Shown here: positions 1-64,000 of the stretch, piece after piece
How the letters are laid out: every line of letters begins with the position of its first letter
How positions within the stretch are numbered: position 1 is the first letter of the stretch
From: Oceanibaculum indicum P24
GTDB taxonomy: Bacteria > Pseudomonadota > Alphaproteobacteria > Oceanibaculales > Oceanibaculaceae
DNA length: 64,000 nucleotides
Direction: 5' to 3'
NCBI RefSeq assembly: GCF_000299935.1
Contig: NZ_AMRL01000001.1
Coordinates: 310,001-374,000, forward strand
Program-made: the position numbers and the translations under genes
The notes under the pieces: generated by a model
The model's input: the letters and a program-made list of their open reading frames with translations, nothing else
Told to the model about the DNA's origin: nothing
Databases searched by the model: none

Positions 1-371
1 AGCATCTCGGCAACACGGCGGCGACGGTCGGAGTCCGGCACGCGCCTGATCTTCAGCCCATAGGCGATATTGCCTGCGACGCTCATATTCGGGAATAGCG
101 CATAGGACTGGAACACCATGCCGACATTGCGCTTCTCGATGGGCAGCGCCGTCACATCCTCATCGCCGAACAGGATACGTCCGCCGGCATCCGGCATTTC
201 CAGCCCGGCGATCAGCCGCAGGGTCGTGGTCTTGCCGCAGCCCGAGGGGCCGAGGAATACCAGCGTCTCGCCGGCATTGACCTCCAGGTCCAGCGGCTCC
301 AGCGCGCGGGTGCCATCGGGAAAGGTCTTGGCGCAGCCGGCCAGGCGGATACGGGTTCCGGTCATTGTCAT
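1..371 (-). CDS. ABC transporter ATP-binding protein, partial (3' end outside window)
   Basis: This is the N-terminal 123 residues of an importer ATPase of the PotA/FbpC class. Walker A (GPSGCGKTT) and the Q-loop region ([14 protein letters not shown]) are visible; the ABC signature and Walker B lie beyond the window edge. It would energise import through the two permeases upstream at 374-1994. The start ATG at 371 lies 2 bases after the TAA stop of the upstream permease, and a second in-frame ATG at 365 is also possible. It is the last visible gene of the LacI-SBP-permease-permease-ATPase operon. The family is clear; the substrate is not readable from the ATPase. Confidence 0.93.
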
Positions 372-373
372 CT

Positions 374-1165
374 TTAGGTTTCCTTGCGCCGGCGCGGGCG
401 CGACAGGGCCTGCATCGCCAGCAGCAGCGGCAGGATCATCACGAAGAAGATCAGCGTATAGGCGCTGCCGATCTCCAGCCGCATTGAGGCGTAGCTGTCG
501 GCCAGCCCGACCGGCAGGGTCTTGGTCAGCGGCGTGTGCAGCATCCAGGTCAGGTTGAATTCACCGATGGACAGCGTGACCACCATCAGCGAGCCGGCGA
601 GGATGCCCGACCGGCAGTTCGGCAGGATCACGCCGAAGAAACGCTGCGGGAAACTGGCGCCCAGGCTGCGCGCCCCCTCCTCCAGCGTCTTCAGATCGAT
701 GGAGGACAGCACCGCCAGCACGGCGCGGATCATGAACGGCAGGGTGAACAGCACATGCCCGACCAGGATGAAGGCAGCGCTGGTGCGGAATTCGCGGAAG
801 CCGCCATAGGCGATCAGCAGCGCCAGCGCGGTGGCGAGGCCCGGCACGGCGACTGGCACCACCAGCAGTTCCTCGATCAGCCGGGTCAGCCGCGACGGGC
901 GGCGCGCCAGCGCATAGGCCGCCGGCACGCCGAGGATAAGGGTGCAGACGAGGCAGGCCAGCGCCAGCCCCAGCGACAGGGCCAGCGTGTCGGCATAGAG
1001 GTCCAGCACCTGCCACACCCAGCGCAGCGTCAGGCCGCTGCTGATGCCCTGAAAGAAATTCGCCGTGACGCCGGCCAGCATCGACATCAGCACCGGCACC
1101 ACCAGGAAGGCCGCGACCAGCAGAGTCAGCGCCAGTTGCACCGTGAACAGGAAGGGGCGGTTCAT
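374..1165 (-). CDS. ABC transporter permease (PotC/FbpB-like)
   Basis: Inner-membrane permease of a binding-protein-dependent importer, about 263 residues with about six hydrophobic segments. The EAA loop that docks the ATPase is recognisable ([19 protein letters not shown]). I chose the ATG at 1165 (MNRPFLF) rather than the upstream start at 1186, because it sits just after the TGA of the preceding permease (1170-1172) and leads straight into the first membrane segment. It pairs with the permease at 1170-1994 to form a heterodimeric channel. Similarity of the binding protein suggests iron, polyamine or 2-aminoethylphosphonate type substrates; this is family-level inference. Confidence 0.9.
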
Positions 1166-1169
1166 CGCC

Positions 1170-1994
1170 TCACCCCGCCGCCGCAACGGAACTGCCGGCC
1201 GCCGTCCGGGCCAGCGCCAGCACCGCCCAGGTGATGAGGCCGAGAATCAGGCTCAGCGCCGCCGCCATGGCGATGTTCGCGTGCAGCGTGAACTCCGTAT
1301 AGATCACCATCGGCAGCACATCAATGTTGGTCGCCAGGGTGAAGGCGGTGCCGAACGCGCCCATCGAGGTCGCGAAGCAGATCGCGCCCGACGACAGAAG
1401 CGCCGGCAGCAGGCCGGGCAGGATGACGTCGCGGGTAACGGCGAAGGTGGAGGCGCCCAGCGAGCGCGCCGCCTCCTCCAGCCTTCGGTCCAGCTTCCCG
1501 GCGGAGGCCATGACGGTCAGGATGACGCGCGGGATGGAGAAATAGAGATAACCCAGGAACAGCCCCGCCATCGAATAGGCGAAGACCAGCTTAGAGCCGC
1601 TCAGCGCCTGGGTCAGGTCGCCGATCAGCCCCTGCCGTCCGGCCAGCATGATGACCAGGAAACCGACCACCACGCCGGGAAAGGACAGCGGCAGCGTCAT
1701 GATGCCGATCAGTACGGCACGGCCGGGGAAGCGGTTGCGTTCCAGGAACAGGCCGCACACCGCGCACAGAACCAGCGTCGCCAGCGTCACCCCGGCAGAC
1801 AGCAGCACGGTGGCGATCAGGCTTTCGCGATAGCGCGGGTTGGTCAGGATCGCGGCATAGGCCGACAGGCCGTCCGGCCCGGTTCCCGCCGCCAGCGCCA
1901 GCCGGCCGATGGGCAGCAGGAAGAAGGCGCAGAACACCAGCAGCGCCGGGGCCAGCAGCATCGCCAGCAGGAAATTGTCGCGTTTGTCTGACAT
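1170..1994 (-). CDS. ABC transporter permease (PotB/FbpB-like)
   Basis: First of two permeases of the LacI-controlled importer, about 274 residues, starting MSDKRDNFLLAML. The open frame extends upstream to 2153 but that part overlaps the binding-protein gene and is arginine/proline-rich noise, so the ATG at 1994 is preferred. The EAA loop (EEAARSLGASTFAVTRDVI) lies in the C-terminal half. It follows the binding protein after a 73-base spacer that contains a perfect 11-bp stem-loop (2024-2052), and is followed at once by the second permease. Confidence 0.9.
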   Translation of the reverse strand: MSDKRDNFLLAMLLAPALLVFCAFFLLPIGRLALAAGTGPDGLSAYAAILTNPRYRESLIATVLLSAGVTLATLVLCAVCGLFLERNRFPGRAVLIGIMTLPLSFPGVVVGFLVIMLAGRQGLIGDLTQALSGSKLVFAYSMAGLFLGYLYFSIPRVILTVMASAGKLDRRLEEAARSLGASTFAVTRDVILPGLLPALLSSGAICFATSMGAFGTAFTLATNIDVLPMVIYTEFTLHANIAMAAALSLILGLITWAVLALARTAAGSSVAAAG

Positions 1995-2023
1995 GGAGAC
2001 CGGTTCCGGACGGAAAAGGCGAT

Positions 2024-2052
2024 GGCGGCGGGGCTGGAGCGGCCCCGCCGCC
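2024..2052 (-). terminator. Stem-loop between binding-protein and permease genes
   Basis: Perfect 11-bp inverted repeat, arms 2024-2034 and 2042-2052, 7-base loop, directly downstream of the SBP stop. On the minus strand it is followed by a short CTTTTCC run, so it could act as a partial terminator or as a 3'-end stabiliser of the SBP message. Similar elements follow three other SBP genes in this window. Confidence 0.6.
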
Positions 2053-2067
2053 GCGGACGCACGGTCC

Positions 2068-3090
2068 TTAGCGGACTTCCGCCAGATAGCGGGCGCCGAA
2101 ATCCTTCTGCACCTCGGCCATCTTGGCGTAATCGACCGGCTTGGCGCGGGCATAATCGGCCGCCGGCAGGAACTTCGCCGCCGCTTCCGCCGACATGGCG
2201 CTGGCGCGCACCGGGCGCAGGAAGGCGTTGGCCCAGATCGCCTGGCCCTTGTCGGACATCACGAAGTCCAGCACCTTCTTGCCGTTCGCCTCGTTCGGCG
2301 CACCCTTCACCAGGCTCATGACATAGGGCACCACCACCGAGCCTTCCGCCGGGATGACAAAGGCGACATTGGCCTTGTCCTTGTACTTGGCGCGGTAGGC
2401 GTTGAAGTCGTAATCGATCAGGATCGGAATCTCGCCGGACAGCACGCGGGCGTAGGAGGTCTGCTTCGGCACGATCGGATCGTTCTTCATCAGCTCCTTG
2501 AAGAAGGCGATGCCGGGGGTGAAATCCTCCAGGCTGCCGCCCATCGCGCCATTGATGGCGACGGCGCCGGCATAACCGACAAAAGCGCTCGACGGGTCGA
2601 GATAGCCGACCATCCCCTTATAGTCCGGCTTCAGCAGATCCTTCCAGGAGGTGGGCACCGGCTTGCCGCCCAGCGCATCGACATTCACCATCAGGCCCAG
2701 CGTTCCGGAATGGATGGTGAACCAGTTGCCCGCCGGGTCCTTCAGACCTTCGGGAATCTCGTCGAAGCCGGCCGGCTTATAGGGCTGCACGACGCCTTCC
2801 TTGGCCGCCTGGATGCCGAAGGACACGCCGTAATAGGCGACGTCGGCGACCGGGTTGGCCTTCTCGGCCAGCAACTGCGAGAGGGTCTGGCCGGAATTCT
2901 TGTTGTCGTGCGGCACGGCGATGCCAGTGTTCTCCTTGATCGCCTTCAGCTGCGAGGCCCAGTCCGCCCATTCCGGCGGGCAGTTGTAGCAGATCGCATT
3001 GCCTTCGGCGGCGGCGGGCTGCCAGGCGGCGGCCCCGGCAATGGCGGTAACGGCCAGCGCGGCGGCGGCCAGGATATGGCGGGCACTCAT
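2068..3090 (-). CDS. Periplasmic substrate-binding protein of ABC importer
   Basis: 340-residue extracellular solute-binding protein of the iron/polyamine/2-AEP type (SBP_bac family). A Sec signal peptide is visible (MSARHILAAAALAVTAIAG, cleavage probably after AAAE). Core features include GNWFTIHSGTLGLMVN and a WKDLLKPDYKG segment that recur in the second SBP of this window at 53783-54871, so the two are paralogues. An unusual Cys pair (ICYNCPPEW) lies at the mature N-terminus. The ATG overlaps the TGA of the LacI gene (ATGA), implying translational coupling. It captures the substrate in the periplasm for the permeases at 374-1994. Confidence 0.92.
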   Translation of the reverse strand: MSARHILAAAALAVTAIAGAAAWQPAAAEGNAICYNCPPEWADWASQLKAIKENTGIAVPHDNKNSGQTLSQLLAEKANPVADVAYYGVSFGIQAAKEGVVQPYKPAGFDEIPEGLKDPAGNWFTIHSGTLGLMVNVDALGGKPVPTSWKDLLKPDYKGMVGYLDPSSAFVGYAGAVAINGAMGGSLEDFTPGIAFFKELMKNDPIVPKQTSYARVLSGEIPILIDYDFNAYRAKYKDKANVAFVIPAEGSVVVPYVMSLVKGAPNEANGKKVLDFVMSDKGQAIWANAFLRPVRASAMSAEAAAKFLPAADYARAKPVDYAKMAEVQKDFGARYLAEVR

Positions 3091-4154
3091 GAACTCTCTC
3101 CTTCTGTGGCGGTTGGGCGGAGCGGGATGACATCCGCCCGGCGGACAGACGACGGCGGTGCCGCCGATTCGCCGGGCCGGATCTGGTGCGGCAGGATCAT
3201 CTGGCGCGGATTGGCGCCAGCGCCGAGACGGCCGAGCAGCTGCGCGACCGCCTGGTGCCCCATCGCATGGCTGGGCTGGACCAGCGAGGTGAGGCTGGGG
3301 CTGGTCAGCGCGCTGAGCGTGATGCCATCGAAACCAGTGACGGTGACGTCGCGCGGCACCTCAAGTCCCAGCGCGCGGCAGGAGCGAATCGCCGCCAGCG
3401 CCAGCAGGTCGGTTGTGCAGACCAGGGCCGTGGGAGCGGGACGGCCGCTGAACAGCCCGGCCAGCAGCGGTGCCATCTCGGTATCGTCGAACCGCACTTC
3501 CAGCAGCAGGCCAGGCGGGAGGCCGGCTTCGCGCAGCGCATCGGCAAAGCCCTCGAAGCGCAGCCGCGACCGGTCCGATGCGGTGAAGGAGCCGGCGATC
3601 ATGGCGAAGCGCCGGTGGCCGAGGCCGATCAGGTAGCGCACCAGATCGGCCATGGCGCGGCGGTTGTCGATGGTCACCGCCGGGCGACCGCCAGCATCCG
3701 GCTGGTTATAGACCAGCACATAGGGCACGCCCTCGGCATCCAGCATCTCCAGCGTCTCATTCTCCGCCGCATCGGCGACGGTGAGCACCAGCCCCTCGAC
3801 GCGGTTCGCCAGCAGCGCCTCGACAGCGCTGCGCTCGCGAGCCGGATCGTAATCGGTGGCAGCCAGCAGCGTGGCATAGCCCGCAGCACCCGCCGCTTCC
3901 TGACAGCCCTGCACGGAATCGGCGAAGACCGGGTTGAACAGCGAGGGCACCAGGATGCCGATAGTGCGGCTGCTGCTGGTCTTCAGCTGGCGGCCGATGG
4001 CGTTCGGGCGGAAGCCGATCTCCACCATTGCCGCGCGCACCGCCTCGGCCCGGTCGGCAGCCACCGGCCCGGTGCCGTTGATGACCCGCGACACCGTGGC
4101 GATGGATACGCCGGCCACACGGGCAACATCGCGGATGGTGGGCGTCTTGCGCAT
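3087..4154 (-). CDS. LacI-family transcriptional regulator
   Basis: 355-residue LacI/PurR-type repressor. Residues 4-25 form the HTH and hinge start (TIRDVARVAGVSIATVSRV), followed by a periplasmic-binding-protein-like ligand domain. The start at 4154 (MRKTPTIRDV) is preferred to 4190 because LacI proteins begin just before the HTH. It is the first gene of the operon, and its stop TGA is embedded in the start of the binding-protein gene. A textbook LacI half-palindrome operator lies 74-87 bases upstream, so it very likely represses itself and the importer until the imported compound, perhaps a sugar-like or phosphorylated ligand, binds. Confidence 0.93.
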   Translation of the reverse strand: MRKTPTIRDVARVAGVSIATVSRVINGTGPVAADRAEAVRAAMVEIGFRPNAIGRQLKTSSSRTIGILVPSLFNPVFADSVQGCQEAAGAAGYATLLAATDYDPARERSAVEALLANRVEGLVLTVADAAENETLEMLDAEGVPYVLVYNQPDAGGRPAVTIDNRRAMADLVRYLIGLGHRRFAMIAGSFTASDRSRLRFEGFADALREAGLPPGLLLEVRFDDTEMAPLLAGLFSGRPAPTALVCTTDLLALAAIRSCRALGLEVPRDVTVTGFDGITLSALTSPSLTSLVQPSHAMGHQAVAQLLGRLGAGANPRQMILPHQIRPGESAAPPSSVRRADVIPLRPTATEGESS

Positions 4155-4227
4155 GCGGCGGCGGTCCGGTCTCCGGTGAATGACCGGCACACCATGACAG
4201 CGCCGTGTGACGCCACGGTTACAGCGA

Positions 4228-4241
4228 TGTAAACGTTTTCA
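4228..4241. promoter_or_regulatory. LacI-family operator
   Basis: TGTAAACGTTTTCA matches the general LacI/GalR operator pattern TGnAAnCGnTTnCA at every fixed position and is centred on CG. It lies in the divergent spacer between the LacI gene (start 4154) and the acetyltransferase gene (start 4363). It is the probable autoregulatory site of the repressor; whether it also affects the acetyltransferase cannot be judged. Confidence 0.8.
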
Positions 4242-4362
4242 TACAAATGCCAGGGTGCTGTTCGTCATGCCACATTCCTGCTTTCCAGCGTGCCGCGCTT
4301 GTCACATGGAAACGGCACGCCAACATGCGACTATTCAGGGCCTGAAACACGGTAAGCAAACG

Positions 4363-4827
4363 ATGATTGAAATTCAGCGACTGGCAGCAGGAGACGAAGC
4401 GCTTTTTCGAAAGCTGAACATCGTTTTTGCGGCGGCCTTCGACGACCAGGAGAGCTATGCGGCCAAGCCGCCTTCCGACGCCTATCTGACGGGCCTTCTG
4501 TCCAAGGATCATGTGTTCGTGCTGGTCGCCGCAGATGCGGGCGAGGTGGTCGGCGGTCTCGTTGCCTACGAGCTGGAAAAGTTCGAACAGGAACGCAGCG
4601 AGATCTACATCTACGATCTGGCGGTCACCGAGGCGTATCGCCGACAGGGGATCGCCACCGCGCTGATCGGGAAATTACGGGAGATTGCGGCTGGGCGCGG
4701 GACATGGGTGATCTATGTCCAGGCCGATTATGGCGATGACCCCGCTGTAGCACTCTACACGAAGCTGGGCACGCGCGAGGATGTGATGCATTTCGACATC
4801 CCGGTTCAGAAAACTGCCACAGCCTAG
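4363..4827 (+). CDS. AAC(3)-I family aminoglycoside 3-N-acetyltransferase (GNAT fold)
   Basis: 154-residue GNAT acetyltransferase starting [11 protein letters not shown]. The core matches the gentamicin-type AAC(3)-I family closely: [16 protein letters not shown], the acetyl-CoA loop [10 protein letters not shown], then [19 protein letters not shown] and VMHFDI. Known members transfer acetyl from acetyl-CoA to the 3-amino group of 2-deoxystreptamine aminoglycosides in the cytoplasm. The frame is open from 4207, but the alignable protein begins at the ATG at 4363; no strong Shine-Dalgarno precedes it. No integron attC site, integrase or transposon is visible nearby, so it looks like a resident chromosomal gene. 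The family is secure; actual resistance is an inference. Confidence 0.88.
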
Positions 4828-4923
4828 GGTGCCGCCAGGTCGTTGACTCAGCGGCGTTAATTCTGAGCGGAAGATCGCGACACCACCGAGACTTGCAATC
4901 GCTCGCGCCTTCCTACTGGTTTT

Positions 4924-5550
4924 CTATTCACGGAACACCGTGTCGCCATGGGCATCAGAACCACCGCCTCTGGAAAACTGGCGAGCCGGGCCCACCTCCT
5001 CAGGCGCAAGCAAGATACCCCGCCGTGCCGCCATGCGCCCGCCCAGCGCCGTCAGGTCAGTAGACGACAGCCGCTGCCGGGCGAGCGGCATGACGACGGC
5101 ATTTTCCAGCGCCAGATGCCGGCGCTGGGATGCCGCGAAACGGCTCAAGCCGGCCCGCAGCGGCGCGTCCAGCGCGTCCTGCCGGCTGTCCAGCGCGGCC
5201 TGCAACCCGGCGACGATAAGGCCGGCATGCGCGCTATCCTCGGCGTGCTCGGTGGAGAGCTGCCCCAGCACCGGCTCCAGCTGGTCGCCCGGCACGGCGC
5301 GGCGGCGCAGCAGCGGGAACAGATCCTGCTCCTCGTCGATCACATGGATCGCCATGTCGGTTTCGATATGCGCCAGCACCTCGCGGGCGATGCCGGCCTC
5401 GAAGCGCGGACGCGTCGCCAGCCGGTCGAGCAGGCTGCACAGCACCCGCTGGCGCAGATGATCGGCCAGGATGAAATCCAGCGGCGAGGCCAGAAGGTGC
5501 GCCGGCAGAGCCGCAAGATAGGCCTCCGGCACCGCCGCCAGCGTGCTCAT
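4924..5550 (-). CDS. Hemerythrin-like (HHE) domain protein
   Basis: 208-residue helical protein with spaced His/Glu residues typical of HHE cation-binding domains: DHLRQR near residue 30, HIETDMAIHVIDEEQDLFP near 61, a HAEDSAH segment and a later HLALENAVVMP helix. Such domains bind a di-iron centre and can sense or carry O2 or NO, or help iron-sulfur repair. It is the last gene of the nar operon, starting inside the stop of the 109-residue protein (ATGA). The context suggests a role in nitrate reductase maturation or protection from nitrosative stress. The extreme C-terminus (after about 180) is not alignable by eye. Confidence 0.78.
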   Translation of the reverse strand: MSTLAAVPEAYLAALPAHLLASPLDFILADHLRQRVLCSLLDRLATRPRFEAGIAREVLAHIETDMAIHVIDEEQDLFPLLRRRAVPGDQLEPVLGQLSTEHAEDSAHAGLIVAGLQAALDSRQDALDAPLRAGLSRFAASQRRHLALENAVVMPLARQRLSSTDLTALGGRMAARRGILLAPEEVGPARQFSRGGGSDAHGDTVFRE

Positions 5551-5876
5551 GGCCGGCGTCCGCCGGTTGGCGGCACCCCGGTTGGCGGCGCATGCTGCGC
5601 GGCCGCATGCTCCACCGCCTGGCGCAGGATCGCCTCCAGCGCGGCAAGGCCGGGATCGGGCGACTTCCCCATTACCCCGACGATCTGCAGCCAGCGATCA
5701 TCATCGGCATGGTCCATGAAGCCGCACACCAGCGCGGCGACATAATCCGGCGTATCCAGCCCGGCGGCCTCCGCTGCCGCCTCGACGCGCCGGGCAAGCT
5801 CCGGATCCGGCAGCAACGCAAGAGCCGCCGCCGCGACATCGGGCCGGTGAAGGTGCTGGATCAGATCGCCGAACAT
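5547..5876 (-). CDS. Conserved hypothetical protein of nar operon (109 aa)
   Basis: Unrecognised 109-residue, mostly helical, Ala/Leu/Asp-rich acidic protein with no signal peptide or membrane segment. It starts 10 bases after the parvulin stop and its TGA overlaps the ATG of the hemerythrin gene, so it belongs to the nar operon. The C-terminus carries a PPTG duplication encoded by two copies of a 13-base unit with 15-base period (5563-5590). No catalytic motif is apparent. A role in assembly or stress protection of nitrate reductase is suggested by context only. Confidence 0.72.
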   Translation of the reverse strand: MFGDLIQHLHRPDVAAAALALLPDPELARRVEAAAEAAGLDTPDYVAALVCGFMDHADDDRWLQIVGVMGKSPDPGLAALEAILRQAVEHAAAQHAPPTGVPPTGGRRP

Positions 5877-5885
5877 GAGGCGCCC

Positions 5886-6743
5886 CTACTGTACAAGCGG
5901 CGTCGCACTGGCACCGAGATCGACGCCGGTGATCTCCGCCTGCCCTGCCAGAATCGACACATATTGGGCCGCCGCCCGGCGCCAGACCGCTTCCGCCAGA
6001 TAATCCGCGATCTTCTCGCGCACCGCCTCGAACGGCACCGGGCGGCCCTCGATACAGCGATCCAGCCGGATGACATGCGCGCCGTAGGGGGTCTCCACCG
6101 GCTCGGCCGACATCCCGCCCGGCTCCAGCCGGGTGAGCGCCGCCTCGAAGGCGGGCGTGGTGTCGCCGGGGCCGATCTGGCCCAGCGACCCGCCGACCTG
6201 GCCGGACGGGCAATCGGACAGCGCCTTCGCCATGTCGGCGAAGCGTCCGGGCTGGCCCTTCAGTTCGGCGATGGCGCCGCGCGCCTTCTCGACCGCCCCG
6301 GCAAACGCCGTCTTGTCGCGACGGTCGGCGGCGAACAGGATATGCGCCGCCTCGTATAGAGCCGGGCTGCGGAACCGCGCCTGATTCTGCCGGTAATAAC
6401 GCAGGCAGCTTTCCTCGTCGGGCACCGGCAGGCTGAGCGCGCCTTCCAGTAACATGCGCTGCGCCGCTTCCTGCTCCGTCTCGCGGCGGCCTTCATCGTC
6501 GGTCAGCGGTTCCGCCACGATGCCCTGGCGCGCGGCTTCCTGGCTCAGCAATTCGCGGATAGCCAGCGCCCGCACCGCCTGATTCCAGGCCGTATCGGGA
6601 TCCTCGGACGGGTGGTTCTGCGCCTCCTGCGCGATGGCGGCAGCGGTGATTTCCACCCCGTTCACCGATACCGTGACCGGGGCGAAGCGCCGGCGCGGCG
6701 CAGCACCGGGCTTCGGGGCGGGTTTCCGTTCAGACATGCTCAT
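5886..6743 (-). CDS. PpiC-type (parvulin) peptidyl-prolyl cis-trans isomerase
   Basis: 285-residue parvulin-type isomerase. An N-terminal SurA/NifM-like helical region (QAVRALAIRELLSQEA) precedes the rotamase domain at about 130-245, with the typical AAHILF, GGSLGQIGPGDTTPAFE and YGAHVIRLD segments. No signal peptide is seen, so it probably acts in the cytoplasm. The start at 6743 follows a strong GAGGAGG Shine-Dalgarno and lies 13 bases after narI; an extended frame to 6839 overlaps narI and is rejected. A PpiC gene after narI is also known in Pseudomonas aeruginosa, supporting a role in folding or maturation of the nitrate reductase. Confidence 0.9.
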   Translation of the reverse strand: MSMSERKPAPKPGAAPRRRFAPVTVSVNGVEITAAAIAQEAQNHPSEDPDTAWNQAVRALAIRELLSQEAARQGIVAEPLTDDEGRRETEQEAAQRMLLEGALSLPVPDEESCLRYYRQNQARFRSPALYEAAHILFAADRRDKTAFAGAVEKARGAIAELKGQPGRFADMAKALSDCPSGQVGGSLGQIGPGDTTPAFEAALTRLEPGGMSAEPVETPYGAHVIRLDRCIEGRPVPFEAVREKIADYLAEAVWRRAAAQYVSILAGQAEITGVDLGASATPLVQ

Positions 6744-6756
6744 GCTCGCCTCCTCC

Positions 6757-7458
6757 TCAGACCGGCCGCGCGCCGCCGCGGGTGCGCACGATCTGATAGC
6801 CCTGCCGCCCCAGATACCAGACCGGGGCGCTCCAGACATGCACCAGCCGGGTGAAGGGGAAGATCAGGAAGACCGTCATCCCCAGCAGCAGATGCGCCTT
6901 GAAGATCAGGTGGACATCGGCAACGTAGGTGGCGGCGTCCGGCCGCAGCGTCAGGATGCCCTGCGCCCAGTTCATGAACTTCACCATCTCCTCGCCATCG
7001 AGATGGCCCAGCGAGATGAAGATCGTCGCCAGCCCCAGGACCAGCTGGGCATAGAGCAGCAGCAGCACGGCGATGTCGCCGAAGCTGGAGGTGCGGCGGA
7101 TGCGCGGGTCGAACAGCCGGCGGTGGATCAGCAGGCTGAGCCCGATGAAGCAGGCCACCCCGGCGATGCCGCCGACCACGATGGCCAGAATCTGCTTGGC
7201 GCCATGGCTGATGCCGATGGCATCGAATATCCAGATCGGCGTCAGCAACCCGCCGGCATGGCCCAGGAAGATCACCAGAATGCCGACATGGAACAGGTTG
7301 GAGCCCCACATCATCTGGCGCCGGCGCAAGAGCTGGCTGGAGCCGGTCTTCCAGGAATATTGCTCGCGGTCGAAGCGGATCAGGCTGCCCAGCAGGAACA
7401 CGCCGAGGCAGAGATAGGGGTACCAGCCGAACAGGATGTGATTGAGCGTCGATTCCAT
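6757..7458 (-). CDS. narI: Respiratory nitrate reductase gamma subunit (cytochrome b)
   Basis: 233-residue integral membrane subunit with five hydrophobic segments. It takes electrons from quinol through two b hemes and passes them to NarH. His residues in membrane helices (SNLFHVGILVIFLGHAG and the C-terminal HLIFKAHLLLG) fit the heme ligands. The ATG at 7458 has a GGAGA Shine-Dalgarno 8 bases upstream. The gene order narG-H-J-I is canonical. Length matches the family (about 225-245). Confidence 0.97.
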   Translation of the reverse strand: MESTLNHILFGWYPYLCLGVFLLGSLIRFDREQYSWKTGSSQLLRRRQMMWGSNLFHVGILVIFLGHAGGLLTPIWIFDAIGISHGAKQILAIVVGGIAGVACFIGLSLLIHRRLFDPRIRRTSSFGDIAVLLLLYAQLVLGLATIFISLGHLDGEEMVKFMNWAQGILTLRPDAATYVADVHLIFKAHLLLGMTVFLIFPFTRLVHVWSAPVWYLGRQGYQIVRTRGGARPV

Positions 7459-7491
7459 CGAAATCTCTCCCTCTTCCTCAGGCCACCGGGC

Positions 7492-8187
7492 TCAGACCGC
7501 CGGGGCGGCCGGGCTGCGCCGGGCGGCGCGCACCTGGGTCTTTATGCGGGTAAGCGAGCAATCGTCGGTCATCTCGCCGGGACCGAAGGTGACGGCTGCC
7601 TCCTCCCACTCCTTATCGAGGGCAGCCAGATCGTCTGGCATCACGTCGCTGGCCGCTGCCTCGGCCGCTGCCCGGGGGTCTGCCCGCACTGAAGACAGCG
7701 ATTCCAGCGCCGCGAAGACCGGGGCATAGAGGCTTTCGCGCTTTTCCAGCCGCTGCCGCAGCACGGCCAGGATGTGCACCGTCTCGCCCAGCAGCGCCAC
7801 CGCCTCGCCCTGCGGCAGGGTGGACAGGAACTCCAAGAACAGCGGCAGGAAGTCCGGCAGTTCGTTGGCGACGATGAAGAAGCCGTGCCGGTCATAGAGC
7901 TGGGCCAGATCGACCAGCGCCTGCCCGCGGTCACGGCTCTCGCCATGCACATGCTCGAACAGGTGCAGTGACAGGCTGCGCGAGCGGTCGAACAGCAGGA
8001 CATAGCGCTCCTGCAGATCGTACAGCTCCGCCGTCTCGAAGCCGCTGAGCAGGGGCTCCAGCGCGTTCAGCGCGCGCCGGGACACCTGCCCCTCCGCCGC
8101 CAGCACCGCGCGGATATCCGGGATGGCGGCGACCAGTTCCTCCGACGGGTAGGTCAGCAGGGCGGACAGTGCCTTGAAGCTTTTCAT
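7492..8187 (-). CDS. narJ: Nitrate reductase molybdenum cofactor assembly chaperone
   Basis: 231-residue NarJ/TorD-family chaperone that binds apo-NarG, assists molybdenum cofactor and FS0 cluster insertion and delays membrane attachment. The N-terminus (KSFKALSALLTYPSEEL) and the ERYVLLFDRSRSLSLHLFEHVHGESRDRG segment are diagnostic. The start ATG (8187) overlaps the narH TGA; a GTG at 8190 would add one residue. It lies between narH and narI as usual. Confidence 0.97.
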   Translation of the reverse strand: MKSFKALSALLTYPSEELVAAIPDIRAVLAAEGQVSRRALNALEPLLSGFETAELYDLQERYVLLFDRSRSLSLHLFEHVHGESRDRGQALVDLAQLYDRHGFFIVANELPDFLPLFLEFLSTLPQGEAVALLGETVHILAVLRQRLEKRESLYAPVFAALESLSSVRADPRAAAEAAASDVMPDDLAALDKEWEEAAVTFGPGEMTDDCSLTRIKTQVRAARRSPAAPAV

Positions 8188-9713
8188 CACCGCACCTCCA
8201 TCGGGGTTTTCGCCTTCGGCTTCTGCGGCGCGCCGAACAGGCTGGTGGCGGTCTGGCCGTCGGAACAGCCATTACCGAAGGAGAAGCCGCAGCCGCCGCG
8301 CAGCTGGTAGGCGTCCTCGCTGGTCTCGCGATGCGCGGTGGGGATGACGAACCGGTCCTCGTAATTGGCAATCGCCATGATCCGGTACATCTCCTCGATC
8401 TCGGCGCCGGTCAGCCCGACCTTCTCGGCCAGCCGCTCGTCGAGCATGCCGTCCACCGTCTTGGCCCGCATGTAGGCGCGCATCGCCAGCATGCGCTCCA
8501 GGCCGAGTGCCACCGGCGCCTCGTCCCCGGCGGTCAGCATGTTGGCGAGGTATTTCAGCGGGATGCGCAGCGAGCGGACATCCGGCATAGCGCCATCCAC
8601 TCCCATCTGGCCTGCAGCAGCGGCGGACTGGATCGGCGACAGCGGCGGCACATACCAGACCATCGGCAGGGTGCGGTATTCGGGATGCAGCGGGAAGGCG
8701 ATCTTCCAGTCCATCGCCATCTTCCAGATCGGCGAGCGGCGGGCGGCCTCCAGCCAGTTTTCCGGGATGCCGTCGGCGCGCGCCTGCTCGATCACCTTCG
8801 GATCGTTCGGGTCGAGGAACAGGTCGAGCTGGGCCTGGTAGAGGTCCTTCTCGTCGGCCTTGCTGGCCGCCGCCTCGATACCGTCGGCGTCGTACAGCAG
8901 CACGCCGAGATAGCGGATGCGCCCGACGCAGGTTTCCGAGCAGACGGTGGGCTGGCCGGCCTCGATGCGCGGGAAGCAGAAGATGCACTTCTCCGATTTG
9001 CCCGAGGACCAGTTGTAATAGATCTTCTTGTAGGGGCAGCCGGAGACGCACATCCGCCAGCCGCGGCACTTGTCCTGGTCGATCAGGACGATGCCATCCT
9101 CCTCGCGCTTGTAGATTGCCCCCGACGGGCATGCCGCCGCACAGGTCGGGTTCAGGCAATGCTCGCACAGGCGCGGCAGGTACATCATGAAGGTGTTTTC
9201 GAACTGGCCGTAAATCTCCTTCTGGATGCCCTCGAAATTCACATCCTTGGATCGCTTGGAGAATTCGCCGCCCAGGATTTCCTCCCAGTTCGGCCCCCAT
9301 TCGATCTTCTCCATCCGCTCGCCGGAGATCAGCGAGCGCGGCCTGGCCGTCGGCATCGCCTTGGATTCGGCCGCCGTCTGCAGATGCCCGTAATCGAAGG
9401 TGAAGGGCTCGTAGTAATCGTCGATTTCCGGCAGGTCGGGATTGGCGAAGATCTTCGCCAGGATGCGCCATTTCGGCCCGATCTTCGGCTCGATCTTGCC
9501 GTTGGCCTTGCGCCGCCAGCCGCCGTTCCAGACCTTCTGGTTCTCCCACTGCTTGGGGTAGCCGATACCGGGCTTGGTCTCGACATTGTTGAACCAGGCG
9601 TATTCCATGCCCTCGCGGCTGGTCCAGACGTTCTTGCAGGTGACCGAGCAGGTGTGACACCCGATGCATTTGTCGAGGTTCAGCACCATGGCTATCTGAG
9701 CGCGGATTTTCAT
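8187..9713 (-). CDS. narH: Respiratory nitrate reductase beta subunit (iron-sulfur)
   Basis: 508-residue electron-transfer subunit carrying three 4Fe-4S and one 3Fe-4S clusters. Cys motifs are visible: CIGCHTCSVTC near residue 16, CEHCLNPTCAAAC near 180, CRGWRMCVSGC near 215 (Trp replaces one Cys, as expected for the 3Fe-4S site), and CIFC. It carries electrons from NarI to NarG on the cytoplasmic side. The ATG at 9713 overlaps the narG stop (ATGA); the frame upstream to 9782 is noise inside narG. Confidence 0.98.
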   Translation of the reverse strand: MKIRAQIAMVLNLDKCIGCHTCSVTCKNVWTSREGMEYAWFNNVETKPGIGYPKQWENQKVWNGGWRRKANGKIEPKIGPKWRILAKIFANPDLPEIDDYYEPFTFDYGHLQTAAESKAMPTARPRSLISGERMEKIEWGPNWEEILGGEFSKRSKDVNFEGIQKEIYGQFENTFMMYLPRLCEHCLNPTCAAACPSGAIYKREEDGIVLIDQDKCRGWRMCVSGCPYKKIYYNWSSGKSEKCIFCFPRIEAGQPTVCSETCVGRIRYLGVLLYDADGIEAAASKADEKDLYQAQLDLFLDPNDPKVIEQARADGIPENWLEAARRSPIWKMAMDWKIAFPLHPEYRTLPMVWYVPPLSPIQSAAAAGQMGVDGAMPDVRSLRIPLKYLANMLTAGDEAPVALGLERMLAMRAYMRAKTVDGMLDERLAEKVGLTGAEIEEMYRIMAIANYEDRFVIPTAHRETSEDAYQLRGGCGFSFGNGCSDGQTATSLFGAPQKPKAKTPMEVR

Positions 9714-12700
9714 TCTGCCGCCTCCTTGGCGTTGGTGTGAGCAGGGAACGGAGCGGCAGTGTCGAGCGGCTGTTCCAGCCAATCGACGCTGCTCATCTTG
9801 CGGACCACGACGAACTCGTCGCGGTTGCAGCCGACCGTCCCGTAATAGTTGAAGCCATAGGATTGCTGGGCGTAGCCGCCGATCATGTGGGTCGGCTTCA
9901 GCACCGTGCGGGTGACCGAATTGTGGATGCCGCCACGCTGACCGGTGATCTCCGAGCCCGGCGTGTTCACGATCTTCTCCTGCGCGTGGTACATCAGCAC
10001 CATGCCAGGGTTGATCCGCTGCGACACCACGGCCCGGGCGGTCAGCGCGCCGTTCGCATTGAACAGCTCGACCCAGTCATTATCCTCGATACCGGCCTGC
10101 CGGGCGTCGGTCTCGCTGACCCAGATCACCGGGCCGCCGCGATTCAGCGTCAGCATCAGCAGATTGTCGGTATAGGTCGAGTGGATGCCCCATTTCTGGT
10201 GCGGCGTGATGAAGTTCAGCACGATCTCGGGGTTGCCGTTGCCGCGCTTGCCCTTCACCGGCGCGATGGTCTTCAGATCCACCGGCGGCTTCCAGGTCAC
10301 CAGCTCCTCGCCAAAGGCACGCATCCAGGGGTGATCCTGATAGAGCTGCTGGCGGCCGGTCAGCGTGCGCCAGGGGATCAGCTCATGCACGTTGGTGTAA
10401 CCGGCGTTGTAGCAGACCTTCTCGCTCTCCAGCCCCGACCAGGTCGGCGAGGAGATAATCTTGCGCGGCTGCGCCTGCACGTCGCGGAAGCGGATCTTCT
10501 CGTCCTCCTTTGGCAGGGCCAGGTGCGTGTGGTCGCGTCCGGTTGCCCTGGACAGCGCGTCCCAGGCCTTCACCGCGACCTCGCCATTGGTCTCCGGCGC
10601 CAGCATCAGGATCACCTCGGCGGCATCGATATCGGTCATGATCCGGGGCAGGCCCTTGGTCGGCCCTTCCTCGGTGACGGCGCCGTTCAGCGCCGCCAGA
10701 TGCGCGACCTCATGTTCGGTGTTCCAGGAGATGCCCTTGCCGCCATTGCCGATCTTGGTCATCAGCGGGCCAAGAGCGGTGAAGCGCTTGTAGAGGTTGG
10801 GATAGTCGCGCTCGACCACCGTCACCTGCGGCATGGTCCGGCCGGGGATCGGCTCGATCTCGCCGCGCTTCCAGTCCTTCGCATCATAGGGCTGGGCCAT
10901 TTCGCCCGGCGTGTCGTGCAGGATCGGCGTCAGCACCACATCCTGCTCGACGCCCAGCACCTCGGACGCCACCTCGGAGAAGCTCCTGGCGATGCCACGA
11001 TAGATGTCCCAGTCCGAGCGCGATTCCCACACCGGATCGACCGCCGCCGACAGCGGGTGGATAAAGGGGTGCATGTCGGAGGTGTTGAGGTCGTTCTTTT
11101 CGTACCAGGTGGCAGTCGGCAGCACGATGTCGGAATAGACGCAGGTGGTGGACATGCGGAAATCCAGCGTCACCAGCAGGTCCAGCTTGCCCTCCGGCCC
11201 GTCCTCGTGCCAGACGACCTCCTGCGGCTTGGCGCGCCCTTCCTGGCCCAGATCCTTGCCCTGCACGCCATGCTGCGTGCCCAGCAGATGCTTCAGGAAA
11301 TATTCGTGGCCCTTGCCGGAGGAACCCAGCAGGTTGGAGCGCCAGACGAACAGGTTGCGCGGCCAGTTCTGCGGATCGTCGGGATCGTGGCAGGACAGCT
11401 CCAGCTCACCATCCTTCAGCCCCCTGGCGATATAGTCCTTCGGCTCCATCCCCGCCGCCTTGGCCTTGGCCGCGATGGTCAGCGGATTCACCTTGAGCTG
11501 CGGCGCGGAGGGCAGCCAGCCCATCCGTTCGGCACGGACATTGTAGTCGATCAGGCTGCCCGACCAGTCGCCCTCCGGCGCGGTCGGCGACAGGATTTCG
11601 CCCACCGACAGCGTTTCGTAGCGCCACTGATCGCTGTGCGCGTACCAGAAGGAGGTGGAATTCTGCTGGCGCGGCGGGCGGCCCCAGTCCAGCGCGAAGG
11701 CCAGCGGCTGCCAGCCGGTTTGCGGGCGCAGCTTTTCCTGCCCGACATAATGCGACCAGCCGCCGCCGGACTGGCCGACGCAGCCGCAGAACACCAGCAT
11801 GTTGATGACACCCCGGTAGTTCATGTCCATGTGGTACCAGTGGTTCATCGCCGCGCCGATGATGATCATGGAGCGGCCATCGGTCTTCTCGGCATTGGTG
11901 GCGAATTCGCGCGCGACGGTGATGATGGCGTCGCGCTTCACGCCGGTGATGTTCTCCGCCCAGGCCGGCGTGCCGGGCACATCCTCGTCATAGTCGCTGG
12001 CAACATGGTTGCCGCCGAAGCCGCAGTCGATGCCGTAATTGGCGCACAGCAGGTCGAACACGGTGGCGACCTGCACCTCGCCGTCCTTCAGCGCCAGACG
12101 GCGCACCGGCAGGTTGCGCTCCAGCACCTCGCCATGCTCGGTCTTCACGAAATACTCGGTCGCGCGGCCGCCGAAATAGGGGAAGGCAACAGAGGCAATC
12201 TCGCTACCCTCGCCGGCCAGGCTGAGGCGCAGCTGCGTGTCTCGACCCTTGCCGTCCTTCTCCTCCAGGTTCCACTTGCCCTGCTCGCCCCAGCGATAGC
12301 CGACAGACCCCAGCGGGGAGACGATCTCGCCCGTGGCCTCGTCGATGGCGACGGTCTTCCAGTCCGGATTGTTGGCCTCGCCCAGCGCGCCCTCGAAATC
12401 GGCGGCGCGCAGCATGCGGTCAGGCACCAGCCTGCCATCCTTCTCGACCAGCTTCACCAGCATCGGCATGTCGGTGTATTTCCGCACATAGTCGCGGAAG
12501 TAGGGCACCTGCCGGTCGAGGTGGTATTCGCGCAGGATGACATGGCCCATCGCCATGGCCAGCGCTGCGTCGGTGCCCTGCTTCACGTTCAGCCAGATAT
12601 CGGCAAACTTGGTCGCCTCGGCATAGTCGGGGGAGACGACGGCGCTCTTCGTGCCCTTGTAGCGGACCTCCGTATAGAAATGCGCGTCGGGGGTGCGGGT

Positions 12701-13474
12701 CTGCGGCACGTTGGAGCCCCAGACGATGATGAAGCCCGCATTGTACCAGTCGGCCGATTCCGGCACGTCGGTCTGCTCGCCCCAGGTCTGCGGGCTGGCC
12801 GGCGGCAGGTCGCAGTACCAGTCGTAGAATGACATGCACACCCCGCCCAGCAGCGACAGGTAGCGCGAGCCCGCCGCGTAGGAGATCATCGACATGGCCG
12901 GGATCGGCGAGAAGCCGATCACCCGGTCGGGGCCATAGGTCTTCGCGGTATAGGCATTGGCGGCGGCGACAATCTCGTTCACCTCCTCCCATTTCGCGCG
13001 CACGAAGCCCCCATGGCCGCGGATGGAAGTGTAGGATTTGCGCTTCTCCGGGTCCTCGACAATGGAGGCCCAGGCGGCGACCGGGGTACGGATCATCCGT
13101 GCCTCCCGCCACAGCTTCAGCAGCCGGCCGCGCACCAGCGGATACTTCACCCGGTTGCCAGAATACAGGTACCAGGAATAGCTGGCGCCGCGCGAACAGC
13201 CCCGCGGCTCATGGTTCGGCAGGTCGGGCCGGGTGCGCGGATAATCGGTCTGCTGGGTTTCCCAGGTGACGATCCCGCCCTTCACATAGATTTTCCAGGA
13301 GCACGACCCGGTGCAGTTCACGCCATGCGTGGAACGCACGATCTTGTCGTGCTGCCAGCGCTTGCGGTAGCCCTCCTCCCAGCTGCGGTCCTCCGCCGTG
13401 CGGATGCCGTGCCCGTTGGAGAAACTATCGACGTTCTTCTTGAAGAAGGTTAGGCGATCGAGGAAATGGCTCAT
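9710..13474 (-). CDS. narG: Respiratory nitrate reductase alpha subunit (Mo-bisMGD catalytic)
   Basis: 1254-residue catalytic subunit reducing nitrate to nitrite in the cytoplasm. The FS0 cluster ligands (HGVNCTGSC and a later RGCSRGASYSW) lie in the first 100 residues, and the Mo-coordinating Asp region (FYDWYCDLPPASPQTWGEQ) near residue 220. Length matches NarG (about 1240). No twin-Arg leader is obvious, as in classic NarG. It begins 36 bases after narK and shares four bases with narH. The operon is probably under anaerobic FNR-type and nitrogen-oxide control via the promoter upstream of narK. Confidence 0.98.
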   Translation of the reverse strand: MSHFLDRLTFFKKNVDSFSNGHGIRTAEDRSWEEGYRKRWQHDKIVRSTHGVNCTGSCSWKIYVKGGIVTWETQQTDYPRTRPDLPNHEPRGCSRGASYSWYLYSGNRVKYPLVRGRLLKLWREARMIRTPVAAWASIVEDPEKRKSYTSIRGHGGFVRAKWEEVNEIVAAANAYTAKTYGPDRVIGFSPIPAMSMISYAAGSRYLSLLGGVCMSFYDWYCDLPPASPQTWGEQTDVPESADWYNAGFIIVWGSNVPQTRTPDAHFYTEVRYKGTKSAVVSPDYAEATKFADIWLNVKQGTDAALAMAMGHVILREYHLDRQVPYFRDYVRKYTDMPMLVKLVEKDGRLVPDRMLRAADFEGALGEANNPDWKTVAIDEATGEIVSPLGSVGYRWGEQGKWNLEEKDGKGRDTQLRLSLAGEGSEIASVAFPYFGGRATEYFVKTEHGEVLERNLPVRRLALKDGEVQVATVFDLLCANYGIDCGFGGNHVASDYDEDVPGTPAWAENITGVKRDAIITVAREFATNAEKTDGRSMIIIGAAMNHWYHMDMNYRGVINMLVFCGCVGQSGGGWSHYVGQEKLRPQTGWQPLAFALDWGRPPRQQNSTSFWYAHSDQWRYETLSVGEILSPTAPEGDWSGSLIDYNVRAERMGWLPSAPQLKVNPLTIAAKAKAAGMEPKDYIARGLKDGELELSCHDPDDPQNWPRNLFVWRSNLLGSSGKGHEYFLKHLLGTQHGVQGKDLGQEGRAKPQEVVWHEDGPEGKLDLLVTLDFRMSTTCVYSDIVLPTATWYEKNDLNTSDMHPFIHPLSAAVDPVWESRSDWDIYRGIARSFSEVASEVLGVEQDVVLTPILHDTPGEMAQPYDAKDWKRGEIEPIPGRTMPQVTVVERDYPNLYKRFTALGPLMTKIGNGGKGISWNTEHEVAHLAALNGAVTEEGPTKGLPRIMTDIDAAEVILMLAPETNGEVAVKAWDALSRATGRDHTHLALPKEDEKIRFRDVQAQPRKIISSPTWSGLESEKVCYNAGYTNVHELIPWRTLTGRQQLYQDHPWMRAFGEELVTWKPPVDLKTIAPVKGKRGNGNPEIVLNFITPHQKWGIHSTYTDNLLMLTLNRGGPVIWVSETDARQAGIEDNDWVELFNANGALTARAVVSQRINPGMVLMYHAQEKIVNTPGSEITGQRGGIHNSVTRTVLKPTHMIGGYAQQSYGFNYYGTVGCNRDEFVVVRKMSSVDWLEQPLDTAAPFPAHTNAKEAAE

Positions 13475-13510
13475 GGCTATACGCTCCGATCTCGCGTTCG
13501 GCGGTTGGGC

Positions 13511-16249
13511 CTATTCGGCGGGTGTGGCGGCTGGCGCGCGGCGGCCGCGTTCGATGTCATGCAGCAGCCCGCCCTTGCGGGTGTAGACCGCCCAGGTCAG
13601 GGCCACGCAGGTGGCGTAGAAGATGGCGAAGGCCCACAGCGCGGCTTCCGGTCCGCCGGTCAACGCGATGGAGGAGCCATAGCTCTTCGGGATGAAGAAG
13701 GCGCCATAGGCGGCAACAGCGGAGGTGAAGCCGATGATCGCCGCCGATTCCTTGTCCGCCTGGCGCTGCCTGGCCAGCGCATCCGCGCCGGGCATCAGCC
13801 GGTCCATCTCGCGGCGCATGATCGCCGGGATCATCTGGAAGGTGGAGGCATTGCCCACGCCGGTGGCGAAGAACAGCACCATGAACATGGCGAAGAAGCC
13901 CCAGAACGCCATCGGATGCTGCTTGATCGACAGGAAGTACAGCACGCCCAGGACCGCCACGATCATCGCCACGAACACCCATAGCGTGACGCGCCCGCCG
14001 CCGAACCTGTCGGATACCCAGCCGGTCGCCGAGCGCGACAGCGCGCCGACCAGCGGACCAAGGAAGGCGAACTGCAGCGCGTCGATGTGCGGGAACTGCA
14101 GCTTCATCAGCAGCGGGAAGCCCGCCGAATAGCCGATGAAGGAACCGAAGGTGCCGGTATAGAGCCAGCACATGTACCAGTTGTGCCGGCGCTGGAAGAT
14201 CACGGCCTGCTCCGCGAAGGAGGCCTTCATGCTGGCGATGTCGTTCATGCCGAACCAGGCGGCGAAGGCCGAGGCGACGATGAACGGCACCCAGATGAAG
14301 CCGGCATTCTGCAGCCAGAGCTGGGTGTTGGCGTTCGCCACCTGCTGCGGCGCGCCGCCGATGAAGCCGAACACGCCGGCGGTGATGATCAGCGGCACCA
14401 CGAACTGCACGACCGAGACGCCGAGATTGCCGAGACCGGCATTGAGCGCCAGCGCGTTGCCCTTCTCCGCCTTTGGGAAGAAGAAGGAGATGTTGGCCAT
14501 GGAGGAGGCGAAATTGCCGCCACCGAAGCCGCACAGCAGGGCCAGCAGGACAAACAGCGGATAGGGCGTCGCCGGGTTCTGCACGGCAAAGCCGATGCCC
14601 AGCGCCGGCACGATCAGCGACCAGGTCGCCAGCGTCGTCCACAGCCGCCCGCCAAACATCGGCGGCATGAAGGAATAGAAGATGCGCAAGGTCGCCCCCG
14701 ACAGGCCGGGCAGCGCTGCCAGCCAGAACAGCTGGTCCGTGGTCAAGGCGAAGCCGATCAGCGGCAGCTTGGCGACCACCACCGACCAGACCATCCAGAC
14801 CGCGAAGGACAGCAGCAGCGACGGGATCGACAGCCAGAGATTACGCTGCGCGATCTTTCGGCCCTTTTCTTCCCAGAATTGCTTGTCCTCGGGCCGCCAG
14901 TCCTCGATCAGGCTCGGACCCAGGGCGCCGACTTCCTTCGCGGTATGGATTTCGCGCATCTCCGGCAGTTCCGGCAGCTTACGCAGCTCGGCATCGGCGA
15001 CATCGCGCTCCATCCGCCGGATCGACAGGTGCATCCAGGCCAGCGCGGTGGCGACCAGCGCGAACAGCAGCATGAAGCAGCTGGTCCAGATGCCGGTCAG
15101 GTCGTTCATTGCACCGAAGGCGATCGGCAGGATGAAGCCGCCAAGGCCGCCCATCATGCCGACCAGCCCGCCAACCGCGCCGATATGGTTCGGGTAATAG
15201 ACCGGGATGTGCTTGTAAACGGCGGCCTTGCCGAGGCTCATGAAGAAGCCCAGCACGAAGATCAGCGCGACGAAGGGGACGATCCCCATCGCCAGGGTGA
15301 AGGAGATGTCGCCGGTGATGCCGTGCACCACATAGTCGGTCGCCGGATAGGACAGCAGGAACAGGCAGACGACCGAGACCCCGAAGGTCCAGTACATCAC
15401 CCGCCGCGCGCCGTACTTATCCGACAGCACGCCGCCATAGATTCGGAACAGCGAGGCCGGCACGGAATAGAAGGCGGCCAGCATGCCGGCGGACTTGATG
15501 TCCATGCCATAGACGCCGACCAGATAGCGCGGCAGCCACAGCGCCAGCGCGACGAAGGCGCCGAACACGAAAAAATAGTAGAGCGAGAAGCGCCAGACCT
15601 GCAGGTTCTTCAGCGGTGCCAGCTCCAGCAGCGCACCGCGCGCCTTGACCCCGCGCCGCCGCCGCTCCACCAGGGCCGGATCGTCGCTGGTGGTGAACCA
15701 GAAGATCGCGGCGGAGGCCAGCAGGGCGATGGCCCAGACCTGCGCCACCATCTCCCAGCCATAGGCGACCATGACGAAGGGGGCGACGAACTTGGTGACC
15801 GCAGCACCCACATTGCCGGCACCGAAGATGCCGAGCGCGGTGCCCTGCTTTTCCTTCGGGTACCAGCGCGAGACATAGGCGACGCCGACCGCGAAGGAAC
15901 CGCCGGCCAGCCCCACGCCAAGCGCTGCCAGCAGCAGCATCTCGTAGGTGTCGGCGTAGGACAGCAGGAAGGTCGCAGCCGCCGCCAGCACCATCACCAG
16001 CACATAAACGATGCGGCCGCCATACTGGTCGGTCCAGATACCGAGGAAGATGCGGGTCAGCGAACCGGTCAGGATCGGCGTACCGACCAGCAGCCCGAAC
16101 TGCGTGTCGCTCAGCCCCAGTTGTTCTCGTATTCCCACACCGATGATGGAGAATATCGTCCACACCGCGAAGCAGACGGTGAAGGCCAGGGTACTTATAC
16201 CCAGCGCGCGGGTCTGATCGCCGCGGCTGACAGTGGCGAGGTCGTTCAT
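13511..16249 (-). CDS. narK: Fused nitrate/nitrite transporter NarK1-NarK2
   Basis: 912-residue fusion of two MFS transporters. The first half (residues 1 to about 430) begins with NarK1-like LAFTVCFAVWTIFSIIG, known for nitrate/proton symport. The second half (about 475-912) is NarK2-like nitrate/nitrite antiport, with the nitrate signature region FGGGNFASSMANISFFFP. The linker is a charged segment around residues 420-470. Such fusions are known in Paracoccus, while Pseudomonas has two genes. The ATG at 16249 is preferred to a TTG at 16261. It is the first gene of the nar operon and imports nitrate and exports nitrite. Confidence 0.95.
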   Translation of the reverse strand: MNDLATVSRGDQTRALGISTLAFTVCFAVWTIFSIIGVGIREQLGLSDTQFGLLVGTPILTGSLTRIFLGIWTDQYGGRIVYVLVMVLAAAATFLLSYADTYEMLLLAALGVGLAGGSFAVGVAYVSRWYPKEKQGTALGIFGAGNVGAAVTKFVAPFVMVAYGWEMVAQVWAIALLASAAIFWFTTSDDPALVERRRRGVKARGALLELAPLKNLQVWRFSLYYFFVFGAFVALALWLPRYLVGVYGMDIKSAGMLAAFYSVPASLFRIYGGVLSDKYGARRVMYWTFGVSVVCLFLLSYPATDYVVHGITGDISFTLAMGIVPFVALIFVLGFFMSLGKAAVYKHIPVYYPNHIGAVGGLVGMMGGLGGFILPIAFGAMNDLTGIWTSCFMLLFALVATALAWMHLSIRRMERDVADAELRKLPELPEMREIHTAKEVGALGPSLIEDWRPEDKQFWEEKGRKIAQRNLWLSIPSLLLSFAVWMVWSVVVAKLPLIGFALTTDQLFWLAALPGLSGATLRIFYSFMPPMFGGRLWTTLATWSLIVPALGIGFAVQNPATPYPLFVLLALLCGFGGGNFASSMANISFFFPKAEKGNALALNAGLGNLGVSVVQFVVPLIITAGVFGFIGGAPQQVANANTQLWLQNAGFIWVPFIVASAFAAWFGMNDIASMKASFAEQAVIFQRRHNWYMCWLYTGTFGSFIGYSAGFPLLMKLQFPHIDALQFAFLGPLVGALSRSATGWVSDRFGGGRVTLWVFVAMIVAVLGVLYFLSIKQHPMAFWGFFAMFMVLFFATGVGNASTFQMIPAIMRREMDRLMPGADALARQRQADKESAAIIGFTSAVAAYGAFFIPKSYGSSIALTGGPEAALWAFAIFYATCVALTWAVYTRKGGLLHDIERGRRAPAATPAE

Positions 16250-16331
16250 GGCTGCCCCCAAATCCAGGGTCGTTGGATAGCGGATATCTGCTCCGCGCCA
16301 TGACTAATCGTTGATCAGGGTAAAACCATCT

Positions 16332-16345
16332 TTGACCTGGATCAA
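16332..16345. promoter_or_regulatory. FNR/DNR-type box upstream of narK
   Basis: TTGACCTGGATCAA matches TTGAT-N4-ATCAA at nine of ten fixed positions. It is centred about 90 bases upstream of the narK ATG, suitable for anaerobic activation of the nar operon by an FNR-class regulator such as the Crp/Fnr protein encoded divergently at 16497. Confidence 0.75.
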
Positions 16346-16352
16346 CTATCGA

Positions 16353-16369
16353 CACCATTTTTAATGGTG
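16353..16369. promoter_or_regulatory. Perfect inverted repeat CACCATT-TTT-AATGGTG
   Basis: A 7-3-7 perfect palindrome lies in the narK/Crp divergent spacer, 7 bases from the FNR-type box. It loosely resembles a NarL heptamer pair but the spacing (3) and sequence deviate. It may be an operator for an unidentified regulator. Confidence 0.45.
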
Positions 16370-16422
16370 AAATGAAAATAAGAAGACAATACACACTCAG
16401 ATATATTTAATCATACTGTGAA

Positions 16423-16451
16423 TTGACAAATAAATAACTGTGATTTAACAT
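16423..16451 (+). promoter_or_regulatory. Putative sigma-70 promoter of Crp/Fnr gene
   Basis: TTGACA at 16423-16428 and TAACAT at 16446-16451 are separated by 17 bases, in an AT-rich tract in front of the regulator ATG at 16497. A degenerate FNR-like box (TTAACATTTATCAA, 16445-16458) overlaps the -10, suggesting autoregulation. Confidence 0.5.
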
Positions 16452-16496
16452 TTATCAACTATTGAGACAGGCCTCTCGGTCTGACGGGAATGGGTC

Positions 16497-17192
16497 ATGC
16501 AACCAGACGATGTCGATGCCATACGTAATCTGCCGCTGTTCCGGGACTGCATGCCGGAGACCTTCGAGGCGCTGATAAAGATCAGTTTCCTGCAGCGCTT
16601 TCCCCAGGGCGTGCTGCTGATCAGCGAGAATGACCCCGCCGATTTCCTGCATGTCGTGCTGGAAGGGCTGGTGGAGATGTTCGGATCGTCCGGCGGGCGG
16701 GAGACGACGATCAGCTTCGTGCGCCCGGTCAGCACCTTCATCCTGGCCGCCGTGCTGAAGGACCAGGTCTATCTGCAGTCGGCCCGCACGATCTCCCGCT
16801 CCCGCATCCTGATGATCCCGGCCCAGGCGGTCCGCCAGGCGATGCAGCAGGACAAGGCCTTCATGCTGTCGATTGTCGGCGAGCTGGCGACCGGCTATCG
16901 CCGGGTGGTGAAGGAGCTGAAGAACCAGAAGCTGCGCACCAGCAGCGAACGCCTCGCCAACTGGCTGCTGGCGCAGGGCCGGCTCTCGGACGATGGAACG
17001 GTCCGGCTGGCGATGGAAAAGCGCGTGCTGGCATCACGGCTCGGCATGACACCGGAAAACCTGTCGCGCGCCTTCTCGACCCTGCGCGATCTCGGCGTGC
17101 GGGTGGAAGGCAACATTATCCGGCTGGAGGATATGGAGGCGCTTACCGATTTCTCGCAGCCCAACCCGCTGATCGACGACCCGCTTATATAG
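16497..17192 (+). CDS. Crp/Fnr-family regulator (DNR/NnrR-like)
   Basis: 231-residue regulator: cyclic-nucleotide-binding-like beta-roll at about 10-125, dimerisation helix, then HTH at about 170-200 (LASRLGMTPENLSRAF). The recognition helix carries the E-x2-S-R pattern that in FNR-class proteins reads TTGAT half-sites. There is no N-terminal Cys cluster, so it is not an O2-sensing Fe-S FNR; a DNR/NnrR-type NO sensor is most likely from context between nar genes, nsrR and nnrS. Its tail overlaps the nsrR tail by 8 bases (convergent). The specific signal is inferred. Confidence 0.9.
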   Translation: MQPDDVDAIRNLPLFRDCMPETFEALIKISFLQRFPQGVLLISENDPADFLHVVLEGLVEMFGSSGGRETTISFVRPVSTFILAAVLKDQVYLQSARTISRSRILMIPAQAVRQAMQQDKAFMLSIVGELATGYRRVVKELKNQKLRTSSERLANWLLAQGRLSDDGTVRLAMEKRVLASRLGMTPENLSRAFSTLRDLGVRVEGNIIRLEDMEALTDFSQPNPLIDDPLI

Positions 17193-17622
17193 CGATGCGC
17201 AACAGCGCGGTGAGCTGGGGCCGGTTCTCCAGCAGATCAGCCAGCGTAGAACGGTCCAGCACCGCGAAATAGGCGTCCAGCGCCTCCGCGAACACATGGC
17301 GCAGCGTGCAGGCCGGGGTGATGGCGCACGCCCTGCTGAGCGGCGGAAAACATTCGACCAGCGCGAAATCCTCCTCCGTCGCCCGCACGACATCGCCGAT
17401 CCGGATCTCGGTGGCCGGCCGGGCAAGCCTCAATCCGCCGCCGCGTCCCCGGATCGTCTCGACGAATCCTTCCCGGCCCAGCCGGTGCGCCACCTTCATC
17501 AGGTGATTGCGGGAGATGCCATAGGCTTCCGCCACCGCGTCGATGGTCCCAGTACGGCCTTCCAGCAGCCCCAGATGGATCAGCATGCGCAGCGCGTAGT
17601 CGGTGTGAACGGTCAGCCGCAT
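17185..17622 (-). CDS. nsrR: Rrf2-family NO-sensing repressor
   Basis: 145-residue Rrf2 protein with an N-terminal winged HTH (MRLTVHTDYALRMLIHLGL; recognition region AYGISRNHLMKVAHRLG). Three Cys are spaced C-x7-C-x5-C (CFPPLSRACAITPAC), as in NsrR, where they hold a 4Fe-4S cluster destroyed by NO. It should repress NO-detoxification genes, including the divergent nnrS. NsrR-like half-sites lie in the shared promoter (17633-17641 and 17670-17692). IscR or RirA are less likely given the Cys spacing and neighbours. Confidence 0.9.
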   Translation of the reverse strand: MRLTVHTDYALRMLIHLGLLEGRTGTIDAVAEAYGISRNHLMKVAHRLGREGFVETIRGRGGGLRLARPATEIRIGDVVRATEEDFALVECFPPLSRACAITPACTLRHVFAEALDAYFAVLDRSTLADLLENRPQLTALLRIAI

Positions 17623-17669
17623 TGGCCCCCCAAAGATGCATCAAAGGCACTTGTTTTGTGATTCACTAT

Positions 17670-17692
17670 AAGATACATATACTATACATCTT
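17670..17692. promoter_or_regulatory. NsrR-type operator between nsrR and nnrS
   Basis: A 23-base imperfect palindrome with arms AAGATACATAT and CTATACATCTT around a single central base matches the 11-1-11 NsrR pattern (half-site AAGATGCATTT). A second perfect half-site AAGATGCAT lies at 17633-17641 just upstream of nsrR. It probably mediates NO-responsive repression of nnrS and nsrR. Confidence 0.7.
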
Positions 17693-17716
17693 TTATCGCA
17701 ACCAGCGGAGAGCGCC

Positions 17717-18928
17717 ATGTCAGCCGCCTTCCCTGCCCAGGCAGAACGGCCGATCCGGCGTTTCGCCTTGTTCGAATATGGCTTCCGTCCCTTCTTCCTG
17801 CTGGCCGGGCTGTTCGCCCTGTTCGGCGTGCTGGCCTGGTTGCTGGCCTTCGCCCATGGGCTCTGGCCATCGGAGGGGCTGGGCGCGCTGTCCTGGCATG
17901 CGCATGAGATGCTGTTCGCCTTCGTCACGGCGGCCATTGCCGGCTTCCTGCTGACTGCCGTGCCGAACTGGACCGGGCGCGGCGGCTTTAGCGGCTCGTT
18001 GCTGATCGCCCTCACCCTGCTCTGGCTCGCCGGGCGCTGGGCGATGTCTCCGCTCTTTCCGTTCGACCCGCTGGCAGCAGCAGCCCTTGACCTCGCCTTC
18101 CTGCCGGCGCTCGCCGCGATCATCGGGCGCCATCTGTTGCGCGGCAGGAACTACCGCAACCTGCCGATCCTCGCGGTGCTGATCGTCTTTGCCGCCGCCA
18201 ATCTGCTGGTCCATCTGGAACGGGCAGGCGTGACCATGGATACCGCCCATGCCGGCCAGATGCTGGCGGTGAATCTGACGCTGCTGCTGGTCGTGCTGAT
18301 CGGCGGGCGCATCGTGCCCTCCTTCACGCTCAGCACCTTGCGGCGCCTGGGCCGGCCGGTGGAGATCGCGCAACCGCGTGCGCTGGAAATCGCCTGCCTG
18401 CTGTCAGTGCTGGGGGTGCTGGCCGCCGACCTCGCCCAGCCCGGCAGCACAGCCGCCGGCGTCGTGGCAGCCCTGGCCGCCTTGTTCAATGGCGTGCGGC
18501 TCGGCCTGTGGAAGGGGCACCGCACGGGTGCCGATCCGCTGCTCTGGGTGCTGCATGTCGGCTATCTATGGATACCGGTCGGTCTGACGCTGAAGGCGCT
18601 GTGGCTGCTGGGCGGGATGGAGATCGGCATGAACTGGCTGCATGCACTGACCTTCGGCGGGTTCAGCACGATGATCCTGGCGGTGATGAGCCGCGCCACG
18701 CTGGGTCATACCGGCCGGCCCCTGAGGGCAGCACCGGCCACCGCCATCAGCTATGTGCTGCTGACGGCGGGGGCCACGATCCGGGTCTTCGGGCCGGCGC
18801 TGTTCCCGGCACAGACACTGCCCTCTATCGCCGCCGCCGGGCTGCTGTGGATGACGGCGTTCGCGCTGTTCCTCTTTGTCTATGGGCCGATCCTGACCGG
18901 ACCCCGCGCTGATGGCCGGCCGGGCTGA
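17717..18928 (+). CDS. nnrS: NnrS family heme-copper membrane protein
   Basis: 403-residue polytopic membrane protein with about twelve hydrophobic segments. NnrS hallmarks are present: FALFEYGFRPFFLLAG at the N-terminus, LSWHAHEMLFAF, and LHALTFGGFSTMILAVMSRATLGHTGR with conserved His. NnrS binds heme and copper and protects cells from nitrosative stress by limiting formation of iron-nitrosyl complexes. It is divergent from nsrR and preceded by an NsrR-type operator. It ends 44 bases before an oppositely oriented permease. Confidence 0.95.
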   Translation: MSAAFPAQAERPIRRFALFEYGFRPFFLLAGLFALFGVLAWLLAFAHGLWPSEGLGALSWHAHEMLFAFVTAAIAGFLLTAVPNWTGRGGFSGSLLIALTLLWLAGRWAMSPLFPFDPLAAAALDLAFLPALAAIIGRHLLRGRNYRNLPILAVLIVFAAANLLVHLERAGVTMDTAHAGQMLAVNLTLLLVVLIGGRIVPSFTLSTLRRLGRPVEIAQPRALEIACLLSVLGVLAADLAQPGSTAAGVVAALAALFNGVRLGLWKGHRTGADPLLWVLHVGYLWIPVGLTLKALWLLGGMEIGMNWLHALTFGGFSTMILAVMSRATLGHTGRPLRAAPATAISYVLLTAGATIRVFGPALFPAQTLPSIAAAGLLWMTAFALFLFVYGPILTGPRADGRPG

Positions 18929-18942
18929 CGATATCTGGTAAC

Positions 18943-18965
18943 CGCCCCGAAGGGCTGTAGGGGCG
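18943..18965. terminator. Weak stem-loop between convergent genes
   Basis: CGCCCC (18943-18948) pairs with GGGGCG (18960-18965) across an 11-base loop in the 44-base spacer between the nnrS stop and the converging permease stop. No T-run follows, so termination is uncertain. Confidence 0.35.
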
Positions 18966-18972
18966 TGCCCGC

Positions 18973-19773
18973 CTATGCCCGCCCCCCGTCCGGTTCGACG
19001 AAGAATTCCAGCCCCACCAGCCGCTCCAGCAGCATCACCATCAGCAGGGTGAACAGCACCAGCGTGGTGGAGATGGCGGCCACCACCGGCGTGCCGCTTT
19101 CCTGGATGAAGGAATAGATCTGCACCGGCAGGGTGGTGACGTGCGGGCCGACCAGGAACATCGTCACCGTCACCTCGTCGAAGGACAGGATGAAGCTGAA
19201 CAGCAGCGCAGTGATGAGGCCGGGGCGGACCAGCGGAAAGGTCACCCGCCAGAAGGTCTCCCACGGCCGCGCGCCAAGGCTCATCGATGCCTCCTCCATC
19301 GCGCTGTCCAGCTTGCGCAGGCTGACCGAGATCGGCCGGTAGGCATAGGGCAGCGTCATGATGCAGTGCGCCAGCAACAGACCGGCGAAGCTGCCATAGA
19401 CATGGAACATCGACACAAGCGCCAGCATCGCCACGCCCAGCGCGGCATGCGGAAACAGGATCGGCGTCAGCACCGCCGTCTCGAAAAAGCTTGAAAACCG
19501 GCTCCGCCGCCGCGTGACGACCAGCGCCGCCAGAAACGCCGCCAGGCTGCTGATTACGGCACCGGCTGCGGCCAGCAGCAGGCTGGTGGCGAAGCCCTGC
19601 ATCCAGCGCGCATCAGTCAGGAACTCGACATACCAGCGCAGCGACAAGGCGCCGGGCGGAAAGCGGATATAGCCGGCCTCGCTGAAGGAGGCAGCGACGA
19701 CGATGACGATAGGGGCCGGCAGAAACAGCAGCAGGCTCCACAGACCGACCTGGCTCCAGCGGATGGCGGTCAT
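18973..19773 (-). CDS. ABC transporter permease (PotC-like)
   Basis: 266-residue inner-membrane permease with six hydrophobic segments and the EAA loop MEEASMSLGARPWETFWRV. It resembles PotC/YdcV of spermidine/putrescine-type importers. It is the terminal gene of the amidase-containing importer operon and starts within the stop of the other permease (ATGA). It works with the permease at 19770-20675, the ATPase at 25822 and the binding protein at 24738; substrate unknown. Confidence 0.9.
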   Translation of the reverse strand: MTAIRWSQVGLWSLLLFLPAPIVIVVAASFSEAGYIRFPPGALSLRWYVEFLTDARWMQGFATSLLLAAAGAVISSLAAFLAALVVTRRRSRFSSFFETAVLTPILFPHAALGVAMLALVSMFHVYGSFAGLLLAHCIMTLPYAYRPISVSLRKLDSAMEEASMSLGARPWETFWRVTFPLVRPGLITALLFSFILSFDEVTVTMFLVGPHVTTLPVQIYSFIQESGTPVVAAISTTLVLFTLLMVMLLERLVGLEFFVEPDGGRA

Positions 19774-20675
19774 GATTGCCTCCCCTCAGTTCCCATTGCC
19801 GTCGACAGGTGCCGCTCCAGCGCCTGCACCGGCAGGATCACGGCCAGCCCGGCCAGCAGCAGCAGGAAGGCCAGCATTGAGCCTTTCGGGAAATTGAAGG
19901 TCTGGATCACCTCCTGATACATCTGCGTGCCCATCATCCGGTCCTGCACGCCGCCCAGCAGGATCGGCGTGACGATGGCGCCCGTGGACATCAGATAGAC
20001 CAACATCGCACCGGAGATGATGCCCGGCAGCGACAGCGGCAGGGTGACCCGCCAGAAGGTGTAGAGCGGCCGGCCGCCTAGGCTCATGCTGGCTTCCTCC
20101 AGCTTGCGGTCGAGATGCAGCAGTACCGACAGGATCGAGATGATCATGAACGGCACCAGCACATGCACGAGGCCAATGACCACGCCGGTGGTGTTGAACA
20201 TCAGCCGCATCGGCGAGTCGATCACCCCGACCCAGCCAAGAAATTCGTTGATCAGCCCGCGCGGCCCCAGGATCACGATCCAGCCATAGGTGCGCACCAC
20301 GATGCTGACCAGCCAGGGCAGGATCACCAGGATCATCAGGTGGTTGCGGTTGCCCTTGTAGCGCCAGATACCGAAGGCGATGGGATAGCCGATCAGGATC
20401 GAGAAGAACGTCACCAGAAAGGACACGCCGATGGTGCGCAGGTAAATCTCGATATAGTCCGGCCGGGAAAAGAATTCCTGATACAGCGCCAGCGTGAAGC
20501 CATCCCTGCCAGTGAAGGAGGTGGCCACCATCTGCACCACGCTGATGGCGAACAGGGCCAGCAGCAGCAGGGCTGGGGCCAGCAGCAGCGCCTGCGCCAG
20601 CGGCAGGTGGCGACGCGCAGTTCCGCCAGCTTTGGCGTTTACAGATATCGTGGTGGATCGGGACATCGCAGCCAT
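19770..20675 (-). CDS. ABC transporter permease (PotB-like)
   Basis: About 301 residues. A hydrophilic N-terminal tail precedes the first membrane segment (ALLLAPALLLLALFAISVVQM); the EAA loop reads LEEASMSLGGRPLYTFWRV. It resembles PotB/YdcU permeases. The start ATG at 20675 (MAAMSRS) lies 2 bases after the TGA of the amidohydrolase-like gene; MSRS at 20666 is an alternative, and the open frame to 20717 overlaps the upstream gene. It forms the channel together with the next gene. Confidence 0.9.
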   Translation of the reverse strand: MAAMSRSTTISVNAKAGGTARRHLPLAQALLLAPALLLLALFAISVVQMVATSFTGRDGFTLALYQEFFSRPDYIEIYLRTIGVSFLVTFFSILIGYPIAFGIWRYKGNRNHLMILVILPWLVSIVVRTYGWIVILGPRGLINEFLGWVGVIDSPMRLMFNTTGVVIGLVHVLVPFMIISILSVLLHLDRKLEEASMSLGGRPLYTFWRVTLPLSLPGIISGAMLVYLMSTGAIVTPILLGGVQDRMMGTQMYQEVIQTFNFPKGSMLAFLLLLAGLAVILPVQALERHLSTAMGTEGRQS

Positions 20676-20677
20676 CC

Positions 20678-21523
20678 TCACAGCCGCAGGAAACGCTTGG
20701 CATTGCCGTACAGCCACTTCTGGCGGACATCCTCTTCCAGCGGCAGCGCCTCGATCTCGCGCACGGTGCGCTCAAGCGGCATCAGCGGATAGGCGGAGCC
20801 GAAGATGATGCGGTCCTGCAGGATGGTGCGACCATATTGCAGTAGCGGTTCATAGCCTGACCCGGCGACCGACAGATATTTCGGCCGTACCGCCACCAGC
20901 CCGATATGCACATTGGCGTGCCGCCAGGCGACGCCGATCAGCTCATGCACCCAGGGGAAGCCCGGCGGCGCGGCGCACACGCGCAGTTCCGGGAAATGCA
21001 CCATCACCTCGTCCAGCAGCGCCGGGCGCCCGAACTCCATCAGCGTGGAGGTCGCGAAATTGATGCTGCAATGCAGGTTCACCGGGATATCCAGCTCGAT
21101 GCATTTGGCATAGAGCGGGTACATCTTCTTGTCGTTGATCGCCAGCTTGTGTTCGAAGCATTGCAGATTGAGGCCGCGCAGCCCCAGCTCGCGCACCGCA
21201 TGCTCCAGCTCGCGAACGGCCACCATCCCCTTGTTGGGATCGACACCGGCGAAGCCGACGAAGCGCGGCCCCTGTTCGCGGCAGAAGGCGGCGACATCCT
21301 CGTTGGCAATGCGCCAGCCGAAGGTGGTCTCCAGATCGCGCGCCTTCACCACGATGTGCTCGGCCCCCAGCGCATCATAGGCGGCGAGATACTCCTCGAA
21401 ACTGTCCTGCCGGGCGGCCGCCTTCTCGCTGGACTGATAGACCGTACGATAGCGCTGCAGATGTGTGGTCGCGGTCTGCGCGAAGGCCGGGACCGGCGGC
21501 CGGCTGCCATAGTCGATGATCAT
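20678..21523 (-). CDS. Amidohydrolase-like (PF04909-type) protein with degenerate metal site
   Basis: 281-residue TIM-barrel protein of the amidohydrolase_2 type, beginning MIIDYGSRPPVPAF and ending with a GSAYPLMPLERTVREIE segment typical of this family's C-terminus. The usual N-terminal HxH metal pair is replaced (IDYGSRPP), and the conserved Asp of the late GSDYP motif is Ala (FGSAYP). Remaining His residues (NLHCS; WVHELIGVAWRHANVH) may still form part of a site. The ATG at 21523 overlaps the amidase stop. Position in the operon suggests processing of the amidase product, but hydrolase chemistry is doubtful. Confidence 0.85.
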   Translation of the reverse strand: MIIDYGSRPPVPAFAQTATTHLQRYRTVYQSSEKAAARQDSFEEYLAAYDALGAEHIVVKARDLETTFGWRIANEDVAAFCREQGPRFVGFAGVDPNKGMVAVRELEHAVRELGLRGLNLQCFEHKLAINDKKMYPLYAKCIELDIPVNLHCSINFATSTLMEFGRPALLDEVMVHFPELRVCAAPPGFPWVHELIGVAWRHANVHIGLVAVRPKYLSVAGSGYEPLLQYGRTILQDRIIFGSAYPLMPLERTVREIEALPLEEDVRQKWLYGNAKRFLRL

Positions 21524-22962
21524 GCCGAAGCCTCCCCTCCGGCCAGTGCCGGCCAGCGGTGCTGCCAGGGCATCAGCGCCTGCAGGGCGGCGGCCACGGC
21601 GACCAGCCGCTGTTCGGCATGCCACGGGCCGACAATCTGGAGGCCGATGGGCAACCCGTCCTTCGTGAAACCGCAGGGCACGGACATGGCCGGATTGCCG
21701 CTGGGATTGAACGGGATGGTGTAGCAGTACCAGGTGCGCCGCAGCGGCCCCAGCGGCTTGCCGTCGATCACCAGCGGTTCGTCGGCGCGCTGCGTCACCG
21801 GCGGCGGCGGGGCGGCGATGGTCGGCGTGACCAGGATATCGGCATGGTCGAAGATCGCCTGAACCCGGCGATACAGCGCGGTGCGCTCGGGAAGCGCTTT
21901 CTGGAGCGTCCCGACATCCTGCGCCAGCCCCTCCTCCAGCGCCGACACCATGGTCGGGTCCATCCGGTCGCGCCATTTCTCCAGCACATGGCCGGAACGC
22001 GCGGCCTGATAGGCCCGCATCAGGACCAGGGCGGTATCCAGGCTCCAGTCAAGGCTCACCGGCTTGTCCACCAGTGTTGCACCGGCATCGACCATCGCCT
22101 CGACGGTCTTCGTGGTGTGCGCCTCGAAATCGGGGTCGAGATAGTCGTTCACCGTGCGCGGCATCCAGCGGATTTTCAGCCCCTTCAGGACGGACAGCGG
22201 ATCGTCCGCCAGAGTGAGCGGCGCGGCCGATCCGCCCAGGGACCAGGGGTCCCGCGGGTCCGGGCCGGCCATGACATTGTGCAGCAGCACCGTGTCCTCC
22301 ACCGTGCGGGCCATCGAGCCGAGGCAGGTTAGGTTGCCGAACAGGTCCGGTGTGGTTTCGTGCGGCACCCCGCCCACGGTTGGCTTCAGCCCGACGATGC
22401 CGCAGCAGGCGGCGGGAATACGGCCGGAGCCGGCACCGTCCGTGCTGACCGCCAGCGGCCCGAAGCCCATCGCCACGCCGACCGCCGCACCGCCGCTGGA
22501 CCCGCCACAAGTGCGGTCCAGCGCCCAGGGGTTGCGGGTGATGCCGTGCATCGGGCTGTCGGTCAGCACCTTATGCCCCAGTTCCGGCGTGGTGGTCTTG
22601 CCAAGGATGATGCCGCCGGCCCGGCGGATACGGGCGATTGCCTCGGCATCCTGCGCCGGCACATTGTCGGCGAAGATGTAGGAGGCCAGCGCCGTGCGCA
22701 TGCCGGCGGTCGGCACCAGATCCTTCACCGTGACCGGCAGTCCATGCAGCCCCCCCAGCGAGTCACCGCGCATGACGGCCGCATCAGCGGCCGCGGCTGC
22801 CTTCAGTGCCCCTTCCGCATCGACCAGCGCGAAGGCGTTGGTGTCGCCGTTCAGCCGGTCGATCCGGTCCAGCGTTGCTGAGACCAGTTCCCGCGAGGAC
22901 AGCGTCTTGCCGCGGATCGCCGCCGCCAGTTCGGTCGCGGGCTTCTGCCAGAATTCCGTCAT
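21520..22962 (-). CDS. Amidase (amidase signature family)
   Basis: 480-residue AS-family amidase. The Ser-cisSer-Lys triad is readable: Lys in PVTVKDLVPT, the first Ser in CGGSSGGAAVGV, and the nucleophile Ser in DGAGSGRIPA. Such enzymes hydrolyse carboxamides to acid plus ammonia or amine in the cytoplasm. The start at 22962 (MTEFWQKP) is preferred to 23013, which would run into the acyl-CoA ligase gene. It is flanked by the ligase (upstream, 22-base gap) and the amidohydrolase-like gene (ATGA overlap), which fits import of an amide, hydrolysis, then CoA activation. Confidence 0.93.
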   Translation of the reverse strand: MTEFWQKPATELAAAIRGKTLSSRELVSATLDRIDRLNGDTNAFALVDAEGALKAAAAADAAVMRGDSLGGLHGLPVTVKDLVPTAGMRTALASYIFADNVPAQDAEAIARIRRAGGIILGKTTTPELGHKVLTDSPMHGITRNPWALDRTCGGSSGGAAVGVAMGFGPLAVSTDGAGSGRIPAACCGIVGLKPTVGGVPHETTPDLFGNLTCLGSMARTVEDTVLLHNVMAGPDPRDPWSLGGSAAPLTLADDPLSVLKGLKIRWMPRTVNDYLDPDFEAHTTKTVEAMVDAGATLVDKPVSLDWSLDTALVLMRAYQAARSGHVLEKWRDRMDPTMVSALEEGLAQDVGTLQKALPERTALYRRVQAIFDHADILVTPTIAAPPPPVTQRADEPLVIDGKPLGPLRRTWYCYTIPFNPSGNPAMSVPCGFTKDGLPIGLQIVGPWHAEQRLVAVAAALQALMPWQHRWPALAGGEASA

Positions 22963-22984
22963 CACATCCTCCCCCTTTTCCGGT

Positions 22985-24670
22985 TCAGCGCCAGCAATCG
23001 GCGACGCGATCATAGGCGCCGAGACGCAGGTCGCTCTTGGCCTTTATCAGCTCACCCTTGGCGATCTTTTCCGATGGCGTGCGCGGCAGCGTATCGATGA
23101 ACTCGATGTAGCGGGGAACCTTGAAGGCGGCGAGGTTGCGGTCGCAATGCTCGAAGATTCGCGCCAGCGGCAGGGCATCCTCTGGCAGGTCCGGCTGACG
23201 CACGATATAGGCCTTCACCTCCTGCCCGCGCGTGTCGTCTGGCACTGCCACGACGGCGGCGTCCATCACCTCCGGCAGGTTCTTAAGCACGGCCTCGACC
23301 TCGCGCGCGGCGATGTTTTCGCCGGCCCTACGCACCATGTCTTTCAGCCGGCCGACGATGTAGTGGTAGCCCTGCTCGTCCTTTCGGAACAGGTCGCCGG
23401 TGCGGAACCACTCGCCGAAATAGGAATCGCGGTTGGCCTCCGGTTTCTTGTAATAGCCCTGCATCAGCCCCTTGCCGCGCACCACCAGCTCACCGATTTC
23501 GCCCTGCGGTACGTCCTTGCCATCCTCATCGACGACGCGGCATTCGCGGAAGGCGGTCGGCTTGCCGCAGGAGCCTGAGCCGACCATCTCCGTCGCCTCC
23601 AGCGGCACGAACAGCGTCGGCCCCACCTCGGTCATGCCGAAGGCTTCCATGGCCGGCGCATTGAAGCGCTGGCGCAGGTCCGCGTGAATTTCCTTGCGCA
23701 CGCCATAGATGTTGGCGCGGCGCAGGCATATCTCCGCGTCGTGCGGGCTGGGCGGCTGCTTGTAGACCACTTCCGGAAACAGGCAGAAATGGATGCGGTG
23801 TTCGGCCAGCCACCCGGCGAACCGGCTGGCACTCTGCCGGTTGGCGACATACAGCGTACCGCGCTGGTGGAAGGCCAGCAGCAGCAGCCATTGCGGATCG
23901 AGATAGAAGAACGGCGTGGAGGCCAGGATGCGCTCGAACCGCTTCCCGTCGCGCAGCCCGTTCACCTTGCCGGCACTCAGCCAGTAGCGGTGCGAGAGCA
24001 TGCAGCCCTTGGGGAAACCGGTCGTGCCGGAGGTGTACTGGATGTTCAGAAGGTCGTCATGGCCGGGCGCATAGTCCAGCACCAGCATGGCGGACTGGCC
24101 GGCGGCAATCTCCTCCCAGCGCCGGTAAGGGCCGGCATCCGGCGCGCCGACCAGGGCAATATGGTCCGGCGGGAGGGCAAGCGTCTGCTCCTCGCTGTCC
24201 CATTCCGGCGACAGCAGATCACGGTAGTCGGCATGGGCAATCAGGAAGTCGGCATCCGAATCATTGGCGATGTAACGAACCTCGCGGGCGGTATAGCGCA
24301 CATTCACCGGTGCCATCACCGCACCCAGCTTCGCGATGGCCAGCCAGATGGTCGGCATGAGCGGAATGTTCGGTAGCATGACCGCGATATGGGTGCCCCT
24401 GGTCACCCCCCAGGCACGCAGCGCATTGGCGGTGCGGTTCACCTCTGCGGCAAGCGCGCTGTAGGTGGTGACGACACCGGCCTCGAAGAAATTCCAGGCG
24501 GGCTTGTCGCCGACTTCCGCCGCCGCCTCGTCCAGCAGGGCGCCGACATTGGCAGGCAACGGGTCAGCTTCGATGGCGAGGCGGCGCTCCTCCGGCGTCA
24601 TGCGGGACAGGCGGTCGATGAAGTGATCGATAGGCAGGCGGCTGGTGCTCATGGTGGCGGTTCTGTCCAT
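22985..24670 (-). CDS. AMP-dependent acyl-CoA synthetase / ligase
   Basis: 561-residue ANL-superfamily enzyme that adenylates a carboxylate and forms a CoA thioester. The P-loop-like YTSGTTGFPKGCMLS motif (about residue 215), the FGMTEVGPT motif, the GEWFRTGDLF motif and the C-terminal PRTPSEKIAKGEL with the catalytic Lys are all present. Starts at 24670 (MDRTATM) and 24652 (MSTSRL) are both possible. It resembles CaiC/crotonobetaine-type ligases in general form. It lies between the binding protein and the amidase, so it probably activates the acid released from the imported amide. Confidence 0.93.
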   Translation of the reverse strand: MDRTATMSTSRLPIDHFIDRLSRMTPEERRLAIEADPLPANVGALLDEAAAEVGDKPAWNFFEAGVVTTYSALAAEVNRTANALRAWGVTRGTHIAVMLPNIPLMPTIWLAIAKLGAVMAPVNVRYTAREVRYIANDSDADFLIAHADYRDLLSPEWDSEEQTLALPPDHIALVGAPDAGPYRRWEEIAAGQSAMLVLDYAPGHDDLLNIQYTSGTTGFPKGCMLSHRYWLSAGKVNGLRDGKRFERILASTPFFYLDPQWLLLLAFHQRGTLYVANRQSASRFAGWLAEHRIHFCLFPEVVYKQPPSPHDAEICLRRANIYGVRKEIHADLRQRFNAPAMEAFGMTEVGPTLFVPLEATEMVGSGSCGKPTAFRECRVVDEDGKDVPQGEIGELVVRGKGLMQGYYKKPEANRDSYFGEWFRTGDLFRKDEQGYHYIVGRLKDMVRRAGENIAAREVEAVLKNLPEVMDAAVVAVPDDTRGQEVKAYIVRQPDLPEDALPLARIFEHCDRNLAAFKVPRYIEFIDTLPRTPSEKIAKGELIKAKSDLRLGAYDRVADCWR

Positions 24671-24700
24671 GAAAAAGGCGGTCGATGGGAAGGGGAAGGC

Positions 24701-24732
24701 GCCCCGGCGCCGGGAGACGACAGCGCCGGGGC
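24701..24732 (-). terminator. Stem-loop after binding-protein gene
   Basis: GCCCCGGCGC (24701-24710) pairs perfectly with GCGCCGGGGC (24723-24732) across a 12-base loop, 5 bases after the SBP stop. There is no strong T-run; it may stabilise the SBP transcript or attenuate transcription into the ligase gene. Confidence 0.55.
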
Positions 24733-24737
24733 CAGGC

Positions 24738-25796
24738 TCAGCGCGCGTCGGCGATGAGCTTTTCCAGAAGGTTGATGCGGTCGGTCTGATTGTCGGCGAT
24801 ATAGGCCCAATCCGGCTGGTAGAGCCTGGTCATCAGCTCGGCCAGGGTCATGCCCATCTGCTCCTCAGCCTCGGCCGGCAGCTTCGCCTTCGCGTTCAGC
24901 GGCAGGTAGCCGCCCAGCACCGAGCCGCGAAGCTGCGGCTCCGCCTTGGAGACGTAGTTCATGAACTTTTTGGTCGCCGCCATGTCCTTCGCATTCTTCG
25001 GCATGACCAGCAGGTAGGGGATCATCAGCGCGCCTTCTTCCGGCACGACCATGGTGACGTTCTGGGCACCCTGCTGGCGCAGATGCCAGACGCGGCCGGA
25101 GTAATACGGCCCGGCGGCGATTTCGCCCCGCGTCAGCAGCCCGTTCATATGGGCGATGGAGCTGTAGGTGGTCAGGGCGTTCGGCACGATCTTGCGCAGC
25201 AGATCCAACCCCGGCTCGATGTTCTTCTCATCACCGCCCATCGCCTTGGCGATGATCGGCAGATCGTAGGAAGACAGGTATATCGGCCGGGTGATCGCCA
25301 GCTTGCCCTTCCATTTGGCATCGCCGAGATTGGCCCAGGACTTGAAATCGCCTGGCTTGGCTTCATCCGTGTTGATGGCAATGCCGTAATACATGAAATA
25401 CGGGCTGACCCCGGCCAGCTTGCCATCGGCATTGCGCATCAGATAGCGCGGATTGGTATCGGCGGTGTCCGGCAGTTCCGCCGGGTCCAGCAGCTCCACC
25501 ATGCCGTCACGCATCAGGTTGGCGCCCTGCGGATAGGTCACCATCACGGCGTTATATTGCGGGTTGCCAGCCTGCGCGCGAAGCTGCGCCTCCGGCGTCG
25601 GTACCGGCACGATCTTCACATTGATGCCGGTCTCCTTGGCGAAAGGTTCGGCAAAGGCCGTCTCCCACACCTTCTCGACGCCGCCACCCCAGGTGGCGAT
25701 CAGCAGGTCGGTTGCCTGTGCAGGCCGGGGAGCCATCGCCGCGACCGCCGCAAGGGCGGCGAGGACCGGCAGGGCGCGAAAAGAAAATTTCGACAT
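24738..25796 (-). CDS. Periplasmic substrate-binding protein (PotD/YdcS-like)
   Basis: 352-residue solute-binding protein with a Sec signal peptide (MSKFSFRALPVLAALAAVAAM, cleavage near AQA-TD) and a mature start DLLIATWGGGVEKVWETAF typical of spermidine/putrescine-type binding proteins. The open frame extends to 26057 but overlaps the ATPase gene; the ATG at 25796 with a signal peptide decides the start. It delivers substrate to the permeases encoded five genes downstream. Being a polyamine-type SBP beside an amidase, it may bind an acylated amine or amide; this is inference. Confidence 0.93.
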   Translation of the reverse strand: MSKFSFRALPVLAALAAVAAMAPRPAQATDLLIATWGGGVEKVWETAFAEPFAKETGINVKIVPVPTPEAQLRAQAGNPQYNAVMVTYPQGANLMRDGMVELLDPAELPDTADTNPRYLMRNADGKLAGVSPYFMYYGIAINTDEAKPGDFKSWANLGDAKWKGKLAITRPIYLSSYDLPIIAKAMGGDEKNIEPGLDLLRKIVPNALTTYSSIAHMNGLLTRGEIAAGPYYSGRVWHLRQQGAQNVTMVVPEEGALMIPYLLVMPKNAKDMAATKKFMNYVSKAEPQLRGSVLGGYLPLNAKAKLPAEAEEQMGMTLAELMTRLYQPDWAYIADNQTDRINLLEKLIADAR

Positions 25797-25821
25797 GATG
25801 CTTCTCCCTTTGTTGTTCTGA

Positions 25822-27105
25822 TCAATAGCCGCGCAGCGCAGCCATTCCCGGATCGGCCGGGCCCTCCGGCGTCGTTCCAGCCGGCATCGCTTCCATTTGC
25901 TCCTGAACCGAAAGGTCCGCGGCATCGAGCGGCACCACGACCGCGCTTTCCGGCGCCCAGCCGAAGGACACGGGCTGGCCGGGCTGAAGGGCGGGAACGC
26001 CAGTGCCGGAATCCGCCGTGACCGCGACATAGCTCTCGCCGGCGGCTTCCAGCGCATAGCGTGTGCTGGCGCCGATATAGCTGCGCTCCACCACCCGGCC
26101 TTCGACGGTCAGGGCCAGCCTTTCCTGCGCCCCGGCCATCACCAGATGTTCCGGCCGGACCGACAGGCCGATACGGGTGCCTTCCGGCAGCTGGTGCCCG
26201 GCGGGGGAAGGCACGGCAATCACCCGCTCAAGCCTGTCGAGCCGCACCTGCATCTCATTGGGGCCAGTGCCGGCCACGCTGCCGGTCAGAAAGTTCGTAT
26301 CGCCGACAAACTGCGCCACGAAGGGCGTGCGCGGCCGGGCATAAACCTCTTCCGGCGTGCCCAGCTGCTCGACCTGACCGCCCTGCATCACCGCGATGCG
26401 GTCGGACATGGTCAGCGCTTCCTCCTGATCGTGGGTGACGAACACGAACGTCGTGCCGACGCGCTGCTGGATGCGCTTCAGTTCCTGCTGCAACTGCCGG
26501 CGGAGCTTCAGGTCCAGCGCGCCCAGCGGTTCATCGAGCAGCAGCACCTTGGGACGGATCACCAGCGCGCGGGCCAGCGCCACGCGCTGGCGCTGGCCGC
26601 CGGAAAGCTCATGCACGCGGCGTTCTTCCAGCCCGGCCAGATCGACCAGTCCAAGCGCCTCGGCAACCTGGCGGCGGATGTCCTCACGCGCCATGCGCCG
26701 TACGCGCAGCCCATAGGCAAGGTTCTCGCCAACGGAAAGATGCGGAAACAGCGCCAGATTCTGGAACACGATGCCGATGGGGCGTTCATAGGGCGGCGCC
26801 TCGTTCATCCGGCGCCCGGCAATGCGGATCTCGCCCTCGCTGGGTGTCTCGAAACCGGCGATCATGCGCAATAGCGTGGTCTTGCCGCAGCCGCTGGGCC
26901 CCAGCAGCGTCAGGAATTCGCCAGCGCGGACACGGACCGAGACGTCGCGCACGGCATGATGGGCACCGAATCGTTTATCCACCCGCTCCACATCAAGGAT
27001 CGACGATTTGGTTATATTGTTTTCTGACAAGGGGCGCTCCGGCGTTCCTGCTCGGGAATCTCTCGTTTCAGAGAATTTCTTGTGACCATTGAATGACACC
27101 CCCAA
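25822..27105 (-). CDS. ABC transporter ATP-binding protein (PotA-like)
   Basis: Up to 427 residues. Walker [12 protein letters not shown], signature ELSGGQRQRVALARAL, Walker B VLLLDEPLGALD and switch His (FVTHDQEEAL) are all intact, followed by a TOBE domain from about residue 300. The longest frame starts at TTG 27105, but a TTG at 27030 with a GGAG Shine-Dalgarno 6 bases upstream fits family length better (about 402 residues). It is the first gene of the seven-gene importer/amidase operon and is divergent from the LysR gene. Confidence 0.92.
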   Translation of the reverse strand: MGVSFNGHKKFSETRDSRAGTPERPLSENNITKSSILDVERVDKRFGAHHAVRDVSVRVRAGEFLTLLGPSGCGKTTLLRMIAGFETPSEGEIRIAGRRMNEAPPYERPIGIVFQNLALFPHLSVGENLAYGLRVRRMAREDIRRQVAEALGLVDLAGLEERRVHELSGGQRQRVALARALVIRPKVLLLDEPLGALDLKLRRQLQQELKRIQQRVGTTFVFVTHDQEEALTMSDRIAVMQGGQVEQLGTPEEVYARPRTPFVAQFVGDTNFLTGSVAGTGPNEMQVRLDRLERVIAVPSPAGHQLPEGTRIGLSVRPEHLVMAGAQERLALTVEGRVVERSYIGASTRYALEAAGESYVAVTADSGTGVPALQPGQPVSFGWAPESAVVVPLDAADLSVQEQMEAMPAGTTPEGPADPGMAALRGY

Positions 27106-27153
27106 GGGAAGCAGTCCTGAAACGGCATTTCAAATTGCTAATGATCGTGTTTT

Positions 27154-27170
27154 CATAACTTATAGTTATG
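27154..27170. promoter_or_regulatory. LysR-type palindrome CATAACT-TAT-AGTTATG
   Basis: A perfect 7-3-7 inverted repeat containing ATAAC-N5-GTTAT, a T-N11-A LysR box. It lies in the divergent spacer between the ATPase operon (start 27105 or 27030) and the LysR gene, and covers the ATG at 27168. It is the probable binding site of the adjacent LysR protein. Confidence 0.7.
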
Positions 27171-27188
27171 TATTTCAGGGAGTACCGC

Positions 27189-28124
27189 GTGCCGCTTTCC
27201 CACCGTCAGCTGGACGCCTTCCGCATGTTCATGGAAACCGGATCGGTCACCGCCGCCGCTGAAAGGCTGCGCGTGTCGCAGCCGGCGGTGAGCAAGAGCC
27301 TGGTCGGGCTGGAGTATGATCTCGGCCTCACGCTGTTCGTGCGCAGCAAGAAGCGCCTTGTGCCGACACATGACGCGCAGCTCCTGCACCGGGAGGTGCA
27401 GCGGCTGTTCTCCTCGCTGAACGACATAGAGAGTTTCGCGCGCGACCTGCGCTTCCTGAAATCCGGCGAACTGCACATCGCCTCCGCCGCGTCGCTGGGG
27501 CACACGCTGGTTGCGGATTCACTGGCCAGCTTCGCTGCCGAGCATCACAAGGCACGGATCGTCTTCAATGTCAGCACGACGGTCAGCCAGATCGTCATCA
27601 ACCAGCAGGTCGATCTGGGATTCTCGCTGATCCAGGTTCAGCATCCGGCCCTGGTGAACGATCCGCTGTTCCATGCGCAGGGCGTCTGCGTTGTGCCGAA
27701 ATCGCATCGTCTGGCCGGCCGGGAAACGATCACCGCGGAGGATCTGCAGGATGAGCAGTTCATCTCCTTCATGCGCGACAGCCGCATGCGCCATATCATC
27801 GATGCCGCCTTCGAACAGCGGCGCATCGCGCGCTACCAGCAGTACGATGTGTTCACCTCCGTCGAGGCCTGCGCCCTGGTCTCGCGGGGGCTGGGCGTCA
27901 GTATCGTCGAGCCGCTGGGCGTGGCCTATGCGCAGTGGCCGGATCTGTGGGTCGCCCGCTTCGAGCCGGCCATCCGCTTTACCTTCAATGTGATGCGCGC
28001 GCGCGACAGGATGCCCTCACGGCTGGCGGAGGCCTATCTCGGGCATCTGACCAGGGCCATCGAGCGGATACGAAAGCACGCCGAGGCAGAGAGCAGGCTG
28101 ATCGAGCTGAGCCTGCCGGCATAG
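27189..28124 (+). CDS. LysR-family regulator of amidase/ABC operon
   Basis: About 311 residues. The winged HTH near residues 5-60 (LDAFRMFMETGSVTAAAERL, then VSQPAVSKSLVGLE) is followed by a co-inducer-binding domain. A GTG at 27189 (MPLSHRQLDAF) is preferred: AGGGA lies 8-12 bases upstream and family proteins start a few residues before the HTH. The ATG at 27168 would add 7 residues and sits inside a palindrome that is probably its operator. Divergent to the importer operon at 18973-27105, it is the likely activator responding to the imported compound. Confidence 0.92.
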   Translation: MPLSHRQLDAFRMFMETGSVTAAAERLRVSQPAVSKSLVGLEYDLGLTLFVRSKKRLVPTHDAQLLHREVQRLFSSLNDIESFARDLRFLKSGELHIASAASLGHTLVADSLASFAAEHHKARIVFNVSTTVSQIVINQQVDLGFSLIQVQHPALVNDPLFHAQGVCVVPKSHRLAGRETITAEDLQDEQFISFMRDSRMRHIIDAAFEQRRIARYQQYDVFTSVEACALVSRGLGVSIVEPLGVAYAQWPDLWVARFEPAIRFTFNVMRARDRMPSRLAEAYLGHLTRAIERIRKHAEAESRLIELSLPA

Positions 28125-28183
28125 GACATCCGCCTCAGGTCTGCTTACCGGCACTGCCAGGGCCGTCGTCGGACGATCCGCCT

Positions 28184-28297
28184 TTAAACATCAGCCTCTT
28201 TCAAGAGGGCGACCGCCTGCTCACCGCTGACCTCATGGCCTGCCACCTTGCACCAGCCTTCCGGTGTTCTGACGAACTGACGCACCGTCCGGGCCAA
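28184..28297 (-). CDS. Possible 37-residue small protein
   Basis: A short minus-strand frame directly after the LysR gene (5-base gap from its stop at 28302) starts at TTG 28297, or at GTG 28285 (MRQFVRTPEGWCKV). It reads HEVSGEQAVALLKEADV before TAA. Its composition is balanced and protein-like rather than the Arg/Pro-rich pattern of shadow frames. There is no recognised family. It could instead be the remnant tail of a lost gene at the island edge. Confidence 0.3.
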   Translation of the reverse strand: MARTVRQFVRTPEGWCKVAGHEVSGEQAVALLKEADV

Positions 28298-28301
28298 TAA
28301 C

Positions 28302-29201
28302 TCAGCTCAGCCAATCCTCCGAACGCAGGCGCTCAACCATCATGCCGACGAATGCACGAACACGCGCGGCGGCATGACGGCCTTCGACATGCAGGACATG
28401 GACAGGCAGTGGGGGTGGCTCAAAATCCGCCAGGACAATTTCAAGCCGGCCAGCGCGCACTTCTGCTTCCACTTGATAGGCCAGCAGCCTGGCGACCCCG
28501 CGCCCGGCCACTGCCGCCGCAACGGCGACCTCGGCCGAGTTGACCGACAAACGTGACCGCGGCCGGACTGCCCTGCTGCGCCCGGATGAACGAAATGCCC
28601 AATGCCTTTGAGGAGCCGAAAAGGAGAAGTCAATTCCTTCCATACCCTCAAGATCGTTCGGCGCCCTGGGTACACCATGGCTTGCAAGGTACGACGGCGA
28701 CGCACAGACGACCTGGCGCATCAGCCCGACCTGAGTCGCCACGAGTGAGGAATCCGGCAGGTGGCCAATGCGCACCGCCACATCCAGACCTTCCTCAACG
28801 AGGTCGGTTATCCTGTCCACAAACAGGGTACGAAGACTGATATCCGGGTGAAGTGCCAGAAAATCCAAGGCAATCGGAGCCACGAACAGCCGGCCAAACA
28901 TTCCGGGCGCCGTCACCGCAACCTGCCCCTTGAGCCCTTTATGGGCACCGGAGGCAGACGCTTCCGCTTCGGCCAGCTCATCCAGAACGCGCCGCCCACC
29001 GGCAATGTAGCGTTCCCCCGACTCGGTCAGGCGAACAACCCGGGTGGTGCGCCGGAAAAGCCGAATTCCCAGATGTTCCTCAAGGGCCAGGACAGTTCGG
29101 GTAACCGCCGGCGGGGACATGCCAAGCCGTTTGGCGGCAGGCGCGAATCCCCCCTCTTCCGCCACCACAATAACAACCTCGATACCCTTGAGCCGGTCCA
29201 T
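28302..29201 (-). CDS. LysR-family regulator (divergent from GST)
   Basis: 299-residue LysR protein: HTH FAPAAKRLGMSPPAVTRTVLALE at about residues 19-41, then a substrate-binding domain (GLKGQVAVTAPGMFGRLFVAP). It resembles the AaeR/DmlR-like group that typically controls a divergent redox gene. Here the divergent genes are the GST and the PPOX/ferredoxin-reductase fusion, starting at 29318 in a 116-base AT-rich spacer. Codon usage is less GC-biased than in surrounding operons. Confidence 0.92.
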   Translation of the reverse strand: MDRLKGIEVVIVVAEEGGFAPAAKRLGMSPPAVTRTVLALEEHLGIRLFRRTTRVVRLTESGERYIAGGRRVLDELAEAEASASGAHKGLKGQVAVTAPGMFGRLFVAPIALDFLALHPDISLRTLFVDRITDLVEEGLDVAVRIGHLPDSSLVATQVGLMRQVVCASPSYLASHGVPRAPNDLEGMEGIDFSFSAPQRHWAFRSSGRSRAVRPRSRLSVNSAEVAVAAAVAGRGVARLLAYQVEAEVRAGRLEIVLADFEPPPLPVHVLHVEGRHAAARVRAFVGMMVERLRSEDWLS

Positions 29202-29317
29202 CTTATTATTCCAACTAATGGAATAGTATAATGCATAATTTTCATATTAACGACAATGAGGAAACAACCGATCTTAGGCGCAGATTTTTTAAAGCCTCAC
29301 GCCAAAAGGAACCAGCA

Positions 29318-29953
29318 ATGGGCACCGAAAAGTCCCCCGTGCGCCTCTATCGCCATCTGCTATCCGGCCATTGTCACCGGGTTGAACTCTTCCTCTCACT
29401 CCTTGGCGTTCCCTATCATCCAGTCGAGGTGGACTTTGCTCTTGGTGAGCACAAAGCACCGGAGTTTCTTGCCCTTAACCCGTTCGGACAGATCCCTGTG
29501 CTGGTGGACGGCGATGTGGTTCTGGCCGACAGCAATGCCATTCTCATTTACCTCGCGCTGACGCACGATCCCTCCCGCCGCTGGTATCCGGCTGATCCCA
29601 AATCCATGGCTTCGATCCAGCGCTGGCTTTCCGTGGCGGCGGGGCAGCTCGCCTATGGTCCCGCGGCCGCGCGTCTGGTCACGGTCTTCAAACTGCCGCT
29701 GGATGGGGACCGGGCAACAGCCATCGCCGGGCAGCTCTTCGCCCTTCTCGACGCGGAGCTGGACGCAAGATCGTTCCTCCTCGGAGATGAGGCCACAATC
29801 GCCGACGTGGCGCTTTACTCATATACCCGGCGCGCGCCTGAAGGCGGCATCGCCCTCAAGCCATATCCGCACATCCGCGCATGGCTTTCCCGCATCGAGG
29901 CGTTGCCGGGATTCGTGCCGATGCCCGAAGTGCCGGGCAAGTCGGTGGAATAG
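29318..29953 (+). CDS. Glutathione S-transferase family protein
   Basis: 211-residue GST. The N-terminal thioredoxin fold spans about 7-85 ([20 protein letters not shown], the cis-Pro loop [10 protein letters not shown], and ADSNAI for gamma-Glu binding). The C-terminal helical domain contains the N-capping region ([13 protein letters not shown]). The ATG at 29318 has AAAGGA 8 bases upstream; the longer frame from 29231 lacks family similarity. It conjugates or reduces electrophiles with glutathione in the cytosol. It is co-transcribed with the fusion flavoprotein 22 bases downstream. Confidence 0.92.
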
Positions 29954-29975
29954 CGCCGCGACCGCCGGAGAAAAC

Positions 29976-32096
29976 ATGACCTCGACACTGCCGCCCCCCC
30001 CTCCGCTTCCGGGCTGGGATCGGGACACCTCGCCCTACCACGCAGGAGAACGCGCCGTTCAGTCCCGGGCCGGATCTCGCGAAATGGCCGAGCATATGGG
30101 CCGCAAGGTCATACGGAGCTTCATGCCCGACCAGCATCGGGCGTTTTTCGCGGCACTTCCCTTCGTCATTATCGGCAGCCTTGATCGCTCCGGCAGGCCC
30201 TGGGCCTCCCTCCTTGCTGGAGAGGAGGGCTTCATGACGTCGCCGAACCCACGCCAGCTGGTTATCGAAGGGCAGACGATACCCGGTGACCCTTTGCATG
30301 AGAATCTCAAGGCAGGCGCTCCAGTCGGCCTTCTTGGTATCCAGCCAGAAACACGGCGACGCAACCGCGCGAATGGTCTTATCGCCGAGGTGCATGAAGG
30401 GCGATTCGTCGTTGAGATCAGCCAGAGCTTCGGCAATTGCCCGCAATATATTCATGCCCGAACCGCGCAGCCTGTATCCGGCAAGGATAGAGCCTCCTCC
30501 AGCCAACTCATCCGCCGGGAAGGCTCATCCCTTTCGGCAGCGGCAGCCGAACTGGTTCGTGCAGCCGATACCTTCTTTATTGCCACCGCATCGCCAGGCG
30601 CGGGCGGGCTGGACCCGGTCGAAGGCGCTGATGTGAATCACCGAGGCGGCAAGGCCGGGTTCATCGATGTGCGTCAGGACGCCGGGGGCACGGTACTCGT
30701 GTCGCCGGACTTTGCTGGCAATTCCGCCTTCTCCACATTCGGCAACCTTGCCCTTAACCCCCGGGCCGGCCTGCTCTTTGTGGACTTTGCCAGCGGCAAT
30801 CTGCTTCAGTTGACCGGCACGGCCGAGGTGCTTTGGGATACGCCCGAGAGCCGGCGCTTTCCGGGCGCGCAGCGGCTTCTTTCCTTCCGGGTCGAAGAAG
30901 GCGTATGGATACCGCAGGCAAGCCCGCTACGCTGGTCAGCCCCGGAACCGGCACCGCAGATCGCCGCAACCGGAACATGGGCCGATGTGGCGCACTCAAA
31001 GCAGGAGGATCGTGCAATCACCTTGTATCCGTTGCTGGTCACCCGTGTTCAGGATGAGAGTGCGTTCGTTCGCTCCTTTTATCTTTCCCAAGCGGACGGC
31101 GGAGTTCTCCCCCCGCATCTGCCAGGCCAGCACCTGCCCCTTACCGTGGAGCTTGCGGGGCAGTCACAGCCGTTCCGCCGCACCTACACCATTTCCAATG
31201 CGCCGAACGACCGGGAGTATCGAATAACCGTCAAGCGCCGCCTCGGCCCTGCGCTGGAGAACAGTGTCAGCAACTGGCTGCACGATCACATCCGAACAGG
31301 CGACATCCTCAACGCCTCGGCGCCAAGGGGACGTTTCGTTCTCGATCCTGACGGCAGCCGGCCAATCGTCCTTCTTTCCGCCGGCATCGGCGTGACACCG
31401 ATGATCGCCATGCTTGACCACCTCACAGGCGGGGAGAGCGGGCGACCGCGCCAGCCCGACAGGCCGATTGTCTTTATTCACAGCGACCGGAACAGCGAGA
31501 CCCAGCCCTTTGCCGGACACCTCCGCTTGCTCGCCAGACGCAATCCCAACCTGACCGTGCATGTGCGCTATTCGCAACCGCACCCTCAGGATCTGCTTGG
31601 TGATCACCATGACAGCACGGGGCACATCGACAAGGCGTTGCTCCGGTCCCTGTTGCCGCCGGGTCAGTCTGATATCTACCTGTGCGGCCCTGAGGGCTTC
31701 ATGCAGGCGTCCTACGAGGCGCTGATAGAACTGGGCGCCGCTGATGAACACATCCATGCCGAGGCTTTCGGACCTGCCCGACTGCACCGCCAAACACAGG
31801 CGACAGAGGAGAAGGCAGGTTGCGCGCCCCAGATCACCGAAGCTGAGATTATCTTCCACCGGACGGGAATACGACGGGTCTGGTCGCCATCCCAGGGATC
31901 ATTGCTGGACCTCGCCGAGGCAGCTGGCATTCAGCACCCATGGAGCTGTCGCTCCGGTGTATGCGGCACTTGTGCTGTGAGGCTCCGCGAAGGGGCCGTC
32001 ACCTACCCTGACCGCGCGGCAACAAGCTCAGACGCGGAAGACGTCCTGGTCTGTTCCGCCATACCCGCCACCCGCAAACTTGACCTTGAGCTATGA
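29976..32096 (+). CDS. PPOX-like / ferredoxin reductase / 2Fe-2S ferredoxin fusion protein
   Basis: 706-residue three-part flavoprotein. Residues about 30-340 form a pyridoxamine-phosphate-oxidase-like split barrel (PFVIIGSLDRSGRPWASLLAG; a second half with FIDVRQDAGGTVLVSPDFAG). About 350-590 is an FNR-type reductase with FAD motif RRTYTISNAP (about 401), NAD(P) motif SAGIGVTPMIAML (about 468) and CGPEGFM (about 570). The C-terminus is a plant-type 2Fe-2S domain, SCRSGVCGTC plus a later Cys (about 657-695). The start ATG at 29976 follows CGGAG. Probably an NAD(P)H-dependent redox enzyme; its substrate is unknown. Confidence 0.9.
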   Translation: MTSTLPPPPPLPGWDRDTSPYHAGERAVQSRAGSREMAEHMGRKVIRSFMPDQHRAFFAALPFVIIGSLDRSGRPWASLLAGEEGFMTSPNPRQLVIEGQTIPGDPLHENLKAGAPVGLLGIQPETRRRNRANGLIAEVHEGRFVVEISQSFGNCPQYIHARTAQPVSGKDRASSSQLIRREGSSLSAAAAELVRAADTFFIATASPGAGGLDPVEGADVNHRGGKAGFIDVRQDAGGTVLVSPDFAGNSAFSTFGNLALNPRAGLLFVDFASGNLLQLTGTAEVLWDTPESRRFPGAQRLLSFRVEEGVWIPQASPLRWSAPEPAPQIAATGTWADVAHSKQEDRAITLYPLLVTRVQDESAFVRSFYLSQADGGVLPPHLPGQHLPLTVELAGQSQPFRRTYTISNAPNDREYRITVKRRLGPALENSVSNWLHDHIRTGDILNASAPRGRFVLDPDGSRPIVLLSAGIGVTPMIAMLDHLTGGESGRPRQPDRPIVFIHSDRNSETQPFAGHLRLLARRNPNLTVHVRYSQPHPQDLLGDHHDSTGHIDKALLRSLLPPGQSDIYLCGPEGFMQASYEALIELGAADEHIHAEAFGPARLHRQTQATEEKAGCAPQITEAEIIFHRTGIRRVWSPSQGSLLDLAEAAGIQHPWSCRSGVCGTCAVRLREGAVTYPDRAATSSDAEDVLVCSAIPATRKLDLEL

Positions 32097-32116
32097 ACAG
32101 ACGAAGAAACCGCCAT

Positions 32117-32216
32117 ATGGGACAAAGGATCGCAATCATCGGCGCTACCGGCTATATGGGGCCGAATATCAGTCGGAGGCCCTTGCAAAGGGGGCATGAG
32201 GCAACCGCCATCGTTC
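32117..32216 (+). pseudogene. Truncated NAD(P)-binding oxidoreductase (NmrA/SDR-like) remnant
   Basis: From the ATG at 32117 the frame reads IAIIGATGYMGPNISRRPL, then an RGHEATAIVR strand: the dinucleotide-binding start of NAD(P)H-binding NmrA/atypical SDR proteins, which are normally over 200 residues. After about residue 34 the sequence abruptly becomes unrelated, running into a terminator and a tRNA-end-like scar. A gene that once followed the fusion flavoprotein was therefore cut at an island boundary. The frame is formally open to 32371, but that tail is not protein-like. Confidence 0.75.
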
Positions 32217-32278
32217 GCATTTTCCTGTTTCCATGGCGTTTCCACGGCTCCAGGCGGGCTCCAGACCCTAGACACGAC

Positions 32279-32313
32279 AACGCCGCCAAGCTGTTGCCTT
32301 GGCGGCGTTTTAT
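32279..32313 (+). terminator. Rho-independent terminator
   Basis: Perfect 12-bp stem (AACGCCGCCAAG 32279-32290, CTTGGCGGCGTT 32298-32309) with 7-base loop, followed by a TTTT run (32308-32311) on the plus strand. It ends the LysR/GST/flavoprotein segment. It is the clearest intrinsic terminator in the window. Confidence 0.88.
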
Positions 32314-32314
32314 C

Positions 32315-32326
32315 TGGTTGCGGGGA
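32315..32326 (-). other. tRNA-3'-end-like scar (possible attachment site)
   Basis: Read on the minus strand, TCCCCGCAACCA equals the 3' acceptor end plus CCA of typical alphaproteobacterial initiator tRNA-Met, but no cloverleaf precedes it. Next to a truncated gene and a terminator this looks like an att core left by integration or excision of an island. Based on recalled tRNA ends; not proven. Confidence 0.4.
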
Positions 32327-32389
32327 GTGAAACCACCGCGAGTTACGGCGTGCCCTGAGCGAAAACACTGATCACGATGCAGCCGCATA

Positions 32390-33604
32390 TCACATCAGGT
32401 CGCGCACATGCCGTTCCGCTGCCTCGGCGAAAGCCGGATCGTTTATGTGGTGCGGCAAGCGGACCAGAAGATGGTCCGCGCTTGCCACGAAATGCCGCTC
32501 GAACGCCGCGAACAGGGCGGCATCGGCGTCGGGATCGTGGAACTTCTGTCCCGGCGCATCGAGGGCCGAGACGCCGCCTTCCGGCAGAAGCAGGCGCACC
32601 GGGCCGGACGACGCATTCAGCTTGCCGCATATCCAGGCAGCGATTTGCTCCAGCTCTTCCGCAGTGGTGCGCATCAGCGTGACATTGGCATTGTGGGCGT
32701 GGAACAGCCGGCCGCGATAGCGTTCCGGGATGGTTTCCGGCGCCCAGAAATTCACCATGTCCAGCGCGCCGCAGGAACCGACCCAGGGGATGCCGGTGCG
32801 GGCAACCACGTCGAACCGCTCCGGCCCCGCCGTGCAGACCCCGCCCAGCAGATGGTCGGCCGCCTCCGTCGTGGTGAGGTCGACCATGCCGCGCAGCATG
32901 CCGGAGCCGGCGATGGCCTCCAGCGCCCGCCCGCCGGGGCCGTTGGCATGGAAGACCTGGCATTCATAGTCGCCCGACAGGCGCTCGGTCAGCTGCTGGA
33001 TGCAGGGCGTGGTGACGCCGAACATGCTGAAACCCAGCGCCGGGCGGCTGTCCGCCGGTTGCGGCACCGGCCGCGTCATCATCCCGGTCAGCGCGTGGGC
33101 GGCGTTGGCCAGGATCACCCGCGACAGCCGGTTCAGTCCGGCAATGTCGGTGACCGGATACATCATGGCGATGTCATGCACCCCGACGAACGGCCCGACA
33201 TCGCCGGCGGCCAGGGTGGAGACCATCAGCTTCGGCACGTCAATGGGCAGCGCCCGCAGGGCCGGCGCGATGATCGAGGTGCCGCCGGAACCGCCCAGGC
33301 CGATCATGCCGCCGATATCCTGCCTTGTGGCGACGAGGCCCAGCAGCGCTTCCGTCATTGCGGTGACCGCCGCCCCCCGGTCGCCCGCCGCGAACACGGC
33401 ATCGGCCCCTTCGGGATGGCAGGCGGCGACAGCCTCGGCGCTGATATCGGCCTCGGCCGAAGCGGTCTTCGTGCCGACATCGATTGTGACCACGGAAAGC
33501 CCGGCCGCGCGCAGCAACCCGGCGACATAGAGCAGCTCCTCCGCCTTGGTATCGAAGGTGCCGACGACATAAGCCGTGCCGGGGGTCGTGCCGGTAGCTG
33601 CCAT
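32390..33604 (-). CDS. Tm-1-like ATP-binding (UPF0261) protein
   Basis: 404-residue UPF0261/Tm-1-like protein, homologous to the N-terminal domain of the tomato virus-resistance protein Tm-1. Family features include the start YVVGTFDTKAEELLYV, a Rossmann-like IGLGGSGGTSIIAPALRALP, and CQVFHANGPGGRALE with the following Gly-rich region. Its biochemical role in bacteria is unsettled. It is the last gene of the Liv-type importer operon, 6 bases after the SRPBCC gene. The partner TIM-barrel domain of plant Tm-1 is encoded separately here at 34083-34928. Confidence 0.9.
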   Translation of the reverse strand: MAATGTTPGTAYVVGTFDTKAEELLYVAGLLRAAGLSVVTIDVGTKTASAEADISAEAVAACHPEGADAVFAAGDRGAAVTAMTEALLGLVATRQDIGGMIGLGGSGGTSIIAPALRALPIDVPKLMVSTLAAGDVGPFVGVHDIAMMYPVTDIAGLNRLSRVILANAAHALTGMMTRPVPQPADSRPALGFSMFGVTTPCIQQLTERLSGDYECQVFHANGPGGRALEAIAGSGMLRGMVDLTTTEAADHLLGGVCTAGPERFDVVARTGIPWVGSCGALDMVNFWAPETIPERYRGRLFHAHNANVTLMRTTAEELEQIAAWICGKLNASSGPVRLLLPEGGVSALDAPGQKFHDPDADAALFAAFERHFVASADHLLVRLPHHINDPAFAEAAERHVRDLM

Positions 33605-33610
33605 GACGGG

Positions 33611-34057
33611 CTATGCCTTGCGTCGGGAATTGGCGACCTTCACCGCCCCCTCGAAGGCGAAGCGGAACGTGTCGCTGACGGTCTGATGGACGCTGACCGC
33701 ATCGGCCTCCGCCACATCATATTCGGCCCACCATTCGCCGAAGCATTTGTTGCCCTCGGTGATCGGCTTCAGGCGCATCTCCGCCACATAATTCTGCACC
33801 GGCAGCGTCGCCTCCAGGATGCGGTAGGCGCAGACATGCTCGCGGTCCGAGAGGGTCAGCAGCTCCTCGCGGATGTGCCCGCCCTCATGGGTGAAGAAAT
33901 TGCGCACGCAGCCGACCTGGTCGGAGGGCTTGCCATCCTCGATCTCGCTCTTCGAGAAGAAGGGGTGATAGACCGGCAGCGCATTGAAGTCGCGCAGCAC
34001 GCCCCAGGCCTCCTCAAGCGGAATATCCATCACGGCGCTGATATAGACCCGTGCCAT
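33611..34057 (-). CDS. SRPBCC (START/Bet v1-like) family protein
   Basis: 148-residue polyketide-cyclase/MxaD-type SRPBCC protein. The typical start is present (VYISAVMDIPLEEAWGVLRDFNALPVYHP), followed by alternating strands and a long C-terminal helix (VSVHQTVSDTFRFAFEGAVKV). Such proteins enclose a hydrophobic cavity and bind or cyclise small hydrophobic ligands. It is wedged between the TIM-barrel protein (25-base gap) and the Tm-1-like protein (6-base gap), implying a shared pathway for an imported, possibly aromatic, compound. The function is inferred from context only. Confidence 0.88.
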   Translation of the reverse strand: MARVYISAVMDIPLEEAWGVLRDFNALPVYHPFFSKSEIEDGKPSDQVGCVRNFFTHEGGHIREELLTLSDREHVCAYRILEATLPVQNYVAEMRLKPITEGNKCFGEWWAEYDVAEADAVSVHQTVSDTFRFAFEGAVKVANSRRKA

Positions 34058-34082
34058 TCTCCGTTTCCTCCCTTTGTATCCT

Positions 34083-34928
34083 TCAGGCCTTTTCCTTCAG
34101 GGAATTAAGGCCCTTGAAGGTCTTTATATGGTTCACGATGGCGGTCTCCACGGGCAGCCGCTCGACGCTGCTGGCGCCATAGAACCCGTTGCAATGCTGG
34201 CTGTTCTTCAGCACGAAATCGACATCCTCGGGCGAGGAGATCGGCCCGCCATGGGCGATGATGATGACATCCTTGCGCACCCGGCGCGCGGCCTCCGCCC
34301 ACTCATCGATCAGCCGCACCGACTCCTCCAGCGTCTTGGAGGTGGTGGCGCCGATGCTGCCGCCGGTGGTCACGCCCATATGCGGCACGATGATGTCGGC
34401 TCCCGCCTTGGCCATCTCCACCGCCTCATCGGCGGAGAACACATAGGGCGTGGTCAGCAGGTCCAGCTCGTGCGCCTGGCGGATCATGTCGATCTCGCTG
34501 GCGAAGTTTATGCCGGTCTCCTCCAGGCTGACGCGGAAAGTGCCGTCGATGATGCCGACCGTCGGGAAGTTCTGCACGCCGGAGAAGCCCAGCTCCTTCA
34601 GCTCCTTCAGGAAGACCGGCATGATGATGAAGGGATCGGTGCCGTTCACCCCGGCGATCACCGGCGTGGTCTTGCAGACCGGCAGGATCTCGACCGCCAT
34701 CTCCTTCACGATGTCGTTCGCATTGCCATAGGCCAGCAGCCCGGCAGAGGAGGCCCGCCCGGCCATGCGGTAACGGCCCGAATTATAGACGATGATGAGG
34801 TCGATGCCGCCGGCCTCCTCGCATTTCGCGGAAATGCCTGTGCCTGCCCCGCCGCCGACGATGGGCTCGCCCCGGCGGATCATGTCGCGGAAGCGGTCGA
34901 GGATGGATGCACGTTCAAATCTGGGCAT
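34083..34928 (-). CDS. TIM-barrel PEP-hydrolase-family protein (Tm-1 C-terminal-like)
   Basis: 281-residue TIM-barrel protein of the PEP_hydrolase (PF09370) family. The N-terminus [21 protein letters not shown] is diagnostic, with [11 protein letters not shown], the [10 protein letters not shown] loop and [15 protein letters not shown] later. Homologous domains form the C-terminal half of plant Tm-1 next to the UPF0261 domain. The start ATG at 34928 lies within the end of livM (14-base overlap); the frame to 35036 is a livM shadow. Proposed chemistry is phosphoenolpyruvate-like hydrolysis or mutase-type reactions, untested here. Confidence 0.9.
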
Positions 34929-35910
34929 TCGGTTCTTCCTTGAAGGTGGGGCGGGCCGCAGGGTGTTGGACCGAGGGGCGCCGGGACAGCAGATGGTTGA
35001 TCTCGCCCAGGACCCCGCGACGGAAGACCAGGACACAGAGGATGAAGATGACGCCGATCACCACCGTGACCCAGGCGCCGAGCGCATCGAAATAGTGCCG
35101 CAGCAGGGAAATCAGCACCGCGCCTATGGCCGGGCCGAACACGGAGTTCATGCCGCCCAGCAGCGTCATCAGGATCACGTCGCCGGAGGTGTGCCAGTGC
35201 ACATCGGTCAGCGAGGCCAGCCGGAAGGTCACGCATTTCAGCGACCCGGCCAGGCCCGACAGCCCGGCCGACAGGGCGAATACGAGGATCTTGTAGCGCT
35301 CCACCGCATAGCCCATGGAGCGGGCGCGCGGTTCATGCTCTCGGATCGCCCGCAGCACCTCGCCGAAGGGCGAGTTCACGATGCGGTTGACCAGCCACAG
35401 CCCGCCGGCGACGCAGGCCAGCACCAGGAAATAGAGCCGGGTATCGCTGGACAGGTCGATGATCCCGAACAGGTGACCGCGCGGTATCGGCTGCATGCCG
35501 TCCTCGGCCCCGGTGAAGGGCGTCTGCAGGAAGATGAAATAGACCATCTGCGCCAGCGCCAGGGTGATCATCGCCAGATAGATGCCCTGCCGGCGGATGG
35601 CCAGCGCACCAATGGCGGCGCCCAGGATCGTCGAGAACAGCATGCCGGCCAGGATCGCCAGCTCCGTGCTCAGCCCCATCTCGCGCAGGGCATAGCCGGT
35701 GATATAGGCCGACCCGCCGAAGAAGGCGGCATGACCGAAGGAAACGATGCCGGCATGGCCGAGCAGCAGGTTGAAAGCACAGGCGAACAGCGCGAAGCAC
35801 ATCATCTTCATCAGGAAGATCGGATAGATGATGTGCGGAAAAAACGGCGCCGCCGCCAGCAGCGCCAGCAGGAGCAGCAGGAAACCGCGCTTCAGGGCGG
35901 GCGACAGCAT
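34915..35910 (-). CDS. Branched-chain-type ABC permease (LivM-like)
   Basis: 331-residue inner-membrane permease with the LivM-type core [38 protein letters not shown] and the C-terminal [20 protein letters not shown]. It pairs with the LivH-like permease to form the channel of a hydrophobic-amino-acid-type (HAAT) importer. Its ATG overlaps the livH stop by one base (TGATG). A substrate other than amino acids is likely, given downstream Tm-1/SRPBCC/TIM-barrel genes. Confidence 0.93.
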
Positions 35911-36797
35911 CAGTTTTCCTCCCGCCCGAACAGGCCCGCCGGACGCAGCAGCAGCACCAGCGCCATCACCAGGAAGACCACGGTGGTGGACGCCTCGGAA
36001 TAATAGACCTTGGCCAGCCCCTCGATGACGCCCAGGCCGAGGCCGGTCACCGCCGAGCCGAGAACGGAGCCGAGCCCGCCAATCACCACGATAGCGAAGA
36101 CGATGATGACAAGGTCGGAGCCCATGGACGGGTTCACATGCTGGATCGGCGCCGCCAGCACGCCGGCGAAACCGGCCAGCGCCACCCCGGCACCATAGGT
36201 CAGGGTCAGCAGGATCGGCACATTGATGCCAAAGGCCTGGGTCAGTTCCGGCCGTTCCGTTGCGGCGCGCAGATAAGCACCCATCCGTGTCTTCTCGATG
36301 ACGATCCAGGTGCCGGCGCAGACGATCACCGCCATCAGGATGACGAAGGCCCGATAGACCGGCAGGATCATGAAGCCCAGATCGAACACGCCGCGCAGCG
36401 CGGCCGGGGTCGGGAAAGGATGGCCCGACGAGCCCATCGCCACGCGGAAGCCGCCTTCCAGGATCAGCACCAGGCCAAAGGTGAGAAACAGGCCATAAAG
36501 CTGGTCCAGCTTGTAGATTCGCCGCAGGGCAAAGCGCTCGAACAGAATGCCGAACAGGCCGACCGCCAGCGGGGCCAGGATCATCGCCGGCCAGTAGCCG
36601 ATGCCGAAATGACGGCCGATCAGGAAGGCCACGAACGCGCCCAGCATGAAGAAGGCGCCATGCGCGAAATTCACGATGCGCAGCAGCCCGAAGATGACCG
36701 CCAGCCCCAGACTCAGCACCGCATAGAAGGCACCATTGACGAGGCCGAGCATGATCTGCCCCAGCAGGGCCTGATGCGGAATACCGAAAATATCCAT
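35910..36797 (-). CDS. Branched-chain-type ABC permease (LivH-like)
   Basis: 295-residue permease with LivH-type features: LVNGAFYAVLSLGLAVIFGLL at the N-terminus, the IVNFAHGAFFMLGAFVAF helix, and IVVIGGLGSVLGSAVTGL late in the protein. It is the first permease gene after the binding protein, 129 bases downstream of it, with a stem-loop (36841-36868) in the spacer. It forms the channel with LivM. Confidence 0.93.
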   Translation of the reverse strand: MDIFGIPHQALLGQIMLGLVNGAFYAVLSLGLAVIFGLLRIVNFAHGAFFMLGAFVAFLIGRHFGIGYWPAMILAPLAVGLFGILFERFALRRIYKLDQLYGLFLTFGLVLILEGGFRVAMGSSGHPFPTPAALRGVFDLGFMILPVYRAFVILMAVIVCAGTWIVIEKTRMGAYLRAATERPELTQAFGINVPILLTLTYGAGVALAGFAGVLAAPIQHVNPSMGSDLVIIVFAIVVIGGLGSVLGSAVTGLGLGVIEGLAKVYYSEASTTVVFLVMALVLLLRPAGLFGREEN

Positions 36798-36840
36798 CTT
36801 CCAGACGGTCTCCGTCCGACGGTCACGTCCCGGTCATCCG

Positions 36841-36868
36841 AAGGCCGGCCATGACACCGGCCGGCCTT
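36841..36868 (-). terminator. Stem-loop between binding-protein and livH-type genes
   Basis: AAGGCCGGCC (36841-36850) pairs perfectly with GGCCGGCCTT (36859-36868), 8-base loop, in the 129-base spacer after the SBP stop. There is no following T-run on the minus strand. It is probably an mRNA processing or stabilising element that favours SBP expression. Confidence 0.55.
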
Positions 36869-36926
36869 GCGGTTGATCGACAAAGAGACCCGGACCGGTG
36901 GAAAGTCCGGCCCGGGTACAGGGAGG

Positions 36927-38135
36927 TCACTTCTTGACCAGGTCGCACTTGCTCTGCGAAAGCGGCTGGAAGGCCTGCTCCGCCGGAATGGTGGAGACCT
37001 GCTTCAGATAGTCCCAGGGGCCCTTGGATTCGCCCGGGGTCTTCACCTGCCAGAGATACATGTCATGGACGAAGCGGCCATCGACGCGCACCTTGCCTTC
37101 CTTGGTGAACATGTCACTGACCGTCATCTCGCGCATCTTCTTCGACACCGCATCCGCATCGTCGGTGCCGGCTGCCTTCACGGCGTTCAGATACATCATG
37201 GTCGAGGAATAATCGGCGGCCTGCGCCATGTTCGGCATCTTGCCGACCCGCTCGTTGAAGCGCTTGGCGAAGGCACGGGTCTCATCATTCATGTCCCAGT
37301 ACCAGGCATTGGTCAGCAGCAGCCCCTGAGCGGCGGGAAGGCCCAGCGCATGGACATCCTCGATCCACAGCAGCAGGGCGGCCAGCTTCTGGTTCTTGGT
37401 CGCGCCGAATTCGGCGGCGGCGCGGATCGCGTTCACCGCGTCGGCACCGGTGGAGGCAACGCCAATGATCTCCGCCTTCGAGGCCTGGGCCTGCAGGATG
37501 TAAGAGGAGAAGTCGGTCGTTGCCAACGGATGGCGCGCGGCACCCGCCACGCGGCCGCCATTGGCGCGCACCACGCTGGAAACCTGCTCTTCCAGGCCGA
37601 TGCCGAAGGCGAAATCGACCGTCAGGAAGAACCAGGTCTTGCCGCCCTGCTCCACCACTGCCTTGCCGGTGCCATGCGCCAGCGAATAGGCGTCATAGGC
37701 ATAGTGGATGGCATAGGGCGAGCACAGCTCGTTGGTGATGCCCATGTTGGAGGCGCCATTGACGATGATGTGGCGCTTCTTCTCCTTGGCCACCGCCGCG
37801 ACCGCGCGGGCCACGCCGGAATTGGCAAGGTCATTGATCAGATCCACGCCGCCGGTGTCGAACCATTCGCGCGCCTTGGCCGCGCCGACGTCGGCCTTGT
37901 TCAGGTGATCGGCGAAGACCACGTCGATCTTCTTGCCCAGGACGGTGCCGCCGAAATCCTCGGCCGCCATCTTCACCGCCTCGACCGCGCCCTTGCCGGA
38001 CAGGTCGCTGTAGATGCCCGACATGTCCGCCAGAACGCCGATGCGTACCACATCGTCGGAAACCTGGGCCGATGCCGCACCGGCGCCGAACGCCAGCATG
38101 GACGCAGCCGCCATCAATCGAAGACTATTCCGCAT
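36927..38135 (-). CDS. Periplasmic substrate-binding protein (LivJ-type, Peripla_BP_6)
   Basis: 402-residue binding protein with a signal peptide (MRNSLRLMAAASMLAFGAGA, cleavage near ASA-Q) and the type I fold start VVRIGVLADMSGIYSDLSG. Features such as DLINDLANSGVARAVAAVA and IIVNGASNMG are typical of HAAT binding proteins that often bind aromatic acids or amino acids. It is divergent from the AraC gene across a 72-base spacer and likely controlled by it. Confidence 0.93.
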   Translation of the reverse strand: MRNSLRLMAAASMLAFGAGAASAQVSDDVVRIGVLADMSGIYSDLSGKGAVEAVKMAAEDFGGTVLGKKIDVVFADHLNKADVGAAKAREWFDTGGVDLINDLANSGVARAVAAVAKEKKRHIIVNGASNMGITNELCSPYAIHYAYDAYSLAHGTGKAVVEQGGKTWFFLTVDFAFGIGLEEQVSSVVRANGGRVAGAARHPLATTDFSSYILQAQASKAEIIGVASTGADAVNAIRAAAEFGATKNQKLAALLLWIEDVHALGLPAAQGLLLTNAWYWDMNDETRAFAKRFNERVGKMPNMAQAADYSSTMMYLNAVKAAGTDDADAVSKKMREMTVSDMFTKEGKVRVDGRFVHDMYLWQVKTPGESKGPWDYLKQVSTIPAEQAFQPLSQSKCDLVKK

Positions 38136-38207
38136 GTTTTCCTCCCAGTGTTAGCGTTTGCTCTTATTATTATTTTCCACCTTACCGGCAGAACAGAGCG
38201 CCAATCC

Positions 38208-39080
38208 ATGGCTGGTTCACACAGCGATCTATCTGAAACACACATCGTCGGCGACGACACACGCCAGCTTATCGTGCGCGCGCAGGACTGTAACGCCTTG
38301 GCGACCCGACAGATTTCCCATGTCGGTGTCGGCGATGCTGCGCCGCCATATCGCATCGTCAGAACCCATCTCAGCGGCACCTATGTCCATGCCACCCTGG
38401 GCGGCGAGGGACGGATGCTGCTGGATGGCCGCTGGCGGCCGCACCGCGCCGGCATGGTATCGCTGGCGCCTGCCCATGTGCTGCATGCCTTCCACGCCAT
38501 CCCCTCGCGGCGCTGGCAATATTGCTGGGTCCGCTACATGCCGCACTCGCCGCGCTCCGCCATCGGCTTCATCGCCCCGGTGATGGCCCGCTTCGACGCG
38601 GAGCCGCTGCGGCATGCCATCCTGGGCCTGTACCGGGAAGTGGAAGCGGGCGGCGATACCGGCGCGGCCATGCTGTGGATCGATCTGATCGAGCATTACA
38701 TCACCCGCTTCGCCGAACCGCTGCAGCGCGAGGATCGGCTGCGGTCGGTGTGGGAGCGTGTGCAGCAGGAGCTGGACAGGCCGTGGACGGCCGGCGACCT
38801 GGCCGGTCTGGCGAACATCAGCGGCGAGCATCTGCGCCGGCTGTGCCAGGCCAGCCTGGGGCGCAGCCCGATGCAGCAGCTGACATATCTGCGCATCCAG
38901 CATGCCGCGCACCAGCTGGCCACGACGCAGACCACGATCGAGGAGATCGCGCTGGGTGTCGGCTACAACAATCCCTTCGCCTTTTCCAACACCTTCAAGC
39001 GGATGACCGGCTTCCGGCCATCCCACTTCCGCAACCGCCGGCAATCTGACAGGGAGAGCGACCGGGAGTCAGACGCCTAG
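38208..39080 (+). CDS. AraC-family transcriptional regulator
   Basis: 290-residue AraC protein. An N-terminal cupin-like ligand domain (HLSGTYVHATLGGEGRMLLDG) is followed by a C-terminal double HTH at about 190-285 (DLAGLANISGEHLRRLCQAS; IEEIALGVGYNNPFAFSNTF, then KRMTGFRPSHFR). The ATG at 38208 is preferred; the frame upstream is a shadow of the SBP gene. It sits on the opposite strand between livF and the SBP gene and overlaps the livF tail by 12 bases. It probably senses the importer's substrate and controls both flanking units. Confidence 0.9.
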   Translation: MAGSHSDLSETHIVGDDTRQLIVRAQDCNALATRQISHVGVGDAAPPYRIVRTHLSGTYVHATLGGEGRMLLDGRWRPHRAGMVSLAPAHVLHAFHAIPSRRWQYCWVRYMPHSPRSAIGFIAPVMARFDAEPLRHAILGLYREVEAGGDTGAAMLWIDLIEHYITRFAEPLQREDRLRSVWERVQQELDRPWTAGDLAGLANISGEHLRRLCQASLGRSPMQQLTYLRIQHAAHQLATTQTTIEEIALGVGYNNPFAFSNTFKRMTGFRPSHFRNRRQSDRESDRESDA

Positions 39081-39773
39081 CAGCTCCACCACACGGTCGA
39101 AATTGGCCTCGATATCCGCATTGTTCAGCGCCTCGATGATACGCCCGCCTTCCATGACGTAATGCCGGTCGGCGACAGTCGCGGCAAAGCGGGCATTCTG
39201 CTCCACCATCAGGATGGTGAAGCCTTCCGATTTCAGCCGCCGGATGATGTCGCCAATCTGCTGCACGACCACGGGCGCCAGCCCCTCGGTCGGCTCGTCG
39301 AGCAGCAGCAGGCGCGCGCCGGTGCGCAGGATGCGGCCGATCGCCAGCATCTGCTGTTCGCCGCCGGACAGTTTCATGCCCGGGCTCTTCAGCCGCTCGC
39401 GCAGGTTGGGAAAAAGCGTCAGCGTGGCATCGGTGCTCATGCCACCGGCGCGGACGACGGGCGGCAGCTCCAGATTTTCCGCCACGGTCAGCGAGGCATA
39501 GATGCCGCGATCCTCCGGACAGAAGGCGATGCCCAGCCGGGCGATCTGGTGCGAGGCGAGGCCGATGGTCTCGGTCTCCTCGAAACGGATCGAGCCGGCG
39601 CGCCGGGGAACCATGCCCATGATCGATTTCAGCGTGGTGGATTTGCCCGCCCCGTTGCGGCCCAGCAGCGTGACCACCTCGCCGCTGCGCACCGTGATGT
39701 CCACCCCGTGCAGCACATGGCTCTGGCCGTACCAGGCCTGAAGGCCGCGGGTTTCGAGAAGAACCTCATGCAT
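39069..39773 (-). CDS. Branched-chain-type ABC ATPase (LivF-like)
   Basis: 234-residue ATPase. Walker A GRNGAGKSTTLKS, signature KLSGGEQQMLAIGRIL and Walker B LLLLDEPTEGLAP are intact, plus the LivF-like MVEQNA segment. The ATG at 39773 lies inside the end of livG (8-base overlap); the longer frame to 39830 is rejected. It hydrolyses ATP for the Liv-type importer but is separated from the permease genes by the opposite-strand AraC gene. Confidence 0.94.
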   Translation of the reverse strand: MHEVLLETRGLQAWYGQSHVLHGVDITVRSGEVVTLLGRNGAGKSTTLKSIMGMVPRRAGSIRFEETETIGLASHQIARLGIAFCPEDRGIYASLTVAENLELPPVVRAGGMSTDATLTLFPNLRERLKSPGMKLSGGEQQMLAIGRILRTGARLLLLDEPTEGLAPVVVQQIGDIIRRLKSEGFTILMVEQNARFAATVADRHYVMEGGRIIEALNNADIEANFDRVVELLGV

Positions 39774-40521
39774 GGCCCGCACTCCCGATATAGGCCTCAA
39801 TGACGCGCGGATCCTTCGACACGGTGGCATAGTCGCCTTCGGCTAGGACCTCGCCGCGCATCAGCACGGTGATGCGGTCGCACAGATTGGCGACGACCCC
39901 CAGATTATGCTCCACCAGCAGTACCGTGCGCCCCTGCGCCGCAGTGCGAATCAGATTGGTGATGCGCCCGATATCCTCATGTCCCATGCCGGCCATCGGC
40001 TCGTCCAGCAGCATGATCTCCGGGTCCAGCGCCAGGGTGGTGGCCAGTTCCAGCGCGCGCTTGCGCCCGTAGGACAGCGCTTCGGCAGTGACGTCGGCCA
40101 CATCTTCCAGCCCGACAGCCTCGACCAGCTCCAGCGCGCGCGGCTCGAGATCGCGCAGCACGCCCTTGCTGCGCCAGAAGTCGAAGGAACCGCCGCGCCG
40201 TCGCTGCACGGCGAGCCGCACATTCTCCAGCACGGTGAGCTGCGGGAACACCGCCGAGATCTGGAAGGAGCGGACCATGCCGAGCCGCGCCACCGCATCC
40301 GGCGACAGGCCGGTGATGTCGCGCCCGTTCAGCCGGATCTCGCCGGCGCTGGGCTTCAGGAACTTGGTCAGCAGGTTGAAACAGGTCGTCTTGCCCGCAC
40401 CGTTCGGCCCGATCAGGGCATGGATCGTGCCCCGCTCCAGGGACAGGGACACGTCGGAAACGGCTGTGAATCCGCTGAACTGCTTGGTCAGGCCCTCGGC
40501 CTGCAGGATGTAATCCGCCAC
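39766..40521 (-). CDS. Branched-chain-type ABC ATPase (LivG-like)
   Basis: 251-residue ATPase with Walker A GPNGAGKTTCFNLLT, LivG-type FQISAVFPQLTVLENVRLA, the modified signature ALSYGRKRALELA (Tyr-Gly instead of Gly-Gly, common in LivG) and Walker B IMLLDEPMAGMG. It heterodimerises with LivF. It is the first gene of the minus-strand livGF pair, preceded by a 205-base spacer containing two short inverted repeats, ATGAC...GTCAT (40580-40598) and AGTCATT...AATGACT (40671-40690), possible regulator sites. Confidence 0.94.
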   Translation of the reverse strand: MADYILQAEGLTKQFSGFTAVSDVSLSLERGTIHALIGPNGAGKTTCFNLLTKFLKPSAGEIRLNGRDITGLSPDAVARLGMVRSFQISAVFPQLTVLENVRLAVQRRRGGSFDFWRSKGVLRDLEPRALELVEAVGLEDVADVTAEALSYGRKRALELATTLALDPEIMLLDEPMAGMGHEDIGRITNLIRTAAQGRTVLLVEHNLGVVANLCDRITVLMRGEVLAEGDYATVSKDPRVIEAYIGSAGHA

Positions 40522-40726
40522 GCTTTCCTCCCGTTGCAGCGCCTTCTCATGGAGGCGCCTTTAATCGATCTTTAGAGGCATGACGGTCTTTCTGTCATTC
40601 TTTTTTTGGAAGAGCATCCAGCAGGCAAACAAAATGGCGGACGGCTTATCCCCACGGCGGATTCAGCATTAAGTCATTGATAAAAATGACTACAACAAAA
40701 CCCACCGCCGGTCATCTGGCGCAGGA

Positions 40727-41134
40727 TCACACGCCCAGATCCGCGGCGGTGCCGACATCCGAGGTGGCGAGGCTGCTCACCCCCTGCACGGTGATTGTGG
40801 CCCCGGCGATGGTGAACTGCACACCGCCGGAAACCGTCGTCTGGCCGGCCAGCGTCGTTGCAATCTCCGCGTCGGTCACGCCCTGCAGGGCGATCCTGTC
40901 GATGCCGGCCTCGAAATCGGTCACGGTCGGCTGCAGGTTGGCGTTCGGGAAACGCGCATCATGGCCGCGCAGCACGAACACATCCGCCCCCGCCCCGCCG
41001 GTCAGCGTATCGGCCCCAAGGCCGGAATAGATCGTGTCATTGCCGGCCCCGCCATCGATGACATCCAGCCCCTTGCCGCCGCGCAGCTCGTCATTGCCGG
41101 CGCCGCCGAAGATAGTGTCGCCCTGGTTGCCGCC
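40727..41134 (-). repeat. Paralogous RTX C-terminal module, copy 1
   Basis: Codes for the last 135 residues of the VCBS/RTX protein (from [11 protein letters not shown] to the end). By my count 106 of 135 residues match copy 2 at 42667-43074 with no gaps. This direct repeat, about 1.9 kb apart, is large enough to permit recombination that would fuse or delete the two genes. Confidence 0.85.
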
Positions 41135-42628
41135 ATTGGCGATGTTGTTGCCGGTGGTCAGGCGCAGATCGATCCTGTCGAAGCCATCGCCGGCGAAGAT
41201 GGTGTCATTGCCATTGCCGGCGAGGATGGTGTCGTTGCCGGCCCCGCCCGTGATCGACTCGACGCCATCGGTCCCGACATGGCGCTGACCCGGCCCTGAA
41301 AGCGCGCCCAGCCGCACCACGCCATATTCATGGCCATAGGCGGTGCCGACCATGCCATAGGGTAGCCAGTAATCCTGCACGCCATAGACGACATCCTGGA
41401 TGCCGTCGCCATTCACATCGGCGAAGACGAATTTCTGGTTGGCCGGGAAGAGATCGCCGTCGATCTGGGTGAACCCGCCGAAACCGTCATTCAGGAACCA
41501 GAGCGTGCGCTGCGCGGTCCAGTCCTCGGTCCAGCGGGTCATGACGATATCCAGCGACCCGTCGCCATTGATATCGACGATCTGGAAATCCGGGTTACCG
41601 TTCATGACAGGCAGCAGTCCGCCATTCTCCTGCCCCGGTATCAGATGCGAGACATCGGTATAGCCGTTTGCCCCGTCATTGCGCAGATACTGGAAATAAG
41701 TACCCTTCACCGCGCCATTGGCCGTCCAATAGACCAGCAGATCCAGCAGCCCGTCCTTGTTGAAATCGGCGGCCTGGCTGTATTCCGGCGCATCGGTGGG
41801 CAGCACGAGCGTCGGGTAGGCCGGACGCAGGCTCTCGTCGAACACCAGCTCGAAATTGGCGTTGCCGTCATTCAGCATATAGCCGAAGCCGGCCAGCTGC
41901 TGCCCGCCGCCACGCAGATAGATGTCGCCCAGCCAGACATCCGCCACGCCATCGCCATTCATGTCGAACAGGTCGGGGTGATAGCCGCTTTCGATCGTCG
42001 TGAAGTCGGCGGAGAAGCCGGGCGAACCAGGCTCGCTCCAGCGATAGGGTTCGGAGAAATTGCCGGCCCCGTCATTCAGCAGCAGATAGCTGACATGGAA
42101 CTCGTCGTCGCCGAGATTGTTGATGTAGAGGTCGATATCGCCATCGCCATCGAAATCGGCCGCCACCGAGCCATGGCTGAAATCGGTGATCTGCGGCAGT
42201 GTCGCCGTATTGTCGGTATAGCTGCCCTGACCATTCGAGAGGAACAGCTTGTTCTGCTCGCCGGGAAAGGGTGAATAGGCCTCCGTGCCGGTGTTGTTCA
42301 GGAAGATGTCGTCAATGCCGTCGCCGTTGAAATCGGCAAGGATGATGTTGCGCAGCAGCACCGCCGAGGCGGTTTCCGGCAACACCGAGGTGCTGATATC
42401 GACCAGCCCCTGCCCGTCGAAAGACAGGACCAGCATCTTGCGTTCGATGGTGCGTGAATTGCCCTCCTCATGCAGCGAGCTGGGGCCGACCAGCACCTCG
42501 TCGCGCCCGTCGCCATTGATGTCGATGGGGACGGCGCGGTCCCAGCCCCAGCCCCAGTCCGAGAATTTGATTCCCAGCAGGTCGTTCATGTAGATCGGGT
42601 CGTTGTAGGAGATCGGTCCCAGCGACAT
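40727..42628 (-). CDS. VCBS/FG-GAP repeat and RTX calcium-binding secreted protein
   Basis: 633-residue probable exported protein. Residues about 30-450 hold repeated FG-GAP/VCBS blades with Ca-binding DxNxDGxxD loops ([39 protein letters not shown]), predicting a beta-propeller. Residues about 455-560 carry RTX nonapeptides ([17 protein letters not shown]). There is no N-terminal signal; RTX proteins usually leave by a type I system through a C-terminal signal, and none of those exporter genes is in the window. Its last 135 residues are 79% identical to the neighbour's. Confidence 0.9.
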
Positions 42629-42666
42629 GGCGGTTCCTCCCAGTTTTTCGGATTATACGGTTGCCG

Positions 42667-43074
42667 TCAGACGCCGAGGAAATCGTCGGTCCTGACATCC
42701 GAGGTGGAGAGGCTGCTGACCCCCTGCACGGTGATGGTGGTGCCGTCGATGGTGAACTGCACGCCGCCCGAGACCTGCGTCTGGTTGGCCAGCGCAGCGG
42801 CGATCTGGGCATCGCTCACGCCCTGCATCGCGATCCTGTCGCTGCCAGCCTGAAAGTCTGTAACAGTGGGGGCGAGCAGTGCATCCGGGAAACGGGCATC
42901 GAAACCGCGCAGCACAAAGATGTCTGCCCCGTCGCCGCCGGTCAGCGTGTCCCGCCCAAGGCCGGAATAGATCGTGTCGTCGCCGGCACCGCCGACGATG
43001 CTGTCCAGCCCCTTGCCGCCGCGCAGCTCGTCGCCGCCATCGCCGCCCAGGATGGTGTCGCCCTGATTGCCGCC
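42667..43074 (-). repeat. Paralogous RTX C-terminal module, copy 2
   Basis: Codes for the last 135 residues of the second RTX protein and is the partner of 40727-41134. Conserved parts are the RTX repeats, the DxFVLRGxDARFP block and VSGGVQFTI to the end, which may contain the export signal. Confidence 0.85.
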
Positions 43075-43848
43075 ATTCACCACATTGGCGGCGGTGGTGC
43101 CGCGCAGATCGACGAAATCCAGGCCGAACTCCATGCGGATGTTGTGGCCGCCGACCTCGGAATGGACGACATCGGGGCTGTCCGTGCCGGTGAAGGTTGA
43201 GGCTTCCTCCAGGATCACCGACTTGCCGAGGTCGCGGTCCTGATAGAGATGCGGCGCCCCGGCGAAGAACTGGATCACCTTGGCAAAGCCGGAATCGGTG
43301 GTGCCGTCGGGCAGGAATTCCTGCTCGATCAGCTTGTCCATGTTCAACACGCCGAGATAGGCGTTGATCGATTCGAGGGTCGAGACCTGTTCGGAGGTGA
43401 GGCTGCCCCGGATAACATCGCCGCTGCCGAGATGGACCGATTCGATGCGGTCGCCAGTGGCGATGGTCTGGTCGGTCGTCTCATTGTAGAACAGCAAGCC
43501 GCCGATCTGCTTCTGCGTGCCGGTGGCATAGTCGGTGATGGTGCCCGCCGTCCGCCACTCGCCGATCTCCCAGTCGGTGCCCAGCGTGATGTCCAGCAGG
43601 TTCAGCCGGTCGGTACCCGGCCCGCCAAAGACCACCACATCGCCATTGCCGTCGCGTACCGAGATCGTGTCGTTGCCGGTGCCGCCGACGACCACCTGCA
43701 CGCCGCTGCCGCCATTGGCGGCGCTGATCGTGCCGGTCGTGGCCGTGGGATAGTTCGTCGAATTGCTGAACACACCCTGTGTGATGTGGGTGCCCAGTTC
43801 CGAAAAGATATCGGGATTCTTGGCTTTGAGATCGGACAATGTGGACAT
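42667..43848 (-). CDS. RTX calcium-binding repeat protein
   Basis: 393-residue RTX protein. An N-terminal segment (MSTLSDLKAKNPDIFSEL) is followed by a first RTX-like strand (VGGTGNDTISVRDGNGDVVV), a central domain of unknown function (about 90-220), and a second RTX block (about 255-320: [17 protein letters not shown]). It shares its 135-residue C-terminus with the following gene, 38 bases downstream. It is likely a secreted or surface Ca-stabilised protein. A GGGAGC Shine-Dalgarno precedes the ATG at 43848. Confidence 0.88.
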   Translation of the reverse strand: MSTLSDLKAKNPDIFSELGTHITQGVFSNSTNYPTATTGTISAANGGSGVQVVVGGTGNDTISVRDGNGDVVVFGGPGTDRLNLLDITLGTDWEIGEWRTAGTITDYATGTQKQIGGLLFYNETTDQTIATGDRIESVHLGSGDVIRGSLTSEQVSTLESINAYLGVLNMDKLIEQEFLPDGTTDSGFAKVIQFFAGAPHLYQDRDLGKSVILEEASTFTGTDSPDVVHSEVGGHNIRMEFGLDFVDLRGTTAANVVNGGNQGDTILGGDGGDELRGGKGLDSIVGGAGDDTIYSGLGRDTLTGGDGADIFVLRGFDARFPDALLAPTVTDFQAGSDRIAMQGVSDAQIAAALANQTQVSGGVQFTIDGTTITVQGVSSLSTSDVRTDDFLGV

Positions 43849-43958
43849 GCATGCTCCCTTCGTTCGCTGGCCTGACGCCGTTTGAGGTCATTAGGCCGGA
43901 AGGAAGGGAAACCCGTCCTCCCCCGGATGGGTGAGGCAGGGCGGAAATCGTCCCGTAT

Positions 43959-45110
43959 CTATCCGAGGCGGGCAGAAAGGCGCTGCAGCAGGGCGATCAG
44001 CTCGGTCTGGCGTTTCGTATCCGTCTTGTGGAAGATCGACTTCAGATGCGTGCGCGCGGTCTCCCGGCCGATCTGCAGCCGCGCCGCCGCCTCCGCAAGG
44101 TCGAGTCCCTCGGCCAGCCGTGCCGCCAGCACGGCCTCCCGCTGAGTCAGGCCGAAGGCGCGGATCAGCGTGGTTTCCCGCGGCACCGGGCTTTTGTCGA
44201 GGTCGGCCAGCACCAGCAGCGCCTTGCCGAACAGGAAGGGCGCGCGCGCCGCCGCCGGAATCGGCAGCACATCGACCAGGATGGGCCGGCGCAGCGGACG
44301 GGGAATGGCCACCGCCCCTTCCTCCTGCGGACCGTCGCGTAGGGTGCGACCGATCAGGCTCTGCAAGATCGCGTTGCTGTCGGCATCGCGGCCCAGCAGC
44401 CGGTTGCCGGCAATTGTCAGCCCGTCGCCCAGCATGGCTTCGGCCTGGGCATTCACCGCGATCACCCGGCCGCGCGCATTCACCAGGATGCCGCCGCAAT
44501 CCAGCGCTTCCAGCGTGCTGAGGCCGCCCCTGGCGGTCGCCGTCGCCAGCCGCTCGGCCATGGTCAGCGCCCGCGACAGATGGCCCGTCAGCGCCTGGAA
44601 CAGCCGCCGGTCGGTCTCGTCGAACGGGTTCTGGTCAGGCCGCCGGGACAGCGAGACGACATAATGCTGGTCGAAGGATTTGAAGGTGATGCCGGCCCAC
44701 CAGAGCATGCCGTGGCGCTGGTAGAAATCCTGATATAGCGGCTCACGCGCATGATCCTCCGGCGTGACGATGTCCTGTTCCAGCACCACCGGCCGGCCGG
44801 CATCGACCAGCGGCCAGCCACGCTCCGCCCGCAGGTCGCGGCGGTACCATTCCTCGGCGACGAAGGCCTTGAGGAAATCCTCCATCTCCACGGTGCAGGG
44901 CAGCAGCAGCGTGTTCTCGGCGGCGATGCGCGGCACGGTGACCGCCGAATGCGCGCCAACGGCACGGCAGAGGCTTTCCAGCCCCTCCTGCCACAAGGCG
45001 GTGTCGAAACCGGCCTCGTAGAGCTTGCTGATCGCCGCATTTACCGGCTCGGGCAGTTCGGTCGTTATGGCCGTCCCCCTTGGTTTGGTTAACGTCCATT
45101 TTTCCTGCAT
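43959..45110 (-). CDS. LuxR-type HTH regulator
   Basis: 383-residue cytoplasmic regulator. A large N-terminal sensor-like region (about 1-310, with EEWYRRDLRAERGW and a PAS-like GGILVNARGRVIAVNAQAEAM segment) precedes a C-terminal LuxR HTH (LTQREAVLAARLAEGLDLAE, then IGRETARTHLKSIF). The ATG at 45110 (MQEKW) is chosen over a TTG at 45122. It is upstream of the two RTX genes on the same strand and may control them. It is divergent from the histidine kinase across a 245-base spacer. Confidence 0.88.
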   Translation of the reverse strand: MQEKWTLTKPRGTAITTELPEPVNAAISKLYEAGFDTALWQEGLESLCRAVGAHSAVTVPRIAAENTLLLPCTVEMEDFLKAFVAEEWYRRDLRAERGWPLVDAGRPVVLEQDIVTPEDHAREPLYQDFYQRHGMLWWAGITFKSFDQHYVVSLSRRPDQNPFDETDRRLFQALTGHLSRALTMAERLATATARGGLSTLEALDCGGILVNARGRVIAVNAQAEAMLGDGLTIAGNRLLGRDADSNAILQSLIGRTLRDGPQEEGAVAIPRPLRRPILVDVLPIPAAARAPFLFGKALLVLADLDKSPVPRETTLIRAFGLTQREAVLAARLAEGLDLAEAAARLQIGRETARTHLKSIFHKTDTKRQTELIALLQRLSARLG

Positions 45111-45355
45111 GAGGACGAGCAATCAAGCGATAGCGGTTCTCAATCGGCGCGCCTTATCCCTGAAGGCGGCACCGCAGGCCGTTTCCGGAGGGGGTGTTTT
45201 GCGCACCGGTTTCTGCTGCATACCCGTCCCTTCGACCGGACGGGCATATTCAATCACTGTTCTTTGCGCCGAGACCAAAATTCACGAAACCGAAATAATC
45301 TGCAGTCTGTCGCATCCTAGACTGGTCGCCTTATCGACAGCACCGGGGCGATGCG

Positions 45356-46918
45356 ATGCGGGCGCGCGGCGAGGAAACGCTTTCGGCTGAAAGCCAGCCA
45401 GACACCCCGTCAGGCAACCCTCAGGACGCCAGCCTCATCGATGCCATCGAGAGCGCGTCCGAGGCCTTCGTCATCTGGGATGCGGAAGACCGCATGCTGT
45501 TCTGCAACTCCCGCTACAAGAGCTTCTTCGCCGAGCCGGAGAAGGTGCGGCCCGGCGTGCGTTTCGATGCGCTGGTGGAGATGAACATTGCCTATACCAG
45601 CGTCGCCGAGATCAGCCTGCTCCCCGCCGGCTGGGACCCCGACCAGTATCGCCGCGCGCGGATGAGCTGCCACAACCTGGCGCGCGACACCTTCATCCAG
45701 CTGCGCGACGGGCGCTGGCTGCAATCCTGCGAGCGGCGCACCCGCGAGGGCGGCATTGTCGGCGTCTATACCGACATCACCGAGCGCAAGCGCGCCGAGG
45801 AGGCGCTGGACGCCGCCAAGCGCGCGGCGGAGGAGGCAAACCTCGCCAAGTCGCGCTTCCTGGCCGCCGCCAGCCACGATCTGCGCCAGCCACTGCACGC
45901 TGTCGGCATCCTGGTCTCGGCCCTTTCGGCCCGGCTGGAAGACGACCGCCAGAAGGAGATCACGGCACAGATCGGCGAATGCCTGGAAACCGTCTCCGGC
46001 CTGTTCGATGCGCTGCTCGACATCTCCAAGCTGGATGCCGGGGTGGTGACGCCGGCCATAGCCCCCGTGCCGCTGGCCCCCCTTATGAAAGCGCTGCGCC
46101 GGGAATTCGCCCCGCTGGCCCAGCGCAAGGGTGTCGACCTTACCGTGCTCGACAGCCGGCTTGCGGTGCGCAGCGACCCGGCGATGCTGGGGCGCATCCT
46201 GCGCAACTTCCTGTCCAACGCGATCAAATATACCGAGACCGGCCGCGTGCTGGTCGGCGTGCGCCGCCGCGAGGGCGGGCTGCGCATCGATGTCATCGAC
46301 ACCGGGACAGGCTTCGACCCGGCGGAGGCCGAGTCGGTATTCCGCGAGTTTCACCGGCTGGAAGGCACGGCGGCGCAGCAGGGCATCGGGCTGGGCCTCT
46401 CCATTGCCGACCGGCTGGCACGGCTGCTCGGCCACCGGCTGGAGGTGGCGACGCGGCCCGGCTTCGGTTCCCGCTTCTCGCTCTCCGCCGAGGCTGCCGA
46501 GGCGCCGGCGGTATCGACCGCTGCGCCCCTGGCGCCGAACCGTTTGCTGGCCGGGCGCCGGCTGTTGCTGATCGATGACGACCCGGAAATCCGCCGCGCC
46601 GCACTGCTGCTGTTCGAGGCCTGGAGCTGCAAGGCTGTCGCCGCCGCCGGGCTGGACGAGGTGCCGGCAGCGCTGGAGCGATTAGAGGGCCTGCCCGAGG
46701 CGCTGATTGTCGATTACCACCTGAAACGCGGCCGCACCGGCGACTGGGTGGCCGCCCGCATCGCCGAGAGGCTGGGGGCACCGATCCCGACCGTCATGGT
46801 GACCGGAGAGACGGCGCCAGAGCTGCTGCAGAAGGTGCAGGGGCTGGGTTTTCCGGTACTGCACAAGCCGCTGCAGCCGATGCGGCTGCGCGCCGTCCTG
46901 CAGCATCTATTGGGCTAG
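45356..46918 (+). CDS. Hybrid sensor histidine kinase (PAS-HisKA-HATPase-REC)
   Basis: 520-residue soluble hybrid kinase without membrane segments. A PAS domain spans about 28-145 (AFVIWDAEDRMLFCNSRYKSFF), then a helical linker, the H-box SHDLRQPLHAVG near 174, the HATPase N-box NAIKYT near 288, G-boxes DTGTGFDP and GIGLGLSIADRL, and a C-terminal REC domain (LLLIDDDPEIRRA; phospho-Asp in VDYHLKRGRTGDW near 451; Lys in LHKPLQ). It senses an intracellular cue and likely phosphorylates the NarL-type regulator next door, whose stop codon it shares bases with (CTAG). Confidence 0.93.
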   Translation: MRARGEETLSAESQPDTPSGNPQDASLIDAIESASEAFVIWDAEDRMLFCNSRYKSFFAEPEKVRPGVRFDALVEMNIAYTSVAEISLLPAGWDPDQYRRARMSCHNLARDTFIQLRDGRWLQSCERRTREGGIVGVYTDITERKRAEEALDAAKRAAEEANLAKSRFLAAASHDLRQPLHAVGILVSALSARLEDDRQKEITAQIGECLETVSGLFDALLDISKLDAGVVTPAIAPVPLAPLMKALRREFAPLAQRKGVDLTVLDSRLAVRSDPAMLGRILRNFLSNAIKYTETGRVLVGVRRREGGLRIDVIDTGTGFDPAEAESVFREFHRLEGTAAQQGIGLGLSIADRLARLLGHRLEVATRPGFGSRFSLSAEAAEAPAVSTAAPLAPNRLLAGRRLLLIDDDPEIRRAALLLFEAWSCKAVAAAGLDEVPAALERLEGLPEALIVDYHLKRGRTGDWVAARIAERLGAPIPTVMVTGETAPELLQKVQGLGFPVLHKPLQPMRLRAVLQHLLG

Positions 46919-47550
46919 TCTTTCCGGTAACGCCGGGCCAGCACGGCGGCCTCGATGCGTGAGGCCAAGCCCAGCCGGCGCAGAATCTGCGAGACCTGGT
47001 TCTTCACCGTCTGCTCGGCCAGCCCCAGCCGGTCGCCGATGGCGCGGTTGGACAGCCCCTCGCCCAGCAGCATCAGAATGTCGGCCTGCCGCTCCGTAAG
47101 GCCAAGCTTCACCGGGTCCAACTCCGGCAGGCCGGGCTCCGGCTCTTCCTCGCGGTCGATCAGCGAGGGCGGTACATAGACGCCGCCCGCCAGCACCAGC
47201 CGCAGCGCGCCGGCCATCACCTCCGTCCGGGTCGATTTCGGCAGGTAGCCTGCCGCCCCCGCCGCCAGCGCGCGGCGAATCAGCGCCGGCGTCTCGTCCG
47301 CCGACACCACGACAACGGCAACCGCCGGGAAGTGCCGGCGCAGCAGCTCCAGCCCTTCCAGGCCGCGCGCGCCGGGGATGACAAGGTCCAGCAGCACCAG
47401 CCCGACCTCCGGGTCGCGGGTCAGGCAATCGACCACCTGCGGCAGGGTCTCGACCTCCAGCACCTCCATCTCCGGCGCGCAGCCTTCCAGCATCTCGCGC
47501 AGGCCGCGGCGGATCAGGGCGTGATCGTCGGCGATCAGGGCCTTCGGCAT
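46915..47550 (-). CDS. NarL/FixJ-type response regulator
   Basis: 211-residue response regulator. The REC domain at about 1-120 has acidic pocket ADDHALIRRGL, phospho-Asp in LVLLDLVIPGARG near 54 and Lys in GYLPKSTR. The LuxR HTH is at about 148-195 (LTERQADILMLLGEGLSNRA, then AEQTVKNQVSQILRRL). It is convergent with the hybrid kinase; both stops lie in one CTAG (46915-46918). Targets are unknown; the nearby importer operon (47769 onward) and LuxR/RTX locus are candidates. Confidence 0.93.
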   Translation of the reverse strand: MPKALIADDHALIRRGLREMLEGCAPEMEVLEVETLPQVVDCLTRDPEVGLVLLDLVIPGARGLEGLELLRRHFPAVAVVVVSADETPALIRRALAAGAAGYLPKSTRTEVMAGALRLVLAGGVYVPPSLIDREEEPEPGLPELDPVKLGLTERQADILMLLGEGLSNRAIGDRLGLAEQTVKNQVSQILRRLGLASRIEAAVLARRYRKD

Positions 47551-47768
47551 CGCATATCACCGTATGGCGGAACCGGTACGGTACGAAAGTACCAAGCCTC
47601 TCGCACCCGCACAATCGCCGATCCGGGCGGGCTTCGGACGGTGTGGACGGATCATCCGTCCCGTCATCCGGTACCTCTTGTTGCCCAATATTCAAGCCAC
47701 GGTCAAAAAACGATCCGCATAAGCCGCCTAGGGTCCACCTGTCTTCCGCACAACGGACAGGGTTCCCG

Positions 47769-48923
47769 ATGGCTGGTATCGAGATTGACGGCATCACCAA
47801 GAATTTCGGCCGTACCGAGGTGCTGCGCCGGGTCGATCTGGACATCAGGCCGGGCGAGTTCATGACGCTGGTCGGCCCGTCGGGCTGCGGCAAATCCACG
47901 CTGCTGCGCATCGTCGCCGGGCTGGAGATGCAGTCCAGCGGCTCCGTGCGCATCGCCGATACGGCGGTGGACGGACTGCGCCCCCGCGACCGCGACCTCG
48001 CCATGGTGTTCCAGTCCTACGCGCTCTACCCGCATCTGACGGTGGCGGAGAACATCGCCGTGCCGCTGCGCATGCGCCAGCTGAAGGGCCATCAGCGCTG
48101 GCCGCTGGTGGGCCGGCTGATGCCGGGCACCGGATCGCTGGAAAGCGCCATCGCGGCGGAGGTGCAGAGCGTCGCCGCCATGCTGGATATCGGCCATCTG
48201 CTGGAGCGCAAGCCGGGGCAGCTGTCGGGTGGGCAGCGCCAGCGTGTGGCGCTGGGCCGCGCCATGGTGCGCCATCCCAAGGCCTTCCTGATGGACGAGC
48301 CGCTGTCGAACCTGGACGCCAAGCTGCGCGTCCATATGCGCGCCGAGATCGCGCAGCTGCATCGCCGGCTGGGCACCACCTTCATCTATGTCACGCACGA
48401 CCAGGCCGAGGCGATGACCATGTCGGACCGCATCGCCGTGATGATGGATGGCGCGGTGCTGCAGGTGGCCGCGCCGGAGACCGTCTATAACGACCCGAAG
48501 GACATCCGCGTCGCGGAATTCATCGGCAGCCCTAAGATCAACGTGCTGCCCGCAACGGTAACCACGGACGGCGCGCTGTCGGTCACCGACCGCACGATCC
48601 GGCTGGCGCCCGCCGCCCGCACCGGCGACCTGGTCCGGCTGGCCTTCCGCCCGGAGCATGCCGTGCTGGCCGCACCGGACCGCGCAGCCCTGCTGGGCCG
48701 GGTAGCGCATCTGGAAAATCTGGGCTCCGACCTGCTGGTCCATGTGCTGGCCGGCGAGGAGGAGCATCCGCTGGTGGTGCGCAGCGAGCCCGGGATCCCC
48801 CGCCCCCGGATCGGCGAGATTGTGGGCATCGACCTTGCCGACCGGCTGCCGATGCTGTTCGGGCAGGACGGCAAGCGCATCGATGTGGCGGCGATGGCCG
48901 CGCGGGAGACGGCGCATGGCTGA
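47769..48923 (+). CDS. ABC ATPase of CUT1 type (UgpC/MalK-like)
   Basis: 384-residue ATPase. Walker A GPSGCGKSTLLRIVAG, FQSYALYPHLTVAENIAVPL, signature QLSGGQRQRVALGRAM, Walker B AFLMDEPLSNLDAKL and switch His THDQAEAM are all present, with a C-terminal TOBE/MalK regulatory domain. An insertion (about residues 108-140, GHQRWPLVGRLMPGTG) after the Q-loop is atypical. The start at 47769 follows an AGGG-like site; the frame to 47643 is rejected. First gene of the Ugp-like importer/phosphodiesterase operon. Confidence 0.93.
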   Translation: MAGIEIDGITKNFGRTEVLRRVDLDIRPGEFMTLVGPSGCGKSTLLRIVAGLEMQSSGSVRIADTAVDGLRPRDRDLAMVFQSYALYPHLTVAENIAVPLRMRQLKGHQRWPLVGRLMPGTGSLESAIAAEVQSVAAMLDIGHLLERKPGQLSGGQRQRVALGRAMVRHPKAFLMDEPLSNLDAKLRVHMRAEIAQLHRRLGTTFIYVTHDQAEAMTMSDRIAVMMDGAVLQVAAPETVYNDPKDIRVAEFIGSPKINVLPATVTTDGALSVTDRTIRLAPAARTGDLVRLAFRPEHAVLAAPDRAALLGRVAHLENLGSDLLVHVLAGEEEHPLVVRSEPGIPRPRIGEIVGIDLADRLPMLFGQDGKRIDVAAMAARETAHG

Positions 48924-49860
48924 TCAGACGCTTGACCGGCCAATGCTGCTGCCACGGGCCGTCCCGGTCGGGATCAGCCGCTGGGTCCGGCTGCGCCAGG
49001 CGATGGCCGCCTATGCGCTGTGCACGCCGGCCGTCGTGCTGATGATCGCCCTGCTGGTCGGGCCGATCCTGGCGGTGCTGGCGCTCTCGCTGACCGATTA
49101 TCAGCTCGGCGCGAAGAGCCTCGCCTTCATCGGCTTCGAGAATTACGCCGAGATGTTCGCCGAGCGGGTGTTCTGGATCTCGCTCGCCAACACGCTGCTC
49201 TATGTCGCCATCGTGGTGCCCGGCTCCGTCCTGCTCGGCCTCGGTGTCGCCCTGCTGATCGAGGCGGGCGATGGCGGCAAGGCCTTCTACCGCGCGGTCT
49301 TCTTCCTGCCGGTGATGGCGACACTGATCGCCATGGCCATCGTCTGGGAATTCATGCTGCACCCGCAGTTCGGGCTGGTGAATTTGCTGCTGAAGCAGGT
49401 CGGCATCGCGCCGCAGAACTGGCTGACCGACGGTGACCTCGCACTCTACGTGCTGGCCGCCATCGGCATCTGGCAGGCGGTCGGCTTCAACATGGTACTG
49501 TTCCTGGCCGGCATCGTCTCGATCCCGCGCTTCCTCTATGACGCGGCGGAGATGGATGGCGTGCCCGGCGCCTGGGAGCGCTTCCGCTTGGTCACCTGGC
49601 CGATGCTGGGACCGGTGACGCTGTTCGTGGTGGTCATCACCTCGATCCGCTCCTTCCAGGTGTTCGACACCGTGCATGTGCTGACCAAGGGCGGGCCGAA
49701 CAAGGCGACCGAGGTGCTGCTCTACACCATGTACGCGGAAGGGTTTGAGTTCTTCCGCTCCGGCTATGCCGCCGCGGTCACCGTGATCTTCCTGGTCTTC
49801 GTGCTGCTGCTGACGCTGGTGAAGATCCGCTTCCTGGACAAGAAGGTGCATTACCAATGA
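48916..49860 (+). CDS. ABC permease of CUT1 type (UgpA/MalF-like)
   Basis: 314-residue permease with six hydrophobic segments and the EAA loop YDAAEMDGVPGAWERFRLV. It begins within the last codons of the ATPase gene (8-base overlap) and is followed by the second permease with an ATGA overlap. Resembles UgpA and sugar permeases. Its partner is the permease at 49857-50702. Confidence 0.92.
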   Translation: MADQTLDRPMLLPRAVPVGISRWVRLRQAMAAYALCTPAVVLMIALLVGPILAVLALSLTDYQLGAKSLAFIGFENYAEMFAERVFWISLANTLLYVAIVVPGSVLLGLGVALLIEAGDGGKAFYRAVFFLPVMATLIAMAIVWEFMLHPQFGLVNLLLKQVGIAPQNWLTDGDLALYVLAAIGIWQAVGFNMVLFLAGIVSIPRFLYDAAEMDGVPGAWERFRLVTWPMLGPVTLFVVVITSIRSFQVFDTVHVLTKGGPNKATEVLLYTMYAEGFEFFRSGYAAAVTVIFLVFVLLLTLVKIRFLDKKVHYQ

Positions 49861-50702
49861 GCACGGCACGCTCCCCCCGCGCCTCGCTCGGCTTCGCCGT
49901 GCTGCGCCATGTCCTGCTGCTGGGGGCCGCCGCCTTCATGCTGGCGCCCTTCGTGTGGATGCTCTCGACCTCGCTGAAGCCGCAGACCGAGATCTTCCTC
50001 GACCATATCCGCCTGTGGCCGGAACAGCTGGCAGTGGTCGAGAACTACACCGCCGCCTTCACCAAGGCGCCGCTGCTGCGCTTCCTGATGAACGGCGCCA
50101 TCGTCACCATCTCGATCTTCGCGCTGCAGGTACTGGTGGCGCTGCCCTGCGCCTATGCGCTGGCGAAGCTGCGCTTCCGCGGCAAGGAGGCGCTGTTCGC
50201 GGTGGTGCTGCTGTGCCTGCTGATCCCGCCGCACGCGATCTCGGTGCCACTGTTCCTGCTGTTCTACCAGATCGGCATCCTGAACAGCTATGCGGCGCTG
50301 GTGGTGCCCTTCACCATCTCGGTGTTCGGCATCTTCCTGATGCGCCAGTTCTTCCTGACCGTGCCGGACGATCTGATCGATGCCGCGCGGATGGACGGCA
50401 TCTCGGAGTTCGGCATCGTCTGGCGCGTCATGCTGCCGACCGCCATCCCGGCGCTGACCGCCTTCGGCATCTTCTCCGTGGTCGCCCACTGGAACGATTA
50501 TTTCTGGCCGCTCATTGCCATCAACAGCGAGCATCTGCTGACGCCGCCGCTCGGCGTCGCCGCCTTCCGCAACCAGGAGGCCGGCACCGATTTCGGCCCG
50601 CTGATGGCCGCGGCCACCATCGTCATCGCCCCTCTCGTGATCGCCTTCCTGATGGCCCAGCGCCGGTTCATCGAGGGCATCGCGCTGACGGGCATGAAGT
50701 AG
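49857..50702 (+). CDS. ABC permease of CUT1 type (UgpE/MalG-like)
   Basis: 281-residue permease. The N-terminal membrane segment continues into FVWMLSTSLKPQTEIF, a CUT1 hallmark. The EAA loop reads DAARMDGISEFGIVWRVMLP, and WNDYFWPLIAINSE, seen in UgpE/MalG, is near the C-terminus. It is translationally coupled to the first permease. Only 21 bases separate its stop from the binding-protein start. Confidence 0.93.
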   Translation: MSTARSPRASLGFAVLRHVLLLGAAAFMLAPFVWMLSTSLKPQTEIFLDHIRLWPEQLAVVENYTAAFTKAPLLRFLMNGAIVTISIFALQVLVALPCAYALAKLRFRGKEALFAVVLLCLLIPPHAISVPLFLLFYQIGILNSYAALVVPFTISVFGIFLMRQFFLTVPDDLIDAARMDGISEFGIVWRVMLPTAIPALTAFGIFSVVAHWNDYFWPLIAINSEHLLTPPLGVAAFRNQEAGTDFGPLMAAATIVIAPLVIAFLMAQRRFIEGIALTGMK

Positions 50703-50723
50703 TCCCACCCCCTGAAAGGAGTA

Positions 50724-52001
50724 ATGCTCATGCTGAAGAAGCTTCTTGCCGGCGTCGCCGTCGCCGGTGTCATGGCCGCCGGTGCGGCCAGCGCCGCGAC
50801 CGAAATCGTCGTGCAGTATCCCTATGGCGAGCTGTTCAACGAGACCCACAAGCAGATCGCGGCGGAATTCGCCAAGAAGAACCCGGACATCAAGGTCACC
50901 TTCCGCACCGCCTACGATTCCTATGAGGAAGGCACCCAGAAGATCCTGCGCGAGGCGGTGACCAACCAGCTGCCGGACGTCACCTTCCAGGGGCTGAACC
51001 GGGTGCGCATCCTGGTGGACCGCGACATCGCCGTGCCGATGGACGATTTCATCAAGGCCGAGAAGGACTTCGAGAAGGAAGGCTTCCACCAGGCGATGTT
51101 CGATATCGGCACCCAGAACGGCAAGGTCTATGCCCTGCCCTTCGCCATCTCGCTGCCGATCACCTACTGGAACCTCGACCTGGTGAAGCAGGCCGGCGGC
51201 GACCCCGCCAACCTGCCGACCACCTGGGACGGCGTCATCGCGCTGGCCAAGAAGATCGACGCGCTGGGCCCGGACATCAACGGCATCACCTATGTCTGGG
51301 ACATCACCGGTAACTGGCTGTGGCAGGCACCGGTGTTCGCCCAGGGCGGCACCATGCTGAATGCCGACGAGACCAAGGTTGCCTTCGACGGCCCGGAAGG
51401 CCAGTTCGCCATGAAGACACTGGCCCGCTTCGTGACCGAGGCGAACATGCCGAACCTGTCGCAGCCTGACGCCCGCGCCACCTTCGCCGCCGGCAAGACC
51501 GGCGTGCACATCACCTCTACCTCCGACCTTGCCAAGACCACCAGCATGATCGGCGGCAAGTTCGAGCTTAAGACCCATGTGTTCCCGGATGTGAAGCCGG
51601 GCAGCGGCCGCCTGCCGGCCGGCGGCAACGTCGCCATGATCGTCTCCACCGACAAGGCGAAGCAGAAGGCCGCCTGGGAGTTCATCAAGTTCGCCACCGG
51701 CCCGCTGGGCGCGGCCATCATGGCGAAGACCACCGGCTACATGCCGCCGAACAAGGTCGCCAACGATGTGTATCTGAAGGATTTCTACGTCCAGAATCCG
51801 AACAACTACACCGCCGTGAAGCAGCTACCGATCCTCACCAAATGGTACGCCTTCCCGGGTGAGAACGGCCTGAAGATCACCGACGTGATCAAGGACCACA
51901 TGAACTCCATCGTCACCCGCAGCCGCGCCAACGAGCCGGAAAAGGTGCTGGAGGACATGACCCGCGACGTCCAGAAGCTGCTGCCAAAGAAGGCCAGCTA
52001 A
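50724..52001 (+). CDS. Periplasmic binding protein of CUT1 importer (UgpB-like)
   Basis: 425-residue SBP_bac_1 protein with a signal peptide (MLMLKKLLAGVAVAGVMAAG, cleavage near ASA-AT). The mature part begins TEIVVQYPYGELFNETHKQI, and the segments QGLNRVRILVDRDIAVPMDD and FTITSTSD-like HITSTSDLAKT fit sugar or glycerophospho-compound binders. Start at 50724, or 50730 (MLKK). It is followed by a perfect 10-bp hairpin and then the phosphodiesterase gene. The substrate is suggested to be a glycerophosphodiester or polyol phosphate, from the neighbour. Confidence 0.93.
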   Translation: MLMLKKLLAGVAVAGVMAAGAASAATEIVVQYPYGELFNETHKQIAAEFAKKNPDIKVTFRTAYDSYEEGTQKILREAVTNQLPDVTFQGLNRVRILVDRDIAVPMDDFIKAEKDFEKEGFHQAMFDIGTQNGKVYALPFAISLPITYWNLDLVKQAGGDPANLPTTWDGVIALAKKIDALGPDINGITYVWDITGNWLWQAPVFAQGGTMLNADETKVAFDGPEGQFAMKTLARFVTEANMPNLSQPDARATFAAGKTGVHITSTSDLAKTTSMIGGKFELKTHVFPDVKPGSGRLPAGGNVAMIVSTDKAKQKAAWEFIKFATGPLGAAIMAKTTGYMPPNKVANDVYLKDFYVQNPNNYTAVKQLPILTKWYAFPGENGLKITDVIKDHMNSIVTRSRANEPEKVLEDMTRDVQKLLPKKAS

Positions 52002-52020
52002 CCCTTCGTCTCGACCTGCC

Positions 52021-52044
52021 GGGGCCGGCCGCGAGGCCGGCCCC
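52021..52044 (+). terminator. Stem-loop with GNRA-type loop after binding-protein gene
   Basis: GGGGCCGGCC (52021-52030) pairs with GGCCGGCCCC (52035-52044) around a GCGA tetraloop, 20 bases after the SBP stop. It is followed by GCTTTG only, so it is a leaky terminator or a transcript stabiliser before the phosphodiesterase gene. Confidence 0.6.
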
Positions 52045-52065
52045 GCTTTGCTGAAAGCCCCGAAG

Positions 52066-52911
52066 ATGAAACTGATCCACCTGACCGATACCCACCTGGT
52101 GCGCGCGGGCGAGCTGCTCTACGGTCTCGACCCGAAGGCACGGCTGGATGCCTGCATCGCCGACATCAACCGCAACCATGGCGATGCCGACCTTGCCGTC
52201 ATCACCGGCGACCTGACACATTTCGGCGACCGCGAAGCCTTCCAGGCGCTGCGCCAGTCGCTGGACGCGCTGACCGTGCCGGTGCAGCTGATCGTCGGCA
52301 ACCACGATACCAACGACGGTTTCCGCGAATTCTTCCCCGACGTGCCGGTGGACGAGACCGGCGCCGTGCAGAGCGCGCGCGATACCGGGGCCGGGCGTCT
52401 GATCTTCCTGGACACCACAAAGACCGGAACCCATGCCGGCTGGTATGACGAGGTCCGGCTGGACTGGCTGGAGGCGCGCATCGCGGAGAGCGGCGATGCG
52501 CCCATCTTCCTGTTCATGCACCACCCGCCGCTGCTGCTGGGCGTGCCGGCGATGGACCGTATCGGGCTGATGCAGCGCGACCTGTTCAACGCGCGGATGA
52601 CGCCCTACCTGCCGCGCATCCGGCACGTCTTCTTCGGCCATGTGCACCGGCCGGTCTCCGGCTCCTGGCGCGGCGTGCCGTTCTCCACCCTGCGCGCCAT
52701 GAGCCACCAGGTCTGGCTGGATTTCAGCGAGGAGACCGAGGGCGTGCCCGGTAGTCACGAACCGCCGGCCTACGCCATCGTGCTGATCGAGCCGGAGCAG
52801 GTGGTCATCCATTTCCACGACTTCCTGGATGACAGCCGGAAATTCAACCTGCGCGACGTGGAATACGGCTTCTGGGACGAGCAGGAACGCCGCCTGTCTG
52901 CCGCGGAATAA
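52066..52911 (+). CDS. Metallophosphoesterase, GpdQ/CpdA-like phosphodiesterase
   Basis: 281-residue calcineurin-like enzyme of the class III cyclic-nucleotide/GpdQ type. Metal-ligand motifs are in order: TDTHL (residue 7), GDLTHFGD (about 50), GNHDTND (about 81), MHHPP (about 151) and GHVHRP (about 192). The start ELLYGLDPKARLDACIADIN closely resembles GpdQ, which hydrolyses glycerophosphodiesters, while CpdA acts on cAMP. Lying last in a Ugp-like importer operon, glycerophosphodiester hydrolysis after uptake is the better guess. No signal peptide, so cytoplasmic. Confidence 0.88.
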   Translation: MKLIHLTDTHLVRAGELLYGLDPKARLDACIADINRNHGDADLAVITGDLTHFGDREAFQALRQSLDALTVPVQLIVGNHDTNDGFREFFPDVPVDETGAVQSARDTGAGRLIFLDTTKTGTHAGWYDEVRLDWLEARIAESGDAPIFLFMHHPPLLLGVPAMDRIGLMQRDLFNARMTPYLPRIRHVFFGHVHRPVSGSWRGVPFSTLRAMSHQVWLDFSEETEGVPGSHEPPAYAIVLIEPEQVVIHFHDFLDDSRKFNLRDVEYGFWDEQERRLSAAE

Positions 52912-52933
52912 GAAAGGGGCGGGTCATTGCCGG

Positions 52934-53746
52934 TCAGCGCCGGCGATGGCCCGCCAGTTCCGCCAGCAGGATGACGAGGCAGCACAGCCCCATCAGGATC
53001 ACCGAGGCAGCGGCCGCCGCCGGAAAATCGGAGCCGGTCTCGGATATCTTGCTGTAGAGCACCAGCGGCAGGATGGCGACCTGTGTGCCGACCAGTGCCA
53101 GCGCGGTGCCATAGGCGCCGATGGCAACGGCGGCGACCACCGAATAGGTAGTCACAAGCGCCGGCAGGATCTGCGGCAGCATAACCTCCAGCACCGCGCG
53201 CAGCCGGCTGGCCCCTAGCGATTCCGCCGCCTGCATCTGCGCATAGTCGAAATTCGCCAGCACCGGCAGCATCAGCATGACGACGCGCGGGATCAGGTAA
53301 TAGGCATAGGCGAAGCCGAGGCCGGCGGGCGAGAAGATGAAGCCGCCGATAGTGGCGGGATCGCCGCCCAGCGCCGCCAGCGACAGGGTGACGACACCCG
53401 AGCGCCCGAACACCAGAATGAAGCCATAGGCTACGATGAGGCCGGAAAAGGTGAGCGGCAGCGAGATCGCCAGCAGCAGCGGCATGCGGCGGCTTTCCGG
53501 CAGGCTGACCAGATGGCGCGCGACCAGCGTACCGACGAGCAGCGAGAAGAGCGGCGCCAGCGTACCCAGCACCAGCGTACCGCGCAGCCCAGCCCAGAAG
53601 GCGGGATCGTCGAACACGCGCTGGTAGGCGGATATGCCTTCGGACGTGCTTTCCAGCACGACCACGCCCAGCGGCAGCAGGAAAAAGCAGAGGAAGAAGA
53701 CAGCGCCCGGCAGGGCGAACCCGCCGAGAAGCATTCTGGAACGCAT
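52934..53746 (-). CDS. ABC transporter permease (PotB/FbpB-like)
   Basis: 270-residue permease with six hydrophobic segments, starting MRSRMLLGGFALPGAVFFLC; the EAA loop is AAESLGASRLRAVLEVMLP. It is the last gene of the importer operon 56709-52934. It is similar to the permease at 1170-1994 in layout (TFSGLIVAYGFILVFGRSG versus SFPGVVVGFLVIML), in line with the SBP paralogy. It pairs with the permease at 55939-56709. Confidence 0.9.
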   Translation of the reverse strand: MRSRMLLGGFALPGAVFFLCFFLLPLGVVVLESTSEGISAYQRVFDDPAFWAGLRGTLVLGTLAPLFSLLVGTLVARHLVSLPESRRMPLLLAISLPLTFSGLIVAYGFILVFGRSGVVTLSLAALGGDPATIGGFIFSPAGLGFAYAYYLIPRVVMLMLPVLANFDYAQMQAAESLGASRLRAVLEVMLPQILPALVTTYSVVAAVAIGAYGTALALVGTQVAILPLVLYSKISETGSDFPAAAAASVILMGLCCLVILLAELAGHRRR

Positions 53747-53782
53747 GTCTTCTTCCTCTCAAGGTCACTCAGGAAACGCTAC

Positions 53783-54871
53783 TTATTGACCCAGCACGGC
53801 CTTGGCCCAGGCAGCGTCCACCTCGGCCTTCTTGGCCTTGGCCTTGGCGACATCCACCGGCTTCAGCTGCGGGGCAGCCGGCAGCTGGGCGGCAACCGAG
53901 TCGGGCAGCTTCACGCCCGGCACGGACGGCCGCACATAGCCTTCTGCGAAGGTGGCCTGGCCGGTCTCGGTCATGATGTAGTTCAGCCACAGCTTGCCGG
54001 CGTTCGGGTTCGGGCCGTCCTTCACCAGGCTGATGGCGTAGGGGGCAGCGGCCGAGGCCTCCTTCGGCATGACGACCGCGACATCGTCGCCCATACCGTC
54101 CTTGTACTTGGCCTTCAGCCCGTCATTCTCGTAGCCGATCCAGATCGGAATCTCGCCCTTCAGGAACTGTGCGTAAGGTGTGGTGCCGACAGTGCGCAGC
54201 ACAGTTCCAGCCTTGTGCAGCTTCGCCAGATAGTCGATGCCGGGGGCCACATCATCCATGCTGCCGCCATTGGCGAAGGCGGCGCCGAACACCACCACCT
54301 GGCCCTGGCCGGTGGAGCGCGGGTCGAGATAGACGACCGAATTCTTGTATTCCGGCTTCATCAGGTCGGCCCAGGATTGCGGCACATTCTTCACCAGCTT
54401 GGTGTTCACCAGGAAGGCGATGTTCAGCGTGTGGATGGTGAACCACTGGCCCGACGGATGGCGGAAGGCTTCCGGCAGCTTGTCGAAATTCACCGGCTTG
54501 AAATCGGCGACCACGCCCTTCTCCGCAGCATCCAGGGCGGAACCAGCGAAGTAATAGGCGGTGTCGGCCTGCGGCCGGTTGCGCGCCTTCTCCAACGCCA
54601 CCACGGTGGCCGCCGAGCCGAGATCGTTATAGACCATCTCGACGCCCGGATAGCGCTGCTTGAAAGCCTTGAACTGCGCGGCCCAGTTGGCCCAGGTCGG
54701 GCCGGTGTCGAAGGACACGACCAGCCCTTCCTTCTGCGCGGCCTCATACAGCGCCTTTTCGCCCTGATAGAGTTCCGGCCCGTCGAACGCGCTGGCGGCG
54801 GAGGACAGGGCGGCAAGGGGGACGGCGAGGCTGACGGCAAGCGCCGCGCCCCGGAACCAGGTCTTCATCAT
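53783..54871 (-). CDS. Periplasmic substrate-binding protein, paralogue of 2068-3090
   Basis: 362-residue SBP with signal peptide (MMKTWFRGAALAVSLAVPLA, cleavage near ASA-F). It contains GQWFTIHTLNIAFLVN and a WADLMKPEYKNSVVYLDP stretch that correspond to GNWFTIHSGTLGLMVN and WKDLLKPDYKGMVGYLDP in the first SBP, so the two transport systems share ancestry. The C-terminus has a Lys/Ala-rich helix (VDVAKAKAKKAEVDAAW). Its ATG overlaps the ATPase stop. Iron, polyamine or 2-aminoethylphosphonate type substrate; not resolved. Confidence 0.92.
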   Translation of the reverse strand: MMKTWFRGAALAVSLAVPLAALSSAASAFDGPELYQGEKALYEAAQKEGLVVSFDTGPTWANWAAQFKAFKQRYPGVEMVYNDLGSAATVVALEKARNRPQADTAYYFAGSALDAAEKGVVADFKPVNFDKLPEAFRHPSGQWFTIHTLNIAFLVNTKLVKNVPQSWADLMKPEYKNSVVYLDPRSTGQGQVVVFGAAFANGGSMDDVAPGIDYLAKLHKAGTVLRTVGTTPYAQFLKGEIPIWIGYENDGLKAKYKDGMGDDVAVVMPKEASAAAPYAISLVKDGPNPNAGKLWLNYIMTETGQATFAEGYVRPSVPGVKLPDSVAAQLPAAPQLKPVDVAKAKAKKAEVDAAWAKAVLGQ

Positions 54872-55929
54872 GTCGAACCTCTTGCGGTTGGGGTATCGGG
54901 AGGCAGGAGCCGGATAGCCTCCGGCGGGATCGAGACGCGGGAGAAGGCGCCCCGAAACGCGGTTTCGCCGAGGATCGCGCCGGCAGGCGTCGCGAAATCG
55001 TAGCGGCGGATGGAGCCCAGGAAGCGGTCGCGGCCAACCTGGCCGGAAAACAGGTTGGGCAGGTCAGAAGCAGCTTCACCCTCCGGCAGCGGCCTGACCG
55101 CCTCCGGCCGGGCCAGCACGGTAATGTCGGCCCCCGGCACATGGCCGGCGGTATCGCAGGCCAGCACCCCCAGCGTGGTCTCCACGCTGCGCGCATCGCG
55201 CACCCTGCCCGGCCACAGATTGGCGAGGCCGACAAAGGCCGCGACCCGGGCGTCGGCGGGCTGGTCGTACAGCGTGCGCGGACTGGCGACCTGCAGCAGC
55301 CTGCCGTCCATCATCACCGCCACGCGGTCGGCGATGGACAGGGCCTCTTCCTGATCGTGGGTGACATGCAGCGTGGCGACACCGGCCAGCTGCTGCACGC
55401 GGCGAATCTCGTCGCGCATCTCCGCGCGCAGCGCCGCATCCAGCGCCGACAGCGGCTCGTCCAGCAAAAGGCCGCTTGGCTGGAACACCAGCGCGCGGGC
55501 CAGCGCCACACGCTGCTGCTGGCCACCGGACAGGGAGGCGACCTGGCGATCCTCGAAGCCGGCAAGACCGACCGCCGCCAGCCCTTCCGCCGCCCGGCGC
55601 AGCCGCTCCACGCGTCCCACACTCCGGATTTTCAGCGGATAGGCGACATTCTCGGCCACGCTCATATGCGGGAACAGCGCGTAATTCTGGAACACGATGC
55701 CGAGATTGCGCCGGTTCGCCGGCACCGCGGCCATGTCGGCACCCCCGACCTCTATCCGGCCCGACTCCGGCGCGAGAAACCCGGCGATAAGCTTCAGCAG
55801 CGTGCTCTTGCCCGATCCGGACGGGCCGATGACCGCCAGCAGCTCGCCATCCGCAACCTGCAGATCGATGCCGGTAACCCCCGCCCCGCCGGCATAGCGA
55901 TAGCTGACCTGATCGAGTGTCAGTGCCAT
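54868..55929 (-). CDS. ABC ATPase (PotA/FbpC-like)
   Basis: 353-residue ATPase: Walker A GPSGSGKSTLLKLIAG, Q-loop FQNYALFPHMSVAENVAYPL, signature SLSGGQQQRVALARAL, Walker B GLLLDEPLSALDAAL, switch VTHDQEEAL, and a C-terminal TOBE-like region (LFSGQVGRDRFLGSIRRY). The gene order permease-ATPase-SBP-permease is unusual compared with cluster 1. It begins 9 bases after the first permease. Confidence 0.93.
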   Translation of the reverse strand: MALTLDQVSYRYAGGAGVTGIDLQVADGELLAVIGPSGSGKSTLLKLIAGFLAPESGRIEVGGADMAAVPANRRNLGIVFQNYALFPHMSVAENVAYPLKIRSVGRVERLRRAAEGLAAVGLAGFEDRQVASLSGGQQQRVALARALVFQPSGLLLDEPLSALDAALRAEMRDEIRRVQQLAGVATLHVTHDQEEALSIADRVAVMMDGRLLQVASPRTLYDQPADARVAAFVGLANLWPGRVRDARSVETTLGVLACDTAGHVPGADITVLARPEAVRPLPEGEAASDLPNLFSGQVGRDRFLGSIRRYDFATPAGAILGETAFRGAFSRVSIPPEAIRLLPPDTPTARGST

Positions 55930-55938
55930 ATCCGCCTC

Positions 55939-56709
55939 CTAACCGGCACGGCCGAGGCGGGCGCTGGCACCGCTGGCCGCCGAGGCAAGTGCGGCGAGCA
56001 GCAGTAGCACGACGGTGGCCGCGCAGGCGAAGCCGGTCGCGCCATAGAAGGCCTGCAGCAGCACGATGGGATAGGTGCGGTCCAGGAAGCCTGCCACCAG
56101 GTTGGAAAGCTGGAACTCCCCCACCGACAGCGCCGCCACCACGATCAGCCCGGACAGCAGGCTGTGCCGCAGCGACGGCAGCACGATGTCGAAGAAACGC
56201 TGCGCGAAGGAGGCGCCGAGGCTCATCGCCGCCAGCTCGCGCGCGTCCAGGTCCATATGCGCCATGTCGGCGACCAGCGTGTTCAGCAGGTAAGGCAGGG
56301 TCAGCACGACATGGCCGGCAATCAGCAGCCAGATGCTGCCGAGCCAGGGCAGCGTGTCGCTGGAAAAGACGAGGATGAATCCGAAGGCCAGCACCAGCTC
56401 CGGCACCACGATGGGCATCAGCGACACCAGCCGCACGGCGAGACCGATGCCGCGCTGCCGGGCGGCGTGCAGCGTATAGGCCAGCGGCACGCCGATCAGC
56501 GCGTTGATGACACAGACCGCCAGCACCACCTTCAGGCTGGTCACGAAGGCGCGGCGGAAGCTGGGGTCGTTATAGACCTCCTCGTACCAGCGCGTCGTCA
56601 GCCCGGTCGGGAACAGCGTGTTGGTCCAGCTCTCGCCGAAGGAACCGACCGCCAGCATGGCAATCGGGGCGGCGAGATACAGGAGATAGAGCGCGGTGAC
56701 GATCCGCAT
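55939..56709 (-). CDS. ABC transporter permease (PotC/FbpB-like)
   Basis: 256-residue permease and first gene of the operon. It begins MRIVTALYLLYLAAPIAML and has EAA loop ARELAAMSLGASFAQRFFDI, similar to the permease at 374-1165 ([19 protein letters not shown]), again indicating paralogous importers. The 154-base upstream spacer contains TTCGACCGAA (56780-56789), a possible DeoR/GlpR-like TTCG..CGAA site. Confidence 0.9.
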   Translation of the reverse strand: MRIVTALYLLYLAAPIAMLAVGSFGESWTNTLFPTGLTTRWYEEVYNDPSFRRAFVTSLKVVLAVCVINALIGVPLAYTLHAARQRGIGLAVRLVSLMPIVVPELVLAFGFILVFSSDTLPWLGSIWLLIAGHVVLTLPYLLNTLVADMAHMDLDARELAAMSLGASFAQRFFDIVLPSLRHSLLSGLIVVAALSVGEFQLSNLVAGFLDRTYPIVLLQAFYGATGFACAATVVLLLLAALASAASGASARLGRAG

Positions 56710-56863
56710 CTGCGATGCCTCTCTGGCCTCCTGGAAGCCCTGGCACCAGGCCAGGCAGGCTGCCCGTTAACGGTCAATATTCGACCGAAAACTTACATAA
56801 CAGATGTTTGGTGATCGTTTTATGACACTGCGCTTGCGGGTTTGCGTCAGTGCCGATGGCGGC

Positions 56864-57499
56864 TCAGCGGTCGATCCGCAGCAGCCGCGCGCAGGCGCGA
56901 TCCAGCGCCTCCTCCACACTGACGCAGGCGACAGCACCGGGGACCGAGGGGGCATCGCCCAGGGTCAGCACCAGCCGGTCGAAATGCAGCCCATAGGCCA
57001 TCTCGGACAGGGTGCCATAGCCGCCGCCGACCGCGATCAGCACCTCGGCGGCGCGGGCAATGATGGCGTTGCGGGCCGGGCCGATACCGGTGGCCAGCGG
57101 GATGGCGACATAGGGGTTGGCCGCACTCCATTCCTCGTCCGGCACCAGGCCGATAGGCAGGCCGCCAGCTTCCAGGCAGCCCTTGCAGACCGCCTCCATA
57201 ACGCCATTCTTGCCGCCGCACAGCAGTTGCAGCCCCAGCGTGCCGATGCCCTTGCCCAGCGCCTCCGCAATGACCGCCTCTTCCGGCTTCGCATCGCGCG
57301 GGCCGATCACCGCGACCGGGGCGCGGCGCATCAGCCCGGCCTGGGCCAGCCGGGCAACCGCCTCGCACGGGGCGATGGCTGTCGCGTCCGCCGGCTGGTC
57401 CGCCGCTTCCGCCGTCCAGCGCAGGGCCCAGGCATCGAAGCGGCCGGCGGTACCGAACAGGGCATTGGCGGACTCGCTGTAGAAGAGGGAAATCGGCAC
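56864..57499 (-). CDS. LOG/TIGR00725-type nucleotide-binding-fold protein
   Basis: 211-residue Rossmann-fold SLOG-family protein with GPRDAKPEEAVIAEALG, GGKNGVMEAVCKGCLEAGG and the signature AVGGGYGTLSEMAYG. Relatives include lysine-decarboxylase-like LOG phosphoribohydrolases and the TIGR00725 group. The N-terminal 60 residues (VPISLFYSESANALFGTAGR) are extra. A GTG at 57499 with GGAG about 9 bases upstream is preferred; the frame to 57631 would overlap the DeoR start. Function unproven; nucleotide binding is likely. Confidence 0.82.
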   Translation of the reverse strand: MPISLFYSESANALFGTAGRFDAWALRWTAEAADQPADATAIAPCEAVARLAQAGLMRRAPVAVIGPRDAKPEEAVIAEALGKGIGTLGLQLLCGGKNGVMEAVCKGCLEAGGLPIGLVPDEEWSAANPYVAIPLATGIGPARNAIIARAAEVLIAVGGGYGTLSEMAYGLHFDRLVLTLGDAPSVPGAVACVSVEEALDRACARLLRIDR

Positions 57500-57552
57500 G
57501 TCAGTCTCCGGTGGCTGGTTCGCTCGGTTGCGAAGGAATGTAAAATTATGTA

Positions 57553-57574
57553 AGGAATATTCCAATATATTCCT
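57553..57574. promoter_or_regulatory. Inverted repeat AGGAATAT-N6-ATATTCCT
   Basis: Perfect 8-bp arms at 57553-57560 and 57567-57574, with a smaller palindrome GGAATATTCC inside, in the AT-rich divergent spacer between the LOG gene and the DeoR gene. A possible operator for the DeoR protein controlling both directions. Confidence 0.5.
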
Positions 57575-57629
57575 AATACCCCGGAAACTTTCGACCCAGC
57601 TTCCGACAGATCGCCGATAGGGAGATGCC

Positions 57630-58466
57630 ATGCCGCTAACGGGCCAGAGCCTGATCCTGCCTTCCCCGGGAAGTGCTCCGAGCGGCGATGCCGATAGTGT
57701 CGGCGGGACCGCCGCACGGCAGAAGGCGATCCTGGAGATCGTCGGGCAGAGCGGCTACGCCACCATCGAGAGCCTGGCCGCGCATTTCGGCGTTTCCGCC
57801 CAGACCATCCGGCGGGACATCATCGCGCTGGACGAACAGAAGCTGCTGCAGCGCTTCCGCGGCGGGGCGGGGGCGCGGGAAAACACGGTGCGGCTCGGCT
57901 ATACCGAGAAGCGCGCGCGCAACCAGGAGGGCAAGGCCGCCATCGGCCGGATTGCCGCGGCGCATATCGGCAATGGCGACAGCCTGTTCCTGGATGTCGG
58001 CACGACGGTGGAGGCGGTGGCGCTGGCAATCACCGGCCTGTCCGGCCTGCGCGTGGTGACCACCAGCCTGGCCAGCGCGATGATCCTGGCAGAATGCCCC
58101 GAGATCGAAGTGGTGGTGACCGGCGGCACGGTGCGCGGCGCGGATGGCTCGCTGATCGGTGCCACCACCGTCGAGGCCATCCGGCAGTTCCGCTTCGACC
58201 ATGCTGTGCTGGGTTTCTCCGGCATCGATGATGATGGCGCGCCGATGGATTTCGACCTCGCCAAGATCGCCGTGAAGCGCGCGGCGCTGGAACGGGCGCG
58301 GCACTGCATCCTGGTCGGCGATCACAGCAAATTCGCACGGCCTGCCTTGGCCCGCATCTGCGAGCCGGCGGAAGTCGGGCTGCTGATCACCGACCGTCCG
58401 GTCGAACCGGCGATGCTGGAGACGCTGCACAAGGCGGGCGTGACGACGGAATTCGCAGCGACATAG
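57630..58466 (+). CDS. DeoR/GlpR-family transcriptional regulator
   Basis: 278-residue DeoR protein. A 28-residue N-terminal extension precedes the HTH at about 30-82 (TIESLAAHFGVSAQTIRRDI, then LDEQKLLQRFRGG). The C-terminal sugar-phosphate sensor domain has LFLDVGTTVEAVA, VVTTSLASAM and VVTGGTVRGADGSLIG. Such repressors respond to phosphorylated sugars or glycerol-3-phosphate. It is divergent from the LOG gene; TTCG..CGAA-like and AT-rich palindromes nearby are candidate targets. Confidence 0.93.
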   Translation: MPLTGQSLILPSPGSAPSGDADSVGGTAARQKAILEIVGQSGYATIESLAAHFGVSAQTIRRDIIALDEQKLLQRFRGGAGARENTVRLGYTEKRARNQEGKAAIGRIAAAHIGNGDSLFLDVGTTVEAVALAITGLSGLRVVTTSLASAMILAECPEIEVVVTGGTVRGADGSLIGATTVEAIRQFRFDHAVLGFSGIDDDGAPMDFDLAKIAVKRAALERARHCILVGDHSKFARPALARICEPAEVGLLITDRPVEPAMLETLHKAGVTTEFAAT

Positions 58467-58613
58467 GTGCGGCGGAAAACAGCTTCAGCGAGCGCGGATC
58501 GATTGCAGCGGAGCCCGCAGCGAATCACCGGCAACATTAGTGACTGGCACCACCCCGCTACGGATCGGGGCGTGTCAGCCCCAGGCTCATCGGCACCTCA
58601 GCCGGCTCTCCCC

Positions 58614-58898
58614 TTACGCTCCCGGATAATCCGGTTGCATCGCTGGAGCAGCCTGCCTGAAGGCCTCGAGTGTGCGGCACTCGGCATCGACCGCCAGAAG
58701 ACAGGGATAGGGCGACAATTCACAGTTAAGCCGCCGCGCATTGTCCATCTGCGGAACCAGGCAGGCATCCGCGAGGCCCGCCACTGAACAGAGCGGGTAG
58801 CCGAATCCGGTAAGCGTGTGCGCAAAATCAGCTCCGGGACAATTGCCTGAAACACAATTGCCCAAACTGGTACCCAGAACGGCCAGGGTCTTATGCAT
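58614..58898 (-). CDS. Small Cys-rich protein of sox operon (94 aa)
   Basis: 94-residue protein starting MHKTLAVLGTSLGN, with seven Cys including NCVSGNC, LCSVAGLADAC, NCELSPYPC and AEC. The ATG at 58898 has an excellent GGAGGG Shine-Dalgarno 9 bases upstream, and the gene starts 27 bases after the FCSD stop, so it belongs to the sox operon. No heme CxxCH motif, clear signal peptide or known family is apparent. Cys-pair spacing could hold a metal or carry sulfane sulfur. The third codon position is less GC-biased than in neighbours. Confidence 0.6.
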   Translation of the reverse strand: MHKTLAVLGTSLGNCVSGNCPGADFAHTLTGFGYPLCSVAGLADACLVPQMDNARRLNCELSPYPCLLAVDAECRTLEAFRQAAPAMQPDYPGA

Positions 58899-58925
58899 AG
58901 GGTATGACCCTCCAATTACCAACCG

Positions 58926-60197
58926 CTAACCGAACAGCTCCAACGTCAGACCGGCATACCAGCCGGCGGAATCCTCGTAATTTGCGCGGCGTGTCGCGGC
59001 ATCGTCATCGAGGGTGGAGATATCGCTGACGGTCTGTTCGATCCTGTCCGGTCCCGGTTGGTACTCGCCGCCGACGAAGACGCTGTCATCCGGGCCGATC
59101 AGGCTCCAGCAGCGGTTGCGGTAGGCAGCGGCCGGCGCGCCGGCCTCCAGCAGGTCCCGGGCGATCACCGCCGCCACCATCTGCGCCTGGCTGTTGGCGG
59201 CGAAAGCCGATTTCGGCATGTCGCCGGCAATCGCCGAATCGCCCAGCACGAACACTGCCGGATCGGCGCGCGACTGCATGGTCCGCGGATCGACCGGGCA
59301 ATAGAGGCTGGCATCCGTCAGGCCCGCCTCAATGGCGAGGCGGCCGGCGGTCTGGCGCGGGATGACATTGACGAGATCGGCATTCCGGTAGGTCTCGAAC
59401 CCGGTCTCGACCGTCATGGAGGACGGATCGACGTTGCCGATGCCGGCATGAATGGCCGGCGGCATCCATTCGATCATGCCGGGATAATATTTCTCCCAAC
59501 CCTGCTGGAACAGCGGCTGCTTGGAGAATCTGTCCTTCGGATCGAGGATCACGATGCGCGCCCGGGTACGCCCGGTCGAGGTCAGCGCATGCGCCATCAT
59601 CGACACCCGTTCATAGGGGCCAGGCGGACAGCGGTAGGGGTTCGGTGGAGCGATCACAACAATCAGGCCGCCATCTGGCACGGCGTCGATCTGGCGCTTC
59701 AGAAGCTCGGTCTGCTGGCCGGCCTTCCAGCCATGTGGCATGCGTTCCTCGGCCTCGCGCGACCAGCCGGGCACCGAGGCATAGTCCAGATCGATCCCCG
59801 GCGACAGGACCAGCCGGTCATAGGGCAGAACGGCTCCGCCGGCGAGCGTCACCTGCCGGCGCTCCCAGTCGACGGCGCGTGCCGCATCCCTGGCCAATGT
59901 CACGCCGGGCAGTTTCGCAATCGCCGCATAATCGTGGCGCAACGCCTCCATCGGCAGGAACCCGCCAAGAAACAGGTTGGAATAGAAGCAGCTGGTATAG
60001 ACCGCCTGCGGTTCGACCAGCGTGATGTCGAGCGCACCATTCGCCAGTCCTGCCAATCGCCGCAGGACCGACGCCCCACCTGCGCCGCCACCAACGATCA
60101 CTACCTTCGGACGCGCCTGTCCGATGACCGGCATGGAGAAGCGACCCGTGGCAGGCAGGCCCGCCGCCCCGGCAAGGAAATGCCGTCGTGTCAGCAT
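58926..60197 (-). CDS. soxF: FCSD-type flavoprotein (SoxF/FccB sulfide dehydrogenase)
   Basis: 423-residue flavoprotein. A twin-Arg signal (MLTRRHFLAGAAGL) exports it folded; the FAD-binding motif VVIVGGGAGGASVLRRL is at about 30. A redox Cys pair is present (VYTSCFYSN and SLYCPVDPRT), as is the C-terminal FCSD domain (NYEDSAGWYAGLTLELFG). It oxidises sulfide to sulfur and normally hands electrons to a cytochrome c (FccA/SoxE); no such partner gene follows here. The ATG at 60197 lies 11 bases after soxA. The frame to 60371 is rejected because it overlaps soxA. Confidence 0.92.
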   Translation of the reverse strand: MLTRRHFLAGAAGLPATGRFSMPVIGQARPKVVIVGGGAGGASVLRRLAGLANGALDITLVEPQAVYTSCFYSNLFLGGFLPMEALRHDYAAIAKLPGVTLARDAARAVDWERRQVTLAGGAVLPYDRLVLSPGIDLDYASVPGWSREAEERMPHGWKAGQQTELLKRQIDAVPDGGLIVVIAPPNPYRCPPGPYERVSMMAHALTSTGRTRARIVILDPKDRFSKQPLFQQGWEKYYPGMIEWMPPAIHAGIGNVDPSSMTVETGFETYRNADLVNVIPRQTAGRLAIEAGLTDASLYCPVDPRTMQSRADPAVFVLGDSAIAGDMPKSAFAANSQAQMVAAVIARDLLEAGAPAAAYRNRCWSLIGPDDSVFVGGEYQPGPDRIEQTVSDISTLDDDAATRRANYEDSAGWYAGLTLELFG

Positions 60198-60208
60198 GGG
60201 ACCCTCTC

Positions 60209-60970
60209 TTATCTGCGGATGGCGGGCGTCTCGATGGCGACACCCTCCGCGCGTTTCGCCAGATACAGCTCCAGAGCCAGATAGTCGGGCGACCCATAAT
60301 CGAACTGAACGGCCCGCACCCCGTATGAACAGGAGCGCAGACGTCGCTGCAGGGAACCAACCGACTGCCATTCCAGGCGATAGGCCGGATAGCCATTGCC
60401 CAGCCCGTGGCTGATCGTGTCGCCGCGCAACGACCGACCGGCATTGTCGTCATGGCACTGCGCGCAGGACAGGTTCAGCTGCCCCTGCCTTCGGTGGAAG
60501 AACGCCTCCCCGGCGGCATAGAACGGCGCCGCCGTGCCGCCCGTCTCAACCTGTACCGGCATACCGAGAGACTGGCGGGCCACGAAGGCGGTGAGACCAA
60601 GCAACTGGTCCGTCTCATAAGCATAGGGCTCGACCTCCTGATGCCGGGTCCGGCACAGATTGATCCGGCCCTCCAGGTTGAGCAGATCGCCACTCTCCGC
60701 ATCGACCGCCGGATACCGCGTCGCCACACCCCGCATGCTGGCCGCATCGGCACCATGGCAGGACGCGCAGGCCTTGCCCGCAGCACCTTGCGGAGTGGCC
60801 CACAGGCGTGCGCCCTCATCGACCCAGAGCATGCCGGGATTGGCCGCCTCGTCCGCCTGCCGCGCTTTCAGCTCCTCGCTGAGGAAGCTGGTACCGGACG
60901 GCAGCGGTTCGGCTTGGACCCCGGCGGAAATGAACAGCGCCGCCAGGATGAGGACGCGGCCTGCGATCAT
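60209..60970 (-). CDS. soxA: Sulfur-oxidation diheme cytochrome c SoxA
   Basis: 253-residue periplasmic cytochrome with a Sec signal (MIAGRVLILAALFISAGVQA). Two heme motifs CASCH and CAQCH are present, and the active-site Cys ligand in RSCSYGVRA; one further CRTRH is not a heme motif. With SoxX it catalyses oxidative attachment of thiosulfate to the SoxY carrier Cys. The start overlaps the soxZ stop (ATGA). Length suits the diheme SoxA class. Confidence 0.95.
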   Translation of the reverse strand: MIAGRVLILAALFISAGVQAEPLPSGTSFLSEELKARQADEAANPGMLWVDEGARLWATPQGAAGKACASCHGADAASMRGVATRYPAVDAESGDLLNLEGRINLCRTRHQEVEPYAYETDQLLGLTAFVARQSLGMPVQVETGGTAAPFYAAGEAFFHRRQGQLNLSCAQCHDDNAGRSLRGDTISHGLGNGYPAYRLEWQSVGSLQRRLRSCSYGVRAVQFDYGSPDYLALELYLAKRAEGVAIETPAIRR

Positions 60971-61296
60971 TCCGTGACCGTCAGGCTCTTGCGCACCGTG
61001 ACCACCTCACCGCGATCATCCTCCCAGGTGAACACCAGCTCGCCGGTGCGGGTGGCCACCGTGCTAAAGGCGATGAAGGGGTTGGCGGCGACGCCCTGGG
61101 TCATATCCATGCGGAACACCTCCTCCCCGTCATAGGCGACGGCAAAGCGCCGCACGATGTGCCGGGGGATCGGCTGGCCGCGCGAATCCACGCGATAGCC
61201 GGTCTCCATCGGATGCCGGATCAGCGCCTTGATCTCCAGGATCTCGCCCCGCCGGGCTTCAGCCGGCATCGAGACCCGTGCCTGTGCGAGCGCCAT
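60967..61296 (-). CDS. soxZ: Thiosulfate oxidation carrier complex protein SoxZ
   Basis: 109-residue immunoglobulin-like protein starting ALAQARVSMPAEARRGEILE, typical of SoxZ, with IKALIRHPMETGYR and FTWEDDRGE. It has no signal peptide because it rides to the periplasm with Tat-exported SoxY. It forms the SoxYZ heterodimer that carries sulfur intermediates. It starts 9 bases after soxY and overlaps soxA. Confidence 0.95.
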   Translation of the reverse strand: MALAQARVSMPAEARRGEILEIKALIRHPMETGYRVDSRGQPIPRHIVRRFAVAYDGEEVFRMDMTQGVAANPFIAFSTVATRTGELVFTWEDDRGEVVTVRKSLTVTE

Positions 61297-61305
61297 GGGT
61301 TTCTC

Positions 61306-61755
61306 CTATCCGCCGTCGATGCAGGCGGCGATGGTGACGATCACCGACTTCGTATCGCGCCAGAAGCTGCCATCGCTCATCTCCGCGAGGGCGGTGACCT
61401 TCTGCGAGGCGCCGAGGCGGATATTCGTCGAGACCTTCGCCACCCCGGCGCGCGGGCCAAGATGCCAGGTCAGTAGATGCGCAATCGGATTCTGTTCCGA
61501 CAGGATGTGGATCGCTTTCACGTGATCCCCGGCGGTCATCGGGCTCTCCACTGAAACGGTCGTATAGACCGACAGCCCGTTCTCGGCGACCGAGGGAATG
61601 GTCAGCGTCACCCGCCCATCCCTTACGGTGGCCCCTTTGGTGAGCGCGGCAACCGCCTCGTCGCGCATCTGCGGCGTCGCCTTCACAAGGCCCGGCAGCA
61701 AGGCCATGCCCCCGGCAAGGCCGGCGCCGACGATGATCTGTCTGCGTGTCTGCAT
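61306..61755 (-). CDS. soxY: Thiosulfate oxidation sulfur carrier SoxY (variant C-terminus)
   Basis: 149-residue SoxY. A Tat-type leader (MQTRRQIIVGAGLAGGMALL) precedes the carrier domain (VAENGLSVYTTVSVESPM, GDHVKAIHILSEQNP). The carrier Cys usually sits in a terminal GGCGG arm; here the end is VTIAACIDGG, so the Cys (145) is five residues from the end and flanked differently. It still can carry a covalent sulfur chain, but docking in SoxB/SoxAX/SoxCD could differ. Starts 3 bases after soxX. Confidence 0.93.
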   Translation of the reverse strand: MQTRRQIIVGAGLAGGMALLPGLVKATPQMRDEAVAALTKGATVRDGRVTLTIPSVAENGLSVYTTVSVESPMTAGDHVKAIHILSEQNPIAHLLTWHLGPRAGVAKVSTNIRLGASQKVTALAEMSDGSFWRDTKSVIVTIAACIDGG

Positions 61756-61758
61756 CGG

Positions 61759-62217
61759 TCAGTCCGTCAGGGTTTTCAGATAGGCCACCACATCCTCGAT
61801 CTCCTGCGCCTCCAGCGCCGGCTTGTCCTGGTATTCCGGGGCCACGTCGCGCAACCTCTCGACACGATAATAGGGCGGCATGATCGTGCGCGGGCTGATC
61901 CGGCTCTGGTCGATCAGCCGCAATCTGATCTGCCCTTCGTCCAGCCGCGCGCCCACGCCGGCCAGCGCCGGGCCAAGCTCGCCCTGGAACGGTTCGCCCG
62001 GGACCGGCACCGAATGGCAGATCAGGCAGTTGCCACGCCGCCGGTCCAGCACCACTTCCCGCCCGCGTTCAGGATCGCCGGTAAGCCCGCCAAGCGGCTG
62101 GGGAACAGAATCCCCCTGTACCGTATAGGGGAGCAACTCTGCTCCCGAGGCACCCTGGCTGCCGACCGTGGCAAGCAGCCAGAGCGCTACCGGGAGAAGC
62201 CTGCCGCCTGGCGTCAC
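61759..62217 (-). CDS. soxX: Sulfur-oxidation monoheme cytochrome c SoxX
   Basis: 152-residue periplasmic cytochrome. A signal peptide (MTPGGRLLPVALWLLATVGS) is followed by one heme site CLICH (about residue 64) and a distal Met in RTIMPPYYR. The ending EIEDVVAYLKTLTD is a class I cytochrome c helix. It is the electron-accepting partner of SoxA. It starts at GTG 62217 with GAGGT upstream, only 11 bases after the molybdenum hydroxylase stop, so it may be co-transcribed with that gene. Confidence 0.94.
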   Translation of the reverse strand: MTPGGRLLPVALWLLATVGSQGASGAELLPYTVQGDSVPQPLGGLTGDPERGREVVLDRRRGNCLICHSVPVPGEPFQGELGPALAGVGARLDEGQIRLRLIDQSRISPRTIMPPYYRVERLRDVAPEYQDKPALEAQEIEDVVAYLKTLTD

Positions 62218-62228
62218 CCCGGACTACC

Positions 62229-64000
62229 TCACGCCGAGCCTAGATCGTGCTTCGACAGCGGCAGTTCACGGATACGCTTGCCGGTGGCGGCGAAGATCGC
62301 GTTCAGCACCGCCGGAGCCGCGACCGCGATGGTCGGCTCGCCGACCCCGCCCCAGAAGCCGCCGGAGGGCATGATGATGGTTTCCACCTCAGGCATCTCG
62401 GCAATCCGCATGATCTGGTAGCTGTCGAAATTCTGCTGCTCGATCCGTCCGTCCGCCACCGTGCATTCGCCATACAGCATCGCCGACAGGCCATAGGCGA
62501 AGGAGCCTTCGACCTGGGCCTCGACCTGCTGCGGGTTCACCACATGGCCGCAGTCGGTCGCCGCCACGATCCGGTGAATCTTCAGCTGCCCGTTCGTCAC
62601 CGACACCTCGGCGCAGGCCGCGATGTGGCTGCCGAACGCGGTGCACTGCGCCAGCCCCCGAAACACACCCTCGGGCGCCGGACTGCCCCAGCCGGCCCGC
62701 TCCGCGACAGCGCGCAGCACCGCCGCGTTCTTCGGGTGCCTGTCCATCAGCTTCAGGCGGAATTCCAGCGGGTCCTTGCCGGCGGCATGCGCCACCTCAT
62801 CGATAAAGCATTCGGTATAGACGCTGTTCTGGTTGGCATTGACGCCGCGCCAGAAACCCGGCGGGACGTGCGGGTTGCGCATCGCATGATCGACCAGCAG
62901 GTTCGGAAAGCTGTAGCTGATCGCATGATCGCCCTGCGGCAGATAGCACTGGAAGGTGATCATGTCGGCGCCGTTGCTGAGGCGCTGCGGCATGACCCCG
63001 GCCAGGATCGACTGCCCGGAGATGCGGACCCGGAAGGCCGTCACATCGCCGTTGGCGTCCAGCCCGGCGGTCAGCTTGCACTGGGTGATCGGGTGGTACA
63101 TGCCGTGCGTCATGTCCTCCTCGCGCGACCACAGCAGCTTGACCGGCGTACCCGGGAACTCCCGGGCAATGAGGACCGCCTGACGGACATAATCATGAAA
63201 GGCGCCACGCCGCCCGAAACCGCCGCCCAGATGCAGCTTGTGAACATCGCATTGCTGCAGCGGCAGGCCGGCGGCCTCCGACGTAGCAGCCAGCGCCGCC
63301 TCGCCATTCTGGGTCGGGCACCAGACTTCGCAGCGATCCTCGGTCCAGACCGCCGTGGCATTCATCGGCTCCATGGTGGCGTGGTTCTGGAACGGATAGG
63401 AATAGACCGCCTCCACCGTGCGTTCCGCCCTGGCGAGGGCTGCCTCGGCATCGCCATTGCTGTTGCCGACGAACGCCTGATCGGCGGTCAGCCCTTCCTT
63501 CACGAAATCGTCGATCGAAGCGCTGGTGACCTTGGCATTCGCCCCTTCGTTCCAGGTGATGGGCAGGGCGTCGAGCGCGCTCTTCGCCTGCCACCAGCGG
63601 TCAGCAACAACAGCCACCGCATTGCCATCGACCGCGACGACCTTCTTCACGCCAGGCATCGAGAGGACCGCCGACTCGTCGAACGAATCGAGCGTACCGC
63701 CGAAGACCGGACACTGACGGATGGCGGCATTCAGCATGCCGGGAAGCTTGAGGTCGGCGCCGTAAACCTGCTTGCCGGTCACCTTCTCGGCGGTGTCCAG
63801 GCGCTTCAGCGGCTGGCCGATGACGGTCCAGTCCTTCGGGTCCTTCAACTGAACGCCCGTCGGCACCTCAAGCCGGGAGGCCGCCTCGGCGACCTTGCCG
63901 AACGTGGTGCTGCGGCCCGAGGCGGCATGGGTGATCACCCCCTTGCTCGCCCGGCACTCGCCCGGTGCCACGCCCCATTCCCGGGCGGCCGCCATGATCA
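62229..64000 (-). CDS. Molybdopterin-binding hydroxylase large subunit (IorB/XDH family), partial
   Basis: At least 590 residues; the 5' end lies beyond the window. It is the large molybdenum-cytosine-dinucleotide subunit of the isoquinoline 1-oxidoreductase/xanthine dehydrogenase family. Visible are KLHLGGGFGRRGAFHDYV (cofactor loop), a VPPGFWRGVNANQN loop, RIVAATDCGHVVNP and the catalytic Glu motif GVGEPTIAVAAPAVLNAI. It hydroxylates N-heterocycles or oxidises aldehydes, probably periplasmically in the IorB type. Its substrate and its link to the sox genes downstream are open. Confidence 0.9.
   Translation of the reverse strand, partial: IMAAAREWGVAPGECRASKGVITHAASGRSTTFGKVAEAASRLEVPTGVQLKDPKDWTVIGQPLKRLDTAEKVTGKQVYGADLKLPGMLNAAIRQCPVFGGTLDSFDESAVLSMPGVKKVVAVDGNAVAVVADRWWQAKSALDALPITWNEGANAKVTSASIDDFVKEGLTADQAFVGNSNGDAEAALARAERTVEAVYSYPFQNHATMEPMNATAVWTEDRCEVWCPTQNGEAALAATSEAAGLPLQQCDVHKLHLGGGFGRRGAFHDYVRQAVLIAREFPGTPVKLLWSREEDMTHGMYHPITQCKLTAGLDANGDVTAFRVRISGQSILAGVMPQRLSNGADMITFQCYLPQGDHAISYSFPNLLVDHAMRNPHVPPGFWRGVNANQNSVYTECFIDEVAHAAGKDPLEFRLKLMDRHPKNAAVLRAVAERAGWGSPAPEGVFRGLAQCTAFGSHIAACAEVSVTNGQLKIHRIVAATDCGHVVNPQQVEAQVEGSFAYGLSAMLYGECTVADGRIEQQNFDSYQIMRIAEMPEVETIIMPSGGFWGGVGEPTIAVAAPAVLNAIFAATGKRIRELPLSKHDLGSA

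Follow-up and report, generated by a model that had tools for sequence, protein, structure and literature searches.

An AAC-arm SoxY of Oceanibaculum indicum is encoded in a SoxB-less operon with SoxXA and a molybdenum hydroxylase, a gene combination found in many bacteria

The SoxY gene of Oceanibaculum indicum P24 at positions 61306–61755 of the window, that is, the whole stretch of 64,000 nucleotides that we analyzed, belongs to one conserved operon. This operon encodes SoxXA, a SoxYZ pair with an A-C-x-(E/D) arm, usually an FCSD-type flavoprotein, and a Tat-type molybdenum (Mo) hydroxylase made of a large and a [2Fe-2S] subunit, and it contains no SoxB. We consider it likely that this SoxY is the carrier half of a periplasmic Sox system that works without SoxB and in which both SoxXA and the periplasmic Mo hydroxylase are served by SoxYZ. 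In many bacteria, a carrier with an altered tip is paired with a Mo enzyme in place of the usual enzyme for sulfate release, which hints at a widespread periplasmic pathway.

This has consequences for annotation and for physiology. Genomes bearing the operon can be counted as thiosulfate oxidizers on the presence of soxXYZA, though the operon is without SoxB, and the sole published expression study describes it, in the portion of the paper available to us, as near silent on thiosulfate (PMC3797975). If SoxYZ feeds the Mo hydroxylase, Sox carriers would have a wider role, and a testable function could be assigned to a cluster that Bradyrhizobium, Mesorhizobium, Polynucleobacter, and many others possess.

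The SoxY Gene and Its Operon in O. indicum

Translation of 61306–61755 on the minus strand yields a SoxY of 149 aa that starts with what appears to be a Tat signal, MQTRRQIIVGAG, and has the C-terminal end VIVTIAACIDGG. It matches the Pfam SoxY family PF13501 with 104.3 bits, for a family cut-off of 28.4, and aligns with the solved SoxY chains 2ox5/2oxg (E ~2e-15) over a region reaching the carrier Cys. This residue, Cys145, is the single Cys of the C-terminal arm. As stated in the preliminary description of this DNA, the usual terminal GGCGG is replaced by AACIDGG, which puts the carrier Cys in the fifth-last position. The same description had allowed for an error in the last codons. We rejected a sequencing error because the identical ending recurs in a second species of the genus (G002, locus L005), in Filomicrobium insigne (L060), in a Rhodomicrobium sp. 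(L061), and at L059 and L071, two of these genomes being MAGs. The genome of O. indicum P24 encodes one SoxY.

The best-scoring NCBIfam family for this protein is TIGR04487, "SoxY-related AACIE arm protein." The window SoxY has the A-C-x-acidic arm of this family and belongs to its clade; its score of 167.2 bits (166.5 in a second search) narrowly misses the cut-off of 172, and on these scores we class it as a near member rather than a member. The AAC arm is therefore not unprecedented, since NCBIfam already carries it as a named family. Against canonical SoxY (TIGR04488), the protein scores 101.4 bits, below the cut-off of 125, and it reads AACIDGG where that family ends in GGCGG.

The genes of the operon are the following:

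58926–60197 (−): FCSD/SoxF-type flavoprotein, Tat-like signal, three FCSD Cys retained (PF21706 and PF09242; 5n1t, E 1e-98)
60209–60970 (−): soxA, diheme, active-site Cys (RLRSC), 4-base overlap with soxZ (TIGR04484, 228 bits; SoxA of 1h31/2c1d aligned over nearly full length)
60967–61296 (−): soxZ (NCBIfam TIGR04490, 88 bits, cut-off 76; Pfam SoxZ)
61306–61755 (−): soxY, AAC-type arm (VTIAACIDGG end), Tat-like signal, carrier Cys145 (translation, family and structure matches)
61759–62217 (−): soxX, c-type cytochrome, GTG start, 3 bases upstream of soxY (TIGR04485, 71.7 bits, cut-off 61)
62229–64000 (−), continuing past the window to ~64400: large Mo subunit of a xanthine-oxidase-family hydroxylase, Tat-like signal (PF02738, PF20256; nearest solved chain 8gy3_C, E 5e-74)
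L002 8415–8870: [2Fe-2S] small subunit, beyond the window on the far side of the Mo gene (neighborhood reading)

Along the minus strand in the 5′ to 3′ direction, the order is [2Fe-2S] subunit, Mo subunit, SoxX, SoxY, SoxZ, SoxA, and FCSD-type flavoprotein, and the genes inside the window are spaced by about 12 bases or less or overlap. The full gene of the Mo subunit corresponds to G000:C1:372232-374400, G000 being the O. indicum genome. Its product is a Mo hydroxylase of the xanthine-oxidase family, with the Mo-cofactor domains, the Glu of GVGEP, and a [2Fe-2S] partner subunit carrying its Cys.

Two other features border the operon. Upstream of it are a response regulator and a sensor kinase (L002 9020-11220), relatives of which lie near 10 and 9, respectively, of 103 clustered loci; these regulators are a possible handle on the inducer of the operon. 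On the other side, a 102-aa ORF at 58614–58922 (−) looks like a fragment, its middle presumably resembling the C-terminal part of a maleylacetoacetate isomerase/glutathione S-transferase.

Distribution and Anatomy of the Arm

The TIGR04487 cut-off is exceeded in 20 of 385 alphaproteobacterial genomes. We also scanned named genomes with two peptide patterns derived from an alignment of 15 AAC-arm SoxY, which gave at least 584 confirmed stretches, 80 of them kept. They span Bradyrhizobium, Mesorhizobium, Filomicrobium, Rhodomicrobium, Polynucleobacter, Polaromonas sp. JS666, Rokubacteria MAGs, and others (MAG names as in the records). SoxY matches weaker than those fetched were inspected in part. 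The resulting 105 arm loci are not all independent, as L054 and L136 are one contig.

The arm pattern caught 99 of the 105 loci. At these, the residue before the carrier Cys is Ala in 98 cases and Ser in one, and the second residue after it is acidic in all 99, frequencies that are biased toward AACx(E/D) because 80 of the 105 loci were found via patterns partly containing this motif. Directly after the Cys stands L, I, T, V, F, M, or Q; two to six residues make up the tail following the Cys, which is IDGG in the window SoxY. The six loci missed by the pattern have a PAC arm, with a Glu at +2 from the Cys. Two further SoxY (L161 and L163) carry a GAC-acidic arm, after which another 36 and 22 residues come, respectively, so the carrier Cys is not close to the end.

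In a SoxY tree calculated without the last residues of the arm, 54 of 55 xAC sequences form one group (SH-aLRT 90), with two label changes, the sequence outside being L031; the xAC group had been defined only after the arms had been seen. This tree, weakly resolved with its 115 columns, holds 102 of 167 distinct SoxY bodies, with the AAC rows thinned to about one quarter, 4 of 11 fusions included, and the PAC-arm rows left out.

Conservation of Catalytic Residues

Residues whose roles we take from the respective families are almost invariant among the partners of these SoxY. All 98 SoxA sequences have the two CxxCH motifs as well as the RxRxC Cys, and all 99 SoxX sequences have their CxxCH together with a Met. 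The redox Cys pair of FCSD is present in 64 of 66 sequences at each position, the Mo-site Glu (GVGEP) in 93 of 94 Mo subunits, and the five Cys checked in the [2Fe-2S] small subunit in 86 of 86. Between the two Oceanibaculum genomes G000 and G002, dN/dS is 0.125 for soxY, 0.07 for soxZ, and 0.149 for soxA. Judged by this conservation and by the low dN/dS, which disfavor such a reading, the operon does not look like a relic.

Association of the Arm with the Mo Hydroxylase

The neighbors of SoxY at the 105 arm loci include SoxZ at 104, SoxX at 99, SoxA at 98, the Mo subunit at 96, the [2Fe-2S] subunit at 87, FCSD at 66, and SoxB at none. Six of the nine loci without an adjacent Mo gene end at contig ends; for the three others (L053, L085, and L118), a Mo subunit of 60–65% identity is encoded elsewhere in the genome. 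Among the 385 alphaproteobacterial genomes, with a threshold of E ≤ 1e-200 for the Mo subunit match and an xAC arm set of 35 genomes, both partners occur in 31, the Mo subunit only in one (G069), the arm only in four, and neither in 349. The four arm-only genomes comprise one with a truncated Mo gene (G149) and three with a weaker Mo match adjoining SoxY (G014, G081, and G365). The xAC set omits G231, with an SGC-I arm, and nine genomes with GAC-S or GAC-GG arms (G193, G314, G287, G078, G364, G128, G085, G291, and G199); with these nine added, a Mo match at E ≤ 1e-200 is present in 31 of 44 genomes. Within the genus, arm and Mo enzyme are both found in G000 and G002, and G001 and G003 gave neither a SoxY match nor a full-length Mo-gene match above 38% identity.

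SoxY genes that adjoin SoxB present another picture, with the GGCGG ending in 32 of 32 genomes (a set of 17, among which the arm of L153 was read separately, and a set of 15). The two types coexist in Bradyrhizobium: all nine genomes searched encode at least one GGCGG SoxY plus one AAC SoxY, and SoxB lies near the GGCGG gene in the three genomes examined for it. The preliminary description had taken the unusual arm as a sign of an adapted set of partners. Gene linkage agrees with this insofar as the AAC-type arm goes with the Mo hydroxylase and not with SoxB. It does not agree for SoxAX, which is retained as a partner; since SoxXA is kept with intact motifs (active-site Cys and heme motifs of SoxA in all 98 sequences), the suggestion that the arm no longer suits SoxAX is not supported.

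The linkage between arm and Mo enzyme is strong but not strict. The single contig of G069 (L226, G069:C1:2348000-2365000) has the order FeS-Mo-SoxX-SoxA, soxYZ being absent between soxX and soxA, and no SoxY match was obtained anywhere in this genome; SoxYZ is thus dispensable there. Five genomes (L265–L269) encode a SoxY with a GAC-S ending, together with SoxXYZA in four and FCSD in three, and the stretches fetched contain neither a Mo gene nor SoxB. This group led us to reject the rule that any Ala before the Cys means a Mo enzyme. Minimal FeS-Mo-SoxYZ loci without adjoining SoxXA were found at L106, L123, L130, and L133. SoxA is encoded elsewhere in these four genomes, in one case within an isolated SoxX-SoxA pair, and we accordingly rejected the idea that SoxXA is dispensable in such loci. 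Conversely, in three MAGs of betaproteobacterial type, SoxXYZA sets with a TAC-LD arm lie away from the Mo gene (L216, L217, and L218), and FeS-Mo-SoxYZ is on another contig. A shared condition alone could also account for operon linkage, without any direct interaction of SoxY with the Mo enzyme.

Public annotation does not distinguish between these kinds of SoxY, as illustrated by a Roseomonas marmotae plasmid (L058), where a SoxY with a GAC-VETG arm beside Mo genes is annotated "thiosulfate oxidation carrier protein SoxY."

SoxB and SoxCD

The preliminary description had pointed out that soxB and soxCD are not in view, and the same holds beyond the window. Searches of the O. indicum genome, which is 98% complete, gave no SoxB over the cut-off (best match to the SoxB profile 21.6 bits vs. 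550) and no SoxC match at E ≤ 1e-100; the genome does not encode the SoxB and SoxCD that characterize a canonical Sox system. A check on SoxB absence as a correlate of the arm brought out no whole-genome correlation: SoxB is present in 2 of the 20 alphaproteobacterial genomes over the TIGR04487 cut-off and in 36 of the remaining 365, the same rate. Genome-wide absence of SoxB was therefore rejected as the cause of the arm. SoxB is missing from the operon and not specially excluded from the genome.

Proposed Function and Alternative Explanations

In the mechanism that we favor, SoxXA would oxidatively join a thiol or sulfur species to the Cys of SoxY, as it does in the classical pathway (PMC5336275, from the part available), and the loaded arm would pass to the Mo hydroxylase in place of SoxB and SoxCD. 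Replacement of GGCGG by AACx(E/D)xx would then reflect the changed second partner, a bulkier, acidic arm fitting a different second enzyme. Our guess for the subsequent steps is that the Mo enzyme might hydroxylate the carrier-bound group and that the flavoprotein might oxidize the freed sulfide or persulfide, with electrons going to c-type cytochromes. Thiosulfate is an unlikely substrate of the operon because of the data from Starkeya novella (PMC3797975) and Bradyrhizobium diazoefficiens (PMC5748708), as far as the accessible parts of these papers report them. An organic thiol, to hazard a guess, would give each gene of the operon a task. In one version, which we put forward as a rather improbable speculation, the operon would encode a periplasmic pathway for cleaving C-S bonds of substrates attached to a carrier protein: SoxXA would link the organic thiol to SoxY through a mixed disulfide, hydroxylation of the carbon adjacent to the sulfur by the Mo hydroxylase would give an aldehyde and a SoxY persulfide, and the FCSD-type flavoprotein would oxidize the sulfur. 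If this is true, the Mo hydroxylase would act on a substrate bound to a protein, and organic sulfur would have a new way into Sox chemistry.

Other roles for this SoxYZ have to be weighed against a carrier shared by SoxXA and the Mo hydroxylase. It might be an ordinary thiosulfate/sulfide Sox carrier with a tolerated tail, from which another hydrolase releases sulfate or sulfur, the Mo enzyme being an unrelated neighbor. The residues of sulfur chemistry are indeed intact in SoxXA and FCSD, FCSD is a known family of sulfide oxidases, and the O. indicum genome does contain a distant match to the SoxB profile, at 21.6 bits. However, the arm is not random, as the Ala preceding the Cys and the acidic residue at +2 hardly vary; the Mo gene accompanies it across classes, even when unlinked; SoxY adjacent to SoxB retains GGCGG in all 32 genomes; and the S. 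novella cluster is hardly expressed on thiosulfate, according to the part of that study at hand (PMC3797975). We therefore regard an ordinary carrier as improbable. Slight, too, is the chance that SoxYZ aids the Mo enzyme without carrying its substrate, either by sulfur delivery or repair at the Mo center or by clearing inhibitory thiosulfate or sulfide. Enzymes of the xanthine-oxidase family do require a Mo=S ligand, but its insertion takes place in the cytoplasm, prior to Tat export, and such an aid would leave the presence of SoxXA and FCSD in the operon unexplained. In its favor, G069 retains the Mo enzyme and SoxXA without SoxYZ, and there has been speculation about a similar role of the SoxYZ fusions that accompany PQQ dehydrogenases, SoxYZ-like carriers recurrently adjoining periplasmic dehydrogenases in the excerpts available (PMC11237559, PMC12997753).

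Finally, the cluster might be cryptic or a relic without function, as proposed for the second sox cluster of S. novella. In the available part of that work, its SoxAX and SoxYZ were undetected and its expression was poor on glucose, methanol, or thiosulfate, and the authors suggested "no functional significance" while leaving other conditions possible (Kappler and co-workers 2013; PMC3797975). We consider this very improbable for the operon described here, given dN/dS values of 0.07–0.15, near-invariant catalytic residues, and a range extending from Bradyrhizobium to Polynucleobacter and Rokubacteria MAGs. A SoxYZ carrier serving both SoxXA and the Mo hydroxylase thus remains our preferred reading.

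Comparison with Known Systems

The closest named relative of the window SoxY is TIGR04487 (SoxY_para_1), which it matches over the whole length (positions 2–146 of 146), including AAC followed by a hydrophobic and an acidic residue. It differs by lying 4.8 bits under the cut-off and by reading AACID instead of AACIE; the family listing gives a name and no function. With canonical, GGCGG-ending SoxY (TIGR04488), it shares the family, the Tat-like signal, the single arm Cys, and the SoxZ and SoxXA partners, but its score is 101 bits for a required 125 and it has no GGC, SoxB, or SoxCD. The quinoprotein dehydrogenase-associated SoxYZ-like carriers (TIGR04557), encoded next to PQQ dehydrogenases, are likewise SoxYZ-type carriers linked to a periplasmic dehydrogenase and not to SoxB. 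Unlike the window SoxY, which scores 55.6 bits against their cut-off of 140, they are SoxY-SoxZ fusions with an internal GGC and occupy a separate branch of the tree. As for the Mo subunit, it aligns over its whole length with the large subunit of a periplasmic aldehyde dehydrogenase of the xanthine-oxidase family (8gy3_C, E 5e-74), with the Mo-site Glu retained; we know of no Sox genes beside that enzyme.

In the literature, a full-text search for "AACIE" returned no SoxY-related paper by title, and among open-licence papers we found neither a report of the link between arm and Mo enzyme nor a description of the Sox-Mo operon other than that in S. novella. The available parts of other studies contain related observations. 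Of the two soxY genes of B. diazoefficiens, only soxY1 is essential for thiosulfate oxidation (PMC5748708); soxY2 is, we infer, of the AAC type. A large survey deleted SoxY sequences without GGC as being of poor quality, and the AAC-arm branch was thereby left out of it; the same work discusses fused SoxYZ proteins encoded next to alcohol and methanol dehydrogenases, which set a precedent for the pairing of a carrier with a dehydrogenase (PMC11237559).

The S. novella "second sox cluster," soxX2Y2Z2A2F2 with a xanthine-oxidase-family Mo enzyme and no SoxB or SoxCD, is the nearest known system (PMC3797975, partly available). Compared by gene content, it shares with the window operon the Mo enzyme, SoxX, Y, Z, and A, a SoxF-like flavocytochrome, and the lack of SoxB and SoxCD, and the window operon has all the components of such a Sox-Mo operon. 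The S. novella cluster was described in one organism; the window operon has instead its flavoprotein after soxA and no small cytochrome alongside. Both the arm family and the operon were thus already known, and the new part is the generalization that this type of arm and the Mo enzyme go together across many lineages.
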